A stretch of 64,000 nucleotides of DNA from Nocardioides marinus. GTDB lineage: Bacteria > Actinomycetota > Actinomycetes > Propionibacteriales > Nocardioidaceae. The stretch lies in contig NZ_JACBZI010000001.1 in the NCBI RefSeq assembly GCF_013408145.1, forward strand, positions 3,300,001 to 3,364,000. The letters run 5' to 3'. Shown piece after piece: positions 1 through 64,000 of the stretch. Position numbers and translations under genes: made by a program. Each line of letters opens with the position of its first letter. Within the stretch, counting starts at the first letter, position 1. The notes under the pieces are model-generated. The model was not told the DNA's origin and made no database searches. It saw nothing but the letters and a program-made list of their open reading frames with translations.

Positions 1-361
1 CCCCGCGACACTGCTCTGCGCAGATCCACTGACTGCCGACCACCACCTACGCAATTTCCGCACCGGGGCCATTGCCCCTCTGACCTGCAGAAACGTCTGC
101 GACCATCAAACTGGCCGGCATCGCAATGTCATGCGTGCCGCCTGTTCAGGGCCCGTGGCTCTCATGGTCACCATCGTTGTTTTCCCGGCACACCGAAGCC
201 TCGACTCGTAGCTCGCCCACCGGCTCGGTAGTTTGGCCGTCCAGACGCTCCGCCAGCGCATCCGCAAGCGCCAATATCCGATAGCGCGATGGCGCGTCCG
301 GATCGTCAATGGATCTGGTTTCTCGCGAAGGCACGGACGGAGCCTAGGCGACTGCCACCGA
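1..361. other. left edge of mobile element, no gene seen
   Basis: This stretch lies downstream of the serine-recombinase gene (minus strand). It holds only short overlapping reading frames with no recognisable domains and no convincing ribosome-binding sites. I looked here for the intact tRNA or a second copy of the attR core found at the other end of the element and did not find it, so the left junction must lie further left. Confidence 0.5.
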
Positions 362-3300
362 TCACGAGTGCAGGTCGTGCACGAAGTTCGTGTAGTCATC
401 TAGCGCTGCAAGACGGGCCTCTCCTCGGGGCGGCAGCCGGCGCGTCTGGGCTGCAAGCCAGTCTCGAACCGGTCCCAGATCGACCGGCAGGAAGTCGCGG
501 CCGAACTGCCGGACGACCTCCGGTCGCAGCCTCCCTCGATCACCTACATCAGGAGCGTTCGTCGCGCGCGCCCACTCTCGTATGGCGCCTGGATCTCGGA
601 CCCCACCTGCGGCCACCTGGTGTAGGTATCGCTCCAGGAGCGCGTCCGTAACGGCAACGCGAGCCGTCCCGTCACCCCGTTCCTGTTCCCAGCTTTGCGC
701 CCGTCGACGCAGTTCGACGCTCGCGCTCATGATGCCGACCCGGAGCCGCTCGTCCGGGTGGACGGCAAGCAATCGCCGCTCCGCCTCTGCACGGGTGACG
801 TGAAGGTAGGACGCTGGGTACTGCGGAGAGTCCGCGGCCCGGCTACGAAGGCAGTGTCGACACAGCAGTCCCGTACGAACTTCTGGCACGGGGACGTACA
901 CCGACATCGCGAACGCTTCCATGCAGTGAGGGCAATCGAAGAGCCCGACGCTTTCCGGCGCGGGCCGTCCTCTCCCTCCCAATGGACGGGCGATGGCGAG
1001 GTAGGGATGTTCACTACCTTCCTCGCTCGCGCTCTTGAGCACGTACCTGTTGTAGCCAGCCGCCGAGAAGCCCGCGTCCTCAAGCCAGTCGAGGTAGAGG
1101 GCACGCGGAACCCATTCGCGGGTCGACAGATAGTTCACGATCTCGGTCTGCATGAGACTGCCTGCGAACCAGATAGGGCCCTGCCCGGCTCGCTGGGACA
1201 CCTCTCCGAGGTAGACCGATCGAAGCATTTCCATGAAACGAGGGTCGGTCGAGCCGTCCGCGACCCCGTGCTCGTCAGGGTGAAGAAGGTGCCAGATGGC
1301 TCTTCTCGTCTCGACGGGCACAGCTCCGAGCAGCGCTCGTACGGATGCCGGCGGCACCCCCCGGTCCCTCAAATAGGCTTCAGCACGGACCAGGTCATCG
1401 GCGCCAGTCGTTTGAACCGGGCGAAGGACACCATCGAGTGTGCCGTCGCTGACCATGAGTCGTCGGGCGATGTCTGCACCCCGATCGCGGCCGACGCGCG
1501 GCTCGAGAATGCGGCCAACAACAGGACACGTTCCGACGATAGGGCCGGCCCGAACTGCTCCATCCTCCGTGGGCAGCAACAGGTAGAACCGGAACTCAAA
1601 CTCGAGGGCAGATACCTTCCGTAAGCGGAACTCGTGGAGGACCCCGGCGAGGGCGCCGACCACCTCTGGCTCAAGCGGCGCGTCAGAGGTGCCGAGCGTG
1701 GTCAGCGCCTGGGCCAACTCGGCGGCCACTATGTTGAATCTGAGCGGAACTCTTCGTCGCGGCGGCGCCTCTGGACGCTGAGCCAAGTCATGCTCAAGCC
1801 GCTCAATTCGCGCGCCCGTATCGTCCACGCGTCGCTGACGCAGTGCCAGTTCGCGTGGAGAAGCACTGGCCCGCCGCGCCTCCGAGAGCTCCTCGAGCTC
1901 GCGGTTGGCCTCGGCCAGAGCAGCATCGAGTTCCCTGCTCAGTCGCTGCGTCTCTGCATGCCATTGCGCCTCGAGGTCGCGCTGCGCGCTGGAGTCCACC
2001 GACTCCAGTCGAACGCCGTCCCTAAAGGCCTCGATAGCCGCCCCGACGATTGCCCGGTGCAAACGATGCACAGCAACGCGTCCCTCGAGGGCGTTCTCGG
2101 TTCGAGTCGATCGCCAAGGCTCGCCCATCAAGGTGGCCGGTCGCGACTGCAGATCGTAAGTCGGAGGGTTGTGGTTGCTCCGGGTTCGGGACGTAGAGGT
2201 GACGTAGTACTCCCGCTCGACCGACGTCATACCAGCTGGGCCTAGCCCCGCAGGTGTCGCGCTCTCGGGCGGTTCGTAGGACTCGTTCCACTGCGGCATG
2301 GGCCCGACGAACGGGAATCGGCTCTGCCCGCGGAGCGGGTTCGACTCACGTGTCGCCTTCAACTCTCGGGCGCGTTCTATGCGCTCCTCGGCGGCCCAAC
2401 CTTCAGGGAGGCTGAGTTCGCCGCGATCGTAGACAAGCTCCACGAAGCCAGGACTATTTCGCGACGCTCCCTGGACTTGGAGGTCTGCGTAGGCCCTGAC
2501 CCCCGGCAGCGCATTCTTCTGCCTAACGACCAACTTCCCGTACTGCCAGAGGTCCAGGTATCGGTAGCACCGCTTCATGACCGCCGACGGATCTGGTAGG
2601 CCGACCCTGGTGCGAAGTGGCGCGACCAAGTCATCACCAAGAAGATCTTCGTCCTCGTCGACTTCGGGGGCTTCGCCGCTCAGATGCGAGGCTGGCGGAC
2701 GCGCCATCGAGTGGCGCAGAACTCGATCGTCGTAAGGAACCTCCCCAGGATCCCAACCCTCCATGTACCTCCAGCCCCGGTGGTCCGACGGGGGCGATAT
2801 CCCGATATCGGCCAGGTTCGTGACGAAGTGTGCGGGCGTCATGCGCGGATCACCAAGCATGTCGATGATCTTGGCGACGTGGGGCTGCATCTCCGGGTTC
2901 GCTTCGAGACGGCCGTGCTGGCCGATCCGGTATCCCAAGGGAATCGCTGCGTTGCCCAGGAACCACTCACCACGCCGCACCTTGTTGATCTTGCCGTGGA
3001 GCAGTCGAGTGACGATCGCGCTGCGTTCCTGAGCCGAGAAGAGACTGAACAGCGAGAACATGGCCTCGGAGGCAAACTCAGAGACTTGAATTTTGTGCTC
3101 TCCACCCGCGTAGAGCGTCGACTCAGCGGACTTGAGAGCACTGAGCAAAGTTCCGCTGAACTCGTTGGCTCGGATGAGCCTCGAGAACGTCGCAACCAAC
3201 ACGTTCTCTGGGCGCAGTTCCTCGATGCGCTTGGCAACGTGAGTGACGAACGAGTTCTCCCTGTCGAGATCCGCCTTGCTCGCTGACCCGACGGAGTACA

Positions 3301-3625
3301 GGAAGACGTTGGGGCCTACCCAAAACTCATAGCCGCGCGACTTGCCCTCCCTGAAGGCGACGCGCCGGAGGCCACGCACCTCGAAGTCGTCGCGTGCCGG
3401 ACTCGCGCCCCACGCCATCAGCCTGTCGAAGTCGCTTTCAGGCGCGCCGTCCCGGACCGCTTCTGGGCTGTACGGCCCAAGGTTGAGGAGGTCGCGGTAC
3501 TGCAGCAGCGTCTGGTGAACCATCCCCTGTAGGAGGGACATCTTCGTTCGATCGGCAGGATCGCTCTCTCTTGCGATGAGAAAGTTCTTCGCAAGGCGTT
3601 CCGGCGCGTCATCAGCCAGGGTCAC
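362..3625 (-). CDS. very large divergent serine recombinase
   Basis: The protein is 1087 residues long and resembles large serine recombinases, which cut and rejoin DNA at attachment sites through a serine nucleophile. The catalytic-like block starts late, around residue 108, after about 100 residues of extra N-terminal sequence. The segment LYSVGSASKADLDREN resembles the nucleophile region, so Ser111, Ser114 or Ser116 are candidates. ATFSRLIR near residues 145-152 resembles the conserved arginine block, and an E/R/G-rich helix followed by IPLGYRI matches the start of the recombinase domain. A charged coiled coil lies around residues 560-640, and a CPHC...CRHC zinc ribbon sits in the C-terminal third. 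The GTG start overlaps the stop of the small upstream gene by four bases, so the two are probably co-transcribed from the operator-bearing promoter. The family call rests on these motifs; the exact catalytic serine is uncertain. Confidence 0.72.
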   Translation of the reverse strand: MTLADDAPERLAKNFLIARESDPADRTKMSLLQGMVHQTLLQYRDLLNLGPYSPEAVRDGAPESDFDRLMAWGASPARDDFEVRGLRRVAFREGKSRGYEFWVGPNVFLYSVGSASKADLDRENSFVTHVAKRIEELRPENVLVATFSRLIRANEFSGTLLSALKSAESTLYAGGEHKIQVSEFASEAMFSLFSLFSAQERSAIVTRLLHGKINKVRRGEWFLGNAAIPLGYRIGQHGRLEANPEMQPHVAKIIDMLGDPRMTPAHFVTNLADIGISPPSDHRGWRYMEGWDPGEVPYDDRVLRHSMARPPASHLSGEAPEVDEDEDLLGDDLVAPLRTRVGLPDPSAVMKRCYRYLDLWQYGKLVVRQKNALPGVRAYADLQVQGASRNSPGFVELVYDRGELSLPEGWAAEERIERARELKATRESNPLRGQSRFPFVGPMPQWNESYEPPESATPAGLGPAGMTSVEREYYVTSTSRTRSNHNPPTYDLQSRPATLMGEPWRSTRTENALEGRVAVHRLHRAIVGAAIEAFRDGVRLESVDSSAQRDLEAQWHAETQRLSRELDAALAEANRELEELSEARRASASPRELALRQRRVDDTGARIERLEHDLAQRPEAPPRRRVPLRFNIVAAELAQALTTLGTSDAPLEPEVVGALAGVLHEFRLRKVSALEFEFRFYLLLPTEDGAVRAGPIVGTCPVVGRILEPRVGRDRGADIARRLMVSDGTLDGVLRPVQTTGADDLVRAEAYLRDRGVPPASVRALLGAVPVETRRAIWHLLHPDEHGVADGSTDPRFMEMLRSVYLGEVSQRAGQGPIWFAGSLMQTEIVNYLSTREWVPRALYLDWLEDAGFSAAGYNRYVLKSASEEGSEHPYLAIARPLGGRGRPAPESVGLFDCPHCMEAFAMSVYVPVPEVRTGLLCRHCLRSRAADSPQYPASYLHVTRAEAERRLLAVHPDERLRVGIMSASVELRRRAQSWEQERGDGTARVAVTDALLERYLHQVAAGGVRDPGAIREWARATNAPDVGDRGRLRPEVVRQFGRDFLPVDLGPVRDWLAAQTRRLPPRGEARLAALDDYTNFVHDLHS

Positions 3626-3795
3626 CGGGCGATCATCGCGGTGACTTCCAGCCTACGCATGAGTTTCGCGAGGTCTCTCTGAAGTTCTCTGACATCGTCG
3701 CCGTCTCCCACATACGCCTGGGACAGACGCGTCCAGTGCACCCTCAGTTGATCGCGAATCAGCGCGTTCGAGGCCACCAATCGACAGTCATCCAT
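3622..3795 (-). CDS. small protein co-transcribed with serine recombinase
   Basis: This 57-residue protein beginning MDDCRLVASNALIRDQLRV is unrecognised. It is mostly charged helix (RELQRDLAKLMRRLE). Its stop overlaps the GTG start of the serine recombinase by four bases, which implies translational coupling. A longer reading frame starts at a GTG at 3843 but would run through the inverted-repeat operator; I prefer the ATG just downstream of that operator. With the TATACA-like box only about ten bases away, the transcript may be almost leaderless. A recombinase accessory or directionality role is a guess from position only. Confidence 0.5.
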   Translation of the reverse strand: MDDCRLVASNALIRDQLRVHWTRLSQAYVGDGDDVRELQRDLAKLMRRLEVTAMIAR

Positions 3796-3797
3796 GA

Positions 3798-3815
3798 TGC
3801 CATGTATAGATGGCA
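3798..3815 (-). promoter_or_regulatory. operator/promoter inverted repeat, copy 1
   Basis: Perfect 6-bp arms flank a 6-bp centre: TGCCAT-GTATAG-ATGGCA. Read toward the downstream minus-strand genes it contains CTATACATGG, a plausible -10 element, with a possible TTGCGG -35 box about 18 bp upstream. It precedes the small gene and serine recombinase and is one of four copies in the element. The adjacent XRE regulator is the obvious candidate binder, which is an inference. Confidence 0.65.
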
Positions 3816-3843
3816 CCATGGATGTGCCGCAACTCGTCGACAC

Positions 3844-4101
3844 TCAGGCGAGCAGGTCCCCCAGCGGCAACTCCAGAACGTTCGCAAGAGCACAGATGGT
3901 CGACAGTCGCGGGTTGGCCAGGTCGCCCGTTGCCGAGCGCCCCGCCTCGAGTAGCTGATAGTGATTGCGGGTCATGCCTGCGCTTTCGGCGATCTGAGCC
4001 TGAGTCAGTCCGCGAGTTTCGCGAGCCGATCGAAGCACCCGACACAGATGTTGGACAGCCTGCTCCTGCAGCGCCGAGCCTGTCCGGTTCCCGTCTGTCA
4101 T
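3844..4101 (-). CDS. XRE-family helix-turn-helix regulator
   Basis: This 85-residue protein is nearly all one HTH_3 domain, residues 20 to 80, with LRSARETRGLTQAQIAESAG followed by MTRNHYQLLEAGR. That is the standard lambda-repressor-like fold, binding DNA as a dimer. There is no peptidase or sensor domain. It lies immediately upstream, on the same strand, of the operator copy that leads into the small gene and serine recombinase, so it is likely the element's own repressor or activator. Upstream of its start the sequence holds a direct-repeat-like run (TCACTGGCACTCACTAG on the minus strand) that could be its own control site. Which DNA it binds cannot be read from the sequence. Confidence 0.85.
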   Translation of the reverse strand: MTDGNRTGSALQEQAVQHLCRVLRSARETRGLTQAQIAESAGMTRNHYQLLEAGRSATGDLANPRLSTICALANVLELPLGDLLA

Positions 4102-4298
4102 ACCCGAACCCTAGTGAGTGCCAGTGAGGTAAGCAGCGACCTCCACCTGCCTGCCTCAGCACGCTCCGCTGGAGCGCCAGTCGAGTACGCGCATGATGCA
4201 CAGCGCCCACTATGACGCGCGTCGGTCTCGCATCTGGGCCGCGCCTGCGGGCACGGGTATGACATGGCGTGGCCGCATCGCGGTGTCGGCATGAGGAG

Positions 4299-5096
4299 TT
4301 AGGAAGTGGTGGCGGTGATCCCCTTCGCTGCCGCCCAGGTGTCGAATGCCTGGAGCGTGGCGTCCATGTACGGTCCGCCGATCATCATGTGGTCGGAGCC
4401 GTCGAGTTCGACGTAGTCAGCCCGGCCCCGGTATCGCTTGGCGGTCGCCTTGCACATGGAGGGAACGCAGCACTTGTCCTCGCTGCCTGCGATGACGAGC
4501 ACGTCGCCAGTGATGGCCTCGAAGTTGACGCGGGTGGACCGCTTGGGGTCGAGGAACCAGAACACCATCTCGCGGTAGGCGCGGCCGGATTCGGCGCAGA
4601 GGTTGCTGTAGAACTCGTCGGAGAACGACTGGTCGACGGCGTTGCAGATGTACTTGTCCCAGGTCTTCTTCTTGACCGGGAACATAGGCCTGCCCATGAT
4701 CCAGCGCGGGGTGAAGCCGCCCCACAGGGCGATCTGGGAGGGGTAGAGCGCCCATACGCCCGCGGCGGGCGCCGGGCCGAGGAGCACGATGCCGCGGTGG
4801 GGGACTCGTGCCGCGACGAGCTGGGCGAGCAGGCCGCCGACGGAGTGGCCGAAGATGATCGGAGGGGTCTCGAGGCTTCGCGCGACGTCGGCCAGAGCGT
4901 CGACGTAGTCGAGGATGCCGAGCTGGGTGACCTCCTCGGCCATGCCCCACACGTCGATCTCCTTGGGGTGGCCGTGGCCGGGCCAGCTCGGCGCGTGGAC
5001 GCGGTAGCCGCGGGCGGTGAGCTGGGCGCCGAACTCGTCCCACTCCTTGCCGTGCCCCCAGGTGCCGTGGATCAGGAGTACGTCTTGCTGCGTCAT
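4299..5096 (-). CDS. alpha/beta hydrolase
   Basis: The 265-residue protein has an alpha/beta-hydrolase fold. The oxyanion-side motif LIHGTWGHG lies near the N-terminus, the nucleophile elbow GHSVGG in the middle, an acid-bearing strand VIAGSEDKCC later, and the catalytic histidine in DGSDHMM near the C-terminus. It is cytosolic, with no signal peptide. The start was chosen because GGAGGAAG sits at the right distance upstream; a longer frame has no such site. It is divergent from an AraC-family gene, with only a few tens of bases between them, so that regulator probably controls it. Substrate unknown: esterase, lipase or lactonase are all possible. The pair looks like cargo of the mobile element. 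Confidence 0.85.
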   Translation of the reverse strand: MTQQDVLLIHGTWGHGKEWDEFGAQLTARGYRVHAPSWPGHGHPKEIDVWGMAEEVTQLGILDYVDALADVARSLETPPIIFGHSVGGLLAQLVAARVPHRGIVLLGPAPAAGVWALYPSQIALWGGFTPRWIMGRPMFPVKKKTWDKYICNAVDQSFSDEFYSNLCAESGRAYREMVFWFLDPKRSTRVNFEAITGDVLVIAGSEDKCCVPSMCKATAKRYRGRADYVELDGSDHMMIGGPYMDATLQAFDTWAAAKGITATTS

Positions 5097-5127
5097 CGTG
5101 CTTCCTCCGGGTTGTCGTGTGGTCGTG

Positions 5128-6225
5128 GTGACCTGCCGGCACCAGCGTGAATGCACCAGCACTCCCGTTCTTGACGAATCGAGACACGTCCGCGACGGTG
5201 GCCGGGTGGGTCCGCTCCTGCGTGCTGGCGCGCTCCAGGGCTTCGACGACCTCGTCGCGCAATGGGGCTGCGACCCGGTCGCGCTCCGTCGCCGGCACGG
5301 CCTGCATCGGGCGCAGGACCGTGATCCCGAGGCGATGGTCTCGATGAACGCGGTCGCCTGGATGTTGGAGGACGCCGCTGTCGCCTGCGGACGTCACGAC
5401 CTCGGGCTGCAGCTCGGTGCTCGCCAGGACCCGAAGATGCTGGGCCTGCTCGCGCTGGTGATCCAGGGTGCAGCGACCGCGGGCGATGCGCTGCTCGACG
5501 CTTCGCGGTACCTGTTCGTGCACAGCCCGGGCTACCAGCTGGTCGTCGAACCCATGGCCCCCGGCGACGCGTGGATCACCCTCCGGTTCGACGTCCTCGT
5601 CGATGACGGTGTCCCGCACCGTCAACTCATCGACGGCTGCCTGGCATCCCTGCTCTCGATGGCGCGCGCCTTCGCGGGCGAGGTTTCACCCCGCGCCGTC
5701 TCGCTACCTCACACGCCAGCCGCCCACGTTTCCGCCTACCGGGAAGTCTTCGGCGCGCATGTCTCGTTCGGCCAGACCAAGGCCGCTCTCCACGTGGCGC
5801 CTGATCTGCTCCAGCTCGACCTACGAGCGGCCCAGCCCTTGATCCGTCAGCACGCGATCGCCTACATCGCCGAGCGATACCCACAGGCCGACTCAACAGC
5901 AACGACCCGGGTCCGTAACGCACTCCGCGGCACCATAGGAGCCACCCGCGGCACCAAGGCCGAGATCGCAGCCCTGCTCGGCACGCATCCCCGCACCCTT
6001 CAGCGGCGACTGGCAGACGAAGGCAAGACCTTCGAGACCATCGCCGACGACGTGCGCAGGTCGGCCACCGTGAACCTCCTGACCTCGACCGACCTCCCGC
6101 TCGGACAGGTCGCGGCCGCGCTGGGCTACTCCGAGCAGTCCGCCATGAGCCGCAAGGTCCGCCAATGGTTCAACGCGACCCCGCGCGAGGTACGAGCACG
6201 AGCCTTCTCCGGGCCACCCACGTGA
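5128..6225 (+). CDS. AraC-family transcriptional regulator
   Basis: The protein is about 365 residues. The N-terminal 200 residues match the arabinose-binding-like sensor domain of OruR/ArgR-type AraC regulators (GFDDLVAQWGCDPVALRRRHGL, later YLFVHSPGYQLVVEP). The C-terminal HTH_18 domain is clear: AEIAALLGTHPRTLQRRLADEG for the first helix-turn-helix and LPLGQVAAALGYSEQSAMSR for the second. Start uncertain: in-frame GTG codons exist at 5119, 5125, 5128 and 5206, and I chose one that keeps the whole sensor domain without overlapping the divergent hydrolase. It probably activates the divergent hydrolase gene, as such pairs often do. Confidence 0.85.
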   Translation: MTCRHQRECTSTPVLDESRHVRDGGRVGPLLRAGALQGFDDLVAQWGCDPVALRRRHGLHRAQDRDPEAMVSMNAVAWMLEDAAVACGRHDLGLQLGARQDPKMLGLLALVIQGAATAGDALLDASRYLFVHSPGYQLVVEPMAPGDAWITLRFDVLVDDGVPHRQLIDGCLASLLSMARAFAGEVSPRAVSLPHTPAAHVSAYREVFGAHVSFGQTKAALHVAPDLLQLDLRAAQPLIRQHAIAYIAERYPQADSTATTRVRNALRGTIGATRGTKAEIAALLGTHPRTLQRRLADEGKTFETIADDVRRSATVNLLTSTDLPLGQVAAALGYSEQSAMSRKVRQWFNATPREVRARAFSGPPT

Positions 6226-6360
6226 CAGGTGGCACCTGCGTCCATCCGCCGCATCTGCCGCTGACTGCGCGCACCTCGGGCCATGTCACATACCGCGTTT
6301 CGCTTCCTGCGCCGATCAACTTCGAGGGTGGGTACCTGCCATATCCGTCAGGGACGATGC

Positions 6361-6966
6361 TCAGGTCCGACGGTTGCCGTGCTCACGGGCGAACGCCACG
6401 ATCTCCTCGAGCGATACTGCATCGAAGACGGATTCGAGGGGCTTCTTACCCATTCCGAAGATGAGATGCCCTTCGGGCAATCTCTGGATGTCCCAAGCCC
6501 GCTCCTTGCCGTCGTCGCCAACCATGGTGGTGGCGATCACTTGGTCGGAGTCGACGTCGGCCTCGTGCAGGTGCTCGATCGCGTTGCGTGCCCGCCTCAG
6601 GCCGGGGACCTCCGCGACATCAGGATCAGCCAGGCGGACCCATTGCTGTGCGAGGTGAGCGGAGATCAAGAGACGGCAGCCTGCCATCCACATAGCCTCA
6701 ACCCAGCCGCTGAATTGCTCTCCCGACGGCGACCAATCCTCAGCGCGCTCGATGGCCCAGTTCGCCCAGGCGCACTGCCGCGCGGCTTGGTAGTACCGAT
6801 GAGCGTCATCGAGAGCTTGATCGCTCCACAAGGCAGCCATCGCGCGAGCATTCCCTAACCCCTCAATGCCAACAGCGACGAACCCGACTGCGGCGCGACT
6901 TGGAAGAAGGGGCGGCCACGGCTCTCGCTCGTCGAACGGCTCAGACGGCGGCCAGTCGGCAATCAT
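6361..6966 (-). CDS. hypothetical protein of mobile element
   Basis: I do not recognise this 201-residue protein. It is soluble, with no signal peptide or membrane segment, and rich in tryptophan and alanine helices. The start is set by GGGGAGG placed six bases before ATG, which drops 14 residues from the longest frame. The segment RRARNAIEHLHEADVDSD resembles the R...N.IEH.. pattern seen in HEPN-like helical proteins, but one motif is not enough to call a domain. It stands alone between the AraC gene and another unknown minus-strand gene. Confidence 0.6.
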   Translation of the reverse strand: MIADWPPSEPFDEREPWPPLLPSRAAVGFVAVGIEGLGNARAMAALWSDQALDDAHRYYQAARQCAWANWAIERAEDWSPSGEQFSGWVEAMWMAGCRLLISAHLAQQWVRLADPDVAEVPGLRRARNAIEHLHEADVDSDQVIATTMVGDDGKERAWDIQRLPEGHLIFGMGKKPLESVFDAVSLEEIVAFAREHGNRRT

Positions 6967-7265
6967 CGAGTACCTCCCCGGTTCTGCGTGCTCGTCATCG
7001 GCTCCCACGAGGCACGGTCAGGCCCGAACCGAAGTCGTTCCCAGGCGACAGTCTGCCGACATTGCCGATCACATCAGAGAACGATGTGCCGCACCTCCTC
7101 CAATGCCGTGCGTGACTTCGCCGCCTGTCGGTACGCAGATAGCCGACCGGTTCCGAGGCCCGTCAACCCGGAGAGCGCCGCAAGCCAGGACGCCGCATGT
7201 GCGAACCCTGAGGTGGCGACCACTCACGGCCCGCCCACAGCAACCGGGTCGCCGCGTTCGCCGGG

Positions 7266-8060
7266 TCAGTTCCGGGCCTGCGGGACTGTTGCAAGCTCAT
7301 CGAGGCGCGTGACAGCGGCGCGGTAGAGCGTCCAAGCAAGAAGGTAGGCATTGGCAACGCTGACCATGTCGGCCACGACGTTGGCCTCCGCCAAACCATC
7401 GGGTCCCTTGGCTCCCCACGAGGTTGACTGTCCCATCAGCGGCCAACCGAGGGCGTGTGCGTCGCCACCGAGGCGACGCCATTCGCGCACGGCCTCCCTG
7501 ACAAGAGGCGCGGTCGAGAAGACCTGCCGCGCGGCCTCTTCGACGATCAAGGTCGCGTTCAGTTTGAACTTCTTCGCTCGGAGGGCGGTGACCGCCTTCA
7601 GGTGCGTGTCGAGCTGTTTGAGCTGCTTGCCGGACCGGGCCGCGTCGTCGATGCTCAGCAAGTCCGGGGTGAGCTCGTGCTGCCACTGGATTCGTTTGCC
7701 TAGCCACTCCTGTGTCGTGGCTAGGCCACGTTCGCGGCGGTCGGCGGGGTCGCCGGGAGTCAGGAGCCACAGGGCTTCCGCCGAGCCGAGTAGAGCGCCG
7801 CGCAGCACCGAGTAGATCGCGGTGGGGAACGAGCGCTCCTGCTCGATTGTGAGACGCGTCAGATCCAGGTGATCCCATGCACAGACGAGGCACTGGCGGG
7901 CGTGAGAGGACAAGGGACTGCTCGGCCAAGTCTCGTCGTCCTCGGCAAGCGGGCTGCCGGTTGGGGGCGGGCTCGCGGTTGCCCAACGAGCGCGGTCCGC
8001 TTCAAGCTGATCGAAAGTGGATCGGATCTTCGCAATGGCGGCGTCGTCCTTATTGCTCAC
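7266..8060 (-). CDS. hypothetical protein of mobile element
   Basis: This 264-residue protein is unrecognised. It looks soluble and mainly helical, with runs such as RARWATASPP, LRGALLGSAEALWLL and ANAYLLAWTLYRAAVTRLDEL. No catalytic motif is visible. Its pattern, like that of the preceding gene, recalls helical proteins of unknown function common on actinobacterial genomic islands. It starts at GTG without a strong Shine-Dalgarno match. A gap of about 300 bases separates it from the next minus-strand gene downstream, so co-transcription is uncertain. Confidence 0.6.
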   Translation of the reverse strand: MSNKDDAAIAKIRSTFDQLEADRARWATASPPPTGSPLAEDDETWPSSPLSSHARQCLVCAWDHLDLTRLTIEQERSFPTAIYSVLRGALLGSAEALWLLTPGDPADRRERGLATTQEWLGKRIQWQHELTPDLLSIDDAARSGKQLKQLDTHLKAVTALRAKKFKLNATLIVEEAARQVFSTAPLVREAVREWRRLGGDAHALGWPLMGQSTSWGAKGPDGLAEANVVADMVSVANAYLLAWTLYRAAVTRLDELATVPQARN

Positions 8061-8210
8061 GTGGAAAGGCTAGGTGCGACCGTGGGCGCCGGCGCGCGCA
8101 AAGACGGGAGGAATCCTAGGGAGTCCCCCGTTTGCCCGACTGGAGTGAGTTGCGTCTTTTCCGCGAGTTGCCTGCAACTGGCTTCGACATCTGGTCTGAG
8201 CAGACCGCCA

Positions 8211-8639
8211 CTAAGCCCAACGATCTCGCTCTCTTTGCGCTTTGCGAGACGGCTGTGGCGAGCAGTCAGGATGGGCACTAGGGCCCATCGCTCGGTGACT
8301 GATGAAGGCCGCCAGGACGGGGTCGAGGGTTCCGCGAAGAAGCAACGTGATGGGCCTTTCACCACGTAGCGCTGACTTGGGAGAAGTCAGCCAAAACAGG
8401 GAGCTCTCGGCGTCGTATCCGCTCGCGTACATGAACCGGCACATCCAGGTCACTGACGGCGGGGAACCGTCGAGGAAGCGCGGAATCCACACTCGGTCTC
8501 CGTCCTGGACGCGTGGTGTCCACGCTGGCACCGAGCTTGACGGGACTGCCACCAGCCCCCAGTCTTGCTCGATTCCACGGAGCCTCCTCGCTCGGTAGGC
8601 ACGTGCCCTTGCCAACCCTGGCGACTCTGAGGCATTCAT
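8211..8639 (-). CDS. MbcA/ParS-like (DUF2384-type) antitoxin relative
   Basis: The 142-residue product has a C-terminal half that follows the MbcA/ParS/Xre antitoxin toxin-binding pattern. A segment with an 'input-to-output' strand (GDRVWIPRFLDG) is followed by SSLFWLTSPKSALRGERP and ITLLLRGTLDPVLAAFISH, matching the family's W..tP...L.G..P....L..G....V consensus. In characterised systems this protein neutralises an adjacent RES-domain toxin. No RES-like toxin is evident next to it, so it is an orphan, a repurposed regulator, or paired with an unknown partner. Start uncertain: an in-frame start lies 66 bases further upstream and neither has a good ribosome-binding site. Confidence 0.55.
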   Translation of the reverse strand: MNASESPGLARARAYRARRLRGIEQDWGLVAVPSSSVPAWTPRVQDGDRVWIPRFLDGSPPSVTWMCRFMYASGYDAESSLFWLTSPKSALRGERPITLLLRGTLDPVLAAFISHRAMGPSAHPDCSPQPSRKAQRERDRWA

Positions 8640-8742
8640 GCGAACCTGCGCGAGTCTTCGGTCCGGGCTGCCAACAACAGGAACCAGTGAACAGGCCCTA
8701 GACACCCTTGTCGCCTGAGTGCCGCGACCTGGAGCTGGGACT

Positions 8743-9597
8743 TCACAACGTTGCCCGCCCGCCGGACTCGCTAGCTTTCAAGAGTGGATCGTCAAGGTGT
8801 TCGGGCGTGACGATCCGGACTCCGGCTCCGGCAGCGACCATGAATCTGGCCAGGAGGTCCGGGTTGCTGTCCATGTAGGCAAGTACGAGCACTTCCGGTC
8901 TCGCGGCGATGATGTCACCCACGGGCGTATCGCGAACGGTGGCGTAGGCGGTCTCAAGGCCAAAGTCGTCGCGGGTCGATGCAGCGTAGTGCCGCGCGAC
9001 CACGGCGCACTCTCGAGCGTGGCCGACTCGACTCACAGCGACCCGATGATCGGGCGCGACACCCGTTGCGTCCTGGGGCAGACACCACCCAGACCCGCCA
9101 TAGCGGCCGATGTCGATCGCCCGGGCGATCGATGGGACGAGTCGCGAGGATCGCCAGTGGATGACATCGCCCCCGAGAGGTGCCTGTTGCCGGTACGGAT
9201 CCGTGAAGCGAATCAGGTTTCCCGACGCAGGAACGGGCACCTGCATAGAGCCCAGGTCGATGACAGTGGCGACGTACGGCCACTTGGTGCACCGTTCCAG
9301 GCCTTCGAGGTAGTCACCGACGTCCCACACTGTGACGTCTTGAACGAACCGTGCCGAGAGCAGGTCGGACATGTGCGTGGCTTCATCGTCATCACGGACC
9401 ACGACAACGACAGGGTCCCCCGTACTGGCGAGGGCAGCGGCAACTTCGGACGCGCACTCTGTTTTCCCGGAAGCGATGGGCGCCCATCCCTCGACAAGTC
9501 TGGCCCCCTCTTGCACCCACGCGACGATCTGCTCCCCAGCGGAACGCCAGCCGCTGTCTCGGGACTCGATGCCACATACCGCTCGTGGTTGTACCAT
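8743..9597 (-). CDS. hypothetical protein with Walker-A-like motif
   Basis: I cannot name this 284-residue protein. Around residues 39-48 it has APIASGKTEC, which resembles a phosphate-binding loop lacking the usual first glycine. Hydrophobic strands follow (VVVVVRDDDEA, VATVIDLGSM, VLVLAYMDSNPDLL), as expected for an alternating alpha/beta nucleotide-binding fold. The transcript would start at the operator inverted repeat, and the annotated ATG actually lies inside that repeat, so the true start may be further in. It is divergent from the excisionase-integrase pair. A function in element maintenance is only inferred from place. Confidence 0.5.
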   Translation of the reverse strand: MVQPRAVCGIESRDSGWRSAGEQIVAWVQEGARLVEGWAPIASGKTECASEVAAALASTGDPVVVVVRDDDEATHMSDLLSARFVQDVTVWDVGDYLEGLERCTKWPYVATVIDLGSMQVPVPASGNLIRFTDPYRQQAPLGGDVIHWRSSRLVPSIARAIDIGRYGGSGWCLPQDATGVAPDHRVAVSRVGHARECAVVARHYAASTRDDFGLETAYATVRDTPVGDIIAARPEVLVLAYMDSNPDLLARFMVAAGAGVRIVTPEHLDDPLLKASESGGRATL

Positions 9598-9609
9598 GTA
9601 TAAATGGTA
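9592..9609. promoter_or_regulatory. operator/promoter inverted repeat, copy 2
   Basis: Perfect arms and a TATA-containing centre: TACCAT-GTATAA-ATGGTA. On the minus strand it reads TTATACATGG toward the Walker-A-like gene. On the plus strand it also offers TATAAAT toward the excisionase-integrase pair about 70 bp downstream, so it could control both divergent units. Confidence 0.7.
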
Positions 9610-9676
9610 TCAAACGGCCTACGCCTTTCTTCCCTCCCTCGACCCTTCGACCGATCGACCTGCCGATGACTCCGTC

Positions 9677-9883
9677 ATGCCGCAGGAACCAACCGGAACC
9701 AACCACGAGTGCTGCGAGGCACTCTGGAGCGTTGAGCAGTTGAGCGACTACCTCCAGGTCCCGATCCAGACGCTGTACGCCTGGCGATCACGAGGCACCG
9801 GACCGCGCTCTCTCCGAGTGGGGCGATACGTCCGCTATCGGCACGGCGACGTGGCTGCATGGCTCGCCGGAAGGGCCGAGTGA
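9677..9883 (+). CDS. xis: excisionase / MerR-type helix-turn-helix DNA-binding protein
   Basis: This 68-residue protein is a single winged-helix HTH_17 domain: WSVEQLSDYLQVPIQTLYAW, then RSRGTGPRSLRVGRYVRYR and DVAAWLAG. That is the usual form of small excisionases encoded just before tyrosine integrases in actinobacterial elements, where they bend attachment-site DNA and favour excision. Its TGA stop overlaps the integrase ATG (TGATG), so the two are translationally coupled. The start codon is the ATG nearest the domain; a longer in-frame reading begins inside the operator repeat and is not credible. Confidence 0.85.
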   Translation: MPQEPTGTNHECCEALWSVEQLSDYLQVPIQTLYAWRSRGTGPRSLRVGRYVRYRHGDVAAWLAGRAE

Positions 9884-11103
9884 TGGGCCGCCCACGAACC
9901 CCCCTCGGGGCACACGGATCCATCACCAGCCGACGCACCAACGCCGGAGCGTGGGAGGCGCGGACTCGCGTGCGCGACGCGGACGGCCGGGTCCGGGCGG
10001 TTACCCGTCGCGCCGCGACACGAAGCAAGGCCGAGGTCGCCCTCCTCGAGGCGATCCAGGACCGAGTGGGCGCGAGAGCAGGCCGACTCACGCGGTCGTC
10101 AACGCTACAGAGCGTCGGCGAGCGATGGCTTGCCGAACGCCGGCTCGACGTGACCGCAGGAGACCTCACACACGGCTCCTACGACAGGTACGAGCACGCA
10201 CTGGTGAAGCACATCAATCCGGCGTTGGGCATGCTGTCGGTTGGTGAGATCACGCCGGGACGGATCGCGGCGTACTTGAAGGCCACTGAACGGAACTCGA
10301 AACTGATCCGCACCGTGCTGAGCCAGGTGTTGGGCTTCGCCTATGTCGAAGGGGCCATCGCCACCAACCCGGCACTCGGCATCCGAACACGGCACGGGCG
10401 GGATCGAAGCCCCAAGCCCGCCATGTCCTTGGACGATCTCCTCGATGTGGTGGCGGCCATCGATCTATGGGAGGCCGAACCTTCTACTCGCGAGTCCCAG
10501 CGCACGCGACGCTCCATCCCCCTGCGCGACATCTTCGAGCTCCTCATGGGCACCGGATGCCGGATCAGCGAAGCGCTCGCGCTCACGTGGCTCGATGCCG
10601 ATCTCACGACTGGCCAGCTCCAGATCGGACCCACCTTGGAGATTCGTCGCGCCGCGGACGGGGGCCTGACCAGGAAGCCAACCCCGAAGTCGTACGCAGG
10701 CGCGAGGCAAGTCGCGGTTCCACCCGAGGTGCTAGCGATGCTCAAGCGACGTCGCGACGCCGTCGGGAGCATTGCCACTGGCGCGCCGATCTTCGCGTCC
10801 ACGTCCGGCGGCTTCATCTCCCCGACGAACGTCCGGACGGCCTGGCGGGACGCGCGTGCCGCGTACGCGGAATCAACGGGGCGCAACCTGGATTGGATCG
10901 GCCCGCACTCCTTCAGGCGGACACTTGGGACGCACCTCGTGGAGGACCTAGGGGTGGAGCAGGCGAGCAAGGTCCTGGGCCACGCCAACACCGCAACGAC
11001 CCTCGCGCACTACTGGGACCGGCGAGCGGGCGTAGTGACAGCCACCGACACCCAACGTCGCCTCTCGGCCGCGTGGACCAAGGGCGTGACCGAACCTGGC
11101 TAG
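9883..11103 (+). CDS. int: tyrosine site-specific recombinase (integrase)
   Basis: This 406-residue phage/ICE-type integrase has an N-terminal arm-binding region, a SAM-like core-binding domain (residues about 75-165) and a catalytic domain. The catalytic tetrad is complete: Arg227 in GTGCRISEAL, His342 and Arg345 in HSFRRT, His367 in LGHAN and Tyr377 in LAHYWDRR. It integrates the element, probably into the tRNA 3' end seen duplicated at 15820-15848. GGAAGGG lies before the chosen ATG, which overlaps the excisionase stop. Unusually, it lies about 5 kb from the nearer attachment site rather than beside it. Confidence 0.93.
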   Translation: MGRPRTPLGAHGSITSRRTNAGAWEARTRVRDADGRVRAVTRRAATRSKAEVALLEAIQDRVGARAGRLTRSSTLQSVGERWLAERRLDVTAGDLTHGSYDRYEHALVKHINPALGMLSVGEITPGRIAAYLKATERNSKLIRTVLSQVLGFAYVEGAIATNPALGIRTRHGRDRSPKPAMSLDDLLDVVAAIDLWEAEPSTRESQRTRRSIPLRDIFELLMGTGCRISEALALTWLDADLTTGQLQIGPTLEIRRAADGGLTRKPTPKSYAGARQVAVPPEVLAMLKRRRDAVGSIATGAPIFASTSGGFISPTNVRTAWRDARAAYAESTGRNLDWIGPHSFRRTLGTHLVEDLGVEQASKVLGHANTATTLAHYWDRRAGVVTATDTQRRLSAAWTKGVTEPG

Positions 11104-11109
11104 ACCTGA

Positions 11110-11127
11110 TACCATCTATACATGGTC
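11110..11127 (+). promoter_or_regulatory. operator/promoter inverted repeat, copy 3
   Basis: TACCAT-CTATAC-ATGGTC, with five of six arm positions paired. On the plus strand it reads CTATACATGG toward the following two-gene unit. It begins six bases after the integrase stop codon, so this unit has its own promoter rather than depending on integrase transcription. Confidence 0.68.
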
Positions 11128-11547
11128 TTACCGCCCTCGAACCCATCCCACAACAGTCGGTGCGGCGAGCGGCTGAACAGTCTCGGGATGCTTGCCTGTG
11201 TCATGCCACAAGGTCACGCCGGCGCACACGTGGCTGCCAAGGGCATCATGTGGCGGCGATACGACGCACCCGACGGGCAGAAGTACCAGCGGGTTGACCT
11301 GCCCATCGGCATCACTGCCTACGACCTCTTCGAGCAGGACACCCTCGACGTCATCAGCACGCAGGATGGCGAAGTCCTGGCCAACGCCAACTTCTATCGA
11401 ACCTGCGCATCGGACCTGCTCCTCCAGGCCGAGATCAACTCGTGGACCTGGGACGAGTCACGCTTACGGCTCGCCACCGAGCGAGCGCGCGTATGGGCAA
11501 GTCTCGCCATCTCCGCCGCTGTTCCGGTGCGAAGGGAGAGCGAATGA
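11122..11547 (+). CDS. hypothetical protein with N-terminal Cys/His cluster
   Basis: This product of up to 141 residues is unrecognised. The N-terminal part has a metal-site-like pattern: CGERLN, then C-V-M-P, then GHAGAH (Cys-Cys-His-His). Small proteins with C...C-x2-P-x-GH-x-G-H patterns recur on actinobacterial phages and islands. The ATG used lies inside the operator repeat; no other in-frame start codon keeps the first cysteine, so the start is unresolved. Its stop overlaps the ATG of the next gene (ATGA), which implies an operon with the gene later broken by the insertion sequence. Confidence 0.5.
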   Translation: MVLPPSNPSHNSRCGERLNSLGMLACVMPQGHAGAHVAAKGIMWRRYDAPDGQKYQRVDLPIGITAYDLFEQDTLDVISTQDGEVLANANFYRTCASDLLLQAEINSWTWDESRLRLATERARVWASLAISAAVPVRRESE

Positions 11548-11776
11548 CCGAGGTCCCTCCGCCGGGGTCATCGCGGAGCGGGCCACACTCACCGAGCGAG
11601 CCCCCGTCAGAATTCCTCACCTTGAGCCCCACCGCATTCGCGATCGTGATGAACACTTACGCGCACAAACGCTTCGATGTCGACGAGGCTGATGCATGGT
11701 TCGCACTCGACATCCCGGCGGCAGCGGCTCGCGCCTGGACGGACGATGGATGGTCGGCCGCGTCCGTCCGCGAGCT

Positions 11777-11784
11777 GATGGGAA
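11777..11784. repeat. 8-bp target duplication, left copy
   Basis: GATGGGAA directly precedes the left end of the insertion sequence and recurs exactly after its right end. Eight bases is a usual duplication length for the IS256 family. Confidence 0.9.
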
Positions 11785-11812
11785 GGTCAAGTCCAGGGGC
11801 GTGGTGTACGAG
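11785..11812 (+). repeat. left terminal inverted repeat of IS
   Basis: It pairs with the right end at most positions; the conserved inner part is GTGGTGTACGAG and the outer part contains AGTCCAG. Confidence 0.88.
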
Positions 11813-11837
11813 GTTGATCCCTCGGTTGGGAGTGTCG

Positions 11838-13085
11838 TCAGGCTGTGAGGGCCTGGAGTTCTAGCTCGGTGCTGGTCACCTCCTCGGTCGTGGTGTCGAC
11901 TGCTTGAGCGCGGGCGAGGACGTCGAGTCCGAGGTAGCGGCGGCCTTCGGCCCACTCGTCGTGTTGCTCGGCGAGCACGGCACCGACGAGCCGGATGATG
12001 GACGTGCGGTCTGGGAAGATCCCGACGACGTCGGTGCGGCGGCGGATCTCGCGGTTGAGCCGCTCGTTGGGGTTGTTGGACCAGATCTGACGCCAGATCT
12101 CCTTGGGGAACGCGGTGAAGGCAAGGATGTCGGCGCGAGCGGTCTCGAGGTGCTCGGCGACGGCGGGGAGCTTCTCGGTCAGGGCGTCGAGGACCCGGTC
12201 GAACTGGGCGTGGACGGCCTCGGCGTCGGGTTGGTCGTAGATCGAGTGCAGCAGCGCCTTGACCCACGGCCATGAGGTCTTCGGGGTCGCGGCCATCAGG
12301 TTGGCCGCGTAGTGGGTGCGGCACCGCTGCCAGGCGGCGCCGGGGATGGTGGCGCCGATCGCGGCCACCAGGCCTGCGTGGGCATCGGAGGTGACGAGCT
12401 TGACCCCGGTCAGGCCGCGGGCGGTCAGGTCGCGGAAGAAGGCGAGCCAGCCGGCGCCGTCTTCGCTGGTGGTGACTTGGACGCCGAGGATCTCGCGGTG
12501 CCCATCCGCGTTGACCCCGGTCGCGACCAGGACGTGGACCGGCACGACGCGGCCGCCTTCGCGGACCTTGAGCACGAGTGCGTCAGCCGCGACGAAGGTG
12601 AACGGGCCGGCGTCCTCGAGGCGTCGGGTGCGGAACTCCTCGACGTGCTCGTCGAGCTCTTTGGCCATCACGCTGACTTGGGACTTCGACAGGCCGGTGA
12701 TGCCGAGGGTCTGCACCAGCTTGTCCATCCGGCGGGTTGAGACGCCGAGCAGGTAGCAGGTCGCCACCACGCTGGTTAGGGCGCGTTCGGCTCGCTTGCG
12801 GCGCTCGAGCAGCCACTCGGGGTACAGCGACCCTTGCCGGAGCTTGGGGACCGCGACATCGAGGGTGCCGACGCGGGTGTCGAGGTCGCGGTGTCGGTAG
12901 CCGTTGCGGGAGTTGACCCGCTCCGAGGAGCGTTCGCCGTAGCCGGCGCCGCACACCGCGTCGGCCTGTGCGGAGAGCAGCGCGTTGACGAAGGTGGTCA
13001 GCAGGTCCCGCATCAGATCCGGGGATGCTTGGGACAGCTGCTCGTTCAGGAACTGGGCAGGGTCGATACTGGGCATGGCGGTCAT
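11838..13085 (-). CDS. IS256-family transposase
   Basis: This 415-residue DDE transposase of the IS256 group (IS1081-like branch) catalyses cut-and-paste or circle-type transposition. The catalytic acids are visible: Asp168 in FVAADALVL, Asp234 in LVTSDAHAGL and Glu341 in SNNPNERLNREI. The C/H motif CRTHYAANLMA is typical of the family. The N-terminal region (RVNSRNGYRHRDLDTRVG) is the usual DNA-binding part. It lies wholly inside the insertion sequence on the minus strand, opposite in direction to the gene it breaks. An internal ATG three codons in is an alternative start. Confidence 0.95.
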   Translation of the reverse strand: MTAMPSIDPAQFLNEQLSQASPDLMRDLLTTFVNALLSAQADAVCGAGYGERSSERVNSRNGYRHRDLDTRVGTLDVAVPKLRQGSLYPEWLLERRKRAERALTSVVATCYLLGVSTRRMDKLVQTLGITGLSKSQVSVMAKELDEHVEEFRTRRLEDAGPFTFVAADALVLKVREGGRVVPVHVLVATGVNADGHREILGVQVTTSEDGAGWLAFFRDLTARGLTGVKLVTSDAHAGLVAAIGATIPGAAWQRCRTHYAANLMAATPKTSWPWVKALLHSIYDQPDAEAVHAQFDRVLDALTEKLPAVAEHLETARADILAFTAFPKEIWRQIWSNNPNERLNREIRRRTDVVGIFPDRTSIIRLVGAVLAEQHDEWAEGRRYLGLDVLARAQAVDTTTEEVTSTELELQALTA

Positions 13086-13180
13086 CGGTGTGGTCCTTCT
13101 TCGAGTCGGTTTTCGCAGATCACTCGAAGGATCACCCGGTGGCCGTCTCTACGTCGGTAGGGACTCACTCACCGGGGCTG

Positions 13181-13208
13181 CTCGTACACCACTCTGCTGG
13201 ACTCCACT
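13181..13208 (-). repeat. right terminal inverted repeat of IS
   Basis: On the plus strand it reads CTCGTACACCAC... and ends ...CTGGACTCCACT; it is the imperfect reverse complement of the left end. Confidence 0.88.
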
Positions 13209-13216
13209 GATGGGAA
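13209..13216. repeat. 8-bp target duplication, right copy
   Basis: GATGGGAA, identical to the eight bases before the left end of the insertion sequence. Confidence 0.9.
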
Positions 13217-13442
13217 TCCTTGAACGCACGCCCAGTGACCGTCCCCGAGACCCCGCGTGCCTGGTCTGGGCATGGTCGCGGGTGCCCGTGGCAGACGCCG
13301 GCCAAAGCGTAACGGGGCCCGAATTCGCTCTACTTGCTCTGCGTGCGGGACTCGAAGCGAGAGAGGCCACCGGGTTGGCCCCGCGATCCGATGATCCGGG
13401 CATCACATCGGGGCTGCTCACCATGGGGGCTCTGCGTGCGCT

Positions 13443-13679
13443 CTAGTCCATGCCAAGGATCTGCAGCTCGTGAAGGTAGCCGATCAGTCGGTCAGCCGCG
13501 TCGCGAAGGTCATCTCCCGTCAGCGCGAGGATTTGCTGCTCGATCGACGTCAACGCCGCGCTCTCCGACTCGTACTTGTTGGCGTCCGTACAGCGGAAGG
13601 TCGCGACGTACTGATCCTCGAAGTCGTCAAGCAACTGGTGGACGGGGCTCAGGTCAACAGGCTGGTTCATCTCGGTCAT
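13443..13679 (-). CDS. small hypothetical protein
   Basis: This 78-residue acidic helical protein (MTEMNQPVDLSP..., ending HELQILGMD) is unrecognised. It converges on the interrupted gene and the two stop codons overlap. The start is the ATG that gives a compact protein; there is no clear Shine-Dalgarno sequence, and a start 51 bases upstream is possible. It is divergent from the CxxCG-motif gene that follows on the plus strand. Confidence 0.5.
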   Translation of the reverse strand: MTEMNQPVDLSPVHQLLDDFEDQYVATFRCTDANKYESESAALTSIEQQILALTGDDLRDAADRLIGYLHELQILGMD

Positions 13680-13760
13680 GGCCGACTCATCGGCAGATTG
13701 CGCCGGAGAGAGGCCGCCAACGGAACACAAGATCTCAGCCGGCGACAGCCTGGTCGATCG

Positions 13761-14180
13761 ATGGATAGCGCCTCGTCACCGAATGACTGCACCCTCCCGA
13801 ACATCCCGCCCGCCTGGTCACACGTACCTACTGGCTGGGTTGCCCTGCTCGACGCCACGATGGAGCAGTTGGACATCGTGGCCCCCGGATGGCTCGTCGT
13901 CCAGGTCAAGCAGAAGTTCGGCGGTCTTCGGCTGTACGTCGAGTTGCCCGAGGACCTCGAGACCTCGAGCAGAGCGCTCGCCCACTCACTCGTTGGTGAT
14001 GCCGAGCGGGAATCCTGCAGCGTGTGCGACGTCTGCGGGGAACTCGGCACACTGACACAGGTCCGGGAGAACTACTGGCAGACACGATGCGGATCCCATG
14101 TTCTGTCCGACGATATCGACGCAACGCTCCGCTTCGCGCGCCGCGACCGCGAGGGGCGGGGCGGCACTCAGGAGTTCTGA
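13761..14180 (+). CDS. hypothetical protein, KFGGLR / CxxCG family
   Basis: The 139-residue protein belongs to a widespread but uncharacterised family with a VKQKFGGLRLYVELP core followed by a zinc-type cysteine set, CDVCGELG, and then TRCGSHV. The N-terminal part (PTGWVALLDATMEQL) also fits the family. No membrane segment or signal peptide is seen. Relatives occur on mobile elements and near secreted-toxin loci, but no function is established that I can name. The start is the first ATG that precedes the conserved core. Confidence 0.65.
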   Translation: MDSASSPNDCTLPNIPPAWSHVPTGWVALLDATMEQLDIVAPGWLVVQVKQKFGGLRLYVELPEDLETSSRALAHSLVGDAERESCSVCDVCGELGTLTQVRENYWQTRCGSHVLSDDIDATLRFARRDREGRGGTQEF

Positions 14181-14343
14181 AGGCCTGCGGACTCGGCGCA
14201 GGCACCTCCGCCTCGTTAGATCGGCGCACCACTCGATGCCGTACCGATTCCTCAAGGCATCACGGGCTGCTAAGCCACCCGAGCGATCGCGCGGAGTGGG
14301 CGCATGCCGACAGGGACGGCGATGATCCGGACGCTCGGACCCG

Positions 14344-15078
14344 TCATGCCAGTTCGCGCAACTGCAGCATCGTGAACCAACCAGACCTCGCCGTGGACGA
14401 GAGACCCGTCGAACCGTCGCCGAGGCCGGGCCAGTCGAGGGAATCGGAGTAGAGACCGAAGAGACGCCAGCCAATGAGAACGTCGAGTACGGACAGCACG
14501 CGCGTCGGCTTGACGTACGTCGACATATCGAAGGCGGCCCATTGCAGCAACGACTGCTCACCCGTGGGCAGCGCACCGGATCGCCGACAGCACATGCCGC
14601 CTCCGACAAGCGGGACGGGCTCCAGGTCGACCAGCTTGTCGACTGGCGCCGTCGCCCATGGGCACTCAGCGTGCTCCACGAGCCTTAAGAGGGGCCCGAA
14701 GGTCACATGGCCCGCCTCAGGAACGCCAGCGGGGGCTCGATACCCGGCCTGCAGGGGGAAGTCGTCCATACGCCAGCACTCGTCCGGGCCGTGCTTCGCG
14801 CAGCCACCGAGTCGGACGCCTCGACTGTCTCGGAGCTCGTACCGGGTGAACCCCGGGCGGTCGAACTCCGAGTCTCGCCATCGCACCACGACGGAGCCGT
14901 TCCGCCAGGCGACGGGATGAGACCACTTGTCGACTTCGTGTGCACGGACCGACTGCAGGAGAGAGTCGCCTCGCTGGAGGATCTCTTGATCACTGCGATT
15001 GATGTGGAGCAGCCCTAGGAACGCGGAGTCCTCGAATGGCTCGGCGAGCGTGACTCGCACCTGATGCATGGTCGGCAT
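14344..15078 (-). CDS. hypothetical protein
   Basis: This 244-residue protein is unrecognised. It looks soluble, contains scattered cysteines (GGCAKHGPDECWR, GGGMCCRRSG) and beta-rich stretches (GSVVVRWRDSEFDRPGFTRYEL). Its ATG overlaps the stop codon of the upstream gene (ATGA), so it is the second gene of an operon starting at operator copy 4. Confidence 0.6.
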   Translation of the reverse strand: MPTMHQVRVTLAEPFEDSAFLGLLHINRSDQEILQRGDSLLQSVRAHEVDKWSHPVAWRNGSVVVRWRDSEFDRPGFTRYELRDSRGVRLGGCAKHGPDECWRMDDFPLQAGYRAPAGVPEAGHVTFGPLLRLVEHAECPWATAPVDKLVDLEPVPLVGGGMCCRRSGALPTGEQSLLQWAAFDMSTYVKPTRVLSVLDVLIGWRLFGLYSDSLDWPGLGDGSTGLSSTARSGWFTMLQLRELA

Positions 15079-15614
15079 CAGGATGCGTCGTCTTGAGGGT
15101 TGCCTGGATCACCGTCGTTCCTCTCGGCCTCGAGTGCCCCGGCTTCTTGAGCCTCGGATACGGCGTCGGTCAGCATGGCGAAGACATCGTCGGCGGGACC
15201 GATGAGTTCGCGGCGCCCGTCCGGATGGACGAGCCAGGGGCGACCGTCATCGTCACCCTCGACCCACCGGCGTCCCGATGCGCTGAACTCGGCGGCCAGG
15301 TCCAGGTCAGCGATGGCCGCCGCGTCCTGCTCATCAAGTGCGATCAACCGGTCTGGCAAGGCGGGCTCGCTTGTGTCATCGCCGTAGAGATCAGCCGCGA
15401 TGGCGTCCGAGTCCATCCACACCGTCCACCCGAGGCGCAGGATCTCCATGAGCCCCACGGCGATGTCGAGGAGTTCGCCGGCGTCGGGACAGAGCAGGAC
15501 GGGAGGCTCCTGAAGCGTGCGCAGGCGCTGCGCCGCTTCCTCCAACGACAGACCGTTCCGCAGGCGGATCGTGCCCCAATCTCCACTCGCCTCGCTCATG
15601 ACGCAGGCTCGCAT
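15078..15614 (-). CDS. hypothetical protein, first gene of operator-controlled operon
   Basis: The protein is up to 178 residues and very acidic toward its C-terminus. It contains RNGLSLEEAAQRLRTLQEPPV and GDDDGRPWLVHPDGRREL, a short beta-hairpin-like segment. I do not recognise it. It starts about a dozen bases downstream of operator copy 4; a second in-frame ATG five codons in (MSEASGDWG) is equally possible, and neither has a Shine-Dalgarno match. It overlaps the next gene by four bases. Confidence 0.55.
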   Translation of the reverse strand: MRACVMSEASGDWGTIRLRNGLSLEEAAQRLRTLQEPPVLLCPDAGELLDIAVGLMEILRLGWTVWMDSDAIAADLYGDDTSEPALPDRLIALDEQDAAAIADLDLAAEFSASGRRWVEGDDDGRPWLVHPDGRRELIGPADDVFAMLTDAVSEAQEAGALEAERNDGDPGNPQDDAS

Positions 15615-15625
15615 GCATCGTAAAT

Positions 15626-15643
15626 AACCATGTATAGATGGTA
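15626..15643 (-). promoter_or_regulatory. operator/promoter inverted repeat, copy 4
   Basis: ACCAT-GTATAG-ATGGT with 5-bp perfect arms. On the minus strand it reads CTATACATGG toward the two-gene operon downstream. It is the rightmost gene-proximal signal of the element, about 180 bp inside the attR core. Confidence 0.68.
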
Positions 15644-15819
15644 CCGCAACCTGCCCCTCGGCCTGTCCCGTAATCGGCCTGCTGGACTCGCCGAGAACTC
15701 GCCAAATTCAGTGCCAACTGATGACGACCGACCACAAGCCCGAACCCCCGAATCGCGCCTGAACGTCAGCCGTTGGCAGGTGCTGCAAGATGCTGCCGAC
15801 GGCCACCCTCACAACTCTT

Positions 15820-15848
15820 GGTTGTGGGTTCGAGTCCCACGGGGCCTA
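15820..15848 (+). other. attR: attR core: duplicated tRNA 3' end
   Basis: The sequence has a T-arm (GTGGG-TTCGAGT-CCCAC) followed directly by a 7-base acceptor strand GGGGCCT and a discriminator A, exactly the layout of a tRNA 3' end. Upstream there is no D-arm or anticodon arm, so it is a fragment, not a gene. Elements that integrate in a tRNA gene leave such a copy at the far end. By orientation, the intact tRNA (5' strand expected AGGCCCC) should lie left of the window. Its amino acid cannot be read from the fragment. Confidence 0.8.
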
Positions 15849-15857
15849 CTCATCGCC

Positions 15858-15896
15858 GCCACGCATCTCGGCCACGCATCTCGGCCACGCATCTCA
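15858..15896. repeat. 13-bp tandem repeat, three copies
   Basis: Three head-to-tail units of GCCACGCATCTCG (the last ends in A) begin nine bases after the attR core. They could be integrase arm-type or host-factor sites, or simple slippage. Confidence 0.75.
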
Positions 15897-16009
15897 GCCG
15901 TTGGTCCCAGCCACCCTCGTGGGATCGCGCGAGAGCCCTCTGCCCGGACGTCACACGGAATCCTGTCGCGACGTCCAGGCCACGCCCGCCGGTCGGCGGA
16001 CGGTGAGGT

Positions 16010-16657
16010 TCAGCTGCTGACGAGATCGGTCTCCGCCAGCGGCGCCAGGCCGTGCTCCATGCCCCAGGCGACCGCCTGGGCACGTCGGGTGACCTCGATC
16101 TTGCGGTAGGCCGCGCGGATGTAGGTCTTGACCGAGTTGATGGACAGGTAGAGCTGCCCGCCGATCTCGGAGTTGGTGAGCCCCTGGGTGACCAGCGAGA
16201 GGATCTCGGCCTCGCGGGGGGTCAGGTCGTAGTCGCGCCGGGCGGTGCCGCGGATGACCTTCAGCGGCCCCTGGTCGCTGGGGATCCGGCGCGACGGGCC
16301 ACCGTCGCCGCCGTCGTGCAGGCTCTCGATCGCACTGACGAGGTCGGCGGCCGGCAACGCCTTGGACAGGTGGGCGGCGAACGAGCCGGTGACCTGCCCC
16401 TCCTTGTCGCGCCAGGAGTAGACGATCGCGGACTTCTGCGAGGCGCGCACGAGGTCGCGCAGCATCGCCTGGGAGGAGGGGGTCTGGCGCACCGGCTCGT
16501 AGAGGATGACGTCGACCGAGGACGGCTTGTTCATCGCCGAGCCGAGGTCGAGCAGGGCCACCCGGCCCGAGTAGGGCGCCAGCAGGCTGCGAACGCCCGC
16601 CACCGACACCTCGAAGTTGTCGATGAGGGCGACGCGCACAGGTCGTGAGCCACTCAT
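16010..16657 (-). CDS. atypical LuxR/NarL-type response regulator with Glu at phospho-site
   Basis: The 215-residue protein has a receiver-like N-terminal domain and a LuxR helix-turn-helix C-terminal domain (LTPREAEILSLVTQGLTNSE, then INSVKTYIRAAYRK). The receiver keeps only part of the phosphorylation site: the acidic pair is D13-N14, and the position matching the phospho-accepting aspartate is Glu54 (DVILYEP, against DVVLYD in its paralogue). Lys in HLSKALP is retained. Glutamate there often mimics phosphorylation, so this regulator may be constitutively active. No sensor kinase is adjacent. It is the first chromosomal gene right of the mobile element. Confidence 0.88.
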   Translation of the reverse strand: MSGSRPVRVALIDNFEVSVAGVRSLLAPYSGRVALLDLGSAMNKPSSVDVILYEPVRQTPSSQAMLRDLVRASQKSAIVYSWRDKEGQVTGSFAAHLSKALPAADLVSAIESLHDGGDGGPSRRIPSDQGPLKVIRGTARRDYDLTPREAEILSLVTQGLTNSEIGGQLYLSINSVKTYIRAAYRKIEVTRRAQAVAWGMEHGLAPLAETDLVSS

Positions 16658-16840
16658 TCATCGACCGTAACCGCGATGGGAGCAAATAGCCCGATCGCGG
16701 GGGGTCGATTTAGCGCACTTCACCCGATCTGATGAGTTTTCCACGCATTGTGGAATGTTTGTGGATATCCCGTCGAATGCTTGTCGAGCAATCGCGTGAA
16801 TATTCCATCAGAAATGGCGCCCTCGGCGGTCGCGGCGACC

Positions 16841-17524
16841 TCACTGCCGCGGTGCCGCCACCTGGGTGACGCCGCTGGCGGTGTCGGTACGTCGTGGCTC
16901 CGGTGGCAGGAACCCGTGCTCGAGCCCCCAGCGGACCGCCTGCGAGCGGCGCGCGAGCCCGAGCTTGCGGTAGGCGGTGCGGATGTAGGTCTTCACCGAG
17001 TTGATGGACAGGTAGGAGCGCTCGGCGATCTCGGCATTGGAGAAGCCCTGGGTGATCAGCGCCATCATCTCCGCCTCGCGGGCAGAGAGCCCCTGCTCCT
17101 GGCCGGGCCAGGCCCCGTGCTCCTCGCCGTTGCCACGGTCACCCGGCAGCACCCGCTGACCCGTGGCCACCTTGACCAGCGCGTCGGCCAGACCGGCACC
17201 GTCGAGGGTCTTGGACAGGTAGCCGGCGGCGCCACGGCGCAGCGCCTCGGCGACGAGCGTGGGGTCGAGGTTCCAGCTGTAGAGCACCACCGCGGCACCG
17301 GTCATCGAGGACACCTCCTGCACCTCCAGCACGTTGCCCTGGGCCTGGCTGAAGGTGTCGTAGAGCACGACGTCGCTCTCCCCCATCGAGGGGATGCCCG
17401 TGCTCGTCTCCACGACGCGGACGCGGTCGGCGTACGGCTCGAGCATGCGCGCGATGCCGTTGACGACGATCTCGTAGTCGTTGAGGACCGCCACCCGCAC
17501 CGGCCCGACGTGGTCGGTGGCCAT
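16841..17524 (-). CDS. orphan LuxR/NarL-type response regulator
   Basis: This 227-residue paralogue of the preceding regulator keeps Asp56 at the phospho-acceptor position (DVVLYD) and Lys in GYLSKTLDG, but has N15-D16 rather than two acids in the N-terminal pair. The DNA-binding domain is LSAREAEMMALITQGFSNAE followed by INSVKTYIRTAYRK. The start, an ATG directly after the Rho-N-like gene (two bases apart), replaces a longer frame that would overlap it. No histidine kinase lies nearby, so the signal source is unknown. A shared ancestry with its neighbour is clear from the identical recognition-helix region. Confidence 0.9.
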   Translation of the reverse strand: MATDHVGPVRVAVLNDYEIVVNGIARMLEPYADRVRVVETSTGIPSMGESDVVLYDTFSQAQGNVLEVQEVSSMTGAAVVLYSWNLDPTLVAEALRRGAAGYLSKTLDGAGLADALVKVATGQRVLPGDRGNGEEHGAWPGQEQGLSAREAEMMALITQGFSNAEIAERSYLSINSVKTYIRTAYRKLGLARRSQAVRWGLEHGFLPPEPRRTDTASGVTQVAAPRQ

Positions 17525-17526
17525 CG

Positions 17527-17799
17527 TCAGTGGTTCCTCAGTGCCTCGATGAGCTCGTCCTTGGTCATCGACGAGCGACCTTCGACGTCGAGCTCGGCGG
17601 CGCGGTCGCGGAGCTCCTCGACGGTCCACTCCTCGTACGCCGGCGAGCCACCGCCCCGCTTGCCCACCTCGCTGCGCGACGACCCGGCCGCCGCGTTGGC
17701 GATGCGGGCGGCCTTCTCCTTGCTGTTGCCGTCCTCGCGCAGGCTCTCGTAGAGCTCGTCATCCTTCACGCTCGGGCCGGGCGACTTCTCCTGGGGCAC
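17527..17799 (-). CDS. Rho N-terminal-domain-like small protein
   Basis: This 90-residue protein has a KEKAARIANAAA helix near the N-terminus and a C-terminal SAP/Rho-N-like segment (WTVEELRDRAAELDVEGRSS then MTKDELIEALRNH). Such small proteins are common in actinobacteria and are presumed to bind nucleic acid; no function is established. The GTG start is supported by GGAGGTGA upstream. It ends two bases before the second response regulator gene, so the two are likely co-transcribed. Confidence 0.8.
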   Translation of the reverse strand: MPQEKSPGPSVKDDELYESLREDGNSKEKAARIANAAAGSSRSEVGKRGGGSPAYEEWTVEELRDRAAELDVEGRSSMTKDELIEALRNH

Positions 17800-17971
17800 G
17801 GCTCTCACCTCCGTCAGGCTCACAGGTGCGCTCGACACTAGTCGCGGCGAGCGGGCCACTCCACGCCCTCACGGGTGGTGCCCAGGGGGCGTGTGGTCCC
17901 TGATGTCGGACCGCCGGGACCTTGCGACACAAACCCCCCGGGGCATCGCGGCCTCGTGTCACAATGGTGAC

Positions 17972-18580
17972 GTGGACCACTCGGAGTCACGTCCCGCGGG
18001 TCGGCCCCGAGATGCCGACGCGGACGACCGGATCATCGACGCCGCCCTCGCCGAGTACGCAGCCCACGGACGCGCCGGCTACTCCCTCAACGGCGTCGCC
18101 CGCCGCGCCGGGGTCGGCAAGTCGTCGATCTACCTGCGCTGGCGCGACAAGGAGACATTGCTCGTCGACGCCGTCCACGCCCGCGCCGACGCCCCGTCGG
18201 TCGACACGGGGTCGCTCGAGGGCGATCTGCTCGGGGTCTACTCCTGGCTGCTGCAGCACTTCCTCACCGAGGCCGGCTGGGTCGCCGTGCGCGTGGCTGT
18301 CGACGGGGCGACCGACGACGCGACGTCATGGGCGGCCCCACAGCGGGTCGGCGCGGGGCACGCCGCCATGCTCGCCACGGTGTGGCAGCGCGCAGCGGAC
18401 CGCGGCGAGATCCCCGGCCCCGACGACGCCCGCGTCCGCGTCGCGACCCGGATGATGTACGGCGACCTGCTGCTGCGCGCGATGGTCGACCGCGAGCACC
18501 TGGGCTCCCTCGACGAGGCCGGTCGTGCCGAGGAGGCCCGCTTCGTGGTCTCGATGCTGATCCGGCTGCTGACCGACTAG
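17972..18580 (+). CDS. TetR/AcrR-family transcriptional regulator
   Basis: The protein has 202 residues. The N-terminal TetR helix-turn-helix is clear: IIDAALAEYAAHGRAGYSL, then NGVARRAGVGKSSIYLRWRD and KETLLVDAV. The C-terminal ligand-binding domain resembles TetR_C_11-type regulators. GTG start chosen close to the domain. Upstream, TTGCGACAC and GTGTCACAA form an imperfect inverted repeat that may be its own operator. It converges on the membrane-anchored protein gene, overlapping its stop. Ligand and targets unknown. Confidence 0.88.
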   Translation: MDHSESRPAGRPRDADADDRIIDAALAEYAAHGRAGYSLNGVARRAGVGKSSIYLRWRDKETLLVDAVHARADAPSVDTGSLEGDLLGVYSWLLQHFLTEAGWVAVRVAVDGATDDATSWAAPQRVGAGHAAMLATVWQRAADRGEIPGPDDARVRVATRMMYGDLLLRAMVDREHLGSLDEAGRAEEARFVVSMLIRLLTD

Positions 18581-19389
18581 CCGCGCTTCTTCTTCTCGGT
18601 CTTCTTCGTGGCGGCCTGCTTGTCGGCCTGCTTCTTGCCGGTCTTGCCCTGCGGCTCCGGGCTGGCGGTGATCGTGGCGGGCGTGGGAGCCCGCAGCTCG
18701 AACTGGCTGGTGCGCGGCTCGCCGGCCAGGGCGGCCACCGTCACGTGGTACCAGCCCGGCAGGGCCCAGTCGGTCAGCCGGCTGCAGTCGGCGTCGCTGC
18801 GCCGCCCGCCCCAGGTCAGCTGCGTGGTGGCCACGGTGTCGCGGCGGACCACCAGCTCGCGACCGGGCACGGCCCGCGGGCACTCGCGGCTGGTCCAGAT
18901 CTCGTCGCTGCCCGAGGTGAGCTTCCAGGTGAAGCTGGCCCGCGAGAGCTCCCAGGTGCACGCCTCGGCCAGCTGGGTGCGCAGCTTGAGCACGACGGTG
19001 ACCGGTCGACCCGCCACCGCCTCGGCGACGGTGGGTCGGATCACGACGTCCTCCGGGGCGCAGCTGCCCTGGGGGTCGGGCAGCGCCGGCGTCGCGGCCT
19101 TCTTCTGCTTCTTCTTCTCCGCCTCCGGCGAGGTGGTGGCGGTGGCTGCGGGGGTGCTGGCGCTGGCCTCGGCGGTCGCGCTCCCCCCGGCGAGGGCCAC
19201 CTCGCCGCCCTGGTCTGCCGGGTCGTCCCCGCCGGTGACCAGGCGGACCGGCACCACGACCAGGGAGACCACACCGAGCACCGCGACCAGGGCCACCACG
19301 CGGCGGCGCCAGTAGATCGCGGCGGGCAACGGGCCCCGGGTGAGCTGCGGCCCTCGAGCGGCGTGGGGTCCGCGGGTCGGCTGGCTCAT
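18577..19389 (-). CDS. membrane-anchored extracellular protein, unknown function
   Basis: The 270-residue protein has a short cytoplasmic N-terminus, one membrane segment (VVALVAVLGVVSLVVVPVRL, residues about 25-45), an Ala/Thr/Ser-rich linker with a KKKQKK patch, and an extracellular beta-rich domain with paired cysteines (GSCAPEDVVIRP, EACTWELSRA, ADCSRL). A Lys-rich tail ends KKTEKKKRG. Cys pairs and W residues suggest a disulfide-bonded Ig-like fold, as in many actinobacterial surface proteins. The start ATG is set by the short spacing to the membrane helix. It is divergent from mutY. Confidence 0.72.
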   Translation of the reverse strand: MSQPTRGPHAARGPQLTRGPLPAAIYWRRRVVALVAVLGVVSLVVVPVRLVTGGDDPADQGGEVALAGGSATAEASASTPAATATTSPEAEKKKQKKAATPALPDPQGSCAPEDVVIRPTVAEAVAGRPVTVVLKLRTQLAEACTWELSRASFTWKLTSGSDEIWTSRECPRAVPGRELVVRRDTVATTQLTWGGRRSDADCSRLTDWALPGWYHVTVAALAGEPRTSQFELRAPTPATITASPEPQGKTGKKQADKQAATKKTEKKKRG

Positions 19390-19486
19390 GCAGCGCAGGC
19401 TAGCCAGCCGTGGCGGCCGGGTGGAGGTGCCACTCCGGGGCCGCCCGGACCACTCGCTCCGACCGCTCGTCCACAATGGTGCGGCC

Positions 19487-20359
19487 ATGCCCGAGAGCCC
19501 GCTGCACGCACCGATCCTGAGCTGGTACGCCGCGCACCAGCGCGACCTGCCCTGGCGCCGCCCCGATGCCTCGCCGTGGTCGGTGCTGGTGAGCGAGCTG
19601 ATGCTCCAGCAGACGCCGGTCGCCCGGGTGCTGCCCGTGCACGAGGCGTGGCTGGAGCGGTGGCCGACGCCGGCCGCCCTCGCCGCCGAGACCACCGGCG
19701 AGGCGGTGCGCATGTGGGGACGACTGGGCTACCCCCGACGCGCCCTGCGGCTGCACGCCGCCGCCGTGGCCATCCTCGAGCGGCACGGCGGCTCGGTGCC
19801 CGAGGACCACGCCGACCTGCTGGCGCTGCCGGGCGTCGGTGAGTACACCGCCGCAGCGGTCGCCTCCTTCGCCTTCGGCCAGCGGCACGCGGTGATGGAC
19901 ACCAACGTGCGGCGGGTGCTGGCCCGAGCCGTCACCGGGGTGGCCCTCCCCGGGCCCTCGGTCACCGCGGCCGAGCGCCGGCTCGCGGTCTCGCTGCTGC
20001 CCGACGCCGACGACGTCGCGGCGACGTGGGCGGTCGCGGTGATGGAGCTCGGCGCCCTGGTGTGCACCGCGACCTCACCCGCGTGCGGGGAGTGCCCGGT
20101 GCGCGACCGGTGCGCCTGGGTGGCGGCCGGCGCTCCGGCGTACGACGGCCCGGCCCGGCGTACCCAGGCCTGGGACGGCACCGACCGGCAGTGCCGGGGT
20201 CGGCTGATGGCGGTCCTGCGGGAGTCCAGCGGCCCGGTCCACGTCTCCTCTCTCGAGGCCGCCTGGCCCGGCACGGAGCAGCGCGAGCGCTGCCTGGCCG
20301 GCCTGCTGGTCGACGGGTTGGCGGTGCGGGTGGGGCCGGAGACGTACGCCTTGCCGTGA
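19487..20359 (+). CDS. mutY: A/G-specific adenine DNA glycosylase
   Basis: The enzyme has 290 residues and removes adenine mispaired with 8-oxoguanine in base-excision repair. The helix-hairpin-helix is LPGVGEYTAAAVASFAFG, and the catalytic Asp lies in MDTNVRR. The glutamate-bearing motif ELMLQQTPVARV is typical of MutY rather than endonuclease III. The iron-sulfur ligands are complete: C-x6-C-x2-C-x5-C in CTATSPACGECPVRDRC. The C-terminal 8-oxoG-recognition domain is short, as is usual in actinobacteria. The start is the ATG just before the conserved IL.WY motif. Confidence 0.93.
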   Translation: MPESPLHAPILSWYAAHQRDLPWRRPDASPWSVLVSELMLQQTPVARVLPVHEAWLERWPTPAALAAETTGEAVRMWGRLGYPRRALRLHAAAVAILERHGGSVPEDHADLLALPGVGEYTAAAVASFAFGQRHAVMDTNVRRVLARAVTGVALPGPSVTAAERRLAVSLLPDADDVAATWAVAVMELGALVCTATSPACGECPVRDRCAWVAAGAPAYDGPARRTQAWDGTDRQCRGRLMAVLRESSGPVHVSSLEAAWPGTEQRERCLAGLLVDGLAVRVGPETYALP

Positions 20360-20389
20360 CGCGCCCGCTGGTCGGGGTGCGAGCGCACG

Positions 20390-20423
20390 CGAGCCACGAG
20401 ACCCCGTGAGGTCTCGTGGCTCG
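20390..20423. terminator. bidirectional terminator between mutY and clpC
   Basis: A 14-bp perfect stem (CGAGCCACGAGACC with its complement) closes a 6-base loop CCGTGA. It lies between converging genes and serves either strand. Confidence 0.8.
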
Positions 20424-20468
20424 TCGCTGGCGCTGCCGGCGCCTCGACCGCCGAAGCGGTCTCGGTGA

Positions 20469-23033
20469 CTACTCGGTGGGACCGGACTTCGGGACGTCCG
20501 GCGCGCCACCCTCCTCGGAGACCTCGGGGGCACCGGCGGTCTCCAGCGGCGGGACGTCGGGCAGTGCCGAGATCTTCTGGCCCTTGAAGGTGAAGGCCCG
20601 CGCGGGACCCTCGCCCTCCACGTCGACCAGCACGATCTGGCCGGCACCGACCTCGCCGTAGAGCATCTTCTCGGCCAGGACGTCCTCGATCTCGCGCTGG
20701 ACGGTGCGGCGCAGCGGCCGGGCACCCAGCACGGGGTCGAAGCCCTTCTCGGCCAGGAGGTCCTTGGCGTTCTGGGTGAGCTCGAGCTGCATGTCGCGGT
20801 CGCGCAGGCGGACCTCCACGGCGGCGATCATGTTGTCGACCATGTGGATGATCTGCTCCTTGCTCAGCGGCGGGAACACGATCGTCTCGTCCACACGGTT
20901 GAGGAACTCGGGGCGGAAGTGCTGCTTGAGCTCCTCGGTGACCTTGCCCTTCATCCGCTCGTAGGAGCCGGCCGCGTCGCCGCCCTGGTTGAAGCCCAGG
21001 TGCACCGACTTGGCGATGTCGCGCGTGCCGAGGTTGGTGGTCATGATGATGACGGTGTTCTTGAAGTCGACCACCCGGCCCTGGGAGTCGGTCAGGCGAC
21101 CCTCCTCCAGGATCTGCAGCAGGCTGTTGAAGATGTCGGGGTGGGCCTTCTCGACCTCGTCGAAGAGCACCACGGAGAACGGCTTGCGGCGCACCTTCTC
21201 GGTGAGCTGGCCGCCCTCCTCGTAGCCGACGTAGCCCGGGGGCGAGCCGAAGAGCCGCGAGACGGTGTGCTTCTCGCCGAACTCGCTCATGTCGAGCTGG
21301 ATCAGCGCGTCCTCGTCGCCGAAGAGGAACTCCGCGAGCGTCTTGGACAGCCAGGTCTTACCGACACCGGAGGGGCCGGCGAAGATGAAGGAGCCACCGG
21401 GACGCTTGGGGTCCTTCAGGCCGGCACGGGTACGCCGGATGGCGCGGGAGAGCGCCTTGACGGCCTCGTCCTGGCCGATGACGCGCTTGTGGAGCTCGTC
21501 CTCCATCTTGAGCAGACGGGTGGACTCCTCCTCCGACAGCTTCACGATCGGGATGCCGGTCGCCACGGCGAGCACCTCGGCGATCAGCTCCTCGTCGACC
21601 TCGGCGACCTCGTCCATGTCGCCGGAGCGCCACTGCTTCTCGCGCTCGGACTTCTTCAGGATCAGCTGCTTCTCCTCGTCGCGCAGACGGGCAGCGGCCT
21701 CGAAGTCCTGGCCGTCGATCGCGGCCTCCTTGCGCTGACGGACCTCGTCGATCTTGTCGTCGAACTCGCGCAGGTCCGCCGGCGCGGTCATCCGCCGGAT
21801 CCGCAGCCGCGAGCCGGCCTCGTCGATGAGGTCGATGGCCTTGTCGGGCAGGAAGCGGTCGGAGATGTAGCGGTCGGCCAGCGTCGCCGCGGAGACCAGC
21901 GCCTCGTCGGTGATGGTGACGCGGTGGTGTGCCTCGTAGCGGTCGCGGATGCCCTTGAGCATCTCGATCGTGTCGGCGATCGACGGCTCGGGGACCTGGA
22001 TCGGCTGGAAGCGGCGCTCGAGCGCGGCGTCCTTCTCGAGGTACTTGCGGTACTCGTCGAGGGTGGTCGCACCGATCGTCTGCAGCTCGCCGCGGGCCAG
22101 CATCGGCTTGAGGATGCTGGCGGCGTCGATGGCGCCCTCGGCCGCACCGGCCCCGACGAGGGTGTGGATCTCGTCGATGAACAGCACGATGTCGCCGCGG
22201 GTGCGGATCTCCTTGAGCACCTTCTTCAGGCGCTCCTCGAAGTCACCGCGGTAGCGCGAGCCGGCGACCAGCGCACCCAGGTCGAGGGTGTAGATCTGCT
22301 TGTCCTTCAGCGTCTCGGGCACGTTGCCCTTGACGATGTCCTGGGCCAGGCCCTCGACGATCGAGGTCTTGCCGACCCCGGGCTCGCCGATGAGGACCGG
22401 GTTGTTCTTCGTGCGCCGCGACAGCACCTGCATGACGCGCTCGATCTGCTGGGCGCGACCGATGATCGGGTCGAGCTTGCCGTCGCGGGCGTCCTGGGTG
22501 AGGTTGCGACCGAACTGGTCGAGCACCAGGCTGCTGGAGGGCGACTCGCCGCCGCCGGCGGTCGCGGCCTGCGCGGACTGGCTGGACTCCTTGCCCTGGA
22601 AGCCCGAGAGCAGCTGGATGACCTGCTGGCGCACCCGGTTGAGGTCGGCGCCGAGCTTCTGCAGCACCTGGGCGGCCACGCCCTCGCCCTCGCGGATCAG
22701 GCCGAGCAGGATATGCTCGGTGCCGATGTAGGAGTGGCCGAGCTGCAGCGCCTCGCGCAGGGACAGCTCGAGCACCTTCTTGGCGCGCGGGGTGAACGGG
22801 ATGTGCCCGCTGGGCGCCTGCTGGCCCTGGCCGATGATCTCCTCGACCTGGGCGCGGACGGCCTCCAGCGAGATGTCGAGGCTCTCCAGCGCCTTGGCGG
22901 CGACACCCTCGCCCTCGTGGATCAGGCCGAGCAGGATGTGCTCGGTCCCGATGTAGTTGTGGGAGAGCATGCGGGCCTCTTCCTGGGCCAGCACGACCAC
23001 CCGTCGGGCCCGGTCGGTGAACCGCTCGAACAT
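20469..23033 (-). CDS. clpC: ATP-dependent Clp protease ATP-binding subunit ClpC
   Basis: The 854-residue AAA+ unfoldase feeds substrates to ClpP. It has the N-terminal repeat domain ([20 protein letters not shown]), first ATPase with GEPGVGKTS and a Walker B VLFIDEIH, a UVR motif ([24 protein letters not shown] region), and second ATPase with GPSGVGKTW and [11 protein letters not shown]. The start was moved two codons in from the first ATG because GAGGAG is only two bases before that ATG but eight before the ATG of MFERF, which is the family's standard N-terminus. It is likely its own transcription unit. Confidence 0.97.
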
Positions 23034-23248
23034 GCGCATCGCTCCTCTGTGCCGGTGTGGGGCTCCGACGTCCCGCCGTCTCCGGAGACGCCAGCCATCA
23101 CTGGGTCCAACCCCGCCGACAGCCTACGCGTTCCCTGGTCGCCCATCCGTTGCATCCGCTGAGAGCGAACAGAGCCTTCACAGCCGACCCCGCGGCTCGT
23201 GTGGGCCAGCGCGGTCCAGGGCCCGCGCTGGGCCGCACGAGGCGGTCC

Positions 23249-23917
23249 TCAGCGAGCCGAGCCGGGCGTCACGAGCCCGTGCTCGTAGGCCCACACCACG
23301 GCCTGGACCCGGTCCCGCAGGCCCAGCTTGCGCAGCACCTCGGCCACGTGGGACTTCACCGTCTCGGTGCTGACGACCAGGTCCTCGGCGATCTCGGCGT
23401 TGGCCAGACCGCGCCCCAGCAGCCCGAGCACCTCGCCCTCCCGCCTGGTCAGGCCGTACGCCGCCGGGTCGGTGGCCCGGGTGGCCGGCTGCTCCGCGAA
23501 GTCCTCGACCAGCCTCCTGGTCACGCTCGGCCCGAGCAGCATGCCGCCGTCCGCGACCAGGCGGACCGCCTCCACCAGCCGCTCCGCGGGCACGTCCTTG
23601 AGCAGGAACCCGCTGGCCCCCGCACGCACGGCCGCGACGACGTACTCGTCGAGGTCGAAGGTGGTCAGCACCAGCACCCGGGTCGCGTGGGCGCGACCGA
23701 GGGCCGCCGTCGCCGCGATGCCGTCCATGACCGGCATCCGCACGTCGACGACCGCCACGTCGGGGTCCTCGGCCGCCACGAGCGCGACGAGCTCGGCACC
23801 GTCGGCCGCCGTGCCCACCACCTCGATGTCGGGGGCGGCGGCCAGCACCGCGGCGAACCCGGCCCGGACGACCGGTTGGTCGTCTGCCACCACGACACGG
23901 AGGGGAGTCTCAGCCAC
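23249..23917 (-). CDS. LuxR/NarL-type response regulator
   Basis: The 222-residue protein has a complete receiver (D12-D13, phospho-acceptor Asp58 in VAVVDVRMPVMDG, Thr in LVLTTFD, Lys in GFLLKDV) and a LuxR-type DNA-binding domain (LTRREGEVLGLLGRGLANAE, VSTETVKSHVAEVLRKLGL). It is the partner of the histidine kinase directly upstream: its GTG start lies inside the kinase's last codons, an 8-base overlap. The target regulon is not visible from here. Confidence 0.93.
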   Translation of the reverse strand: MAETPLRVVVADDQPVVRAGFAAVLAAAPDIEVVGTAADGAELVALVAAEDPDVAVVDVRMPVMDGIAATAALGRAHATRVLVLTTFDLDEYVVAAVRAGASGFLLKDVPAERLVEAVRLVADGGMLLGPSVTRRLVEDFAEQPATRATDPAAYGLTRREGEVLGLLGRGLANAEIAEDLVVSTETVKSHVAEVLRKLGLRDRVQAVVWAYEHGLVTPGSAR

Positions 23918-25145
23918 GCAGGTCAGCCTCCACCACGAAGGTGTCGCCCGCGGGGCCGGCACGGAGGCTGCCGCCCAGGGCCTCGACCCGCTCGCGGGCG
24001 CCGGTGAGCCCGCGACCCGGGTCGGTCGCCGCCGCCGGGGCCGCGAGCCGGGTGACCACGCGCAGCCACAGACCCGCGTCGGAGCCGCGCACGGTCACCT
24101 CGACCGGCCGCCCGGGCGCGTGCCGCCGGGCGTTGGTGAGCGCCTCCTGGAGCACCCGGTAGCCGGCGTACCCGATCGGGGCGGGGACCTGCGCCAGACC
24201 GGCCGGGCCCTCGGCCCAGGTCACTGGTTCGCCCGCGGCGACGGCGCGGTCGACGAGATCGGGGAGGTCGGCGGCCGTCGGCTGCGGCGCCAGGGCCGGG
24301 TCGTCCTCGCTGCGCCGCAGGACGCCGAGCACCCCGCGCAGCTCGTCGAGGGCGCGGCGCGAGTCCGCGGCGATCTCGGCCAGCACCTCCTTGCCCCCGT
24401 CGCCGAGGTCGGTGGTGGTGTACGGCGCGGTCTCGGCGCGCACCGCGATCAGGCTGACGTGGTGGGCGACGACGTCGTGCAGGTCGCGGGCCAGGCGTGC
24501 GCGCTCCTCGGTGACCGCGGACTGCTGCTCGACCTCGCCCGCGCGGGCCTCCAGGACCTCCGCCCGGGCCATCCGCTCACCGGCTCGGCGGCCGGCCTCG
24601 GCGACCGCGAGGACCAGGAGAGCGAACACGGCGTACGCCGCGAGCATGACCGGCCGGTCGCTGTCGTAGGCGAAGTCGACGTTGATGGTGTCGAAGACCT
24701 CCAGCCTCGACACCGGCACGAGGATGACCGGCGCGACCACGCCGACCCCGAGGGCGCCGAGCCCCACCCCCGCGGGACGGGAGCGCTGCCAGGCGACCGC
24801 GGCCGCCAGCACCAGCGCGACGTAGACGGTGATCGGCACCCCGGTGGAGCCGTAGAGGCTCAGCAGCACCGGCGCCAGGCCCGCCGCTGCGGCGAGCACG
24901 CTCCAGCGCAGCGCCAGGAGCGGCGCGAGGGCGAGGCTCAGCGCCGCGACCGGCAGCAGCAGGTCACCGAGGCGGATGAACTCCTCGCCGTTCTCCAGGA
25001 AGGGCCGCCACTCGATCAGCGGGGTCCAGACGACCAGGAGCGCCGCGAAGGCACCGGCGCAGGCCAGGCGCGCCGGGTGTCGGCGGACGTCGGCGAGGAA
25101 GGCGGCCGAGGGGGTGGAGGGAGCGGCGCCCGAGACGGTGGTCAT
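23910..25145 (-). CDS. sensor histidine kinase (HisKA_3 type)
   Basis: The 411-residue kinase has about six hydrophobic membrane segments over residues 20-200 with little extracellular sequence. The dimerisation domain carries the phospho-histidine in RARLARDLHDVVAHHVSLI, and the ATP-binding domain has LQEALTNARRHAPG and GRGLTGARERVEALGG. Such membrane-embedded kinases in actinobacteria often sense envelope stress or membrane perturbation. It overlaps the response regulator start. ATG chosen 12 codons into the longest frame. The transcript is separated from lsr2 by a hairpin. Confidence 0.92.
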   Translation of the reverse strand: MTTVSGAAPSTPSAAFLADVRRHPARLACAGAFAALLVVWTPLIEWRPFLENGEEFIRLGDLLLPVAALSLALAPLLALRWSVLAAAAGLAPVLLSLYGSTGVPITVYVALVLAAAVAWQRSRPAGVGLGALGVGVVAPVILVPVSRLEVFDTINVDFAYDSDRPVMLAAYAVFALLVLAVAEAGRRAGERMARAEVLEARAGEVEQQSAVTEERARLARDLHDVVAHHVSLIAVRAETAPYTTTDLGDGGKEVLAEIAADSRRALDELRGVLGVLRRSEDDPALAPQPTAADLPDLVDRAVAAGEPVTWAEGPAGLAQVPAPIGYAGYRVLQEALTNARRHAPGRPVEVTVRGSDAGLWLRVVTRLAAPAAATDPGRGLTGARERVEALGGSLRAGPAGDTFVVEADLRG

Positions 25146-25174
25146 GCCAGGAGTCTGCTGACGACGCCGGACGT

Positions 25175-25225
25175 GCGACACCCTCGCGCGAGGGAACTCC
25201 TGCTCCCCCTCGCGAGGGTGTCGTG
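25175..25225. terminator. terminator downstream of lsr2
   Basis: CGACACCCTCGCG and CGCGAGGGTGTCG form a 13-bp perfect stem around a loop of about 22 bases that itself contains a further CGAGGG/CCCTCG pairing. It follows the lsr2 stop on the minus strand and precedes the histidine kinase gene. Confidence 0.7.
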
Positions 25226-25244
25226 CGTGAGTGACCGCTCGGCG

Positions 25245-25574
25245 TCAGTGGGCGGCGTCGAAGGCCTCACGGACGTCGGCGGGGATGCGGCCGCGGTCGG
25301 GGACGTCGTGGCCGTTCTCGCGCGCCCACTCACGGACCTCCTTCGGGCTCGGGCCCGAGGTGGAGGCGGCGGACTTGGCGCGGGCGCGGCCGCGGGAGCC
25401 GGTGACCTTGCGGGCGTGGCCGACGTAGGTGGCCAGGGCCTCGCGGAGCTTGGTCGCGTTGTCCTCGTTGAGGTCGATCTCGTACGAGGTGCCGTCGAGG
25501 GCGAAGGAGACGGTCTCGTCGGCCTCGCCGCCGTCGAGGTCGTCCTCGAGGATGATCTGGACCTTCTGTGCCAT
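25245..25574 (-). CDS. lsr2: Lsr2-family nucleoid-associated protein
   Basis: The 109-residue protein has the Lsr2 N-terminal dimerisation domain (MAQKVQIILEDDLDGGEADE, SYEIDLNEDNATKLREAL) and the C-terminal DNA-binding domain with the minor-groove hook between PSPKEVREWARENG and DVPDRGRIPADVREAF. It binds AT-rich DNA and silences foreign genes, as H-NS does elsewhere. The start is fixed by AAGGA eight bases upstream; earlier in-frame ATGs are too close to that site. The upstream region, 25575-25755, is unusually AT-rich for this window, in keeping with autoregulation. Confidence 0.96.
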   Translation of the reverse strand: MAQKVQIILEDDLDGGEADETVSFALDGTSYEIDLNEDNATKLREALATYVGHARKVTGSRGRARAKSAASTSGPSPKEVREWARENGHDVPDRGRIPADVREAFDAAH

Positions 25575-25755
25575 GGGCATTCCTTGCTGGTGCGACATCG
25601 TTGACGCGAATCACCGGGAAATCCCCGGTGCGCGCTTTCCACTATGCCAGTCGATATCCACTTCTCGCCAATTCCATGCGGTATAGATCGAGGAATCGGC
25701 GCACATTCGCGCAGTTTTACCGATATCAGCGGCGCAAACGCGCGGCGCGGTTGAT

Positions 25756-26556
25756 TCAGGAATGCCGGCGATTACGGGCAAAGACCATGCCCAGGCCCTG
25801 CAGGGTCAACCACGGCTGGTGATCGGTGAAGCAGCCGCACTCCCCGACGACGAGCGGGGCGAGATATCCGGTGGAGATCACGCGGACCTCCTCGGCGGGT
25901 ACGCCGAGCTCGCGCACCATCCGCGCGACCAACCCCTCGACCTGGGCGGCCGTGCCGAAGACCATGCCCGACTGCAGCGCCTCGACGGTGTTCTTGGCGA
26001 CGACCGTGCGCGGCCGGGCCAGCTCGACCTTGCGCAGCTGCGCGCCCCGGCGGCCCAGCGCCTCCAGAGAGATCTCCAGGCCGGGGGCGATGGCGCCGCC
26101 GACGTACTCCCCGCGCGGGGAGATCACGTCGTAGGTCGTGGCGGTGCCGCCGAAGTCCACGACGACCGCCGGCCCGCCGAAGATCGCCGCGACCGCGAGC
26201 GCGTTGAGGATGCGGTCGGACCCGACCTCGCGCGGGTTGTCCACGAGCACCGGGATGCCGGTGCGCACGCCGGGCTCCACCACCACGTGGGGCACCTCGG
26301 CGAAGTGGCCGGCGAGCATGTCGCGCCACTCGTGCAGCACCGCCGGCACCGTCGAGCAGACCGCGATGCCGTCGAGCTCGGCCTGGCGGCGACCGAGCAG
26401 GCCGCGCAGCAGCACCGCCCACTCATCAGCCGTGCGCCGCTCGTCGGTGGCGATGCGCCAGTGGTCGCCGACCGTGCCCGGCCCACCGTCGGCACCGGGC
26501 TCGAGCAGGCCGAGCACGGTGTGGGCGTTGCCGATGTCGGCGACCAGCAGCGGCAT
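25756..26556 (-). CDS. coaX: type III pantothenate kinase
   Basis: The 266-residue enzyme phosphorylates pantothenate, the first step of CoA synthesis. The N-terminal phosphate-binding motif is ADIGNAHTVLGLL, the second nucleotide motif VVDFGGTATTYDVI, and the substrate-side motif GGAIAPGLEISLEAL. It is the last gene of the minus-strand cofactor operon; its ATG overlaps the nadC stop (ATGA). The length is normal for the family. Confidence 0.95.
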   Translation of the reverse strand: MPLLVADIGNAHTVLGLLEPGADGGPGTVGDHWRIATDERRTADEWAVLLRGLLGRRQAELDGIAVCSTVPAVLHEWRDMLAGHFAEVPHVVVEPGVRTGIPVLVDNPREVGSDRILNALAVAAIFGGPAVVVDFGGTATTYDVISPRGEYVGGAIAPGLEISLEALGRRGAQLRKVELARPRTVVAKNTVEALQSGMVFGTAAQVEGLVARMVRELGVPAEEVRVISTGYLAPLVVGECGCFTDHQPWLTLQGLGMVFARNRRHS

Positions 26557-27461
26557 CAGTGCTCCCGGAAGTCCAGACCGAGGTCGAAGACGGTCACGGA
26601 GTGGGTGAGCGCACCGACCGACACGAAGTCGACGCCGGTCGCCGCGATCCGCTCGGCGCGCTCCAGGGTGATGCCACCGGAGGCCTCGAGGGTCGCCCGG
26701 CCCGCGGCCAGCTCCACGGCTCGGGTGAGCATCGCGTCGTCCATGTTGTCGAGCAGCACCTCGGTGCACCCGGCCTCGATGACCGCAAGGAGCTGGTCGA
26801 GGTCGGTCACCTCGACCTCGATCCGCAGCTCGGGGTTGGCGGCACGTACCAGGCGGTAGGCCTCGACGACGCCGCCGGCGGCCACCACGTGGTTGTCCTT
26901 GACCATGGCGCGGTCGGCCAGCGAGAAGCGGTGGTTGACCCCGCCGCCGCAGCGGACGGCGTACTTCTGCAGCGCGCGCCAGCCGGGCAGCGTCTTGCGG
27001 GTGTCCAGCACCCGGGTGCGCGATCCGGCCAGCGCGTCGACCCACCGCGAGGTGGCGGTGGCGACGCCGGAGAGGTGGGAGGCGAAGTTGAGGGCGGTCC
27101 GCTCCCCGGTGAGTACGCCGGAGACGGGCCCCGCCACGGTCAGCACCGTGTCCCCGGGGCCGACCCGGGTGCCGTCCGGGACGCGCTGGAGGGTCTCGAC
27201 GTCCTCGCCGAGGGCGTAGCGCAGCGCCACCTCGGCGACTGCGAGCCCGGCCACGACGCCGGTCTCCCGGGAGACCACGTCGGCCACCGCGCGACCCATC
27301 TCGGGCATCGCCGCGCTGGTGACGTCGGCGGCGCCGTCGGGCAGGTCCTCCTCGAACGCCGAGACGACGTGGCCGTAGACCTCGACCGGGTCGAGGCCGG
27401 CCGCGGCGAGCTCGTCCACGAGCGGGCGCGGGAGGCGGGCGTAGGAGAGCCGGGCGATCAC
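26556..27461 (-). CDS. nadC: nicotinate-nucleotide pyrophosphorylase (quinolinate phosphoribosyltransferase)
   Basis: The 301-residue enzyme turns quinolinate and PRPP into nicotinate mononucleotide. Family motifs include EDLPDGAADVTSAA, ERTALNFASHLSGVAT, TRKTLPGWRALQKYAVRCGG and MVKDNHV, then VEVTDLDQL, EVLLDNMD and LEASGGI. GTG start overlaps the nadB stop by four bases. It lies between nadB and coaX. No nadA is seen in the window, so quinolinate synthase must be elsewhere in the genome or this cluster is incomplete here. Confidence 0.96.
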   Translation of the reverse strand: MIARLSYARLPRPLVDELAAAGLDPVEVYGHVVSAFEEDLPDGAADVTSAAMPEMGRAVADVVSRETGVVAGLAVAEVALRYALGEDVETLQRVPDGTRVGPGDTVLTVAGPVSGVLTGERTALNFASHLSGVATATSRWVDALAGSRTRVLDTRKTLPGWRALQKYAVRCGGGVNHRFSLADRAMVKDNHVVAAGGVVEAYRLVRAANPELRIEVEVTDLDQLLAVIEAGCTEVLLDNMDDAMLTRAVELAAGRATLEASGGITLERAERIAATGVDFVSVGALTHSVTVFDLGLDFREH

Positions 27462-29209
27462 GGCAGGACCTCGCTGGACCCGCCGTCGGCACCATCGCTG
27501 GACCCGTCGCTGGGGGGCGCGGGGGCGAAGACCACGCTGGTGGCGCCGTCGCGCATCCGCACGTCGAGGTGGCCGGCCCACGTGGCGTCGTCGCGCTCGG
27601 GGAAGTCCTCGCGCCAGTGCGACCCCCGGGTCTCCTCGCGGACGGTCGCGGCGTCGGCGACGGCCGAGGCGATGGTGAGCAGGTTGGTGGTCTCCCAGGC
27701 GTCGAGGTCGACCAGGTCGGCGGGGGTGGCGGCCAGGTCGTCGAGGTAGTCGGTGACCCCGGCCAGGCCCTCGGCGTTGCGCAGCACCCCGACCCGGGTG
27801 GTCATGGCGTCCTGCAGGCCGCGGCGCACCGAGCCGGGGACCAGCCCGTCGGTGCGCTCGTCGGTCGCGGGCTCCGACCAGGGCCGCAGCTCGCCGGGCA
27901 GGACCGCGGCGATGCGCCGGGAGAAGACCAGGCCCTCGAGCAGGGAGTTGGAGGCCAACCGGTTGGCGCCGTGCACGCCGGAGCAGGCGACCTCGCCGGT
28001 GGCGTAGAGCCCGGGGACGTCGGTGCGCCCCCACAGGTCGGTGCGCACGCCACCGGAGGCGTAGTGGCACGCCGGCGCCACCGGGATCAGCTCGGTCACG
28101 GGGTCGACCCCGTGGGAGCGGCAGGTCGCCAGGATGGTCGGGAAGCGGCGCTGCCACTTCTCCTCGCCGAAGTGCCGGGCGTCGAGCCACATGTGCGGCC
28201 GGCCGGTCTCCATCATCCGGCGCATGATCGCCTTGGCGACCACGTCGCGCGGCGCGAGGTCGGCGAGCTCGTGCTGGCCCTGCATGAAGCGGTCGCCAGC
28301 ATCGTCGACGAGGAACGCGCCCTCACCGCGGACGGCCTCGGAGATCAGCGGCTGCTGGCCGACCGAGTCGGCGCCGAGCCACATGACGGTGGGGTGGAAC
28401 TGCACGAACTCCAGGTCGCGCAGCGTCGCGCCGCCGCGCAGCGCGAGCGCCATCCCGTCGCCGGTGGAGACGACGGGGTTCGTGGTCTGGGAGAAGATCT
28501 GGCCCATCCCGCCGCTGGCCAGGACGACCGCGCGGCAGCGGACCATCCCGACCCCGTCTCGCTGTCCCTCGCCCATCACGTGCAGCGTCACGCCCGCGAC
28601 GCCGCCCTCACCGGCGGGGCCGTCGAGGAGCAGGTCGACGGCCAGGGCACGCTTGATGATCTCGATCTCGGGGGCACGGCCGACGGCCTCGATGAGCGCC
28701 CGCTGGATCTCCGCGCCGGTGGCGTCGCCGCCGGCGTGGGCGATGCGGTCGCGGTGGTGGCCGCCCTCGCGGGTCAGGGAGAGCTCGCCGGCCGGGTCGC
28801 GGTCGAACTGCGCGCCCAGGGCGATCAGCTCGTGCACGGCCGCCGGACCCTCGGTCACCAGCGCACGGACCGCCTCGGGGTCGCAGGCGCCGGCACCGGC
28901 GACGAGGGTGTCGAGCTCGTGCTCGGCAGGGGTGTCCTCCGGGCCGAGCGCCGCGGCGATGCCGCCCTGGGCCCACCGGGTCGAGCCGGCGGCGAGGCGG
29001 TCCTTGGTGACGACCAGGACCTTGCCGCCCTCGGGGCCGAGCTCCTCCTTCAGCCGCAGGGCCGCGGTGAGCCCGGCGATGCCGGAGCCGATGACGACGA
29101 CGTCGGCGGTGACCGACCAGCCGGGGTCGGGTGCGCTCAGCCGGCCGGGCAGGCGGCGCACGGGGGCGTCGAGCACCTCGGGGGTCGCCCCGGGCGTGGG
29201 TCGTGGCAT
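27458..29209 (-). CDS. nadB: L-aspartate oxidase
   Basis: This 583-residue flavoenzyme oxidises aspartate to iminoaspartate in NAD synthesis. The FAD-binding motif is VVVIGSGIAGLTAALRL. The active-site region includes GSTRWAQGGIAAAL, REGGHHRDRIAHAGGDATG, QFHPTVMW, ISEAVRGEGAFLV and the flavin-loop motif GLYATGEVACSGVHGANRLA. The C-terminal helical domain ends in an acidic tail. It ends with a GTGA overlap into nadC. A short gap with no hairpin separates it from panD upstream, so a continuous pan-nad-coaX transcript is plausible. Confidence 0.96.
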   Translation of the reverse strand: MPRPTPGATPEVLDAPVRRLPGRLSAPDPGWSVTADVVVIGSGIAGLTAALRLKEELGPEGGKVLVVTKDRLAAGSTRWAQGGIAAALGPEDTPAEHELDTLVAGAGACDPEAVRALVTEGPAAVHELIALGAQFDRDPAGELSLTREGGHHRDRIAHAGGDATGAEIQRALIEAVGRAPEIEIIKRALAVDLLLDGPAGEGGVAGVTLHVMGEGQRDGVGMVRCRAVVLASGGMGQIFSQTTNPVVSTGDGMALALRGGATLRDLEFVQFHPTVMWLGADSVGQQPLISEAVRGEGAFLVDDAGDRFMQGQHELADLAPRDVVAKAIMRRMMETGRPHMWLDARHFGEEKWQRRFPTILATCRSHGVDPVTELIPVAPACHYASGGVRTDLWGRTDVPGLYATGEVACSGVHGANRLASNSLLEGLVFSRRIAAVLPGELRPWSEPATDERTDGLVPGSVRRGLQDAMTTRVGVLRNAEGLAGVTDYLDDLAATPADLVDLDAWETTNLLTIASAVADAATVREETRGSHWREDFPERDDATWAGHLDVRMRDGATSVVFAPAPPSDGSSDGADGGSSEVLP

Positions 29210-29253
29210 CGGGTCAGGCTAGCGGTGCGGCCGAAGCAGTCGTGCGGCGCCGG

Positions 29254-29673
29254 TCAGCGCCGGGCCGTCACGTCGCCGCGCACCAGACCGTCGCCGTCGA
29301 AGGTCTCGGCCGGGTCGAAGCCGGTGGCCATGATCTTGTTGTCGGAGTCGACGAAGACCACGTGCGGCTTGAGCTCCTTGGCCTCCTCGGTGGTCATCTG
29401 GGCGTAGCCGATGAGGATCACCAGGTCGCCGGGGTGCACCAGGCGCGCGGCGGCGCCGTTGATGCCGATCACGCCCGAGCCGCGCTCGCCGGCGATCGTG
29501 TAGGTCTCCAGGCGGGCACCGTTGTCGATGTCGACGATGTGCACGAGCTCGCCGGCCAGCAGGTCCGCGGCGTCGAGGAGGTCCTCGTCCACGGTCACCG
29601 AGCCGACGTAGTGCAGGTCGGCCTGCGTCACGGTCGCGCGGTGGATCTTGCTCTTCATCATGGTCCGGAGCAT
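29254..29673 (-). CDS. panD: aspartate 1-decarboxylase proenzyme
   Basis: This 139-residue pyruvoyl enzyme makes beta-alanine from aspartate. The self-cleavage site is Gly-Ser in [13 protein letters not shown], with the downstream motif [19 protein letters not shown] and NGAAARLV. The ATG overlaps the panC stop by one base, so translation is coupled. The N-terminus ([16 protein letters not shown]) is standard. Confidence 0.96.
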
Positions 29674-30554
29674 CAGTCGATCCTTCCGATCGTCAGGGGC
29701 AGGTTGTCGATGAGTCGCGTGGTGCCGACCCGGGCGGCGATGAGGATGCGGGCCTCGGTGCCGGGGGCCGGGTCGTCGGGCAGCGGGTCGAGGTCGGGGG
29801 TGGTGACCTCCAGGTAGTCCAGGTCGACCCCGTCGGACTCGCGCAGCACCGCACGCGCCTCGTCCAGGGCCGGACCGAGCCCGTAGACGGCGTTCTCGAC
29901 GGCGGCGTACAGCGTGCGGGACAGCGCGGTGGCCTGGCGGCGCTGGTCCTCGTCGAGGTGCACGTTGCGGCTGGAGAGCGCCAGGCCGTCGGGCTCACGG
30001 ACGGTCTCGGCGCCGACGACGTCGACACCCATGCAGAGGTCCTCGACCATCCGGCGGATCATCACCAGCTGCTGGTAGTCCTTCTGGCCGAAGACGGCGA
30101 CGTCGGGGCGGACCAGCCCGAAGAGCTTGGCCACCACGGTGAGCACGCCGCGGTAGTGGCCCTTGCGGCTGCGGCCCTCCAGCACCTTGGCCAGCGGCCC
30201 CGGGCGCACCATGACGGCGTCGTCGTCGCCCGTGCCGTGGGGGTACATCTCGGCCACGTCGGGGGCGAAGACCACGTCCACGCCCTCGCGCTCGCAGACC
30301 TTGACGTCGGCCTCGAGGGTGCGGGGGTACTGCTCGAGGTCGGCCGCCTCGCCGAACTGTGTCGGGTTCACGAAGATGCTGGCGACCACGGCGCCGTCGC
30401 CCACCAGCGAACGAGCCTCGCGCAGCAGCGCGGCGTGCCCGTCGTGCAGGGCGCCCATCGTGGGCACGAAGCCGACCCGGTGGCCCGCGCGGCGGGCGGG
30501 CGCCAGCGCGGCGGCGAGCTCGGCGCGGGTCGTGACGACGACCGGGGCGCTCAT
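29673..30554 (-). CDS. panC: pantoate-beta-alanine ligase (pantothenate synthetase)
   Basis: The 293-residue ligase joins pantoate and beta-alanine with ATP. Motifs: [38 protein letters not shown], the HIGH-like region, [19 protein letters not shown], and [10 protein letters not shown]. The start was set at [13 protein letters not shown], where the ATG overlaps the stop of the DUF2520 gene (ATGA). It supplies the substrate for coaX further along the cluster. Confidence 0.96.
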
Positions 30555-31474
30555 CGCCCGACCTCGCGGTGCTGGCTCCACTGGTGCACGGGCACCTCCG
30601 CGGTGGCCGCGTCCAGCAGCTCGTTGATCTTCAGCGCGCGGATCGGCAGCAGCCGGCCGTCGGTGACGGCACGGCCCAGCGTCGCCCGCGCCATCGCGAC
30701 GTACGACGCCAGCGACTGCGGCGCGTTGTCGCGCAGGTCCGCGAGGTGCGCCTCGACGGTCCCCGCGTCACCCCGCACGATGGGGCCGGTGAGGGCGGCG
30801 TCGCCGTGGGCCAGGGCGTTGTCGAGGGCGGCGTGCAGGAGCGGACGCAGCGTGGCGGCAGGGTCGTCGGCGCCGGCGGCGGCCAGCACCTCCATCGCCT
30901 CGGTCACCAGCGTGACCAGGTGGTTGGCGCCGTGGGCCAGCCCCGCGTGGTAGAGCGTGCGCATCTCCTCGGGCACCCACATCGGGCGCCCGCCGAGGTC
31001 GGCGACCAGCGCCTCCGCGAAGGGGCGCTCCGCCGCGCCGGCGGTGAGGCCGAACACGCAGCCGCCGAGCCGCTCGAGGTCCACGGCGGTGCCGGTGAAG
31101 GTCATCGCCGGGTGCACGGCGGCCACCCGGGCACCGACCGCGGCGGCCGGCTCGAGGACGGCCAGGCCGTGCCGGCCCGAGGTGTGCACGACGTACTGGC
31201 CCTCGCGGATCGCGCCCGCCCCCACCAGGGTGGACACGACGTTGCCGAGCATGTCGTCGGGCACCGTGAGGAGCAGCAGCTCGCAGTCGCGGGCCACGGC
31301 GGACGGCTTGGCGTTGGGGACGCCGGGCAGCAGCGTCTCGATGCGCTCCAGCGTGGCGTCGGAGTCACCGGCGGCGGCCACGACGTGGTGGCCGGCGGCG
31401 CGCAATCGGGCGGCGAGGACGGCCCCGACGCGTCCGGCGCCGACGACGCCCACCCGCAGGGCGGGGTGGACCAT
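30551..31474 (-). CDS. DUF2520 Rossmann-fold protein, possible ketopantoate reductase-like
   Basis: The 307-residue protein has a Rossmann N-terminal domain (VGVVGAGRVGAVLAARLRAAGH) and an all-helical C-terminal domain (HPAMTFTGTAVDLERLGG; LYHAGLAHGANHLVTLVTEA). It resembles NADP oxidoreductases of the DUF2520 family and sits just before panC, as in mycobacteria (the Rv3603c position). A role in reducing ketopantoate has been proposed for such proteins in pantothenate loci, but this is an inference here. ATG lies nine bases after an AAAGG. Window shows no panE or panB. Confidence 0.8.
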   Translation of the reverse strand: MVHPALRVGVVGAGRVGAVLAARLRAAGHHVVAAAGDSDATLERIETLLPGVPNAKPSAVARDCELLLLTVPDDMLGNVVSTLVGAGAIREGQYVVHTSGRHGLAVLEPAAAVGARVAAVHPAMTFTGTAVDLERLGGCVFGLTAGAAERPFAEALVADLGGRPMWVPEEMRTLYHAGLAHGANHLVTLVTEAMEVLAAAGADDPAATLRPLLHAALDNALAHGDAALTGPIVRGDAGTVEAHLADLRDNAPQSLASYVAMARATLGRAVTDGRLLPIRALKINELLDAATAEVPVHQWSQHREVGR

Positions 31475-31810
31475 GGTCTGAACCTTTCGTTCCAGTCCCT
31501 CCGACCACCCGGGGGCCCCGGGCCGGTGTGGGTACCGGACGTTGTGCTCGAACTTGCGGCGTCCACGGTACGCGGCCCGAAACGCCCGTGTAACCCGATC
31601 AGGGGTGTGACCTGGCCGACACCGGTGGCTGGGGTGGGGGCGCTGGGTCCGGGGTGGGCTGAGCCTGAGGGCGGGGACGCTCCCGTCCACCCGCACCCCC
31701 CGGCGGAGGGGAACCACCCCTTCCGCTCCTTCGTCGCTCCAGGGGGGCCAGGCCCATCCACCCTCCGCCGGGGGGTGCGGCCGGCCGTGCGCGTCCCCGC
31801 CGCTGTGGGC
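31475..31810. other. intergenic region with nested inverted repeats
   Basis: No gene here. The 5' part is the presumed promoter region of the DUF2520-panC-panD run, and the 3' part is occupied by the large nested inverted repeat listed separately. Confidence 0.7.
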
Positions 31811-31820
31811 TCAGCCCACC
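31653..31820. repeat. large nested inverted repeat, copy A
   Basis: Three concentric pairs of perfect arms are visible: an outer 13-bp pair (GGTGGGCTGAGCC at 31653-31665 with its complement at 31808-31820), a middle 10-bp pair (GCGGGGACGC at 31671 and its complement at 31791), and an inner 19-bp pair at 31692-31710 and 31761-31779. The inner loop holds GAACCACCCC and GGCCAGGCCCATCC, which recur in copy B at 35151-35275. It overlaps the end of the glycosyltransferase gene, so it probably forms its 3' structure. Confidence 0.75.
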
Positions 31821-32725
31821 TCGAGCGGGCGCGGGGCGCGGGGCAGCCAGGTCTGGGTGACGTGGTCGACGATGTGGACGCCCTCGGGGGCGGTGATCTC
31901 GTGGACGCCGGGGGGCAGCTGGCCCTCCTTGAGGGCGTGGAAGACCGCCCACTCGCGGCGCTTGCGACGGTTGCGCCAGGAGGTCGCGAAGGACTCCGGG
32001 TCGGTCCAGTGGGCGAACTCGTCACCGTCGAGGTACTTCAGCTCCACGCACAGGCCCTGCGGCAGGCCGATGGAGCGGCACTGCTCGGGGGTGGAGCGGA
32101 TCTCCCACTCGAAGGCCTTGGTGAACACGAAGTCCGGGCCGACGGGGTAGCCCCACTCCTCGGCGTTGCGCAAGCCCAGGTCGAGATAGCCGTGGGAGTC
32201 GGAGTCGAGGTAGAGCCCGTGGCGCGGGACGCGGATGATCGACTGGACGCCGCCGATCTGCCAGGTCAGGTCGGCCAGCGACACCTCGCCCTCGGTGGTG
32301 AGGACCATGTCGCCGTCCCACTTCCAGGAGTAGCGGGTCTGCACCAGCGAGAAGCACCAGTTGTAGAAGTAGGACAGCGAGTGCACCGACAGCTCGTGCT
32401 GGCCCAGGTGCTCGGCGCCGGCGCGGGCGACCTCGAAGGGGTACGACGCCTGGGTCAGCTTGTCGGCCAGGCCCGCCTTCGCAGCGGTCTCGGCGGCCAC
32501 CTCGGGGGTGCCGTCGGTGGAGCCGTTGTCGACGACGATCACGTGGTCGGTGGCCCGCAGCAGCGGCGGCAGCACGAACGGCAGCGACGGCGCCTCGTCC
32601 TTGACCCGCAGCACCGCGGTGGCCCCGGCCCGCAGGCCGCCGGGGCGGTTCCACGGCCAGGTGATGTCGAAGTCGGTGTGGCCCTCGAGGTTGGTGAGCC
32701 CCTGGGGGTTGCGGATCGCGTTCAC
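31811..32725 (-). CDS. glycosyltransferase family 2 protein
   Basis: The 304-residue enzyme has a GT2-like nucleotide-sugar fold: GGLRAGATAVLRVKDEAP, then HVIVVDNGSTDGTPEVAAE and the acidic metal motif WKWDGDMVLTTEGEVSL. No membrane segment or signal peptide. It is probably cytosolic and builds a surface glycan, but donor and acceptor are unknown. It lies just downstream of a sulfotransferase gene on the same strand, which suggests a sulfated or decorated glycan product. The last codons overlap the large intergenic inverted repeat. Confidence 0.85.
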   Translation of the reverse strand: MNAIRNPQGLTNLEGHTDFDITWPWNRPGGLRAGATAVLRVKDEAPSLPFVLPPLLRATDHVIVVDNGSTDGTPEVAAETAAKAGLADKLTQASYPFEVARAGAEHLGQHELSVHSLSYFYNWCFSLVQTRYSWKWDGDMVLTTEGEVSLADLTWQIGGVQSIIRVPRHGLYLDSDSHGYLDLGLRNAEEWGYPVGPDFVFTKAFEWEIRSTPEQCRSIGLPQGLCVELKYLDGDEFAHWTDPESFATSWRNRRKRREWAVFHALKEGQLPPGVHEITAPEGVHIVDHVTQTWLPRAPRPLEVG

Positions 32726-32742
32726 GGCGCGGCCAGCCCCGC

Positions 32743-33864
32743 TCAGCGCTCGCGGCCGACGGCCCTGCGCAGCCCGCGGCGCACACCCGGCGGGATGGCG
32801 GCGCGCAGGCCGTGCGGGATGCGGTCGGCGACGTACGCCGGGTCCGCGCTGTCGACGGGGGCGTCCGCGCCGCCCTCCTTGCCGGGCTTCTCGCGGCCGC
32901 GGCGGGTCTTCTGCTCGGCAGCGACCACCGAGGAGCGCGAGATGGCCTCGGACTCCTCGTAGAGCTCGACGTACCCCTCGCGCAGCTGGTCGAGGGCCTC
33001 GTGCACCTCGGGGGTGTCGCCGCCCTCGTCGGCGAGCTTGTTGAGCTCGGTCCAGGTGTCGGCGACCAGCTCGTGGAGGCGCTTGGGGAGACCGAGGTCA
33101 TCGAGGCTGCCGGAGACGCGGCGCAGGCCGGGGTCGACGAAGCGGTGCGCGTCGCGGATGCGCTCGGACTTGGCGTGCAGGATGTGCTGGAGGCCGAGCT
33201 GCTCGCCGGTGTACATGACGGCCTTGGTCCAGTCGTCGAGCAGGTCGCCGTAGCGGATGAAGACCCGGCCGCCGTCGGCGACGGACTCGCGGGTGGCGCG
33301 CTCGGTGTGCAGCAGCATGTTGAGCCAGCTGGCGGCCAGGTGGGCCGAGCCGAGCCGGTTGGCGTAGTACTTCTGCTTGGAGCCGACGACCTCGCTGGGC
33401 GGCCGCAGCATCGTGGCGAAGACGGGGGTGGCGCCGCAGCGGATGGCAGCCACGCGCCACAGCGAGAGGAACCAGCTCAGCCGCGGGTCCTTCACGACCA
33501 GCTCGGGATTGACCGCGAAGTGCCCCTCGAGCCACTCGGCGGTCTTGATCCGCTCGGGCTCGCGGGTGGAGACCCGACCGGTCTCGAACCACGCGTCGGG
33601 CCGGCTGTCGCTGACCTGCACGACCGCCTCGCGCAGCAGCCGCGAGTGGTGCTCCACGGCCCAGGCGGGCTCGGCGAAGCCCTTCGGGTTGGTCTCGTCG
33701 GGCTCGACCTCGGGCTGCGGCACGTGCAGGCCCATGATCTTCATCAGCCCCGCCATCGTGCTCGTGCCGGAGCGACCGGCTCCGGCGACGAAGAGGACCT
33801 TGCGGTCGTACGACATCGGGTCGGGGTCGGCGGGCACGGTGAAGGCGTCAGGCTGGGCACTCAC
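32743..33864 (-). CDS. sulfotransferase family protein
   Basis: The 373-residue protein has the PAPS-binding 5' phosphosulfate loop near the N-terminus (LFVAGAGRSGTSTMAGLM) and a later KDPRLSWFLSLW segment with the 3' phosphate motif. It would move a sulfo group from PAPS to an acceptor, likely a glycan or lipid. The C-terminal 80 residues are charged and partly disordered (KTRRGREKPGKEGG), ending in basic helices. It is separated by 17 bases from the following glycosyltransferase gene, so one operon is likely; it is divergent from a second GT2 gene. Confidence 0.85.
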   Translation of the reverse strand: MSAQPDAFTVPADPDPMSYDRKVLFVAGAGRSGTSTMAGLMKIMGLHVPQPEVEPDETNPKGFAEPAWAVEHHSRLLREAVVQVSDSRPDAWFETGRVSTREPERIKTAEWLEGHFAVNPELVVKDPRLSWFLSLWRVAAIRCGATPVFATMLRPPSEVVGSKQKYYANRLGSAHLAASWLNMLLHTERATRESVADGGRVFIRYGDLLDDWTKAVMYTGEQLGLQHILHAKSERIRDAHRFVDPGLRRVSGSLDDLGLPKRLHELVADTWTELNKLADEGGDTPEVHEALDQLREGYVELYEESEAISRSSVVAAEQKTRRGREKPGKEGGADAPVDSADPAYVADRIPHGLRAAIPPGVRRGLRRAVGRER

Positions 33865-33919
33865 GGGAGGGGACTCTATCCGCCTGAGGGGCTCCGACCA
33901 GCACCGCTAGCGTTCTGCC

Positions 33920-35017
33920 ATGAGCTTCTGGCGTCGCGACCGTCCGCTGCTGTCGGTCGTGGTGCCGGCCTACGACGTCGAGGACTACCTCGGCGAGTGC
34001 CTCGACAGCCTGCTGGCGCAGACCTACTCCCCCGTCGAGATCGTGGTCGTCGACGACGGCTCGACCGACTCCACCGGCCGGGTCGCCGACTCCTACGCCG
34101 CCGCCCACCCCGACCGGATCCGGGTGCTGCACACCGACAACCACGGGCTCGGCGCGGCCCGCAACGCCGGGGTCGAGGTGGCCACGGGCGAGCTGCTGGC
34201 CTTCGCCGACAGCGACGACGTCGTGCCCCCGGCGGCGTACGACGTGATGTGGCGCCAGCTGCGCCGCGGTGCGGACTTCGTGACCGGCTCGATCGCGCGG
34301 TGGGACGGCGAGCGGCTGGAGGAGCCACGGTGGATGCGGCGGCTGCACCCGCGGCGGATGGCCTTCATCGACCAGCACCCCGAGATCCTGGGCGACGTGT
34401 TCGCGTGGAACAAGCTGTTCCGCCGCGAGTTCTGGGACGCAGCGGACCTCTCCTGGCCGGTGGGCGTGCGCTACGAGGACCAGCCGACCACCACGCGCGC
34501 CTTCCTCGCCTCGCGTCGTTTCGGCGTGGTGCCCGACGTCGTCTACCACTGGCGGATCCGGGTCGACGGCTCCTCGATCACCCAGCAGCGCTCCAGCCTG
34601 GAGGACCTGCGCGACCGGTGGCGCACCAAGCAGATGACGCTCGCCTCGGTCGAGGACTACGGCGACCCGAAGGTGCTGCGGGTGCTGCGCGAGAAGGTGC
34701 TCGCCGGTGACATGCACCGCTACTTCACCGAGATCCCCGGCTGCACTGATGAGTGGTGGGCGCTGCTGCGCGACGGGGTGCTGGCCATCTGGGGCGGGGA
34801 CCGCTCGCTGACCAAGTCGATCCTGCCGCCGGTGCACCGGCTGTGCGGCTACCTGGTGGAGCAGGGCCGGCGCGAGGAGGCCGAGCAGCTGATGCGCCAG
34901 CGCGCCCTCGGACCGATCGGTCGCCGGCGTACGCCGGAGGGGGAGCTGCTCGACGTGCCGTTCCTGGACCGGGCCACCCTGCCCCGGGCCGCGCTCGAGG
35001 TGCGGCCCGGGGAGTGA
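33920..35017 (+). CDS. glycosyltransferase family 2 protein
   Basis: The 365-residue enzyme begins with a classic GT-A domain: LLSVVVPAYDVEDYLGECLD, VEIVVVDDGSTDSTGRVAD, GLGAARNAGVEVATGELLAF and the metal-binding ADSDD. Later FAWNKLFRREFWDA and VRYEDQPTTTRAFL match the catalytic-base region of TagF- or capsule-type GT2 enzymes. The C-terminal 120 residues are helical. It is divergent from the sulfotransferase, with only 55 bases between them, so the three genes probably serve one surface-polysaccharide pathway. Confidence 0.88.
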   Translation: MSFWRRDRPLLSVVVPAYDVEDYLGECLDSLLAQTYSPVEIVVVDDGSTDSTGRVADSYAAAHPDRIRVLHTDNHGLGAARNAGVEVATGELLAFADSDDVVPPAAYDVMWRQLRRGADFVTGSIARWDGERLEEPRWMRRLHPRRMAFIDQHPEILGDVFAWNKLFRREFWDAADLSWPVGVRYEDQPTTTRAFLASRRFGVVPDVVYHWRIRVDGSSITQQRSSLEDLRDRWRTKQMTLASVEDYGDPKVLRVLREKVLAGDMHRYFTEIPGCTDEWWALLRDGVLAIWGGDRSLTKSILPPVHRLCGYLVEQGRREEAEQLMRQRALGPIGRRRTPEGELLDVPFLDRATLPRAALEVRPGE

Positions 35018-35150
35018 GGCGCCGGGGACGAGCTTGCTCGGCCCCGATCAGCGCCGAAGGTCGAGGAGCGTCGACGGGAACGGAGCGCCAGCGACGGACC
35101 CGTGACGCGTCTCGAAACCTGGTGGGGGGCCGGTGGGTCCGGTCGACGTC

Positions 35151-35275
35151 GGGGGCGCTCCCGGCAACCGGCACCCCCTCCCCTCCGTCGGAACCACCCG
35201 TCTCGCTCGTCCCTCACGAGCCGGGGGCCAGGCCCATCCGCCCTCCTCCGGGGAGGGGGTGCCGGCCGCCGTCCG
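35151..35275. repeat. structured intergenic repeat, copy B
   Basis: An imperfect inverted repeat (GCACCCCCTCCCCTCCG near 35171 with CTCCGGGGAGGGGGTGC near 35245) encloses the same inner blocks as copy A: GGAACCACCC and GGGGGCCAGGCCCATCC. It occupies the gap between a plus-strand glycosyltransferase and a converging minus-strand transporter gene; nothing else is seen in 35018-35311. Confidence 0.7.
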
Positions 35276-35311
35276 CGCCGCGGACGCCGACCGACTGGGC
35301 CGTCCCTCAGG

Positions 35312-36268
35312 TCAGAGGAGCCCCTCGGACTCCAGGAAGTCGCGGGCGACGTCCTCGGTCTTCTCGCGGTCGACGGTGATGCGGCCGTTGAGCTCGGTGA
35401 GCTTCTCGGTGGTCAGCGCCGCCATCAGCGGCTCGAGGAGGTCGGCGAGGTCGGGGTGCTCGTCGAGGAACTCGGTGGAGACCGCCGGCACGAGGTTCTG
35501 CGCGGGCTGGATCTGCTGGTCGTCCTCGAGGACCACGAGACCGAGGGAGTCCAGGGTGCCGTCGGTGGTGGAGGTCTCGCCGAGGTCGGACTCGCCGTCG
35601 AGCACCGACTGGTAGGTCTGGTCGGAGGCGTAGCCCAGCGGCAGGACCTTGGTGATGTCGATGCCGTAGGCGTCGCTCAGCCCGCCCTCGCAGTCCAGGC
35701 GACCCTCGCAGTCGGGGGCGGCGGCCAGCACCATCGACTCGCCCTCGAGGTCGGACAGGGTGCTCCACCCCTCCTCCTCGGCGCGCTCCTGGGTGACGAA
35801 GAAGGCGTTGGTGTCGGTGGCCTCGGAGACCTCCAGCAAGGTGATGCCCGCGGCGTCGAGCAGGTCGGCGCCGTCCTCGGCGAGCTGCTGGCCGTCACCG
35901 GTCTCGAACGGCTCGGCGTCGTCGCCGTTCTCGATGGAGTTGAGGAAGTTGACGATGCCGCCGACGTACTCCGGGACGACGTCGACCGCGCCGGGGAAGT
36001 CCTTCATGTAGGCGTCGCGGGCGTCGACCAGCTTGACCGTGGGGTCGTAGCCGGCGTCGGCGAGGAGCAGCTCGTACATCGAGGCCATCAGCGCGGCCTC
36101 GGGGAAGGACTGGGAGGCGATCGTGACCGGCCCGCCGGAGCTGGCGGCGGGGGTGTCGTCGCCGCTGTCGGAGGCGAGGTCGTCGCCCGCGCAGGCCGAG
36201 GCGAGGAGCAGGGCGCCCACGGCGAGGACGGAGGCCGAGGTACGTCGGAGGGAGCGTCGCAGGGTCAT
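35312..36268 (-). CDS. osmoprotectant ABC transporter substrate-binding lipoprotein
   Basis: The 318-residue protein has a lipoprotein signal (LLLASAC with the lipid-bearing Cys at about residue 26) and an OpuAC-type binding domain: VTIASQSFPEAALMASMYEL, KDFPGAVDVVPEYVGGIVNFL, and later DLGETSTTDGTLDSLGLVVLEDD. The domain traps betaine-like compounds, choline or other quaternary amines; the exact ligand cannot be read. It is the last gene of the permease-permease-binding protein run on the minus strand, overlapping the upstream permease stop by four bases. Confidence 0.9.
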   Translation of the reverse strand: MTLRRSLRRTSASVLAVGALLLASACAGDDLASDSGDDTPAASSGGPVTIASQSFPEAALMASMYELLLADAGYDPTVKLVDARDAYMKDFPGAVDVVPEYVGGIVNFLNSIENGDDAEPFETGDGQQLAEDGADLLDAAGITLLEVSEATDTNAFFVTQERAEEEGWSTLSDLEGESMVLAAAPDCEGRLDCEGGLSDAYGIDITKVLPLGYASDQTYQSVLDGESDLGETSTTDGTLDSLGLVVLEDDQQIQPAQNLVPAVSTEFLDEHPDLADLLEPLMAALTTEKLTELNGRITVDREKTEDVARDFLESEGLL

Positions 36269-37032
36269 GGGTCCACCGTAGGGGCCGCCGGGGACACCTC
36301 GTCCTCACCCGTCCGCGCCCCGGGCGTCCCGGGTGGGGTCACCGCGCGCTGCACCCAGGCGGCCGCGAGCTCGAGGAGCAGCGCGACGAGGGCGACCACG
36401 ATCGCGCCGGCGATCCCCTTGCCGTACTGGGTGCGGAAGAAGCCGTCGGTGATCACGCGTCCCAGCCCGGGGCCCGCGACCAGCGCGGCGATGGTGGCGG
36501 TCGCCCACACCTGCACCAGCGCCAGGCGTACGCCGGAGGCGACCAGCGGCAGGGCCAGCGGCCACTCCGCCTGCCGGAAGACCTGGGTGCCGCTCATCCC
36601 CATCCCGCGCGCGGCCGCGCGCACCTCCGCGGGCACCTCGCGCACGGCGGTGTAGGCGTTGGTGATGATCGGCGGCAGGGCGAAGAGCGCCAGCGCGACC
36701 AGGGTCGCGGCGCCGCCGCGGCCGAACGGCCCGAGGGTGGCGGTGCCCGGGAAGTGCCCGCCGGTCCAGCCCCACGGGTCCGCGGTGACCAGCAGCGCGA
36801 GCAGGGCGAAGGTCGGGATGGCGCGGCCGATGTTGGAGACGTTGACCGCGAGGAAGCCGCCGCGGCCGAGGTGCCCCAGCCACAGCGCCAGCGGCAAGCC
36901 GAGGGCCAGCGCCAGCACGAGCGCGCCGAAGGTCAGCAGCAGCTGCTGGCCCAGCAGCTCGAGCATCCCGCCGTCGCCGGTCCAGCTGGCCGGGTCGACG
37001 AGGTAGCGCCAGGCGTCCTGGAGGACCCTCAT
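36265..37032 (-). CDS. osmoprotectant ABC transporter permease
   Basis: The 255-residue protein has six or so membrane segments and the BPD_transp_1 EAA-like loop (EVRAAARGMGMSGTQVFRQAEWPLALPL). It is an OpuCB/OpuCD-type permease. The start ATG (MRVLQDAWRYLV) overlaps the end of the upstream permease by four bases. With the other permease it forms the membrane channel for the divergent ATPase. Confidence 0.9.
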   Translation of the reverse strand: MRVLQDAWRYLVDPASWTGDGGMLELLGQQLLLTFGALVLALALGLPLALWLGHLGRGGFLAVNVSNIGRAIPTFALLALLVTADPWGWTGGHFPGTATLGPFGRGGAATLVALALFALPPIITNAYTAVREVPAEVRAAARGMGMSGTQVFRQAEWPLALPLVASGVRLALVQVWATATIAALVAGPGLGRVITDGFFRTQYGKGIAGAIVVALVALLLELAAAWVQRAVTPPGTPGARTGEDEVSPAAPTVDP

Positions 37033-37751
37033 GCGGCCACCCCCCGCTGCCAGGGGGTCAGCAGCCGGCGGGCCAGCACCAGCAGCGCGTCGAGGAGCAC
37101 GGCCAGCACGACGCACAGGATCGCGGCGGTGAGCAGCTCGGCGCGGAAGTTGCCCTGCACGCCGTCACGGATGAGGTTCCCGAGACCGCCGTAGGAGACC
37201 AGGCTGCCGACGGTGGTCAGCGCCACGGTCGAGACGGTCGCCACGCGCAGGCCGGCGACCAGGACGGGCACCGCCAGGGGCAGCTCGACCCTCAGCAGCA
37301 GCCGGCCCTCGCCGTACCCCAGGCCGCGGGCGGCCTCGCGCGCCTCCTCGGGCACCGCTCGCAGGCCCTCCAGGAGGGCGCGGACCAAGATGGTGAGGGC
37401 GTAGAGGCCCAGGCCGATCACGACCGTGGTCGCGGACAGGCCGGTGAAGGGCACGAGCAGGGGGAACAGCGCGATCGACGGCACGGTGTAGAGGCCGGTG
37501 CTGACGCCGAGGACCGTGCCCTCCAGGCGCGGGAGCCGGCGCGCGAGCAGCGCCAGGGGGAAGGCCAGCAGCAGGCCGAAGGTCACCGAGGCCACCGTGA
37601 GCGCGAGGTGCTGCACCGTGGCGTCGACGATCTCGGGGCGGTAGTCGCGCACGTAGTCCCAGCAGAACCACTCGTTGACCAGCCGGCTGTAGCAGCGTGG
37701 GTCGCCCGCATCTGCTGCCGCGGCGGCGGACACCTGCACCAGTAGGGTCAC
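37029..37751 (-). CDS. osmoprotectant ABC transporter permease
   Basis: This 240-residue protein has a short periplasmic-type N-terminus (NEWFCWDYVRDYRPEI), five or six membrane segments and the permease loop EEAREAARGLGYGEGRLLLRVELPLAVP. The usual N-terminus of relatives begins near the NEWFCW motif, but the codon before it is not a start codon, so I used the GTG upstream. That places its start only 36 bases from the divergent ATPase gene, so the shared promoter is very compact. Confidence 0.88.
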   Translation of the reverse strand: MTLLVQVSAAAAADAGDPRCYSRLVNEWFCWDYVRDYRPEIVDATVQHLALTVASVTFGLLLAFPLALLARRLPRLEGTVLGVSTGLYTVPSIALFPLLVPFTGLSATTVVIGLGLYALTILVRALLEGLRAVPEEAREAARGLGYGEGRLLLRVELPLAVPVLVAGLRVATVSTVALTTVGSLVSYGGLGNLIRDGVQGNFRAELLTAAILCVVLAVLLDALLVLARRLLTPWQRGVAA

Positions 37752-37787
37752 CGCATGGACGCTACCGGCTCCCCGGAGACGACCCCG

Positions 37788-38750
37788 ATGATCCGGCTCT
37801 CGGGTGTCGGCAAGAGGTACGCCGACGGGACCGTCGCCGTCCACGACCTCGACCTGGAGGTCGGCCGGGGCGAGACGCTGGTGCTGGTCGGCCCGTCCGG
37901 GTGCGGCAAGTCGACGACGCTGAAGATGATCAACCGGCTCATCGAGCCGACGACCGGCACCATCGAGATCGACGGGCGCGACGTGACCGGTGTCGACCCG
38001 GTGCAGCTGCGCCGGGGCATCGGCTACGTCATCCAGCAGGTCGGGCTGTTCCCCCACCAGAAGGTCGTCGACAACGTGATGACCGTGCCGGTGCTGGTCG
38101 GGACGTCGCGCTCCCAGGCGCGGTCGCGGGCCGAGGAGCTGCTGGCGATGGTCGGGCTGGAGCCCGACGTGCACGGGCCGCGCTACCCCCACCAGCTCTC
38201 CGGTGGCCAGCGGCAGCGGGTCGGTGTGGCCCGGGCGCTGGCCGCGGACCCACCGCTGCTGCTGATGGACGAGCCGTTCGGGGCCGTGGACCCGGTGGTG
38301 CGGGTGCGGCTGCAGGAGGAGTTCCGCGAGCTCGCCCAGCGGCTCGGGACCACCGTCGTCATGGTCACCCACGACATCGACGAGGCGGTGCGGATGGGCG
38401 ACCGGGTCGCCGTCTTCGCCGAGGGCGGCCGGTTGGCCCAGGTCGGGACCCCGCTGGACCTGCTGGCCCGCCCCGCGGACGACGCGGTCGCCCGCTTCGT
38501 CGGCTCCGAGACCGGGCTGCGCCGGCTCAGCGTCGTACCCCTGCGGCGCGAGGACCTCGAGCCGCTCGACGGCGTCACCGGCGGTCAGCTGGGCGCGGCC
38601 ATCGACCTGGACTCCACGCTCGAGGACGCCCTGGCCGCCATGCTGCGCGAGGACCGCGCCATGATCGGCGTCCGCGACGGCGTCGCCTTCGTCGGCGTCC
38701 TCACCCCCGCCGGGGTGCACCGGGCGCTCAGGGCCGCGCTGGCGGAGTGA
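37788..38750 (+). CDS. osmoprotectant ABC transporter ATP-binding protein
   Basis: This 320-residue ATPase of the ProV/OpuCA type has Walker A GPSGCGKSTTLKM, Q-loop region, signature LSGGQRQRVGVARAL, Walker B LLLMDEPFGAVD and the His-switch VMVTHDIDEAV. The C-terminal 80 residues are CBS-like and may sense ionic strength, as in OpuCA homologues. The start was taken at the internal ATG preceded by GGAG. It is transcribed away from the two permeases and binding protein, an unusual split for a single importer. Confidence 0.92.
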   Translation: MIRLSGVGKRYADGTVAVHDLDLEVGRGETLVLVGPSGCGKSTTLKMINRLIEPTTGTIEIDGRDVTGVDPVQLRRGIGYVIQQVGLFPHQKVVDNVMTVPVLVGTSRSQARSRAEELLAMVGLEPDVHGPRYPHQLSGGQRQRVGVARALAADPPLLLMDEPFGAVDPVVRVRLQEEFRELAQRLGTTVVMVTHDIDEAVRMGDRVAVFAEGGRLAQVGTPLDLLARPADDAVARFVGSETGLRRLSVVPLRREDLEPLDGVTGGQLGAAIDLDSTLEDALAAMLREDRAMIGVRDGVAFVGVLTPAGVHRALRAALAE

Positions 38751-38757
38751 GCAGTGG

Positions 38758-38849
38758 CAGTTTCACCACCCGGGTGGTGGAACTGGACCTTGTCCCACGA
38801 AGTTCCGGTCGACAAGCGGCAGTTTCACCAGACGACTGGTGAAACTGCC
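38758..38849. terminator. two tandem hairpin terminators, converging genes
   Basis: The first hairpin (38758-38785) has a 13-bp stem around CAGTTTCACCACC; the second (38818-38849) has a 14-bp perfect stem GGCAGTTTCACCAG closing a 4-base loop ACGA. Both share the GCAGTTTCACCA stem. They lie between the converging ATPase and GNAT genes. Confidence 0.8.
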
Positions 38850-38851
38850 CG

Positions 38852-39958
38852 TCAGTCGACGGGAACGTCCAGGTGCCAGGACTGCGTGACGTACTTCGTC
38901 CGCCAGCCCATCGACTCGTAGAGCTTGTGGGCGTGCGTGGAGGAATCGGCGTCGACCTCGAGACCGACCGAGACCCGCCCTCGCCGGGCGGCGTCGGCGA
39001 CGATCGTGCGCAGCAGCCCCTTGGCGACGCCGCGGCCGCGGGCGCCGTCGACGACGCCGATGTAGGAGACGTAGGAGGAGTCCGGCCCGGTCGCGTTGTG
39101 CGAGACGGTGCCGATGAGGGCTCCGACCGCGGGGTGGCGGCCCTCGGGAGCCTCGAGCCCCTCCGGCACGTCGTCGACGAGCTCGACGAGCCACCAGTGG
39201 TTCCAGCGGTGGCCCGGGTCCTCGCGCAGGCGGTGGAGGAACTCGCCGTAGGACTCCTCGAAGGAGTTGAAGTGGTCGACGAAGGCGGCCTCCAGCACGT
39301 CGTGCACGGCGCGCAGGTCGGCCTCGTCGGGCAGCCCCTGCCCCTCGCGGTCGACCAGGCGGAAGCGGGCGCCCTTCTTCTCCCACTCGTCGGGGTCGGG
39401 CACCAGCCCGATCTCCTCCGGCTCGACCGGGCGGCTCATCTGCCACCAGGTGCGAACCTTGCGGAACCCGGCGCTGTCGAGCCAGGCGTGCTGGCGGTCG
39501 TCGTCCTCGAAGGCACCGGTGTCGATCTGCTGGGTGTCCAGGCCGCGGGCGGCGCCCACGGCGCGGGCCTGGCCGCGCGCCCACTCGAAGAGCACGTCGG
39601 AGCACTTGCGGGCGATCGGCGGGGCCAGCTCGCGGGAGACGATGTGGACGTAGAGCATCCGGCCGCCGGCGCGGTCGTGGACGCTGCCCCAGGCCTGGAT
39701 CTGGCCCTCGGGGTCGCGGACCACGACGTTCTCGCGGGTGCGCAGCCCGTGCTCGGAGACCTCGACCAGCACGTCGTCCACCGACGCCCCGGCCCAGCCG
39801 CGGCCGTGCCGTTCGTGGGCGCGCAGCAGGTGGGTCAGGCGGGCGACCTCGAACCGGTCGGAGGCGTCAGGCGTCCCGATCTCCCAGCCGTCGGGCAGGG
39901 GCGGGTCGGAGACGAGCTCCTCCGGGTCGCTCTCGAAACGGCTCTCCTCGGGGATCAC
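38852..39958 (-). CDS. tandem GNAT-domain acetyltransferase
   Basis: The 368-residue protein has two GNAT-like domains. The first is degenerate (residues about 30-180, QAWGSVHDRAGGRMLYVHIV); the second is intact (residues about 210-360, VSYIGVVDGARGRGVAKGLL for the acetyl-CoA pyrophosphate loop, then LEVDADSSTHAHKLYESMGW). Tandem GNAT proteins such as mycothiol synthase have this build, but I see nothing that makes this MshD. Substrate unknown. It stands alone with palindromes on both sides. Confidence 0.8.
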   Translation of the reverse strand: MIPEESRFESDPEELVSDPPLPDGWEIGTPDASDRFEVARLTHLLRAHERHGRGWAGASVDDVLVEVSEHGLRTRENVVVRDPEGQIQAWGSVHDRAGGRMLYVHIVSRELAPPIARKCSDVLFEWARGQARAVGAARGLDTQQIDTGAFEDDDRQHAWLDSAGFRKVRTWWQMSRPVEPEEIGLVPDPDEWEKKGARFRLVDREGQGLPDEADLRAVHDVLEAAFVDHFNSFEESYGEFLHRLREDPGHRWNHWWLVELVDDVPEGLEAPEGRHPAVGALIGTVSHNATGPDSSYVSYIGVVDGARGRGVAKGLLRTIVADAARRGRVSVGLEVDADSSTHAHKLYESMGWRTKYVTQSWHLDVPVD

Positions 39959-40047
39959 GCCACCACATCATGCCGTAGTCGGCTTCACCCCTGTGGCCGG
40001 GTGTGGTGGGAGGGGCTGGTGGGAGGCCGATCGGGATAGTCCGCATC

Positions 40048-40083
40048 ACATCTCACCCTTACTGCGCAGTAAGGGTGAGATGT
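40048..40083. terminator. 36-bp perfect palindrome between two minus-strand genes
   Basis: Every base of the 36-bp run pairs with its mirror (centre CTGCGCAG, arms ACATCTCACCCTTA and its complement). It lies downstream of the coiled-coil gene and upstream of the GNAT gene; the likeliest role is terminator, or a cruciform-type protein site. There is no loop beyond the central bases and no U-tract. Confidence 0.72.
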
Positions 40084-40112
40084 CATTCGTCGTATCCCGG
40101 CTCGGCGCCGGA

Positions 40113-40751
40113 TCAGGCGTGCTTGCGCTGCCCCTCGGCGGCGTGCCAGGCGGCGGTGACGGAGTCGAGCTCGGCGCGCAGGACGTCGACCTCCTGCTCG
40201 AGCTCGGCGACCCGGACGATGGCGTCGGTGGTCTGCTCGGAGGCGGCGTCGAGGGCGCGGGTGGCGACGCGGAGGTCCTCGTCGAGGCGGTCGGTGCGGC
40301 GGCGCTCCGTGGCGAGTGCCCGGGAGGCGTCGGCGGCCTGGCGCTGGGTGGTGGAGAGGACGGCGCCGAGGTCGGTGAGGGCCTGCTCGCGCTCGGCGAT
40401 GCGGGTGCGGAGGTCCTCCACGCGCGCGGCGTGCTCGGCGGCGCGCTCCTCGGCCAGGCGCCGGTAGGCCTGCGCCTGCTCGGCGCGGTCGCGGTTGGCC
40501 TCGCGGCGCGACTGCACCAGCTCGGCATGGGTGATGCGGGTGGCCGCGGCACCCAGGACGACGGCACCGGCCGCGGCCAGGACCAGGAGCAGCCAGGAGC
40601 CGGACGCGACGGTCCCCGCGACCAGGGCCGCGGAGAGCACCAGCAGCACGGTCGCGACGGTGAGCCGCGTGGAGCGCTGCCGGCGGCGAGCGGCCGAGAC
40701 CGGCGTACCCGACGTGACCGGTGTGACGGAAGTGGCCGCTGGGGAAGTCAT
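40113..40751 (-). CDS. membrane protein with coiled-coil domain
   Basis: The 212-residue protein has an alanine-rich cytoplasmic N-terminus, two adjacent membrane segments (TVATVLLVLSAALVAGTVAS and LLLVLAAAGAVVLGAAA), then a long charged coiled coil (residues 90-200, with EEQAYRRLAEERAAEHAARV-type heptads). No enzyme motif. Unknown role; such proteins may scaffold division or envelope proteins. It follows DUF3180 closely on the same strand, at the end of the folate operon. Confidence 0.75.
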   Translation of the reverse strand: MTSPAATSVTPVTSGTPVSAARRRQRSTRLTVATVLLVLSAALVAGTVASGSWLLLVLAAAGAVVLGAAATRITHAELVQSRREANRDRAEQAQAYRRLAEERAAEHAARVEDLRTRIAEREQALTDLGAVLSTTQRQAADASRALATERRRTDRLDEDLRVATRALDAASEQTTDAIVRVAELEQEVDVLRAELDSVTAAWHAAEGQRKHA

Positions 40752-40761
40752 GCCCGCCAGG

Positions 40762-41244
40762 CTATGCCTCGTCGTCGTCCAGACCGACGCGACACGCGCG
40801 CTCCAGGAGCACGCCGCACACCACCACGGCCAGCGCCGCGACCGCCGCGGAACCCGACCACACCACCCGGTGCAGGGCCAGCTCGGCTCGGGAGTCGACC
40901 CAGCTCAGCGCGTAGCCGGCGTACCCGCCACCCAGCACGCTGGCGACGTACGCCGCAGCCCGGCCGAACGCGAGCCGGTTGACCGCCCGGTGCGGCTCGA
41001 GCCGTCGGGCCCGGTCCCGGACCGAGACGCGGGTGTCCCACGCGAACCTCCCCAGCGCCACCGCCACGAACCCCAGCAGCAGCGGCTGCGGCCACGCGAC
41101 GACCGGCGCGGAGCCCCCGGCCTGGACCGAGAGCGGGTGCGCGAGCCAGCCGAGGACCAGCCCGAGGATCCCCAGGACCGCCAGCCGGACCGGCGAGACC
41201 GGCCGGATCGTGCCCGCGGGCGGCGGTGGCCGCTCGTCGCTCAC
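40762..41244 (-). CDS. DUF3180 membrane protein
   Basis: The 160-residue protein has four hydrophobic segments, as in DUF3180 proteins, which in actinobacteria occur after folK. The N-terminus carries proline runs (ERPPPPAGTIRP). Function unknown. It lies 10 bases after folK, within the fol operon. Confidence 0.85.
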   Translation of the reverse strand: MSDERPPPPAGTIRPVSPVRLAVLGILGLVLGWLAHPLSVQAGGSAPVVAWPQPLLLGFVAVALGRFAWDTRVSVRDRARRLEPHRAVNRLAFGRAAAYVASVLGGGYAGYALSWVDSRAELALHRVVWSGSAAVAALAVVVCGVLLERACRVGLDDDEA

Positions 41245-41254
41245 GTCGGGGAAG

Positions 41255-41824
41255 TCACTCGAGCTCGAGCGTGAGGTCCTCGCGCAGGGTCAGGCCGTCG
41301 ACGCCGACCGTGGCGAGCAGGTCGGCGATCGGGCCGAAGTCGGGGATCGAGGCGTCGGGCTCGAGGTCGAACCACGGCTTGAGCACGAAGGCACGCTCGG
41401 CGGCCCGCGGGTGCGGCAGCTGCAGGTGGTCCTCGTGGCTGCGGCGGTCACCGACGACGATCAGGTCGACGTCGAGGGTGCGGGGCGCGTTGCGCACGTC
41501 GGTGCGCTCGCGGTCGAAGGCGTCCTCGATCGCCTGGGCGCGGTCCAGGAGCCGGTTGGCCGCCAGCGTGGTGTCGATGAGGACCACGGCGTTGAGGAAG
41601 GGCTCGGAGCCGGCCGGGGCGTCCACGGGCTCGGTCTCGTAGACCGGGGAGATGCCGGTGACCCACACGTCGGGGGTGTCGGCGATCGCGTTGACGGCCC
41701 CCTGCAGGGTGGCCAGCCGCTCGCCGAGGTTGGAGCCCAGGGCCAGGACCGCGCGCCGGATCGGGCGCATCTCGCCGGTGAGCGTGTCGGCGTCGATGAT
41801 GTGCGGGTTGGGGGTCTCGGTCAC
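41255..41824 (-). CDS. folK: 2-amino-4-hydroxy-6-hydroxymethyldihydropteridine diphosphokinase
   Basis: The 189-residue kinase transfers pyrophosphate from ATP to the pterin in folate synthesis. Motifs: LALGSNLGERLATLQGAV, SPVYETEPV, PFLNAVVLIDTTL, RNAPRTLDVDLIVVGD, and LPHPRAAERAFVLKPW. The GTG start overlaps folB's stop (GTGA). A longer frame has no ribosome-binding support. Confidence 0.95.
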   Translation of the reverse strand: MTETPNPHIIDADTLTGEMRPIRRAVLALGSNLGERLATLQGAVNAIADTPDVWVTGISPVYETEPVDAPAGSEPFLNAVVLIDTTLAANRLLDRAQAIEDAFDRERTDVRNAPRTLDVDLIVVGDRRSHEDHLQLPHPRAAERAFVLKPWFDLEPDASIPDFGPIADLLATVGVDGLTLREDLTLELE

Positions 41825-42192
41825 GAAAGGTCCTCGCGTGTCCTGGTCGTCGTCAGCGTGACGTCGGTGAACGTCGCGTCGATGGGGGCATTCGGCTTGT
41901 GGACCGTCACCCTCGCCCATTCAACCCGGGAGTCCAAGAGGCAGACCTCCGAGATGCGGTGGATGAGGGTCTCGATCAGGTCGACCGGATCGCGCTCGAC
42001 GGCGGCCTTCACCTGCGCCACGAGACTTCCGTAGTCGACGGTGTCGCGCAAGTCGTCGGAGGCCGCTGCCGGGCGGGTGTCGAGGCCGAGCACGAGGTCG
42101 ATCACGAAGGGCTGGCCCTCGCGCTTCTCCTGCTCGAACACGCCGTGGTGGCCCCAGCACTCGATGCCGCTGACGCTGAGCTCGTCGACCAT
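41821..42192 (-). CDS. folB: dihydroneopterin aldolase
   Basis: The 123-residue enzyme cleaves dihydroneopterin to the hydroxymethyl-pterin. Motifs: GIECWGHHGVFEQEKREGQPF, TVDYGSLVAQVKAAVE, LIETLIHRI, and RVTVHKPNAPI. The ATG was chosen because AGGAGG lies six bases upstream; it starts one base after folP stops. A start 15 bases earlier would overlap folP. Confidence 0.95.
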   Translation of the reverse strand: MVDELSVSGIECWGHHGVFEQEKREGQPFVIDLVLGLDTRPAAASDDLRDTVDYGSLVAQVKAAVERDPVDLIETLIHRISEVCLLDSRVEWARVTVHKPNAPIDATFTDVTLTTTRTREDLS

Positions 42193-42193
42193 C

Positions 42194-43027
42194 TCAGCCT
42201 CCTGCACCGCTCGTCGGGTCCTCCAGCGCGGCCCAGGCGGCCAGCGCGTCGCAGGCCGAACCTACGTCGTGGACCCGCACGGCCCACACCCCGGCCCGGG
42301 CACAGTGCACGACGACGGCCAGGTGGGCCGCCTCCCGGGCGTCGACCGGCCGCGGCTCCCCCGCCTCGTCGGCGAGCAGCGACCCGAGGAAGGACTTCCG
42401 GCTGGCGCCCACCAGCAGGCGCGGCCCGAGCGAGGCCAGCTCCCCCAGGCCGCGCAGCAGTTCCCAGTTGTGCGCGGGCCGCTTGGCGAAGCCGAGGCCG
42501 GGGTCCAGCACCAGGCGCTCGAGGGGTACGCCGGCCGCTACCGCGGCCTCGACCCGACCGGCCAGCTCGTCCCTCACCGTGGGCAGCACGCCCGCGGGGT
42601 AGTCGGCCAGGTCGGCCATCCGGTCGGCGTGCGCACGCCAGTGCATCGCGACGTACGTCGCCTCGGAGGCGGCGACCGTCGGGAGCATGTCGGGGTCGGC
42701 GAGGCCGCCGGAGACGTCGTTGACGATGCGTGCGCCGGCCTCGAGGGCTGCCCGCGCCACCTCGGCGCGCATCGTGTCGACCGAGACCGTCGCGCCGGCG
42801 GCGGCCAGCTCGGTGATCACCGGGACGACCCGGGCCAGCTCCTCGGCCACCAGGGGGCGGGTGGCGCCCGGCCGCGTGGACTCGCCGCCCACGTCGAGGA
42901 GGTCGGCCCCGGCCTCGAGCAGCGCCAGGCCGTGCGCGACGGCCGCCCGCGGCTCGACGTACCGACCGCCGTCGGAGAAGGAGTCGGGCGTGACGTTGAC
43001 GACGCCCATCACCAGCGGTCGGGGCAT
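42194..43027 (-). CDS. folP: dihydropteroate synthase
   Basis: The 277-residue enzyme joins pterin and p-aminobenzoate, the sulfonamide target. Motifs: MGVVNVTPDSFSDGG, DLLDVGGESTRPGA, SVDTMRAEVARAAL, IVNDVSGG, LVLDPGLGFAKRPAHN, and GASRKSFLG. It lies between folE and folB in the folate operon. Confidence 0.96.
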   Translation of the reverse strand: MPRPLVMGVVNVTPDSFSDGGRYVEPRAAVAHGLALLEAGADLLDVGGESTRPGATRPLVAEELARVVPVITELAAAGATVSVDTMRAEVARAALEAGARIVNDVSGGLADPDMLPTVAASEATYVAMHWRAHADRMADLADYPAGVLPTVRDELAGRVEAAVAAGVPLERLVLDPGLGFAKRPAHNWELLRGLGELASLGPRLLVGASRKSFLGSLLADEAGEPRPVDAREAAHLAVVVHCARAGVWAVRVHDVGSACDALAAWAALEDPTSGAGG

Positions 43028-43034
43028 GTGGGTC

Positions 43035-43649
43035 CTAGCGGGTGCCGCGGATCAGCGACATCGCCTCGGAGCGGGTGGCGGGGTTGTGCATGATGCCGCG
43101 CACGGCGGAGGTGATGGTGCGGGCGCCGCCCTTCTTGACCCCCCGCATCGTCATGCACAGGTGCTCGGCCTCGATCACGACGATGACGCCGCGGGCCTCC
43201 AGGATCTCCATCAGCGCGTCGGCGACCTGGGTCGTCAGCCGCTCCTGCACCTGCGGCCGCTTGGCGTAGACGTCGACCAGCCGCGCCAGCTTGGACAGGC
43301 CGGTGATCTTGCCGGAGGTCGCCGGGATGTAGCCCACGTGGGCGACCCCGGTGAACGGCACCAGGTGGTGCTCGCACATCGACCACAGCTCGATGTCGCG
43401 CACCAGCACCATCTCGTCGTGACCGAGGTCGAAGGTGGTGGTGAGCACCTCCTCCGCGGTCATCCGCAGGCCGGCGGTCAGCTCGGCGTACGCCCGGGCG
43501 ACCCGCGCCGGGGTGTCGCGCAGGCCCTCACGCTCGGGGTCCTCCCCGATCGCGGCGAGCAGCTCGCGGATCGCGGCCTCGGCGCGCGCGTGGTCGAAGT
43601 CCGGTATGTCGCCCGGGGCGCGGTCGGGGGCCGCGATGGTGTCGGTCAT
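43035..43649 (-). CDS. folE: GTP cyclohydrolase I
   Basis: The 204-residue enzyme opens the folate pathway by turning GTP to dihydroneopterin triphosphate. The zinc ligands lie in MCEHHLVPF and in [13 protein letters not shown]; other motifs are [20 protein letters not shown] and [15 protein letters not shown] spacing of seven bases to folP and 72 bases from ftsH fit one long transcript. Confidence 0.96.
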
Positions 43650-43721
43650 GACTGCTCGGTATCCACTCGGGGTTCGCCTGATCGGGTGAGCCTGGACAGG
43701 TGGTGGTCGACGACCACCGGC

Positions 43722-45806
<2,085 letters not shown>

Positions 45807-45903
45807 GGACTTCTCTCGTTGTGTGCACGACTGAACTGACGACGGTACCGGTCGTCGCGCCGCCCATCCTCTCAGGCGGCTGGTCGCGCGGTCCCCTGAG
45901 GAC

Positions 45904-45953
45904 GGGTCGTGCCCCTGAGCGGGCGCCATGGCGCCCGCTCAGGGGCACGACCC
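45904..45953. terminator. 50-bp perfect palindrome between hpt and ftsH
   Basis: All 50 bases form one self-complementary run (arms GGGTCGTGCCCCTGAGCGGG, centre GCGCCATGGCGC). It lies just beyond the hpt stop codon and upstream of ftsH, so it can act as the hpt terminator or as a cruciform. Confidence 0.8.
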
Positions 45954-45967
45954 ACCCAGTGGGGGGC

Positions 45968-46519
45968 TCAGCTGTAGACGTGCGGGGCGAGGGTGCCGAT
46001 GTCACGCAGGTTGCGGTACTTCTCGCGGTAGTCCAGCCCGTAGCCGACGACGAACTCGTTGGGGATGTCCCAGCCGACGTACTTGACGTCGACGGGCATC
46101 TGCAGCGCCTCGGGCTTGCGCAGCAGGGTGGCGATCTGGACGCTCGCGGGGTTGCGGCTGGTGAGGTTGGAGGTCAGCCACGACAGCGTCAGGCCGGTGT
46201 CGATGATCTCGTCGACGATGACGACGTGGCGCCCGGAGATGTCGGTGTCGAGGTCCTTGAGGATGCGCACGACGCCGCTGGACTTGGTGCCCGAGCCGTA
46301 GGAGCTGACCGCCATCCAGTCCATCTCGATGTGGCGCGAGAAGGAGCGGGCCAGGTCGGCCATCACCATGACGGCGCCGCGCAGGATGCCGACGATGAGC
46401 AGCTCCTCGCCCTCGTAGTCCCGCTCGATCTCCTGGGCCATCTCCTGCAGTCGCTGCTGGATCTGGGCCTCGGTGAACAGCACGTTGACGAGGTCGTTCT
46501 CCACGTGGGCAGAGTCCAT
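45968..46519 (-). CDS. hpt: hypoxanthine phosphoribosyltransferase
   Basis: The 183-residue enzyme salvages hypoxanthine and guanine with PRPP. The PRPP loop is VVIVDEIIDTGLTLSWL; the N-terminal block is LLIVGILRGAVMVMADLARS and the C-terminal purine region is YVGWDIPNEFVVGYGLDYRE. In many actinobacteria hpt directly follows tilS; here two secreted-protein genes lie between. Confidence 0.96.
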   Translation of the reverse strand: MDSAHVENDLVNVLFTEAQIQQRLQEMAQEIERDYEGEELLIVGILRGAVMVMADLARSFSRHIEMDWMAVSSYGSGTKSSGVVRILKDLDTDISGRHVVIVDEIIDTGLTLSWLTSNLTSRNPASVQIATLLRKPEALQMPVDVKYVGWDIPNEFVVGYGLDYREKYRNLRDIGTLAPHVYS

Positions 46520-46560
46520 GGCGAGCAGCCTACGGCCGGGGGATCGGGTGGGGGGAAGCG

Positions 46561-46581
46561 GGCGGGCGCACCGCGCCCGCC
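46561..46581. terminator. short hairpin downstream of the 248-residue secreted protein gene
   Basis: GGCGGGCGC and its complement GCGCCCGCC enclose a 3-base loop ACC. It lies downstream of the secreted-protein gene on the minus strand and just upstream of hpt. Confidence 0.65.
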
Positions 46582-46612
46582 GCCCTGGGGCGCCGCCCGG
46601 CCACCGGGGGCG

Positions 46613-47359
46613 TCATCGAGCGTGCCGGGCCGATCGGGCCACGACGACCTTGACCTTCTTGGCGCGCGACGGCTTGAGGCCCTCGGTGCCGGTGAAGAGC
46701 ACCGTGAGGTGGTGGGTGCCCTTGGGCAGCCGCCCCAGGTCGACCTTCACCGAGCCCTTGTCGGAGCGCTTGAGGCGCTGGTTGGCCAGGACCCTGCGTC
46801 CCTCCAGCACCTTCACCCGGCCGCCGTCGACGCGGGTCCTGCGGCTGCCGACGTCCACCGTCAGCTTCACGCGCTGCTTCGGCGCGACCACGGGGTCGAC
46901 CACGGAGGCTGCGGTCGTGGTGGGCCAGTCGCGCAGGGCGAGGGTGATCGGCCCCAGGCTGGTCGGGGCCTTGCGGCGGGCGGTCACGTCGGCGAGGAGG
47001 CCCGCGTCGTACCCGCGCTTGACCAGCACGACGTCGTACGTGCCGGGGTCGACGTGGAGGTAGAAGTAGCCGTGCTGCGGGCCGGTGGGACGGTCGCTGG
47101 CGTAGGTGAGGGCGGAGGCGACCGGCTCGCCGGTGCGGGCGTCGAGAGCCTGGACCGCGACGTCGTCGATGCCCCTGCCCGCGGAGTCGACCGCGACGCC
47201 CTGGATGAGCCCGGCCCTCTCCACCACCGCGGGAACCTCGTCGTGGTCGTCGTGGTCGTCCTCGAGGTCGTCGTGCGCCGACGCCGCGGCTGGCAGCAGC
47301 AGCGCCGGGAGGAGGAGCGTCATGACGGCCAGCCGGGCCGGGCGGGTGGTGCGGTGCAT
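46613..47359 (-). CDS. secreted carboxypeptidase-regulatory-like/Ig-like protein
   Basis: The 248-residue protein has a signal peptide (MHRTTRPARLAVMTLLLPAL to about residue 28, cleavage near AAASAHD). The mature N-terminus is a His/Asp cluster (HDDLEDDHDDHDEV). A CarboxypepD_reg-like domain follows (LIQGVAVDSAGRGIDDVAVQ ... HGYFYLHVDPGTYDVVLV), then an Ig-like 3 domain (RVKLTVDVGSRRTRVDGGRV ... LGRLPKGTHHLTVLFTGTEG). The second domain matches the C-terminal domain of the 1620-residue neighbour. Secreted or surface-exposed; function unknown. The tail is lysine- and arginine-rich. Confidence 0.78.
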   Translation of the reverse strand: MHRTTRPARLAVMTLLLPALLLPAAASAHDDLEDDHDDHDEVPAVVERAGLIQGVAVDSAGRGIDDVAVQALDARTGEPVASALTYASDRPTGPQHGYFYLHVDPGTYDVVLVKRGYDAGLLADVTARRKAPTSLGPITLALRDWPTTTAASVVDPVVAPKQRVKLTVDVGSRRTRVDGGRVKVLEGRRVLANQRLKRSDKGSVKVDLGRLPKGTHHLTVLFTGTEGLKPSRAKKVKVVVARSARHAR

Positions 47360-47474
47360 CAGGGTCCTCGTCTTCTGCTCGTCGATCGCGGCGCGATCGT
47401 CCCCCGCCACGATGGTCGGCCTCACGACCGCGGTCCTGAGGCGGAATCGCTGACTCTTTGCCCGGGCGCGGCAA

Positions 47475-47505
47475 CGCCGGCCCGACCGTGCAGGTCGGAC
47501 CGGCG
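47475..47505. terminator. hairpin downstream of the 1620-residue secreted protein gene
   Basis: CGCCGG and CCGACC pair with their complements across a GTGCA loop, one mismatch inside a 13-bp stem. It lies between the large secreted-protein gene and the smaller one. Confidence 0.7.
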
Positions 47506-47536
47506 TCACCGATGAGCCGGGGTCGGGCGCCTCGAC

Positions 47537-50500
47537 TCAGAGCAGGGTGGGCATCGGCCGGCCCCCACCGAACCGCGAGCCCTTGTCCTTGCCCTTGTTC
47601 TTCTTGCCCTTCGACTTCTTGGTGACCTCCAGGGTCCCCGCATCGTCGGACGAGGCGAGGGTGGCGTCGTCACCGGAGTAGCTGACACCCACCTCGTGCT
47701 TGCCGGGCCTGAGCTTCGGCAGACGGATCTTCAGCGTGCCGTTGTCGGCTTCGCTGAGCTCCACCTCCACGCTCTTGCGGCCCGCGGTCACCGTGACGAC
47801 GCCCGTCGGAGCCGCCTCGGCGGCGCTGGCGACCTTCACCTTGACCAGGCCGCGGTTGCCCTCCTTCACCTTCTTCCCCAGCAGACGGGCCCTGGTCACC
47901 GACTCGACCGGGGGCAGGGTCACCAGGACGCCGTCGGCCATGGCCGAGCCGTCCTCGTGACCGTCCTTCGACGCAGTGACCTCCGCGGCCAGCTCGGTGC
48001 CCGGGTCGTCCTCGGTGACGACGTACGTCGCCTCCGTGGCCCCCTCGATCACCTCACCGTCGCGCAGCCACTGATAGCCGAAGGTCAGGTCCTCCAGGTC
48101 CCACTCGCCGTCGGAGACCGTGAGGGTCTCCCCCAGCTCGGGGGTCCCGGTGATCGCGGGCTTGGCGCTGTTCTGCGGCGCTGCACCCTTCTCGACGGTC
48201 ACCGGGTCGGAGGTCGCCGTGCCCGGGGTGGAGCCGGGCCTGGTCGCGGTGACCTTGACACTGACCGGCTTGCCCATGTCCGCGACACCCGGGGTGTACT
48301 CCGCGGCGGTGGCACCCGCGATGGGCGTCCCGTCACGCAGCCACTGGTAGGCGAAGGTCAGGCCATCGGTGCTCCAGGTGCCCTGGCTGGCTGCGAGGGC
48401 ACCACCCACCACGGCGTCACCGGTGATGGCTGGCTTGACCGTGTTGGTGATGGTCGGCGTCGGGGTGGGGTTGCCACCGCCCGGGGCTGCAGCCACGGGT
48501 GCCGTCGTGACCGTCGCGAACGTCTCGTCGAAGCTGACGAGATCACCGTCCTCCCGGTTCTCCTGTCGGTAGTCGGGCCGCTTGCCGAAGGACCGCACCG
48601 TCAGGGCTTGTCCCGCGTCGGCCGCGGTCGGGGTGTACGTCGCACCCGTGCCCACCACGGTCACTCCCCGTAGCCACTCGATCCGCGTCGAGGCGATCAG
48701 CCCGGGCCAGGTCGCGGGCGTGGCGGTGAGCAGCGACCCGACCTGCACGGTGCCGTTGACCGTAGGCTCCGTCCCCGGCGTGACGGTCGCGCCGGTGCAC
48801 TGCATCTTGATCAGCAGTGCCAGACGCTCAGGGGGCACCGGCATCTCACTGGTACTGGTGTCGGTGCACCCGGGCCGGGTGGCGTCGACACGGTAGTGCC
48901 CCGACTGGACGAACCAGGCGAAGGCACCGTCGTCGCCCAACGGATGCGGGTTGACCCGGTTCGCCGGCGACATGATGGCGCTGCCGTCCGGCACCGCCGC
49001 GAACGGACCGCCGGCCGTGTCGGAACGCATCAGGGTCGCCGTGACCCCCGAGAGCGGCAGACCGAACTGGTCGGTCACCGTGCCCGAGGGGTCGATGTAG
49101 ACGTCGAACCCGGCCGGCGCCGCGCCGTCCTCACAGCTCGAGGGCACGTTCGTCGAGAACGATCCCTCACCTGCGAGCGGGAAGGGTGCGCGCGCGGAGG
49201 CCGAGTAGGTGCCCTCGGGCGATTCCGTCATGGAACCCTCGTCGACCACCGTGCCTCCGACCGTGAAGCTGAAGGTCGGAGCCTCGAACCCCGGGCAGCC
49301 GAGGACGCTGACGGCGAGGTCGGTCCGCCAGTACATCTGGAGGACGCCGTCCTCCCTCACGTACGGCGCGAACCCGCTGGTGTCCGAGCCCGGGGCCGTG
49401 CCGACCGTCGCGCTGGGCGGCACCGCCCGCGGCTCCCTCAGCATGATCGGCGTCGCCGTCAGGTCGGTCGTCTCCCCCGCCACGACCCGGCCGTAGCCCA
49501 CGCCGGCGAAGAAGCGTGATCCGGACGGCGGGCTGACCCGCAGGGTGTAGCGGTCAGCAGTGTTCTCCGTGCCGTTGGCCACGAGACCGACGACGGTGAA
49601 CCGTCCCTCGGCGTCCGTGGGCACCGAGCCCGAGCACCGGGTCTGCCCGGACACCAGACGGCAGGGCTCGACCAGGGCGCCGGCCACCCCGGCGCCACCG
49701 TTCTCGGCCGTGACCCTGCCGGTGAGGCTCCCGAGGAGCTGGGCTACGGAGCCGTTGAGGACCGAGAAGTTGTACCGACCCGCCCGGCCGCCCGCGTTGA
49801 GGCTGTTGCCCACCAGCGCGTGCTGGCCGCTGTCGAGCAGCGCACCGTTCTCGAGCGATCCCGGCAGCTGCACCACGGTGCCGGGAACGTCGGGGGTACC
49901 GGCAGTGAAGCCGGCGAGTGCACTCGTTCCGCCCAGGCCGTTCTCACCGTCCGAGGCGTCCCCGGTCTCCCACTGCACGCGGTCGTAGTTGAACTGGATG
50001 TCGAAGTCACCGGCTTCCCGGTCTGCCGAGACGGCCTTGGTGAGGATCAGCTGGAAGCTGTTCAGCTTGTCGGCGTGCGAGCCGTAGTAGCCGACATCGG
50101 TCCAGTTGACGCACAGCTTGTTGCCCGCCGCGTTCGTGCCGTAGGTGACCACGTTCGAGTCCTCGTGACGCGTGTCGACATCCGCGAAGAACGGGGCGAT
50201 GATCGGGGGCCCGTCGTAGCTCCCCCCGTCGCCGAAGGCCGACGGGGTGTAGGTGCTGAGACGCTCGCCGAAGGTCACGTTGCCGTTGTTGTTGACGAAG
50301 AGCTCGGGGTAGCTCTGCCCGAAGAAGCTCAGCGCGAAGGGCACCTCGACCGGCCCGGTCGAGCCGTCGTCGTTGCGGTCGAGGAACCGAGACAGACAGA
50401 AGTCGTGGTCGACGCCGTACTCACCCGCGACGGGCGTCCCGAACGAGGTGAGCTGCCGGGTGAGGGTGATGCTGCCGAGATCCACCGGCGCGAGGTCGTC

Positions 50501-52399
50501 GCCGACCACCACGGAGCTCGCGGGTGAGGGCTCGCTCGGCATCTCCGCCGAGCCGCCGAGGAAGACCGGCTGCATGCCGGCCCGCAGGTAGCGGAACGTG
50601 TAGGTGCCGGCCGGGACGTGCGCGACGACGCGGCCGTCGTCACCTCCCAGGGCCTCCTCCTGCGCGACCCACCTGTCGCCGTCCCACCGGTAGGGCATCA
50701 CGATCGGGCCGGCGACCGGGTCTCCGGCACGGGTGCGCACCACGGCGCCGACCTCGGCAGCGGGCTCGGGACACCCCTCGCACACCCAGTCGGTGACGAG
50801 GTCAGGCATCCGACCGACCGCCAGGTCCGGCAGGGGGAAGGTCAGAGCCTCGAGCGGGTCGTCGACCAGGCCGCCGTCATCGCTCAGGCACCAGGTGGCG
50901 TTGCCGTAGTCGACGGACGACCAGACGCACACGGTGTATCGAGCGTCGGGGTTGCTCGTCCTCTGAGTCCCGATGCCATACGTCGGCCCGGTGGCGTAGT
51001 CGGTCCCAGCCTGGATGGCCTCACCGTCCGCGATCCGGTAGATGTCCACGTAGAAGTCATGGAGAACCGGGTTGCCACGGAGGTCGACCACGTCACCCTC
51101 GATGGTGGCCCCGTCGACGACGATGTCGTCCAGGACGATGTGGCCGGAGGGAGGCGTCACGGCGCGGCGGGCCGATTCCTCGTCACCGACGTTCCCGTAG
51201 CAGGCGGTCACACCGGCCGGGCCGTAGGTCCGACCACACACGGAGTACTCCTCCTGGGGCCGGGCGACCTCGAAGGCGAACTCGCCGTCGGCTGCGTCGA
51301 ACATGCGGGCGTCGCGCCACAGGATCCGCTCGTCGCCGGGCTGCTCCCCCGCCACGTAGCGCACGAGGAACACATGGCGCATGGCCACTGCCTGGCCGTC
51401 GTGGTCGACGAACCGCCCAGAGACCCCGACGGTGTCCCACACGATGGTGGGCGCCTCGGCTCTCTCAGCCGGGGCGAGCTCGACGGCGTGGTCCCGGCTC
51501 GGACGGTCGCCTCCGAGGCATCGCTGCGAGTACTGACGAGCCGAGCAGACCGTGAAGCTCCCCGGCAGGCGGTCACCGGGAACCGCTACCGTGTAGCGTC
51601 CCTCAGCGTTCGTCACGGTACGGATCTTGCGCGCGAACCCCCTTCCGCCGAGCTCATAGACCTTGACGCGAGAGTTCGCGAGCGGCGTGCCGTCGGCAGT
51701 CCTGACCAGGCCGGTGAGCGTGCCCCGAGGAAGGCGCAGGGTCCACGATCCGGTCCACACGGTGCGGCCGGGAGCGACGTCGAGGTAGCCGGTCGACATG
51801 CGTGCATAGGTTCCGGCTGGATCGACGAATCGGAGCCTCAGAGCTCCTGCCGGGAGGTGCAGCTCGAAGTACCCGTGGTCGACGTCCGGGCCGGCGTAGG
51901 TGCGCGCCGTGGCCACGACCTCCCCCTCGCGGAGGGCCTGGACCACGACGTCGTCGACCGGCGATCCGCCCGGAGCGCGGACCTGCCCGGTGACGACCGA
52001 GTCCTCGTCCGTACGCCCCAGCAACACCCGGCCGAGGTCGATCGGGTCGCCACCCGTGACGGCGACGCGGGCTCCCGCGCCGGGTCCGTGCCAGCGACTG
52101 GTGTACCCGGCAGGGGCCGAGTACAGGAACCGGTACGTGCCGTCGGGGAGCGTCATGCCGAAGGCGCCGTCCTCGCCCGTGACCGCAGTGGCAGCCTCGG
52201 CGTCCGGGGCATCGACGTCGTACGCCTCCACGACCACTCCTTGGAGCGGGCCGCGGCTGGCCACGTCCCCGACGAAGCCGTTCACCACCGTCGTCCCCGG
52301 CGGATCTGCGTGAGCGGGGCTGGTGGACATCAGGGTGGCCATCACGAGGAGCAGGCCGAGAAGCACTGCCAGGGGACGACGTTCTGCACGTGGGGGCAT
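47537..52399 (-). CDS. giant secreted multi-domain surface protein
   Basis: The 1620-residue protein has a clear signal peptide (LAVLLGLLLVMATLMSTSPA, cleavage after AHA at about residue 31). Then come at least six CarboxypepD_reg-like beta-sandwich repeats (residues about 35-650; e.g. VVNGFVGDVASRGPLQGVVV and GTLTGLVRTADGTPLANSRV), a nidogen-like domain (about 670-890: VEVPFALSFFGQSYPELF, NNNGNVTFGERL), two more regulatory-like domains, three copies of a YQWLRDG repeat (about 1250-1480), an Ig-like domain and a Lys-rich tail ending GGGRPMPTLL. No LPXTG motif or membrane anchor is seen, so it is released or held non-covalently. No catalytic site is seen; adhesion or matrix roles are plausible. 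Shares its Ig-like domain with the smaller downstream gene. Confidence 0.85.
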   Translation of the reverse strand: MPPRAERRPLAVLLGLLLVMATLMSTSPAHADPPGTTVVNGFVGDVASRGPLQGVVVEAYDVDAPDAEAATAVTGEDGAFGMTLPDGTYRFLYSAPAGYTSRWHGPGAGARVAVTGGDPIDLGRVLLGRTDEDSVVTGQVRAPGGSPVDDVVVQALREGEVVATARTYAGPDVDHGYFELHLPAGALRLRFVDPAGTYARMSTGYLDVAPGRTVWTGSWTLRLPRGTLTGLVRTADGTPLANSRVKVYELGGRGFARKIRTVTNAEGRYTVAVPGDRLPGSFTVCSARQYSQRCLGGDRPSRDHAVELAPAERAEAPTIVWDTVGVSGRFVDHDGQAVAMRHVFLVRYVAGEQPGDERILWRDARMFDAADGEFAFEVARPQEEYSVCGRTYGPAGVTACYGNVGDEESARRAVTPPSGHIVLDDIVVDGATIEGDVVDLRGNPVLHDFYVDIYRIADGEAIQAGTDYATGPTYGIGTQRTSNPDARYTVCVWSSVDYGNATWCLSDDGGLVDDPLEALTFPLPDLAVGRMPDLVTDWVCEGCPEPAAEVGAVVRTRAGDPVAGPIVMPYRWDGDRWVAQEEALGGDDGRVVAHVPAGTYTFRYLRAGMQPVFLGGSAEMPSEPSPASSVVVGDDLAPVDLGSITLTRQLTSFGTPVAGEYGVDHDFCLSRFLDRNDDGSTGPVEVPFALSFFGQSYPELFVNNNGNVTFGERLSTYTPSAFGDGGSYDGPPIIAPFFADVDTRHEDSNVVTYGTNAAGNKLCVNWTDVGYYGSHADKLNSFQLILTKAVSADREAGDFDIQFNYDRVQWETGDASDGENGLGGTSALAGFTAGTPDVPGTVVQLPGSLENGALLDSGQHALVGNSLNAGGRAGRYNFSVLNGSVAQLLGSLTGRVTAENGGAGVAGALVEPCRLVSGQTRCSGSVPTDAEGRFTVVGLVANGTENTADRYTLRVSPPSGSRFFAGVGYGRVVAGETTDLTATPIMLREPRAVPPSATVGTAPGSDTSGFAPYVREDGVLQMYWRTDLAVSVLGCPGFEAPTFSFTVGGTVVDEGSMTESPEGTYSASARAPFPLAGEGSFSTNVPSSCEDGAAPAGFDVYIDPSGTVTDQFGLPLSGVTATLMRSDTAGGPFAAVPDGSAIMSPANRVNPHPLGDDGAFAWFVQSGHYRVDATRPGCTDTSTSEMPVPPERLALLIKMQCTGATVTPGTEPTVNGTVQVGSLLTATPATWPGLIASTRIEWLRGVTVVGTGATYTPTAADAGQALTVRSFGKRPDYRQENREDGDLVSFDETFATVTTAPVAAAPGGGNPTPTPTITNTVKPAITGDAVVGGALAASQGTWSTDGLTFAYQWLRDGTPIAGATAAEYTPGVADMGKPVSVKVTATRPGSTPGTATSDPVTVEKGAAPQNSAKPAITGTPELGETLTVSDGEWDLEDLTFGYQWLRDGEVIEGATEATYVVTEDDPGTELAAEVTASKDGHEDGSAMADGVLVTLPPVESVTRARLLGKKVKEGNRGLVKVKVASAAEAAPTGVVTVTAGRKSVEVELSEADNGTLKIRLPKLRPGKHEVGVSYSGDDATLASSDDAGTLEVTKKSKGKKNKGKDKGSRFGGGRPMPTLL

Positions 52400-52473
52400 C
52401 AGGCACCTCGGGGTGAGTGGAGTCAGACCCGCGAAAGTAAAGAGAGTGCTAGTACCGCTCGACTAGAAGCAAG

Positions 52474-52509
52474 GTAAAGAAATGGCCCGTTCGGACTAGA
52501 CGGGGCCAT
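52474..52509 (-). terminator. intrinsic terminator after tilS
   Basis: On the minus strand, ATGGCCCCGT and ACGGGCCAT pair around a CTAGTCCGA loop (one bulge), followed by TTCTTTAC. This is the most classical hairpin-plus-U-tract terminator in the window and separates tilS from the giant secreted-protein gene. Confidence 0.8.
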
Positions 52510-52530
52510 AGACCAGCCCGAGATAGATGA

Positions 52531-53559
52531 CTACGGGGTAGCCCCGCGGGTACCCCGGCCGGTATCGGTCGGGGCCACCCCCACCCGGCCGTCCCGGCGG
52601 AGGCCGCGCAGGTGCCCGGGGAGGTCGATCCACTGCTGGCCGCGCCATGCGGTGACGAGGGAGTCCAGGGCGAGCACGTGCTCGTGGAACAGCTCGGCGG
52701 GCGGGGCGCCGGCCTCGAGGGCGAGGCGGCGCAGCAGCCGGGTCCGGATCGCGGCGGGCAGCTGCTCGAGGTCGGCCACGGGGAGGCCAGCAGCACCGGA
52801 GGGATGCGCCGGCTCTGCCAGGAGGCGGTCGTAGTGGTGGTCGGCGAGGTCGTCGAGGCAGTCGGCGTCGGCGCGCAGCTGCTGCGCCGTACGTGCCAGG
52901 GCGGCGGCGACGCCGGGACCGAGGTTCTCCTCTAGCGCGGGCAGCACCGCGCGGCGCACGCGGACGCGCGCGTAGCCGGGGTCGGCGTTGTGCGGGTCGT
53001 CCCAGGCGTCGAGGCCGAGCACCTGGCAGGCGGTGACCGTGTCGTCGCGCGGCAGGTCGAGGAAGGGCCGCCGGTAGACGTCGAACGCGCGGCGCATCCC
53101 GGCCAGCGACCGGGCGCCGGAGCCGCGGGCCAGGCCGAGCAGGACGGTCTCGGCCTGGTCATCACGCGTGTGCCCGAGCAGTACGACGCCGGCGGCCGTG
53201 TGCTCGGCCACCTGGTCGAGCACGGCGTACCGGGCCCTGCGGGCCGCCGCCTCGGGCCCGAGCCCGCCGGGGTCCACCGTGACCCGGGCCGCGAGCGTCT
53301 CGTCGACCCCGATGTCGGCCATCTGCTCGACCACGCGAGCCGCCTGGGCCTGCGAGCCGTCCTGCATCCCGTGGTCGACGGTCGCACCGACGACCCGCCA
53401 ACCACCGGCCCGGGCCTCGTGGACCGTGGCGGCGACCAGCGCCAGCGAGTCGGGGCCACCGGAGCAGGCCACGACGACGGTGGAGCCGGACGGCAGGTCG
53501 GCCAGGCAGCGGCGTACCGCCAGCCGGGTCGCGGCGACGGAGGGGTGCGGACCGGCCAT
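52531..53559 (-). CDS. tilS: tRNA(Ile)-lysidine synthetase
   Basis: The 342-residue enzyme modifies C34 of a tRNA-Ile so that it reads AUA. The N-type PP-loop is VVACSGGPDSLAL; other family blocks are VGATVDHGMQDGSQAQAARV, LLGHTRDDQAETVLLGLARG and RRPFLDLPRDD. The C-terminal TilS substrate-binding domain is short, as in actinobacteria. ATG chosen by homology-like N-terminus MAGPHPSVAATRLAVRR. It lies five bases after the metalloprotease gene, but its downstream partner hpt is displaced by the secreted-protein pair. Confidence 0.94.
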   Translation of the reverse strand: MAGPHPSVAATRLAVRRCLADLPSGSTVVVACSGGPDSLALVAATVHEARAGGWRVVGATVDHGMQDGSQAQAARVVEQMADIGVDETLAARVTVDPGGLGPEAAARRARYAVLDQVAEHTAAGVVLLGHTRDDQAETVLLGLARGSGARSLAGMRRAFDVYRRPFLDLPRDDTVTACQVLGLDAWDDPHNADPGYARVRVRRAVLPALEENLGPGVAAALARTAQQLRADADCLDDLADHHYDRLLAEPAHPSGAAGLPVADLEQLPAAIRTRLLRRLALEAGAPPAELFHEHVLALDSLVTAWRGQQWIDLPGHLRGLRRDGRVGVAPTDTGRGTRGATP

Positions 53560-53564
53560 CGGGC

Positions 53565-54620
53565 TCAGAGGACGCGGGCGACCCAGGCGGCCGGGTCGCC
53601 GATCTCGGCCTTCGTGGGGAGGTTGTCGGGGCCGGCGAAGACGGCGTTGAACTCCTCCATGCCGACCTTGTCGACGACGTGGCGCACGAAGGCGGCGCCG
53701 TCGCGGTACTGCGCCATCTTGGCCTCGAGCCCCAGCAGCCGGCGCAGCAGCCGGTCGAGGGTGCCGACGCCCTTGCGGCGCTCGGTGAACTGACGGCGGA
53801 TCTCGGCGACGGTCGGGATCACCGTCGGGCCCACGCCGTCCATCACGACGTCGGCGTGGCCCTCGAGCAGCGACATCACGCCGGTGACCTTGTCGAGGAT
53901 CTCGCGCTGGGCCGGTGTGGAGAGCAGCTCCATGACCGAGCCGGAGCCGCCGTCGCCCGAGCGGCGCGCCCTGAGCGCCTCGACCACGCGGCCCAGGCCG
54001 TCCTCGACCAGCTCGCGGGAGTCCATCGTCGCGGCGAGCTCCTCGACGAGGGAGTGGATGTGGTCGCGCATCCACGGCACCGCGGTGAACTGCACCCGGT
54101 GGGTCTCCTCGTGCAGGCACACCCACAGCCGGAAGTCGTGCGGGTCGACCCCGAGCTCGCGCTCGGTGTGGACGATGTTGGGTGCGACCAGCAGGAGTCG
54201 CCCCGACGGCTCGTGGAACGGGTCGAACTGGCCCAGCACCTTGCCGGCCAGGAACCCGAGCAGCCCGCCGACCTCGGCGCCGGTGACCCGCCGGCCCACC
54301 GCGAGCGAGAGGCCCGAGGGCGGCTTGCGCTCGGAGAGCTTGGCCGCGATCGGCGAGAGGATGGTGCGGAAGCCCTCGGCGTTGGCCCGCACCCAGCCCG
54401 GGCGGTCCACGACCAGCACGGGCGCGGTGCCGTCGCCACCGTCGAGACCGGTGAACTCACGCACCAGCGGCGTCGAGCGCTCCGCACCCGCGCGCAGCTC
54501 GGTCACGGCGTCGGCGGCCTCGGCCCACGACACCTTGGGGCCTTCCCCCGCGAGCCGCGAACCCAGCGAGACCGCGAGGTCCCAGTCGACCATGTCCGGG
54601 ACCGTGGCTGGCGCGCTCAT
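53565..54620 (-). CDS. zinc-dependent metalloprotease (coenzyme F420 biosynthesis-associated family)
   Basis: The 351-residue protein has a HExxH-like metal site in [18 protein letters not shown] and a downstream [13 protein letters not shown], typical of the actinobacterial zincin family found next to tilS. It looks cytosolic, with no signal peptide. The substrate is unknown. ATG taken at [15 protein letters not shown]; a longer frame has no ribosome-binding site. It starts ten bases after dacB stops, so dacB, this gene and tilS are probably one operon. Confidence 0.88.
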
Positions 54621-54630
54621 GGGGGCGAAC

Positions 54631-56097
54631 CTATCCGGCGCGCCCACACCGGCACGCCGCGAGCGCGGCCGCCGCCCGGTCCAGCACCGCCTCGGCGGTC
54701 TCGTCGTCGTCCTCGGCGATCCGGTCGGCCATCAGCGCGAAGACCATCGGCGTGCCGTCCCTCGCCACGACCACCCCCGCCAGGCTGCGCACCCCGCGCA
54801 GGGTGCCGGTCTTGGCGCGCACCCGCCCGACGGCGGCGGGCGGCGCGGCGTCGAACCGGAAGGTCAGCGACCCGCTGAACCCGGCGACCGGCAACCCCGG
54901 GAAAAGCCCCCGGAGCGGATCGGACTGCTCGGAGGCGGCTGCCACCTGCAGCAGGCCGACCAGCGTCTCGGGGGCGATGAGGTTGTCGCGGGAGAGCCCG
55001 CTGCCGTCGCGCAGCCGCCTCGGGACGCTCACCCCGAGCTCCTCGAGCACCTCCCGCACACCGGCGACGCCGTCCTTCGTCGAGCCCGCGCCCCCGGTCG
55101 CCAGGCCGACGTGGCGCAGCAGCACCTCGGCGGTCTCGTTGTCGCTGACCTGCAGCAACCGGTCGACCAGCTGGCCGACCGGCGCGGACTCGACCTGGGC
55201 CAACGGCGTGGCCCCGTCGGGGGCCGCGGACTCGCGCGGCACGCCGACGATGCGGATGCCCCGCTGGCGCAGCAGGGCCGCGAAGGAGTCGGCGGCGGCG
55301 TACGACGGGTCGAGCGAGCGCCCGGAGCCCTCCGCCGGCCGCCCGTCGTCGACCATCAGCGCCGTGATCGGCGCGATGACGTCGCCGCGGTAGGTCTCGG
55401 GCCAGGTGGGGTTCCAGGACGGTCCGGAGAACAGGCCGTCGTCGTAGCCCAGCCGGATGCTGCGCACCCCCACCTCCCGCAGCGCCCGCGCCGTGCGGCG
55501 GGCGAGGGTCGCGAGGTCGGCACGGTCCGGCTCCGCGTCGGCGTCGGGCCGCCGCTCGAGGAACGGGTCGCCGCCGCCGACCAGCACCACGTCACGGCCG
55601 TCGGCGACGACCCGGGTGGCGAAGGTCGTGCCCGGCTCGAGGGTGTGCAGCGCCGCGACCGCGGTCACCAGCTTGGTGGTGGAGGCCGGGGTCGCCGCCC
55701 CGCCGGAGGAGTACGCCGCGGGGCCGGTCAGCCCGGCGACCGCCACCGACACCCGGCCGCCGAGGACCCGCTGGCCGAGTGGTCCGGCCAGCGTGCGGCG
55801 TACCTGGGCGGGACTGGGCGGCGTCGCCCCCAGCGTCAGCGCCGCTGCGACCGGCGGCTCCACGTCGGGGAGCACCAGGCCGTCCGGGGGCGGCACCTGC
55901 GCCGGCTCGGCCCCCGGGTCGGGGTCGTCGACGCCACGCAGGTCGTCGACCCAGCCGCGCACGGTGCTCTCCGCGCGGTCGAGGGTGTCGGGCTCGGCCA
56001 CGACGACCCCCGCGCCGGCCACGAGGGCCACGATCGGCACCGCCCACAGCAGCCGGCGAGCGGGACCGCGGGAGTGGCGTGGGTCACGTCGTCCCAC
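54631..56097 (-). CDS. dacB: D-alanyl-D-alanine carboxypeptidase (PBP4-type)
   Basis: The 488-residue protein has an N-terminal membrane anchor ([19 protein letters not shown]) and an extracytoplasmic penicillin-binding domain with all three motifs: SxxK in ASTTKLVTA, SxN in VSDNETAEV and KTG in [10 protein letters not shown]. It trims peptidoglycan stem peptides. The start GTG was chosen because GGAGGGGGCAGAT sits right before it; the longer frame has no such site. It is divergent from ppa. Confidence 0.94.
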
Positions 56098-56247
56098 ATC
56101 TGCCCCCTCCCGGTACGCGTTCACGGACATTGTGCGCGAGACTGTCCCCGGCTCCCGGGGCGGGGGCACGCTCGCTCGCGCCGCGCGACGGGTGACAAGA
56201 CAAGCAGACCCGCGGCCGGACGACCCGGTCACGACACGGAGGCAGAC

Positions 56248-56739
56248 GTGCTCGAGTTCGACGTCCTGGTGGAGATCCCCAAGGGGGAGCGCAACAAGTA
56301 CGAGGTCGACCACGAGTCCGGGCGCCTGCGCCTGGACCGGACCCTGTTCACCTCCACGCAGTACCCCGCCGACTACGGCTACATCGAGGACACCCTCGGC
56401 CAGGACGGCGACCCGCTCGACGCGCTGGTCATCCTCCAGCAGCCGACCTTCCCCGGCTGCCTGATCAAGTGCCGCGCCATCGGCATGTTCCGCATGACCG
56501 ACGAGGCCGGCGGCGACGACAAGGTCCTGTGCGTGCCCGCCGCGGACCCGCGCCTGGAGCACCTGCGCGACATCTCCCACGTCTCGAAGTTCGACCGGCT
56601 GGAGATCCAGCACTTCTTCGAGGTCTACAAGGACCTCGAGCCCGGCAAGTCCGTCGAGGGCGCTGAGTGGGTCGGCCGCAGCGAGGCCGAGGCCGAGGTC
56701 CACGCCTCCTTCGAGCGGTTCAAGAAGACCGGCCACTGA
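56248..56739 (+). CDS. ppa: inorganic pyrophosphatase
   Basis: The 163-residue family I enzyme hydrolyses pyrophosphate to drive biosynthesis. The N-terminal substrate motif is [13 protein letters not shown] and the metal-binding signature is DGDPLDALV; other metal-site residues lie in [14 protein letters not shown] start supported by GGAGG seven bases upstream. Divergent from dacB, and followed by two tandem hairpins. Confidence 0.97.
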
Positions 56740-56757
56740 GCCTGGAGCTGTGAGCTT

Positions 56758-56835
56758 CAGCGGGGCGCCGACGAACCTGTCGGCGCCCCGCTGCAGTTTC
56801 ATCGGGGGGCCGTGAGCACCATCGGCGCCCCGATG
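56758..56835. terminator. two tandem hairpins between ppa and methyltransferase genes
   Basis: The first hairpin (56758-56793) has a 15-bp perfect stem CAGCGGGGCGCCGAC around a GAACCT loop; the second (56800-56835) has a 13-bp stem with one mismatch. Both serve the converging ppa and methyltransferase genes. Confidence 0.82.
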
Positions 56836-56839
56836 AACC

Positions 56840-57511
56840 TCACGCCTCCCGCACGCCCCGGAAGTACCCCAGCGCGCCGGACATCTCCAGGGTCACCGAG
56901 CCGAGCCCGGCGCGGGTGAGCCACTGCACCAGCTGGTCGGAGGTGCACATCGGGCCGAGCAGGCCGGCGGCGCGACCGGCCCGACGCAGCGCCTCGAAGC
57001 GCAGCCCGGTGTCGAGCAGGATCGTGGACCCGACGACCACGCCGCCGGGCCGCAGCACCCGCCCCATCTCGCGCACCGCGGCCTCGGGGTCGGGGAAGCA
57101 GTGCAGGCCGGTCAGGCTCACCACCAGGTCGTACGACGCAGTGTCGAAGCCCAGCGCACCCGCATCGACCCGCGCGGGGCTGACCAGGTGGTCGACGCCG
57201 CGGGCGCGTGCGGCGTCCATGGTCCGCGCGAGCATCTGCGGCGCGATGTCGGCGGCCACGTAGGAGACCGACTGCGCCGAGCGCAGCCCTCGCAGCGCCA
57301 CCCCTCCACCGCAGGGCAGGTCGAGCACCCGCGAGCCGGCCGGCAGCTCGCTGACCTCGTCGCAGACGGCGTACAGCCGGCGCAGGTCGCTGTGCAGCCC
57401 GAGCGCCCAGGCGGGTCGCCCCACGAGCGGGTGCTCGACGAGGAAGTCGTAGACCACGCCCCACAGGGGGTCGGCACCCCAGCCACCGGACACCCGCGCG
57501 AGCAGACCCAT
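56840..57511 (-). CDS. class I SAM-dependent methyltransferase
   Basis: The 223-residue enzyme has the SAM-binding motif I VLDLPCGGGVALRGL, a following SYVAADIAPQMLARTMDAAR acidic-loop and a later VVSLTGLHCFPDPEAAVRE region. It is a small Methyltransf_11-type protein; no substrate clue. Cytosolic. It ends just before a pair of hairpins and starts 18 bases downstream of the acyl-CoA dehydrogenase gene. Confidence 0.88.
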   Translation of the reverse strand: MGLLARVSGGWGADPLWGVVYDFLVEHPLVGRPAWALGLHSDLRRLYAVCDEVSELPAGSRVLDLPCGGGVALRGLRSAQSVSYVAADIAPQMLARTMDAARARGVDHLVSPARVDAGALGFDTASYDLVVSLTGLHCFPDPEAAVREMGRVLRPGGVVVGSTILLDTGLRFEALRRAGRAAGLLGPMCTSDQLVQWLTRAGLGSVTLEMSGALGYFRGVREA

Positions 57512-57529
57512 GGTGGAGTGATACCAGGC

Positions 57530-59536
57530 TCAGCCCCTCATGGGAACGAGGTCGCCGATCAGCTCGGGCGAGCGCAGCATCTCCTCGGGCACCCCGAAGG
57601 CGTCGACGAGGTCGCCGGCCAGCGGCCGCACCTTGCGGCACAGCGAGGACACCTCGCGGCTGACGGCCTTCGAGCGCTGGATCGAGAGCCGCCCGTGCTC
57701 CATGAACCACGCCCGGTCGGCCTCGATGCCCGAGAGCGCGTGCAGGTCGCACAGCAGGCTCAGCGCGACCTTCTGGTCACCGTCGGGCAGCGCCCGCGTC
57801 TTCTCGACGAAGGCCTCGAGGACCAGCCGCTCCATGTGCGCACGCGCGGCACCGATGACGTGGTCCTGCACCCGGGAGAACACCACGCCCGGGTCCATCT
57901 TGTTGTCGATGCCGCGCTTGAGCCGGCGGGCGGCGCCGCTGATCATGTGCTCCTCGCGGAAGCGGTACATCGCCAGCTGGTACTCCGGGTCCAGCAGCCC
58001 GGCCTCCTGGTCCCACTCGTCGCCCCCGGGCAGCAGGTCGCGCACCCGCTCGAGCAGCCCGTGCACCCGGGTCTTCTCGACCACCGTGTCGACGGCCAGC
58101 CCGGCGACGAAGCGGACCATGCCGAACTGGTCCATGTCCTGGAAGTCGCTGGCGTAGTCGGTGAGCAGGCCCTTGGCGACCAGCTGGAGCAGGACGTGGT
58201 TGTCGCCCTCGAAGGTGGTGAACACGTCGGTGTCGGCCTTGAGCGCGGCGAAGCGGTTCTCGGCGAGGTAGCCGGCGCCGCCGCACGCCTCACGGCACTC
58301 CTGGATGGTGCGGGTGCCGTGCCAGGTGCCGAGCGCCTTGGTGCCGGCGGCCCGCGACTCCAGCTCGCGCTGGGTGTGCTCGTCCTCGCGCACGCCGGTG
58401 AGGACGTCGTGCAGGCTCGCGGAGAGCACGTCCTGGGCGAAGTGCAGGGCGTAGGTGCGCGCGAGCAGGGGCAGCAGCCGCCGCTGGTGCATGCCGTAGT
58501 CGAGGAGCAGCTCCTCCTGCTCACCGCTCGCCTCGAACTGACGGCGCCGCAGGGCGTACTTCACCGCGATCGTCAGCGCGACCTTCGAGGCGTTGATGCC
58601 GGCCCCGCCGACGCACACCCGGCCCTGGATCAAGGTGCCGAGCATCGTGAAGAAGCGCCGGTTGGGGTTCTCGATGGCTGACTCGTAGACCCCGGCCGGG
58701 GTCACGTCGGCGAAGCGGTTGAGGAGGTTCTCCCGCGGCACGCGCACCTCGTCGAACCACAGCCGTCCGTTGTCCACGCCGTTGAGGCCCATCTTCAGCC
58801 CGTCGTCGGCGATGGTCACGCCCGGCGCCGGCACCATCTCGCCCTCGCCGTCGCGCACCCGGATCGGCACGAGGAAGGCGTGCACGCCACGACCCTCGCC
58901 GCCCACCTCGAGCTGGGCGAAGACCACCGCCATCTCACCGTGCTCGGCGGCGTTGCCGATGTAGTCCTTGCGGGCGTCCTCGCGGGTCGTGGTGATCACG
59001 AACTCCTGGGTCGCCACGTCGTAGGTCGCGACCGTGCCGAGCGCCTGCACGTTGGACCCGTGACCGGTCTCGGTCATGGCGAAGCAGCCCATCAGCTCAC
59101 CGGTCACGACGCGACGGAGGTACTCCTCGTGGTGCCGCTCGGTGCCCAGCTGCAGGATCGCCCCGCCGAAGAGACCGAACTGCACGCCCACCTTCACCAG
59201 CACCGACAGGTCGCCGAAGGCCAGCGTCTCGAACGCGGCGATGGAGGCCCCGATGTCGCCGCCCCCCCCGTACTCCTCGGGGAAGCCCATCCCGGTCTGG
59301 CCGGTGCCGGCCATCTCCACGACGATCTCCTTGACCCGCTCGCGGTAGTCCTCGCGCGACAGCGTCTCGGCGTCCTCCAGGACCGAGGAGTACGCCGCCA
59401 GGTTGCTGCGCACGAGGTTGCGCACCTCGGCGTACCGGCCGTCGAGCAGCCGGGTCAGCGCGGGCACGTCCACCTCGGGCTGCACGTAGCCGCTGGCGTC
59501 GGACGCGTCGGTGGGGGTCACGGTGTCGGTAGCCAC
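57530..59536 (-). CDS. acyl-CoA dehydrogenase/oxidase family protein
   Basis: The 668-residue flavoprotein has the acyl-CoA dehydrogenase N-terminal and middle domains (EEYGGGGDIGASIAAFETLA, GCFAMTETGHGSNVQALGT, GEMAVVFAQLEVGG) and an acyl-CoA oxidase-like C-terminal helical domain (SGIEADRAWFMEHGRLSIQR, VRPLAGDLVDAFG). It oxidises acyl-CoA in fatty-acid breakdown; chain preference unknown. The GTG start (VATDTVTPTD) trims a longer frame. It is probably co-transcribed with the methyltransferase. Confidence 0.9.
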   Translation of the reverse strand: MATDTVTPTDASDASGYVQPEVDVPALTRLLDGRYAEVRNLVRSNLAAYSSVLEDAETLSREDYRERVKEIVVEMAGTGQTGMGFPEEYGGGGDIGASIAAFETLAFGDLSVLVKVGVQFGLFGGAILQLGTERHHEEYLRRVVTGELMGCFAMTETGHGSNVQALGTVATYDVATQEFVITTTREDARKDYIGNAAEHGEMAVVFAQLEVGGEGRGVHAFLVPIRVRDGEGEMVPAPGVTIADDGLKMGLNGVDNGRLWFDEVRVPRENLLNRFADVTPAGVYESAIENPNRRFFTMLGTLIQGRVCVGGAGINASKVALTIAVKYALRRRQFEASGEQEELLLDYGMHQRRLLPLLARTYALHFAQDVLSASLHDVLTGVREDEHTQRELESRAAGTKALGTWHGTRTIQECREACGGAGYLAENRFAALKADTDVFTTFEGDNHVLLQLVAKGLLTDYASDFQDMDQFGMVRFVAGLAVDTVVEKTRVHGLLERVRDLLPGGDEWDQEAGLLDPEYQLAMYRFREEHMISGAARRLKRGIDNKMDPGVVFSRVQDHVIGAARAHMERLVLEAFVEKTRALPDGDQKVALSLLCDLHALSGIEADRAWFMEHGRLSIQRSKAVSREVSSLCRKVRPLAGDLVDAFGVPEEMLRSPELIGDLVPMRG

Positions 59537-59599
59537 ACCGTCGAATCTAGCCGTGCGCGCGCATCCGTCCACCCCCCTCGCGGGCGGGGGCGGCCGGGG

Positions 59600-60640
59600 T
59601 CAGTCCCGGGAGACCGGCACCTTCGAGGTGGTGGTCGTGGGGTGCGAGGCCAGCCCGCCGTGGTCGAACTTCTGCCCGGTCGCCAGCCCCGCGACGTAGA
59701 AGGAGACGAAGGCGATGGTGATGCCGGCGATGTCGTCGGCGATGTAGTGCCAGCCGAAGTAGAGGGTGGCGACGACGGTGAGGCCGAAGTTGACCCAGAA
59801 GACGATCTTGAGCAGCCGGCTCTGCACGGTGAACTGCACCATCAGCGCCCACAGCAGGGAGATGCCGGTGTGCAGGCTCGCGAAGCCGGCGACGGTCTGG
59901 GCCTGCCCGTCGCCGAAGCGGAAGTTCTGCCGGGCGTTGACCAGTGCGTTCATCAGGTCGGTGGTGCCGGTGTGCGCCAGGTCGTCGTAGAGCCAGTAGT
60001 ACTCCAGGCCCGGGCCCAGCGTCGGCAGCGCGTAGTAGGACAGCGTGCCCAGGGTCCACGCGAACCCCTGCGCCGTGACGAACCACCAGCCGTGGGAGAT
60101 GTTGCGCGCCCACACCAGCCAGACCGTCACCAAGATCGCGACCATCGGGATGAACAGCAGGTAGAACGCGGAGAGGAAGTGCGCCACCACGGTGGTGCCG
60201 AGCAGGTCGTGCAGGACCGGCCCGGGCTCGTTGCCGAAGAACAGCGCCCGGTCCAGGAGGTGCAGCTCGCGGTCGTACATCCGGTCGCTGACCAGCGGCA
60301 GGAACGACTTGAGGTTGCGGTAGCAGACGTAGATCACGTAGAAGCCGACGATGCCGAGCATCACCAGCAGCAGCCGCTCGCGGGTCCAGTGGCTGCGCAG
60401 CCGCTCGCGGCCGATCTCGATCGCCCGCCGCGGGTGGCCCCCGGAGCCCCACAGCGACCGCGGCACCAGGTCCAGGGCGAGGGCGCCGAAGCAGAGGATC
60501 GGCAGTCGCAGCCAGGACGGCCCGAGGAAACTGCTCTCGGGGTCGATCAGCCGCTTGTCGAGCACCTCGGCGGTGATGATCGCCCACAGGCCGATCGCGA
60601 GCGACGTCGCGACGAGGGCGGAGTAGGCGCGGCGGTACAC
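59600..60640 (-). CDS. PAP2-family membrane phosphatase/transferase
   Basis: The 346-residue protein has at least six membrane segments and the PAP2 (phosphatidic acid phosphatase 2) catalytic motifs late in the sequence: GFASLHTGISLLW and GWHYIADDIAG, with the C1-type region before. The N-terminal 100 residues add two membrane helices; such proteins resemble inositol-phosphoceramide-synthase-like or undecaprenyl-phosphate-type PAP2 enzymes. Substrate not determined from sequence. Confidence 0.85.
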   Translation of the reverse strand: MYRRAYSALVATSLAIGLWAIITAEVLDKRLIDPESSFLGPSWLRLPILCFGALALDLVPRSLWGSGGHPRRAIEIGRERLRSHWTRERLLLVMLGIVGFYVIYVCYRNLKSFLPLVSDRMYDRELHLLDRALFFGNEPGPVLHDLLGTTVVAHFLSAFYLLFIPMVAILVTVWLVWARNISHGWWFVTAQGFAWTLGTLSYYALPTLGPGLEYYWLYDDLAHTGTTDLMNALVNARQNFRFGDGQAQTVAGFASLHTGISLLWALMVQFTVQSRLLKIVFWVNFGLTVVATLYFGWHYIADDIAGITIAFVSFYVAGLATGQKFDHGGLASHPTTTTSKVPVSRD

Positions 60641-60684
60641 GGCGGTCAGTCTAGGGGTGGGGGTTCACCTCGACCGGCGTCCGC

Positions 60685-61677
60685 TCATCCCTCGCCCAGG
60701 ACTGCGAGCCGGGTCACGTCGACCGCGAGGGTCACGTCCTCCCCCGGGGCGGTACGCCGGTCCAGCGACGTCACCGCGTCGACCACGCCCACTCCGGCCA
60801 CGTCGACCTCGAGCCGCTGCTGCTCGGGGGTCGACCGCAGCGACACCACCCGCCCCGTGAGGGCACCGGCGTCGTCCACCCGCAGCGCCGAGCGTCGTAC
60901 GGCGACCGCGGCCGCCCCCGGGGCGCCGGCCGCGGCCAGGACGGCCGCGGCGGCCGGCCCGCGCAGCACCCGCGCGTAGCCGAGGAACAGCGCGGTCCCC
61001 GCGTCCACCGGGGAGCGCCAGACCTCGTCGATCGGCCCCTCCTGGACCAGCAGCCCGTCGCGCATCACCGCGAGCCGGTCGGCGACCGTGAAGGCCTCCT
61101 CGTGGTCGTGGGTCACCATCACCGCGGTGCTCCCGGAACGCACCAGGATGTCGCGCAGATCGGTCGCGAGCCGCCGCCGCAGACCGGCGTCGAGCGCCGA
61201 GAGCGGCTCGTCGAGCAGCAGCAGCCGCGGCTGGTGGGCCAGGCTGCGGGCCAGGGCGACCCGCTGCCGCTCGCCGCCGGACAGGGTGCGTGGCAGCCGG
61301 TCTGCGTACCCGTCGAGGCCGACGAGCGCGAGCAGCTCCTCCACGCGGCGCCGCTCCTCGGCCCGGCCCGCACGGCGCAGCCGCAGTGCGTAGCCGACGT
61401 TGCGTGCGACCGTGAGGTGGTCGAAGAGCTGGCCGTCCTGGAACATCAGCGCGAAGCCGCGGCGGTGCGTCGGCAGCCGGGAGACGTCCTCGCCGTCCCA
61501 CGCCACCTCGCCGACGGCCTGCTCGAGGCCGGCCACCCCGCGCAGCAGCGTCGACTTCCCGCACCCCGACGGCCCGAGGACCGCGAGCACCTGCCCGTCG
61601 GGCACCTCGAGGGAGACCCCCCGCACCGCGGGCACGTCGTCGTAGGCGACCGACAGGTCGCGGATGGTCAGGGTCAT
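60685..61677 (-). CDS. thiQ: thiamine-type ABC transporter ATP-binding protein
   Basis: The 330-residue ATPase has Walker A GPSGCGKSTLLRGVAGLE, signature LSGGERQRVALARSL, Walker B RLLLLDEPLSALD and H-loop VMVTHDHEEAF. The C-terminal domain is a TOBE-like beta barrel (DDAGALTGRVVSLRSTPEQQ). ATG preceded by GAGGAGGG. It belongs with the following permease and binding protein; the ThiQ assignment depends on the binding protein. Confidence 0.85.
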   Translation of the reverse strand: MTLTIRDLSVAYDDVPAVRGVSLEVPDGQVLAVLGPSGCGKSTLLRGVAGLEQAVGEVAWDGEDVSRLPTHRRGFALMFQDGQLFDHLTVARNVGYALRLRRAGRAEERRRVEELLALVGLDGYADRLPRTLSGGERQRVALARSLAHQPRLLLLDEPLSALDAGLRRRLATDLRDILVRSGSTAVMVTHDHEEAFTVADRLAVMRDGLLVQEGPIDEVWRSPVDAGTALFLGYARVLRGPAAAAVLAAAGAPGAAAVAVRRSALRVDDAGALTGRVVSLRSTPEQQRLEVDVAGVGVVDAVTSLDRRTAPGEDVTLAVDVTRLAVLGEG

Positions 61678-61711
61678 GCCGCCCTCCTCCGTCGTGGGGT
61701 CTCGTGGCCGC

Positions 61712-63406
61712 TCACAGGGCACCCACCGAGGGGACCCGGAGCCGCTCGACCAGCAGCATCACCAGGGCGGTGGTGCCGGCGAGCACCACGGAGGCGGCCA
61801 TCGCCATCTCGTCGTTGAGCGGGCCGGGCCGGCCGATGAGGCGGAAGATCACGACGGGCAGCGTCGGGTCGTCGGGGCGGGCCAGGAACGACGTGGCGCC
61901 GAACTCCCCCAGCGAGACCGCGAACGCGAATCCTCCCGCCGCCAGCAGCGGCCGCCAGGCGACCGGCAGGTCGACGGTGACCAGGGTCCGCACCGGGCCC
62001 GCGCCGAGCGACTGCGCGGCCTGGCGCAGCCGGTCGTCGACGCCACCGAGCACCGGCACCAGCGTGCGCACCACCAGGGGCAGCGCCACCAGGGCCTGCG
62101 CGAGGGGGATCAGCAGCGGGGAGTCCCGCAGGTCCAGCGGCGGCTCGTCGAGGGTGATGAGGAACCCGAAGCCCAGCGTCACCGCGGAGACCCCCAGCGG
62201 CAGCATGAACAGCCCGTCCAGCACCGAGCGCACCCGACGCTCGGTCCGCGAGCGGGAGCGCCGGGTGAGCAGGAGCGCCAGCAGCCCGCCCAGCAGCAGC
62301 GCCATCCAGGTCGCGTCGACCGCGGTGCGCAGGGAGGTCACGAGCGCCTCGGTGACGGGCACGACCAGCGCCGTGCCCCCCTGGCCGGGCGCGGTCCCGC
62401 GGCCGTCCAGTGCCCGGTAGGCCTCCAGCGACCAGCCGCCGTCGGGGCCGTCGGGCTGCAGCGACCCGGTCACCAGCGCCGCGACCGGGAGCGCCACGAA
62501 GGCCAGCAGCAGGCCGGTCACCGCCAGCGGCACGACGTCGGTACGCCGGGGCCGCCGCGGCGGGACGGATCGGCGCGCCACGGTCGGGTCGGGGACGGCC
62601 CGCAGCCGGGCGGCCAGCAGCAGCAGCGCGGTCACCGCCAGCAGCTGCACGATCGAGAGCGCCGCCGCCGCCTGCAGGTCCAGGCGCTGCACGGTCAGCA
62701 GGTAGATCTCGGTCTCCACCGAGGCGTAGCGCAGCCCGCCGAGGGTCAGCACGACACCGAAGGCGGTGGCGCAGAAGAGGAAGACCACGCTGGCCGAGGA
62801 CACCACCGCCGGGCGCAGCTGGGGCCAGGTGACGGTGCGGAACACGTGCCCCGGCGAGGCACCGAGGGCCGCCGCCGCCTCGCCCGGCCGGGCGTCCAGG
62901 GACTCCCAGGCGGCCCCCACGCCGCGGATCACGACTGCGACGTTGAAGAACACCAGGCCGGCCAGGATCGCCCGCGCGGTGCCGTCCAGGCCGAGGAAGC
63001 CCAGCGGGCCCGCCTCACCCAGCAGCTGGCGGAAGGCGACCCCGACGACGACGGTCGGCAGCACGAACGGCACCAGCAGGCAGGCGCGCACCACCCGTCG
63101 GCCGGGCCACCGCAGCCGGTACAGCGCGTACGCCGCCGGCAGGCCCAGGGCGACCGCGACCGTGGTCGCGACCGCCGAGGACCACACGGTGAACCACAGC
63201 ACCCGCCCGGTCCGCGGCCGCCCCAGGACCTCCAGCACGCCGGCCAGGTCCAGGGCCCCGTCGTCGACGAGGCCCCGGGCGACCATCCCGCTCACCGGCA
63301 GGACGAAGAAGATGCCCAGCACGACGGCCGGGAGCGCGGCCAGACCCGCCAGGCCCGCGAGCCTGCCGGCGGTCGAGCCGCCCCCCGTCGCCCTGGCTGC
63401 CGCCAT
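61712..63406 (-). CDS. thiP: thiamine-type ABC transporter permease (fused double permease)
   Basis: The 564-residue protein has about twelve membrane segments and two permease loops (PGEAAAALGASPGHVFRTVTWP and LRQAAQSLGAGPVRTLVTVDLP), so it is a ThiP-like fusion of two halves. It forms the channel for the ATPase. The start MAAARATGGGS lies 14 bases after the binding-protein gene. Confidence 0.88.
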   Translation of the reverse strand: MAAARATGGGSTAGRLAGLAGLAALPAVVLGIFFVLPVSGMVARGLVDDGALDLAGVLEVLGRPRTGRVLWFTVWSSAVATTVAVALGLPAAYALYRLRWPGRRVVRACLLVPFVLPTVVVGVAFRQLLGEAGPLGFLGLDGTARAILAGLVFFNVAVVIRGVGAAWESLDARPGEAAAALGASPGHVFRTVTWPQLRPAVVSSASVVFLFCATAFGVVLTLGGLRYASVETEIYLLTVQRLDLQAAAALSIVQLLAVTALLLLAARLRAVPDPTVARRSVPPRRPRRTDVVPLAVTGLLLAFVALPVAALVTGSLQPDGPDGGWSLEAYRALDGRGTAPGQGGTALVVPVTEALVTSLRTAVDATWMALLLGGLLALLLTRRSRSRTERRVRSVLDGLFMLPLGVSAVTLGFGFLITLDEPPLDLRDSPLLIPLAQALVALPLVVRTLVPVLGGVDDRLRQAAQSLGAGPVRTLVTVDLPVAWRPLLAAGGFAFAVSLGEFGATSFLARPDDPTLPVVIFRLIGRPGPLNDEMAMAASVVLAGTTALVMLLVERLRVPSVGAL

Positions 63407-63420
63407 GCCGGTCGACCCGC

Positions 63421-64000
63421 TCAGCGGGAGACGATGTCCTGCCACTCGGTCAGCCAGTCGTCCCGGTTCTCGTCGATCTCCGCGGCGTCGACCGCGAGCG
63501 GCTGCTCGGGGCGCGGGGCGAACTCGGCCCACGCCTCCGGCAGCCCGGCGCCGTCGGCGACCGGGAAGACGTACATCGAGTCCGGCAGCGCCGCCTGCAC
63601 CTCGGGCGTCAGCATCCAGTCCACGACCGCCTGCGCGCCGGCGGGGTTCTCCGCACCGGCCAGCACCCCGACGTACTCCACCTGCTCGAAGCAGGTGTCG
63701 AGCAGGGCCGCCGTGGTCGTGTCCTCGCCGTCGTCGGTGGTGGTGAAGGCCGGCGAGGAGTCGTAGGACAGCACGATCGGGCGCGCGCCCCCGCCGCCGG
63801 CGGTGAAGTCGACGAAGTAGGCGTCCTCCCAGCCGGGGACGACCTTGGCGCCGTTGTCGAGCAGGTCCTCCCAGTAGGAGGGCCAGTCGTCGCCGTACGC
63901 CGCGATCGTGGCGAGCAGGAACGCGAAGCCCGGGGAGCTCGTGGTCGCGCCCGAGGTGACGAAGAGGTCCTCGTAGGCCGGGTCGGTGAGGTCCTCGAGC
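63421..64000 (-). CDS. thiB: thiamine-type ABC transporter substrate-binding protein, 5' end beyond window
   Basis: The visible 192 C-terminal residues match ThiB-like binding proteins: LEDLTDPAYEDLFVTSGATT, SSPGFAFLLATIAAYGDDWP, GWEDAYFVDFT, then a C-terminal domain with VLAGAENPAGAQAVVDWML and MYVFPVADGAGLPEAWAEF. Family members bind thiamine or its phosphates in the periplasm-like space. The N-terminal signal and start codon lie beyond the right edge. A riboswitch upstream cannot be checked here. Confidence 0.85.
   Translation of the reverse strand, partial: LEDLTDPAYEDLFVTSGATTSSPGFAFLLATIAAYGDDWPSYWEDLLDNGAKVVPGWEDAYFVDFTAGGGGARPIVLSYDSSPAFTTTDDGEDTTTAALLDTCFEQVEYVGVLAGAENPAGAQAVVDWMLTPEVQAALPDSMYVFPVADGAGLPEAWAEFAPRPEQPLAVDAAEIDENRDDWLTEWQDIVSR

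Follow-up and report, generated by a model that had tools for sequence, protein, structure and literature searches.

Why do two genes for secreted proteins lie between tilS and hpt in Nocardioides marinus, and did they come to this place together? The window, i.e. the whole 64,000-nucleotide stretch of DNA that was analysed, belongs to genome G000 (other G-numbers denote other sampled genomes), and on its minus strand the gene order is tilS, an ORF of 1620 aa, an ORF of 248 aa, hpt and ftsH, the two ORFs filling the interval between tilS and hpt. Both had been proposed, as secreted proteins, in an earlier note made from the DNA letters; both are confirmed as ORFs and both have a signal-peptide-like start, as judged by eye rather than by a predictor. 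The features of the locus are as follows.

43722..45929, minus strand: ftsH
45968..46519, minus strand: hpt, the right border (TIGR01203, 202.7 bits, cut-off 150)
46613..47359, minus strand: small secreted CpR (carboxypeptidase-regulatory-like) and Ig-like protein, 248 aa (ATG at 47359, stop ending at 46613)
47470..47510, minus strand: strong, terminator-like hairpin after the large gene, without U-tract (z -3.9)
47537..52399, minus strand: large secreted mosaic protein, 1620 aa (ORF and Pfam domains)
47540..48514, minus strand: conserved C-terminal stalk of the large protein with Ig-like repeats, Big_3_5 (aa 1512-1593) and basic tail
48515..52399, minus strand: putatively exchangeable N-terminal module (codons 1-1295) with signal peptide, CpR domains, NIDO and a DPSG-type domain
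49760..50119, minus strand: NIDO (nidogen-like) domain, best stretch aa 761-880 (PF06119, E 2.3e-25)
52416..52530, minus strand: 3' hairpin of tilS together with the large gene's leader/promoter region (from the alignment with G016)
52531..53577, minus strand: tilS, the left border (TIGR02432, 133.8 bits, cut-off 93.6)

The spacing of the junction was surveyed in 98 Nocardioides genomes from named relatives and could be measured in 96 of them. In 66 of the 96, tilS and hpt are separated by less than 200 bp, and in 25 the gap is 700 bp or more. The two genes are thus nearly adjacent in most sampled congeners; the accessory genes occupy a normally closed junction, and compared with the majority of the genomes sampled those in the window are inserted. 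Of the 25 long gaps, 17 contain genes of one secreted-protein type and the remaining eight other cargo. A large gene (>950 aa) is present at the junction in only 6 of the 98 genomes, i.e. most relatives do not carry the same pair here, and among these six NIDO and the small gene occur together solely in G000 and G085.

The small gene has a history of its own. Across 215 genomes of the genus, its family yields 35 strong matches (E up to 1e-23), distributed over 34 genomes, and 32 of the 35 lie inside the tilS-hpt interval; in a 120-genome sample of the taxonomic family matches at E up to 1e-20 are confined to one of 26 genera. The small gene family is thus an older, clade-wide resident of this interval. 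The insertion of accessory genes proposed in the earlier note holds in so far as extra genes lie in a normally closed junction, but the pair did not enter as one module, the small family being the resident and the large gene having a separate, mosaic history.

CpR and Ig-like domains had been ascribed to both proteins, which is correct for the large protein by Pfam cut-offs. The small protein, queried one codon short at its start, stays below both, with 20.9 bits for CarboxypepD_reg (cut-off 32.3) and 34.2 bits, just under the cut-off of 35.5, for Big_3_5. Its domain reading is nevertheless backed by an alignment of 13 relatives, within which the proteins of G000 and G016 are 90% identical, by an AlphaFold2 model (pLDDT 83.4) and by Foldseek, which matches the protein with the carboxypeptidase D transthyretin-like domain (5aq0_B; target TM 0.84, rmsd 2.3). 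Ig-like folds match broadly in such searches, and the whole-protein structural alignments are poor.

In the large protein, CarboxypepD_reg (PF13620; four stretches, E 4.9e-20, 72.1 bits, cut-off 32.3), Big_3_5 (PF16640; E 6.2e-9, 36.7 bits, cut-off 35.5) and NIDO (90.1 bits, cut-off 25) all pass in the Pfam search. NIDO, the strongest of its domains, had been absent from the earlier domain list. A structure model of the NIDO region reached moderate confidence only (pLDDT 71.2) and its fold search gave little beyond general Ig-type matches (query TM at most 0.18); sequence searches against solved structures returned CpR-type or weak matches. The large gene of G000 matches, with its second CpR region, the small gene of G016 at 63% over 252 columns (blastn, E 1.6e-10), and from this match the large and small genes appear to be akin.

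How the large gene became a mosaic is suggested by comparison with G016, the nearest sampled relative. The upstream flanks of the two genomes are 87.0% identical over 1,293 columns, up to a point some 17 bp short of the start codon; the identity resumes in a Gly-rich linker and continues through hpt (85.7%, 2,706 columns). Between these flanks lie 3.9 kb for which G016 has no comparable counterpart apart from weak matches of 58-68%. G016 thus shares the leader region, the C-terminus and the small gene and differs in the N-terminal part, which comprises about 1,700 residues and gives no blastp match to the N-module of G000 at E 1e-5. CarboxypepD_reg domains are present in both N-modules, so that these are not unlike throughout. 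On this comparison, the first 1295 codons of the large gene appear to have been replaced by another module between G000 and G016. Neither genome was found to hold the module of the other: in G000, a search at E 1e-8 with the G016-type module, in which 5 of 16 first-look candidates were scored, came back empty, and in the 87%-complete assembly of G016 the NIDO module has no match at E 1e-25.

The assembly of G016 comes from a Red Sea metagenome and is 87% complete, in about 60 contigs, and the comparison of the sisters thus depends on a single contig. Its contig might be a chimera of two genomes, which would make the swap an artefact; we regard this as highly improbable, as the reading frame stays open over both joints, the boundaries fall in the vicinity of the start codon and in a domain linker, and the same module type is found in the same slot of another species, G059.

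The N-modules of G059 and G016 are 53-56% identical, and G097 carries the NIDO type, its module being 51% identical to that of G000. The C-terminus of G000 is 80% identical at the protein level to that of G016 and 45-49% identical to those of G097 and G059. In a tree of Hpt and FtsH (30 of the 98 genomes, chosen by best Hpt match; midpoint root, the rows of G009 and G079 filled less than half), G000 and G016 are grouped (98/94) and G097 and G059 are placed elsewhere, i.e. N-module kinship runs across this grouping. On the tree NIDO requires three changes and SLTN two, a scatter no different from that of shuffled labels, so that the tree statistics alone are no proof of exchange. The slot harbours further types: An_peroxidase, RTX and fn3 in G065, the small gene alone in G013, the sister of G065, and, in G206, the small gene next to a protein of 1072 aa that contains 10 CpR stretches.

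Alternatively, whole large genes may have been inserted independently at a permissive junction, their common C-terminus being a widespread Ig-repeat tail, without any exchange of modules. The other cargo in eight of the long gaps would fit this, as would long NIDO-module matches away from the slot in 7 of 10 genomes and the finding that some part of the large protein is matched at E 1e-5 in at least 96 of 98 genomes, the Ig repeats being the part mostly hit among the matches listed. We nevertheless consider independent insertion unlikely, since it would not be expected to produce both ends in common, and in G000 and G016 leader and C-terminus are as similar as the flanks (86-87% in DNA; 80% in protein for the C-terminus) around a middle that is not recognisably related.

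The interval might also be the cargo of a mobile element, as hinted at by an HNH-nuclease gene adjoining the peroxidase-type gene in G065, by a transposase-like reading frame after tilS in G037 (recognised by eye) and by the GC3 of the large gene (0.89), the lowest among five genes measured. The overall GC of both genes lies inside the range of their neighbours, however, and neither of the two ORFs that fill the interval has a recombinase match in Pfam, which makes this origin very unlikely. Carriage by plasmid or phage is likewise unsupported: at E 1e-10 none of 50,697 phage records matches the NIDO module, and a search of 72,556 plasmid records at E 1e-20 turned up a single match, over just 17% of the query.

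Each gene had been described as bounded by terminators, which applies clearly to the large gene only. None of 200 shuffles folds as well as the hairpin behind it, and a long hairpin directly 3' of the large gene is also seen in G016, G097, G059 and G065 and less clearly in G085 (minimum-free-energy folds without shuffle control). The U-tract terminator ascribed to tilS is present as a hairpin with a T-rich tail, but with 22 of 200 shuffles folding as well it is weak (z -1.2). Between the small gene and hpt, the sequence is no more stably folded than its shuffles, 174 of 200 of which do as well (z +1.0). A pattern scan for minus-strand terminators in 45500-54000 found none, and the two Rfam matches in 45900-54000 are both far under the cut-offs, so that no known RNA element was assigned.

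The leader region is conserved between G000 and G016 nearly up to the start codon of the large gene and contains the 12-mer CTCTTTACTTTC (52433-52444). Each of G000, G016 and G097 has a single copy of it, directly upstream of the large gene, so that the 12-mer looks like a single-locus element; as the mark of a shared regulon it was rejected on the same grounds. Overall, it has 8 matches in 7 of 98 genomes (reversed-pattern control, 3 matches). A 20-base pattern nearby is exact only in G000 and G016 and is found with up to two mismatches in 7 of 98 genomes.

Taken together, we consider it probable that the tilS-hpt junction of this Nocardioides clade serves secreted proteins of CpR/Ig type as a resident slot, in which leader and stalk of the large gene are conserved and the N-module between them is exchanged. 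A small CpR and Ig-like gene would have settled between tilS and hpt during the history of the clade, and the larger genes beside it may have arisen through domain addition or amplification. After the split of G000 and G016, the N-module, i.e. signal peptide and ligand-facing domains, would have been replaced as one cassette in one lineage, either that of G000 or that of G016, bordered by the conserved leader region on one side and the stalk of Ig repeats, Big_3_5 and basic tail on the other. The difference between the modules may thus be caused by recombination, the simplest route being homologous recombination with a gene sharing leader and Gly-rich linker. A more far-reaching version, which we hold to be possible though doubtful, is a dedicated head-swapping locus, at which the whole head including the signal peptide would be traded between species via these two regions of homology; related Nocardioides would then bind different partners, be it surfaces, glycans, phages or kin.

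The domain composition of the proteins fits an extracellular binding role, in line with the surface role suggested earlier, the binding itself being inferred. Export would proceed via the signal peptide, and the basic tail of the large protein (net charge +8 over the final 30 residues) may retain it in the wall, the LPxT[GAS] sortase motif being absent from both proteins. The front domains may form an adhesive or matrix/polysaccharide-binding head under selection for ligand change, and the different front halves on the same rear half in close relatives suggest that binding is changed by module swapping. Secreted carbohydrate-active proteins, too, contain CpR/transthyretin-like and Ig-like domains, and among the structures that Foldseek places near the small protein are a putative carbohydrate-binding protein and one chain of a cohesin/X-dockerin complex. 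Hence the proteins could be secreted factors for matrix formation or nutrient capture (polysaccharide binding) rather than adhesins, a reading that we regard as tentative, given that Pfam detects no catalytic domain above cut-off in either protein and that pilin-type folds rank at the top for the small protein, albeit among widely matching Ig-like folds (query TM at most 0.34 among the 50 listed).

The proposed resident slot is testable, since its place is known in many species and the head of the secreted protein varies while the rest is constant, which allows close relatives to be compared in their ligand specificity. The slot may also display growth stages of giant repeat proteins, from single gene and gene pair via domain amplification to mosaic giant. 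A literature search covering part of the subscription journals and no preprints gave, among the titles listed, none on a tilS-hpt secreted-protein locus; a listed paper on FtsH in Streptococcus mutans contains the terms tilS, hpt, ftsH and intergenic (PMC8112672).

Like other secreted bacterial NIDO proteins, the large protein is a multi-domain protein with NIDO well over the Pfam cut-off, but it differs from them in joining NIDO to a CpR/Ig stalk at a fixed locus, where relatives carry other heads. In animal nidogen, NIDO is accompanied by EGF and basement-membrane partners, whereas the large protein has no EGF domain among its Pfam matches down to E 0.1. Stacked Ig-like and transthyretin-like domains behind a leader peptide recall the Ig-repeat/CnaB-type adhesins and pilins of Gram-positive bacteria such as BcpA and SpaD, which are among the top-ranked folds, although the structural matches are weak and general; unlike the sortase-anchored members, the window proteins lack an LPXTG-type motif. 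Mosaic or antigenically variable surface-protein loci combine a variable front with a constant rear at one locus, as does the tilS-hpt slot, but here the variation is seen between species, each represented by one genome, and no silent donor was found in G000 among the candidates scored. Finally, accessory-gene insertion hotspots occur between conserved genes, and the normally closed tilS-hpt junction, whose cargo varies by genome, resembles them; it differs in that 17 of its 25 long gaps hold one type of secreted protein.

On the 4.11-Mb contig of Nocardioides marinus (G000), the minus-strand gene order within the window is tilS, a 1620-aa ORF, a 248-aa ORF, hpt and ftsH, i.e. two ORFs do lie between tilS and hpt, as the earlier note had stated; tilS, hpt and ftsH all score above their NCBIfam cut-offs. 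The two intervening genes are:

47537-52399, minus strand: large gene, 1620 aa
46613-47359, minus strand: small gene, 248 aa

The carboxypeptidase-regulatory-like (CpR) and Ig-like domains that the note had assigned to both proteins are clear in the large one, which combines CarboxypepD_reg domains with a NIDO domain (E 2.3e-25) and with Ig-like repeats preceding a C-terminal Big_3_5 domain, and which ends in a basic tail (net charge +8 across 30 residues). In the small protein the CpR-like and Big_3_5-like regions each stay below the Pfam cut-off, and the two-domain reading draws support from aligning 13 relatives, from an AlphaFold2 model with a mean pLDDT of 83.4 and from Foldseek, which matched the protein to the transthyretin-like domain of carboxypeptidase D (5aq0_B). 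A motif search found no LPXTG-type motif in either protein. At E 1e-5, 96 of 98 genus genomes match some stretch of the large protein, chiefly its Ig-like repeats among the matches listed.

Hpt and TilS were searched in the same 98 genomes, 96 of which have both on one contig and strand; the other two are G037, with the junction divided between two contigs, and G076, with no TilS match. The tilS-hpt gap is <200 bp in 66/96, 200-699 bp in 5/96 and at least 700 bp in 25/96, i.e. the proximity claimed earlier is usual in relatives, with exceptions. Reading of ORFs and searches places CpR/Ig-type genes in 17 of the 25 long gaps, including G097 with a large gene alone and G082 with a divergent 400-aa CpR gene. 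The remaining eight (G070, G071, G045, G005, G007, G053, G003 and G067) hold other cargo, which includes a glyoxalase-like gene in G003 and a globin-like gene in G067.

Several junctions have features of their own. Response-regulator genes fill those of G071 (locus L075), G045 (L076) and G077 (L094), accompanied in the first two by a histidine-kinase gene; Pfam confirms the G071 regulator and both kinases, the other regulators being recognized by eye. G070 (L074) carries two similar ~400-aa genes side by side, sulfotransferase-like by eye, the first giving no Pfam match. The ~312-aa junction genes of G005 (L080) and G007 (L081) resemble one another, and that of G005 has a weak sub-cut-off match to a restriction-endonuclease-like family. 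In G037 (L099, L098) a transposase-like reading frame (by eye) follows tilS at the assembly break. In G253 (L188, 7203-7905) hpt is immediately followed by a further Hpt match, partial in extent (residues 136-183, 75%), which suggests a partial duplication.

A profile built from 13 small proteins and run on the wider genus set gives 35 strong matches (E up to 1e-23) in 34/215 genomes, and 32 of these 35 lie in the tilS-hpt interval, two of them (G037, G265) on contigs that stop short of tilS; G206 and G261 have a further secreted gene between match and hpt. The three outside are in G038, G004 and a second copy of G253. Weaker matches (E up to 1e-8) cover mostly the Ig-like part only, among the matches listed, and in a family sample of 120 genomes just 1/26 genera yields matches at E up to 1e-20. 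The small gene is partial or frame-disturbed in G013 and G065. In a tree of Hpt and part of FtsH (30 of the 98 genomes) the 13 genomes without junction CpR/Ig genes cluster, requiring 5 changes versus a shuffled mean of 10.0, and 0/500 shuffles reach so few, as would be expected of a clade-wide resident small family.

A large secreted gene (>950 aa) occupies the junction in only 6/98 genomes and comes in different types ("SLTN" is a label coined here from a sequence motif); a further large protein is found in G206, beyond the 98:

Large genes at the tilS-hpt junction
NIDO type: G000, G097, G085
SLTN type: G016, G059
Animal-type haem peroxidase with RTX repeats and fn3: G065
L198 (G206) 7877-11095, minus strand: 1072-aa protein with 10 CarboxypepD_reg stretches, beside the small gene

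The G206 protein may be an amplification, in the same slot, of the small protein's domain type. ORF reading and the small-protein search found no recognisable small gene in G097. In G065 (L069, 6228-7538) an HNH-nuclease gene lies between the large and small genes; its sister G013 has neither nuclease nor large gene.

The closest sampled relative of G000 is G016, a metagenome assembly, and the two DNAs match on both sides of a bounded difference. Identity is 87.0% across 1,293 columns that begin in tilS and stop ~17 bp before the large-gene start codon; the next 3.9 kb give no comparable match; a further 2,706 columns, which start at codon ~1296 and take in the small gene and hpt, are 85.7% identical. 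The right boundary lies at a Gly-rich linker ahead of the Ig-like repeats. Weak extra matches (58-68%) fall in repeat/CpR regions or other GC-rich coding DNA, and one of them links the large gene of G000, in its second CpR region, with the G016 small gene (63%, 252 columns, E 1.6e-10). The N-terminal modules (heads) of G000 and G016 each include CarboxypepD_reg domains, yet a protein search at E 1e-5 does not match them to each other; head identity is 51% for G000-G097, 36% for G000-G085 and 53-56% for G016-G059. The C-terminal part (stalk) of G000, in contrast, is 80% identical to that of G016 and 45-49% to those of G097 and G059. As the tree makes G000 and G016 sisters (98/94) and places G097 in a group with G013 and G065 (98/95), head kinship disagrees with tree and stalk kinship, so head type appears not to follow species. 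The tree has three NIDO rows and two SLTN rows, too few for label shuffles to distinguish the head scatter from chance, and the case for exchange rests on comparing heads and stalks in pairs. This comparison is compatible with either G000 or G016 as the recombinant; since NIDO is present in G085, G097 and G000, we prefer an ancestral NIDO head that was replaced in G016.

NIDO-module matches (E up to 1e-25) occur in 20/215 genomes. Placement covers the ten with long matches (>550 residues), of which three are at the junction and seven elsewhere, i.e. with no tilS or hpt match within the 7.5-10.5 kb examined. The SLTN module is found in 6/98 genomes. G016 and G059 have it at the junction, G057, G083 and G002 at other sites (contig positions set against Hpt/TilS match positions), and the G097 large gene contains a weak match. 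Heads are thus present also in genes at other sites in other species. The SLTN search gave no match in G000 at E 1e-8, with 5 of 16 initial candidates scored, and no silent head copy was found in that genome.

The terminators proposed around each gene hold in part: folding shows a strong hairpin 3' of the large gene (z -3.9), a weak one at tilS (z -1.2) and no surplus structure in the 93-bp small gene-hpt spacer (z +1.0). Hairpins 3' of the large gene also occur, judged on the fold alone, in G016, G097, G059 and G065. The tilS-large gene spacer is conserved between G000 and G016, including a 27-base identical run, and contains the 12-mer CTCTTTACTTTC, which likewise precedes the large gene of G097 and has no other site in these three genomes; four other genomes hold five more matches, the reversed control pattern giving three. 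We infer that the large gene is a transcription unit of its own, and the small gene may be read together with hpt. Because hpt directly follows tilS in most sampled congeners, its transcription here must depend on a different start or on read-through.

Position, small-family residence, differing heads in one slot and the borders of that difference are observed; for the working of the locus we propose that recombination would exchange the head, the signal peptide would export the protein, basic tail and stalk would hold it at the wall, and the head would bind a ligand. The solved structures ranked highest are Ig stacks resembling pilins and adhesins, with poor whole-protein alignments, and such fold matches do not establish function. 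In titles and the opening parts of abstracts, neither the tilS-hpt slot locus nor its head exchange was found, and each component of the locus is of a known kind.
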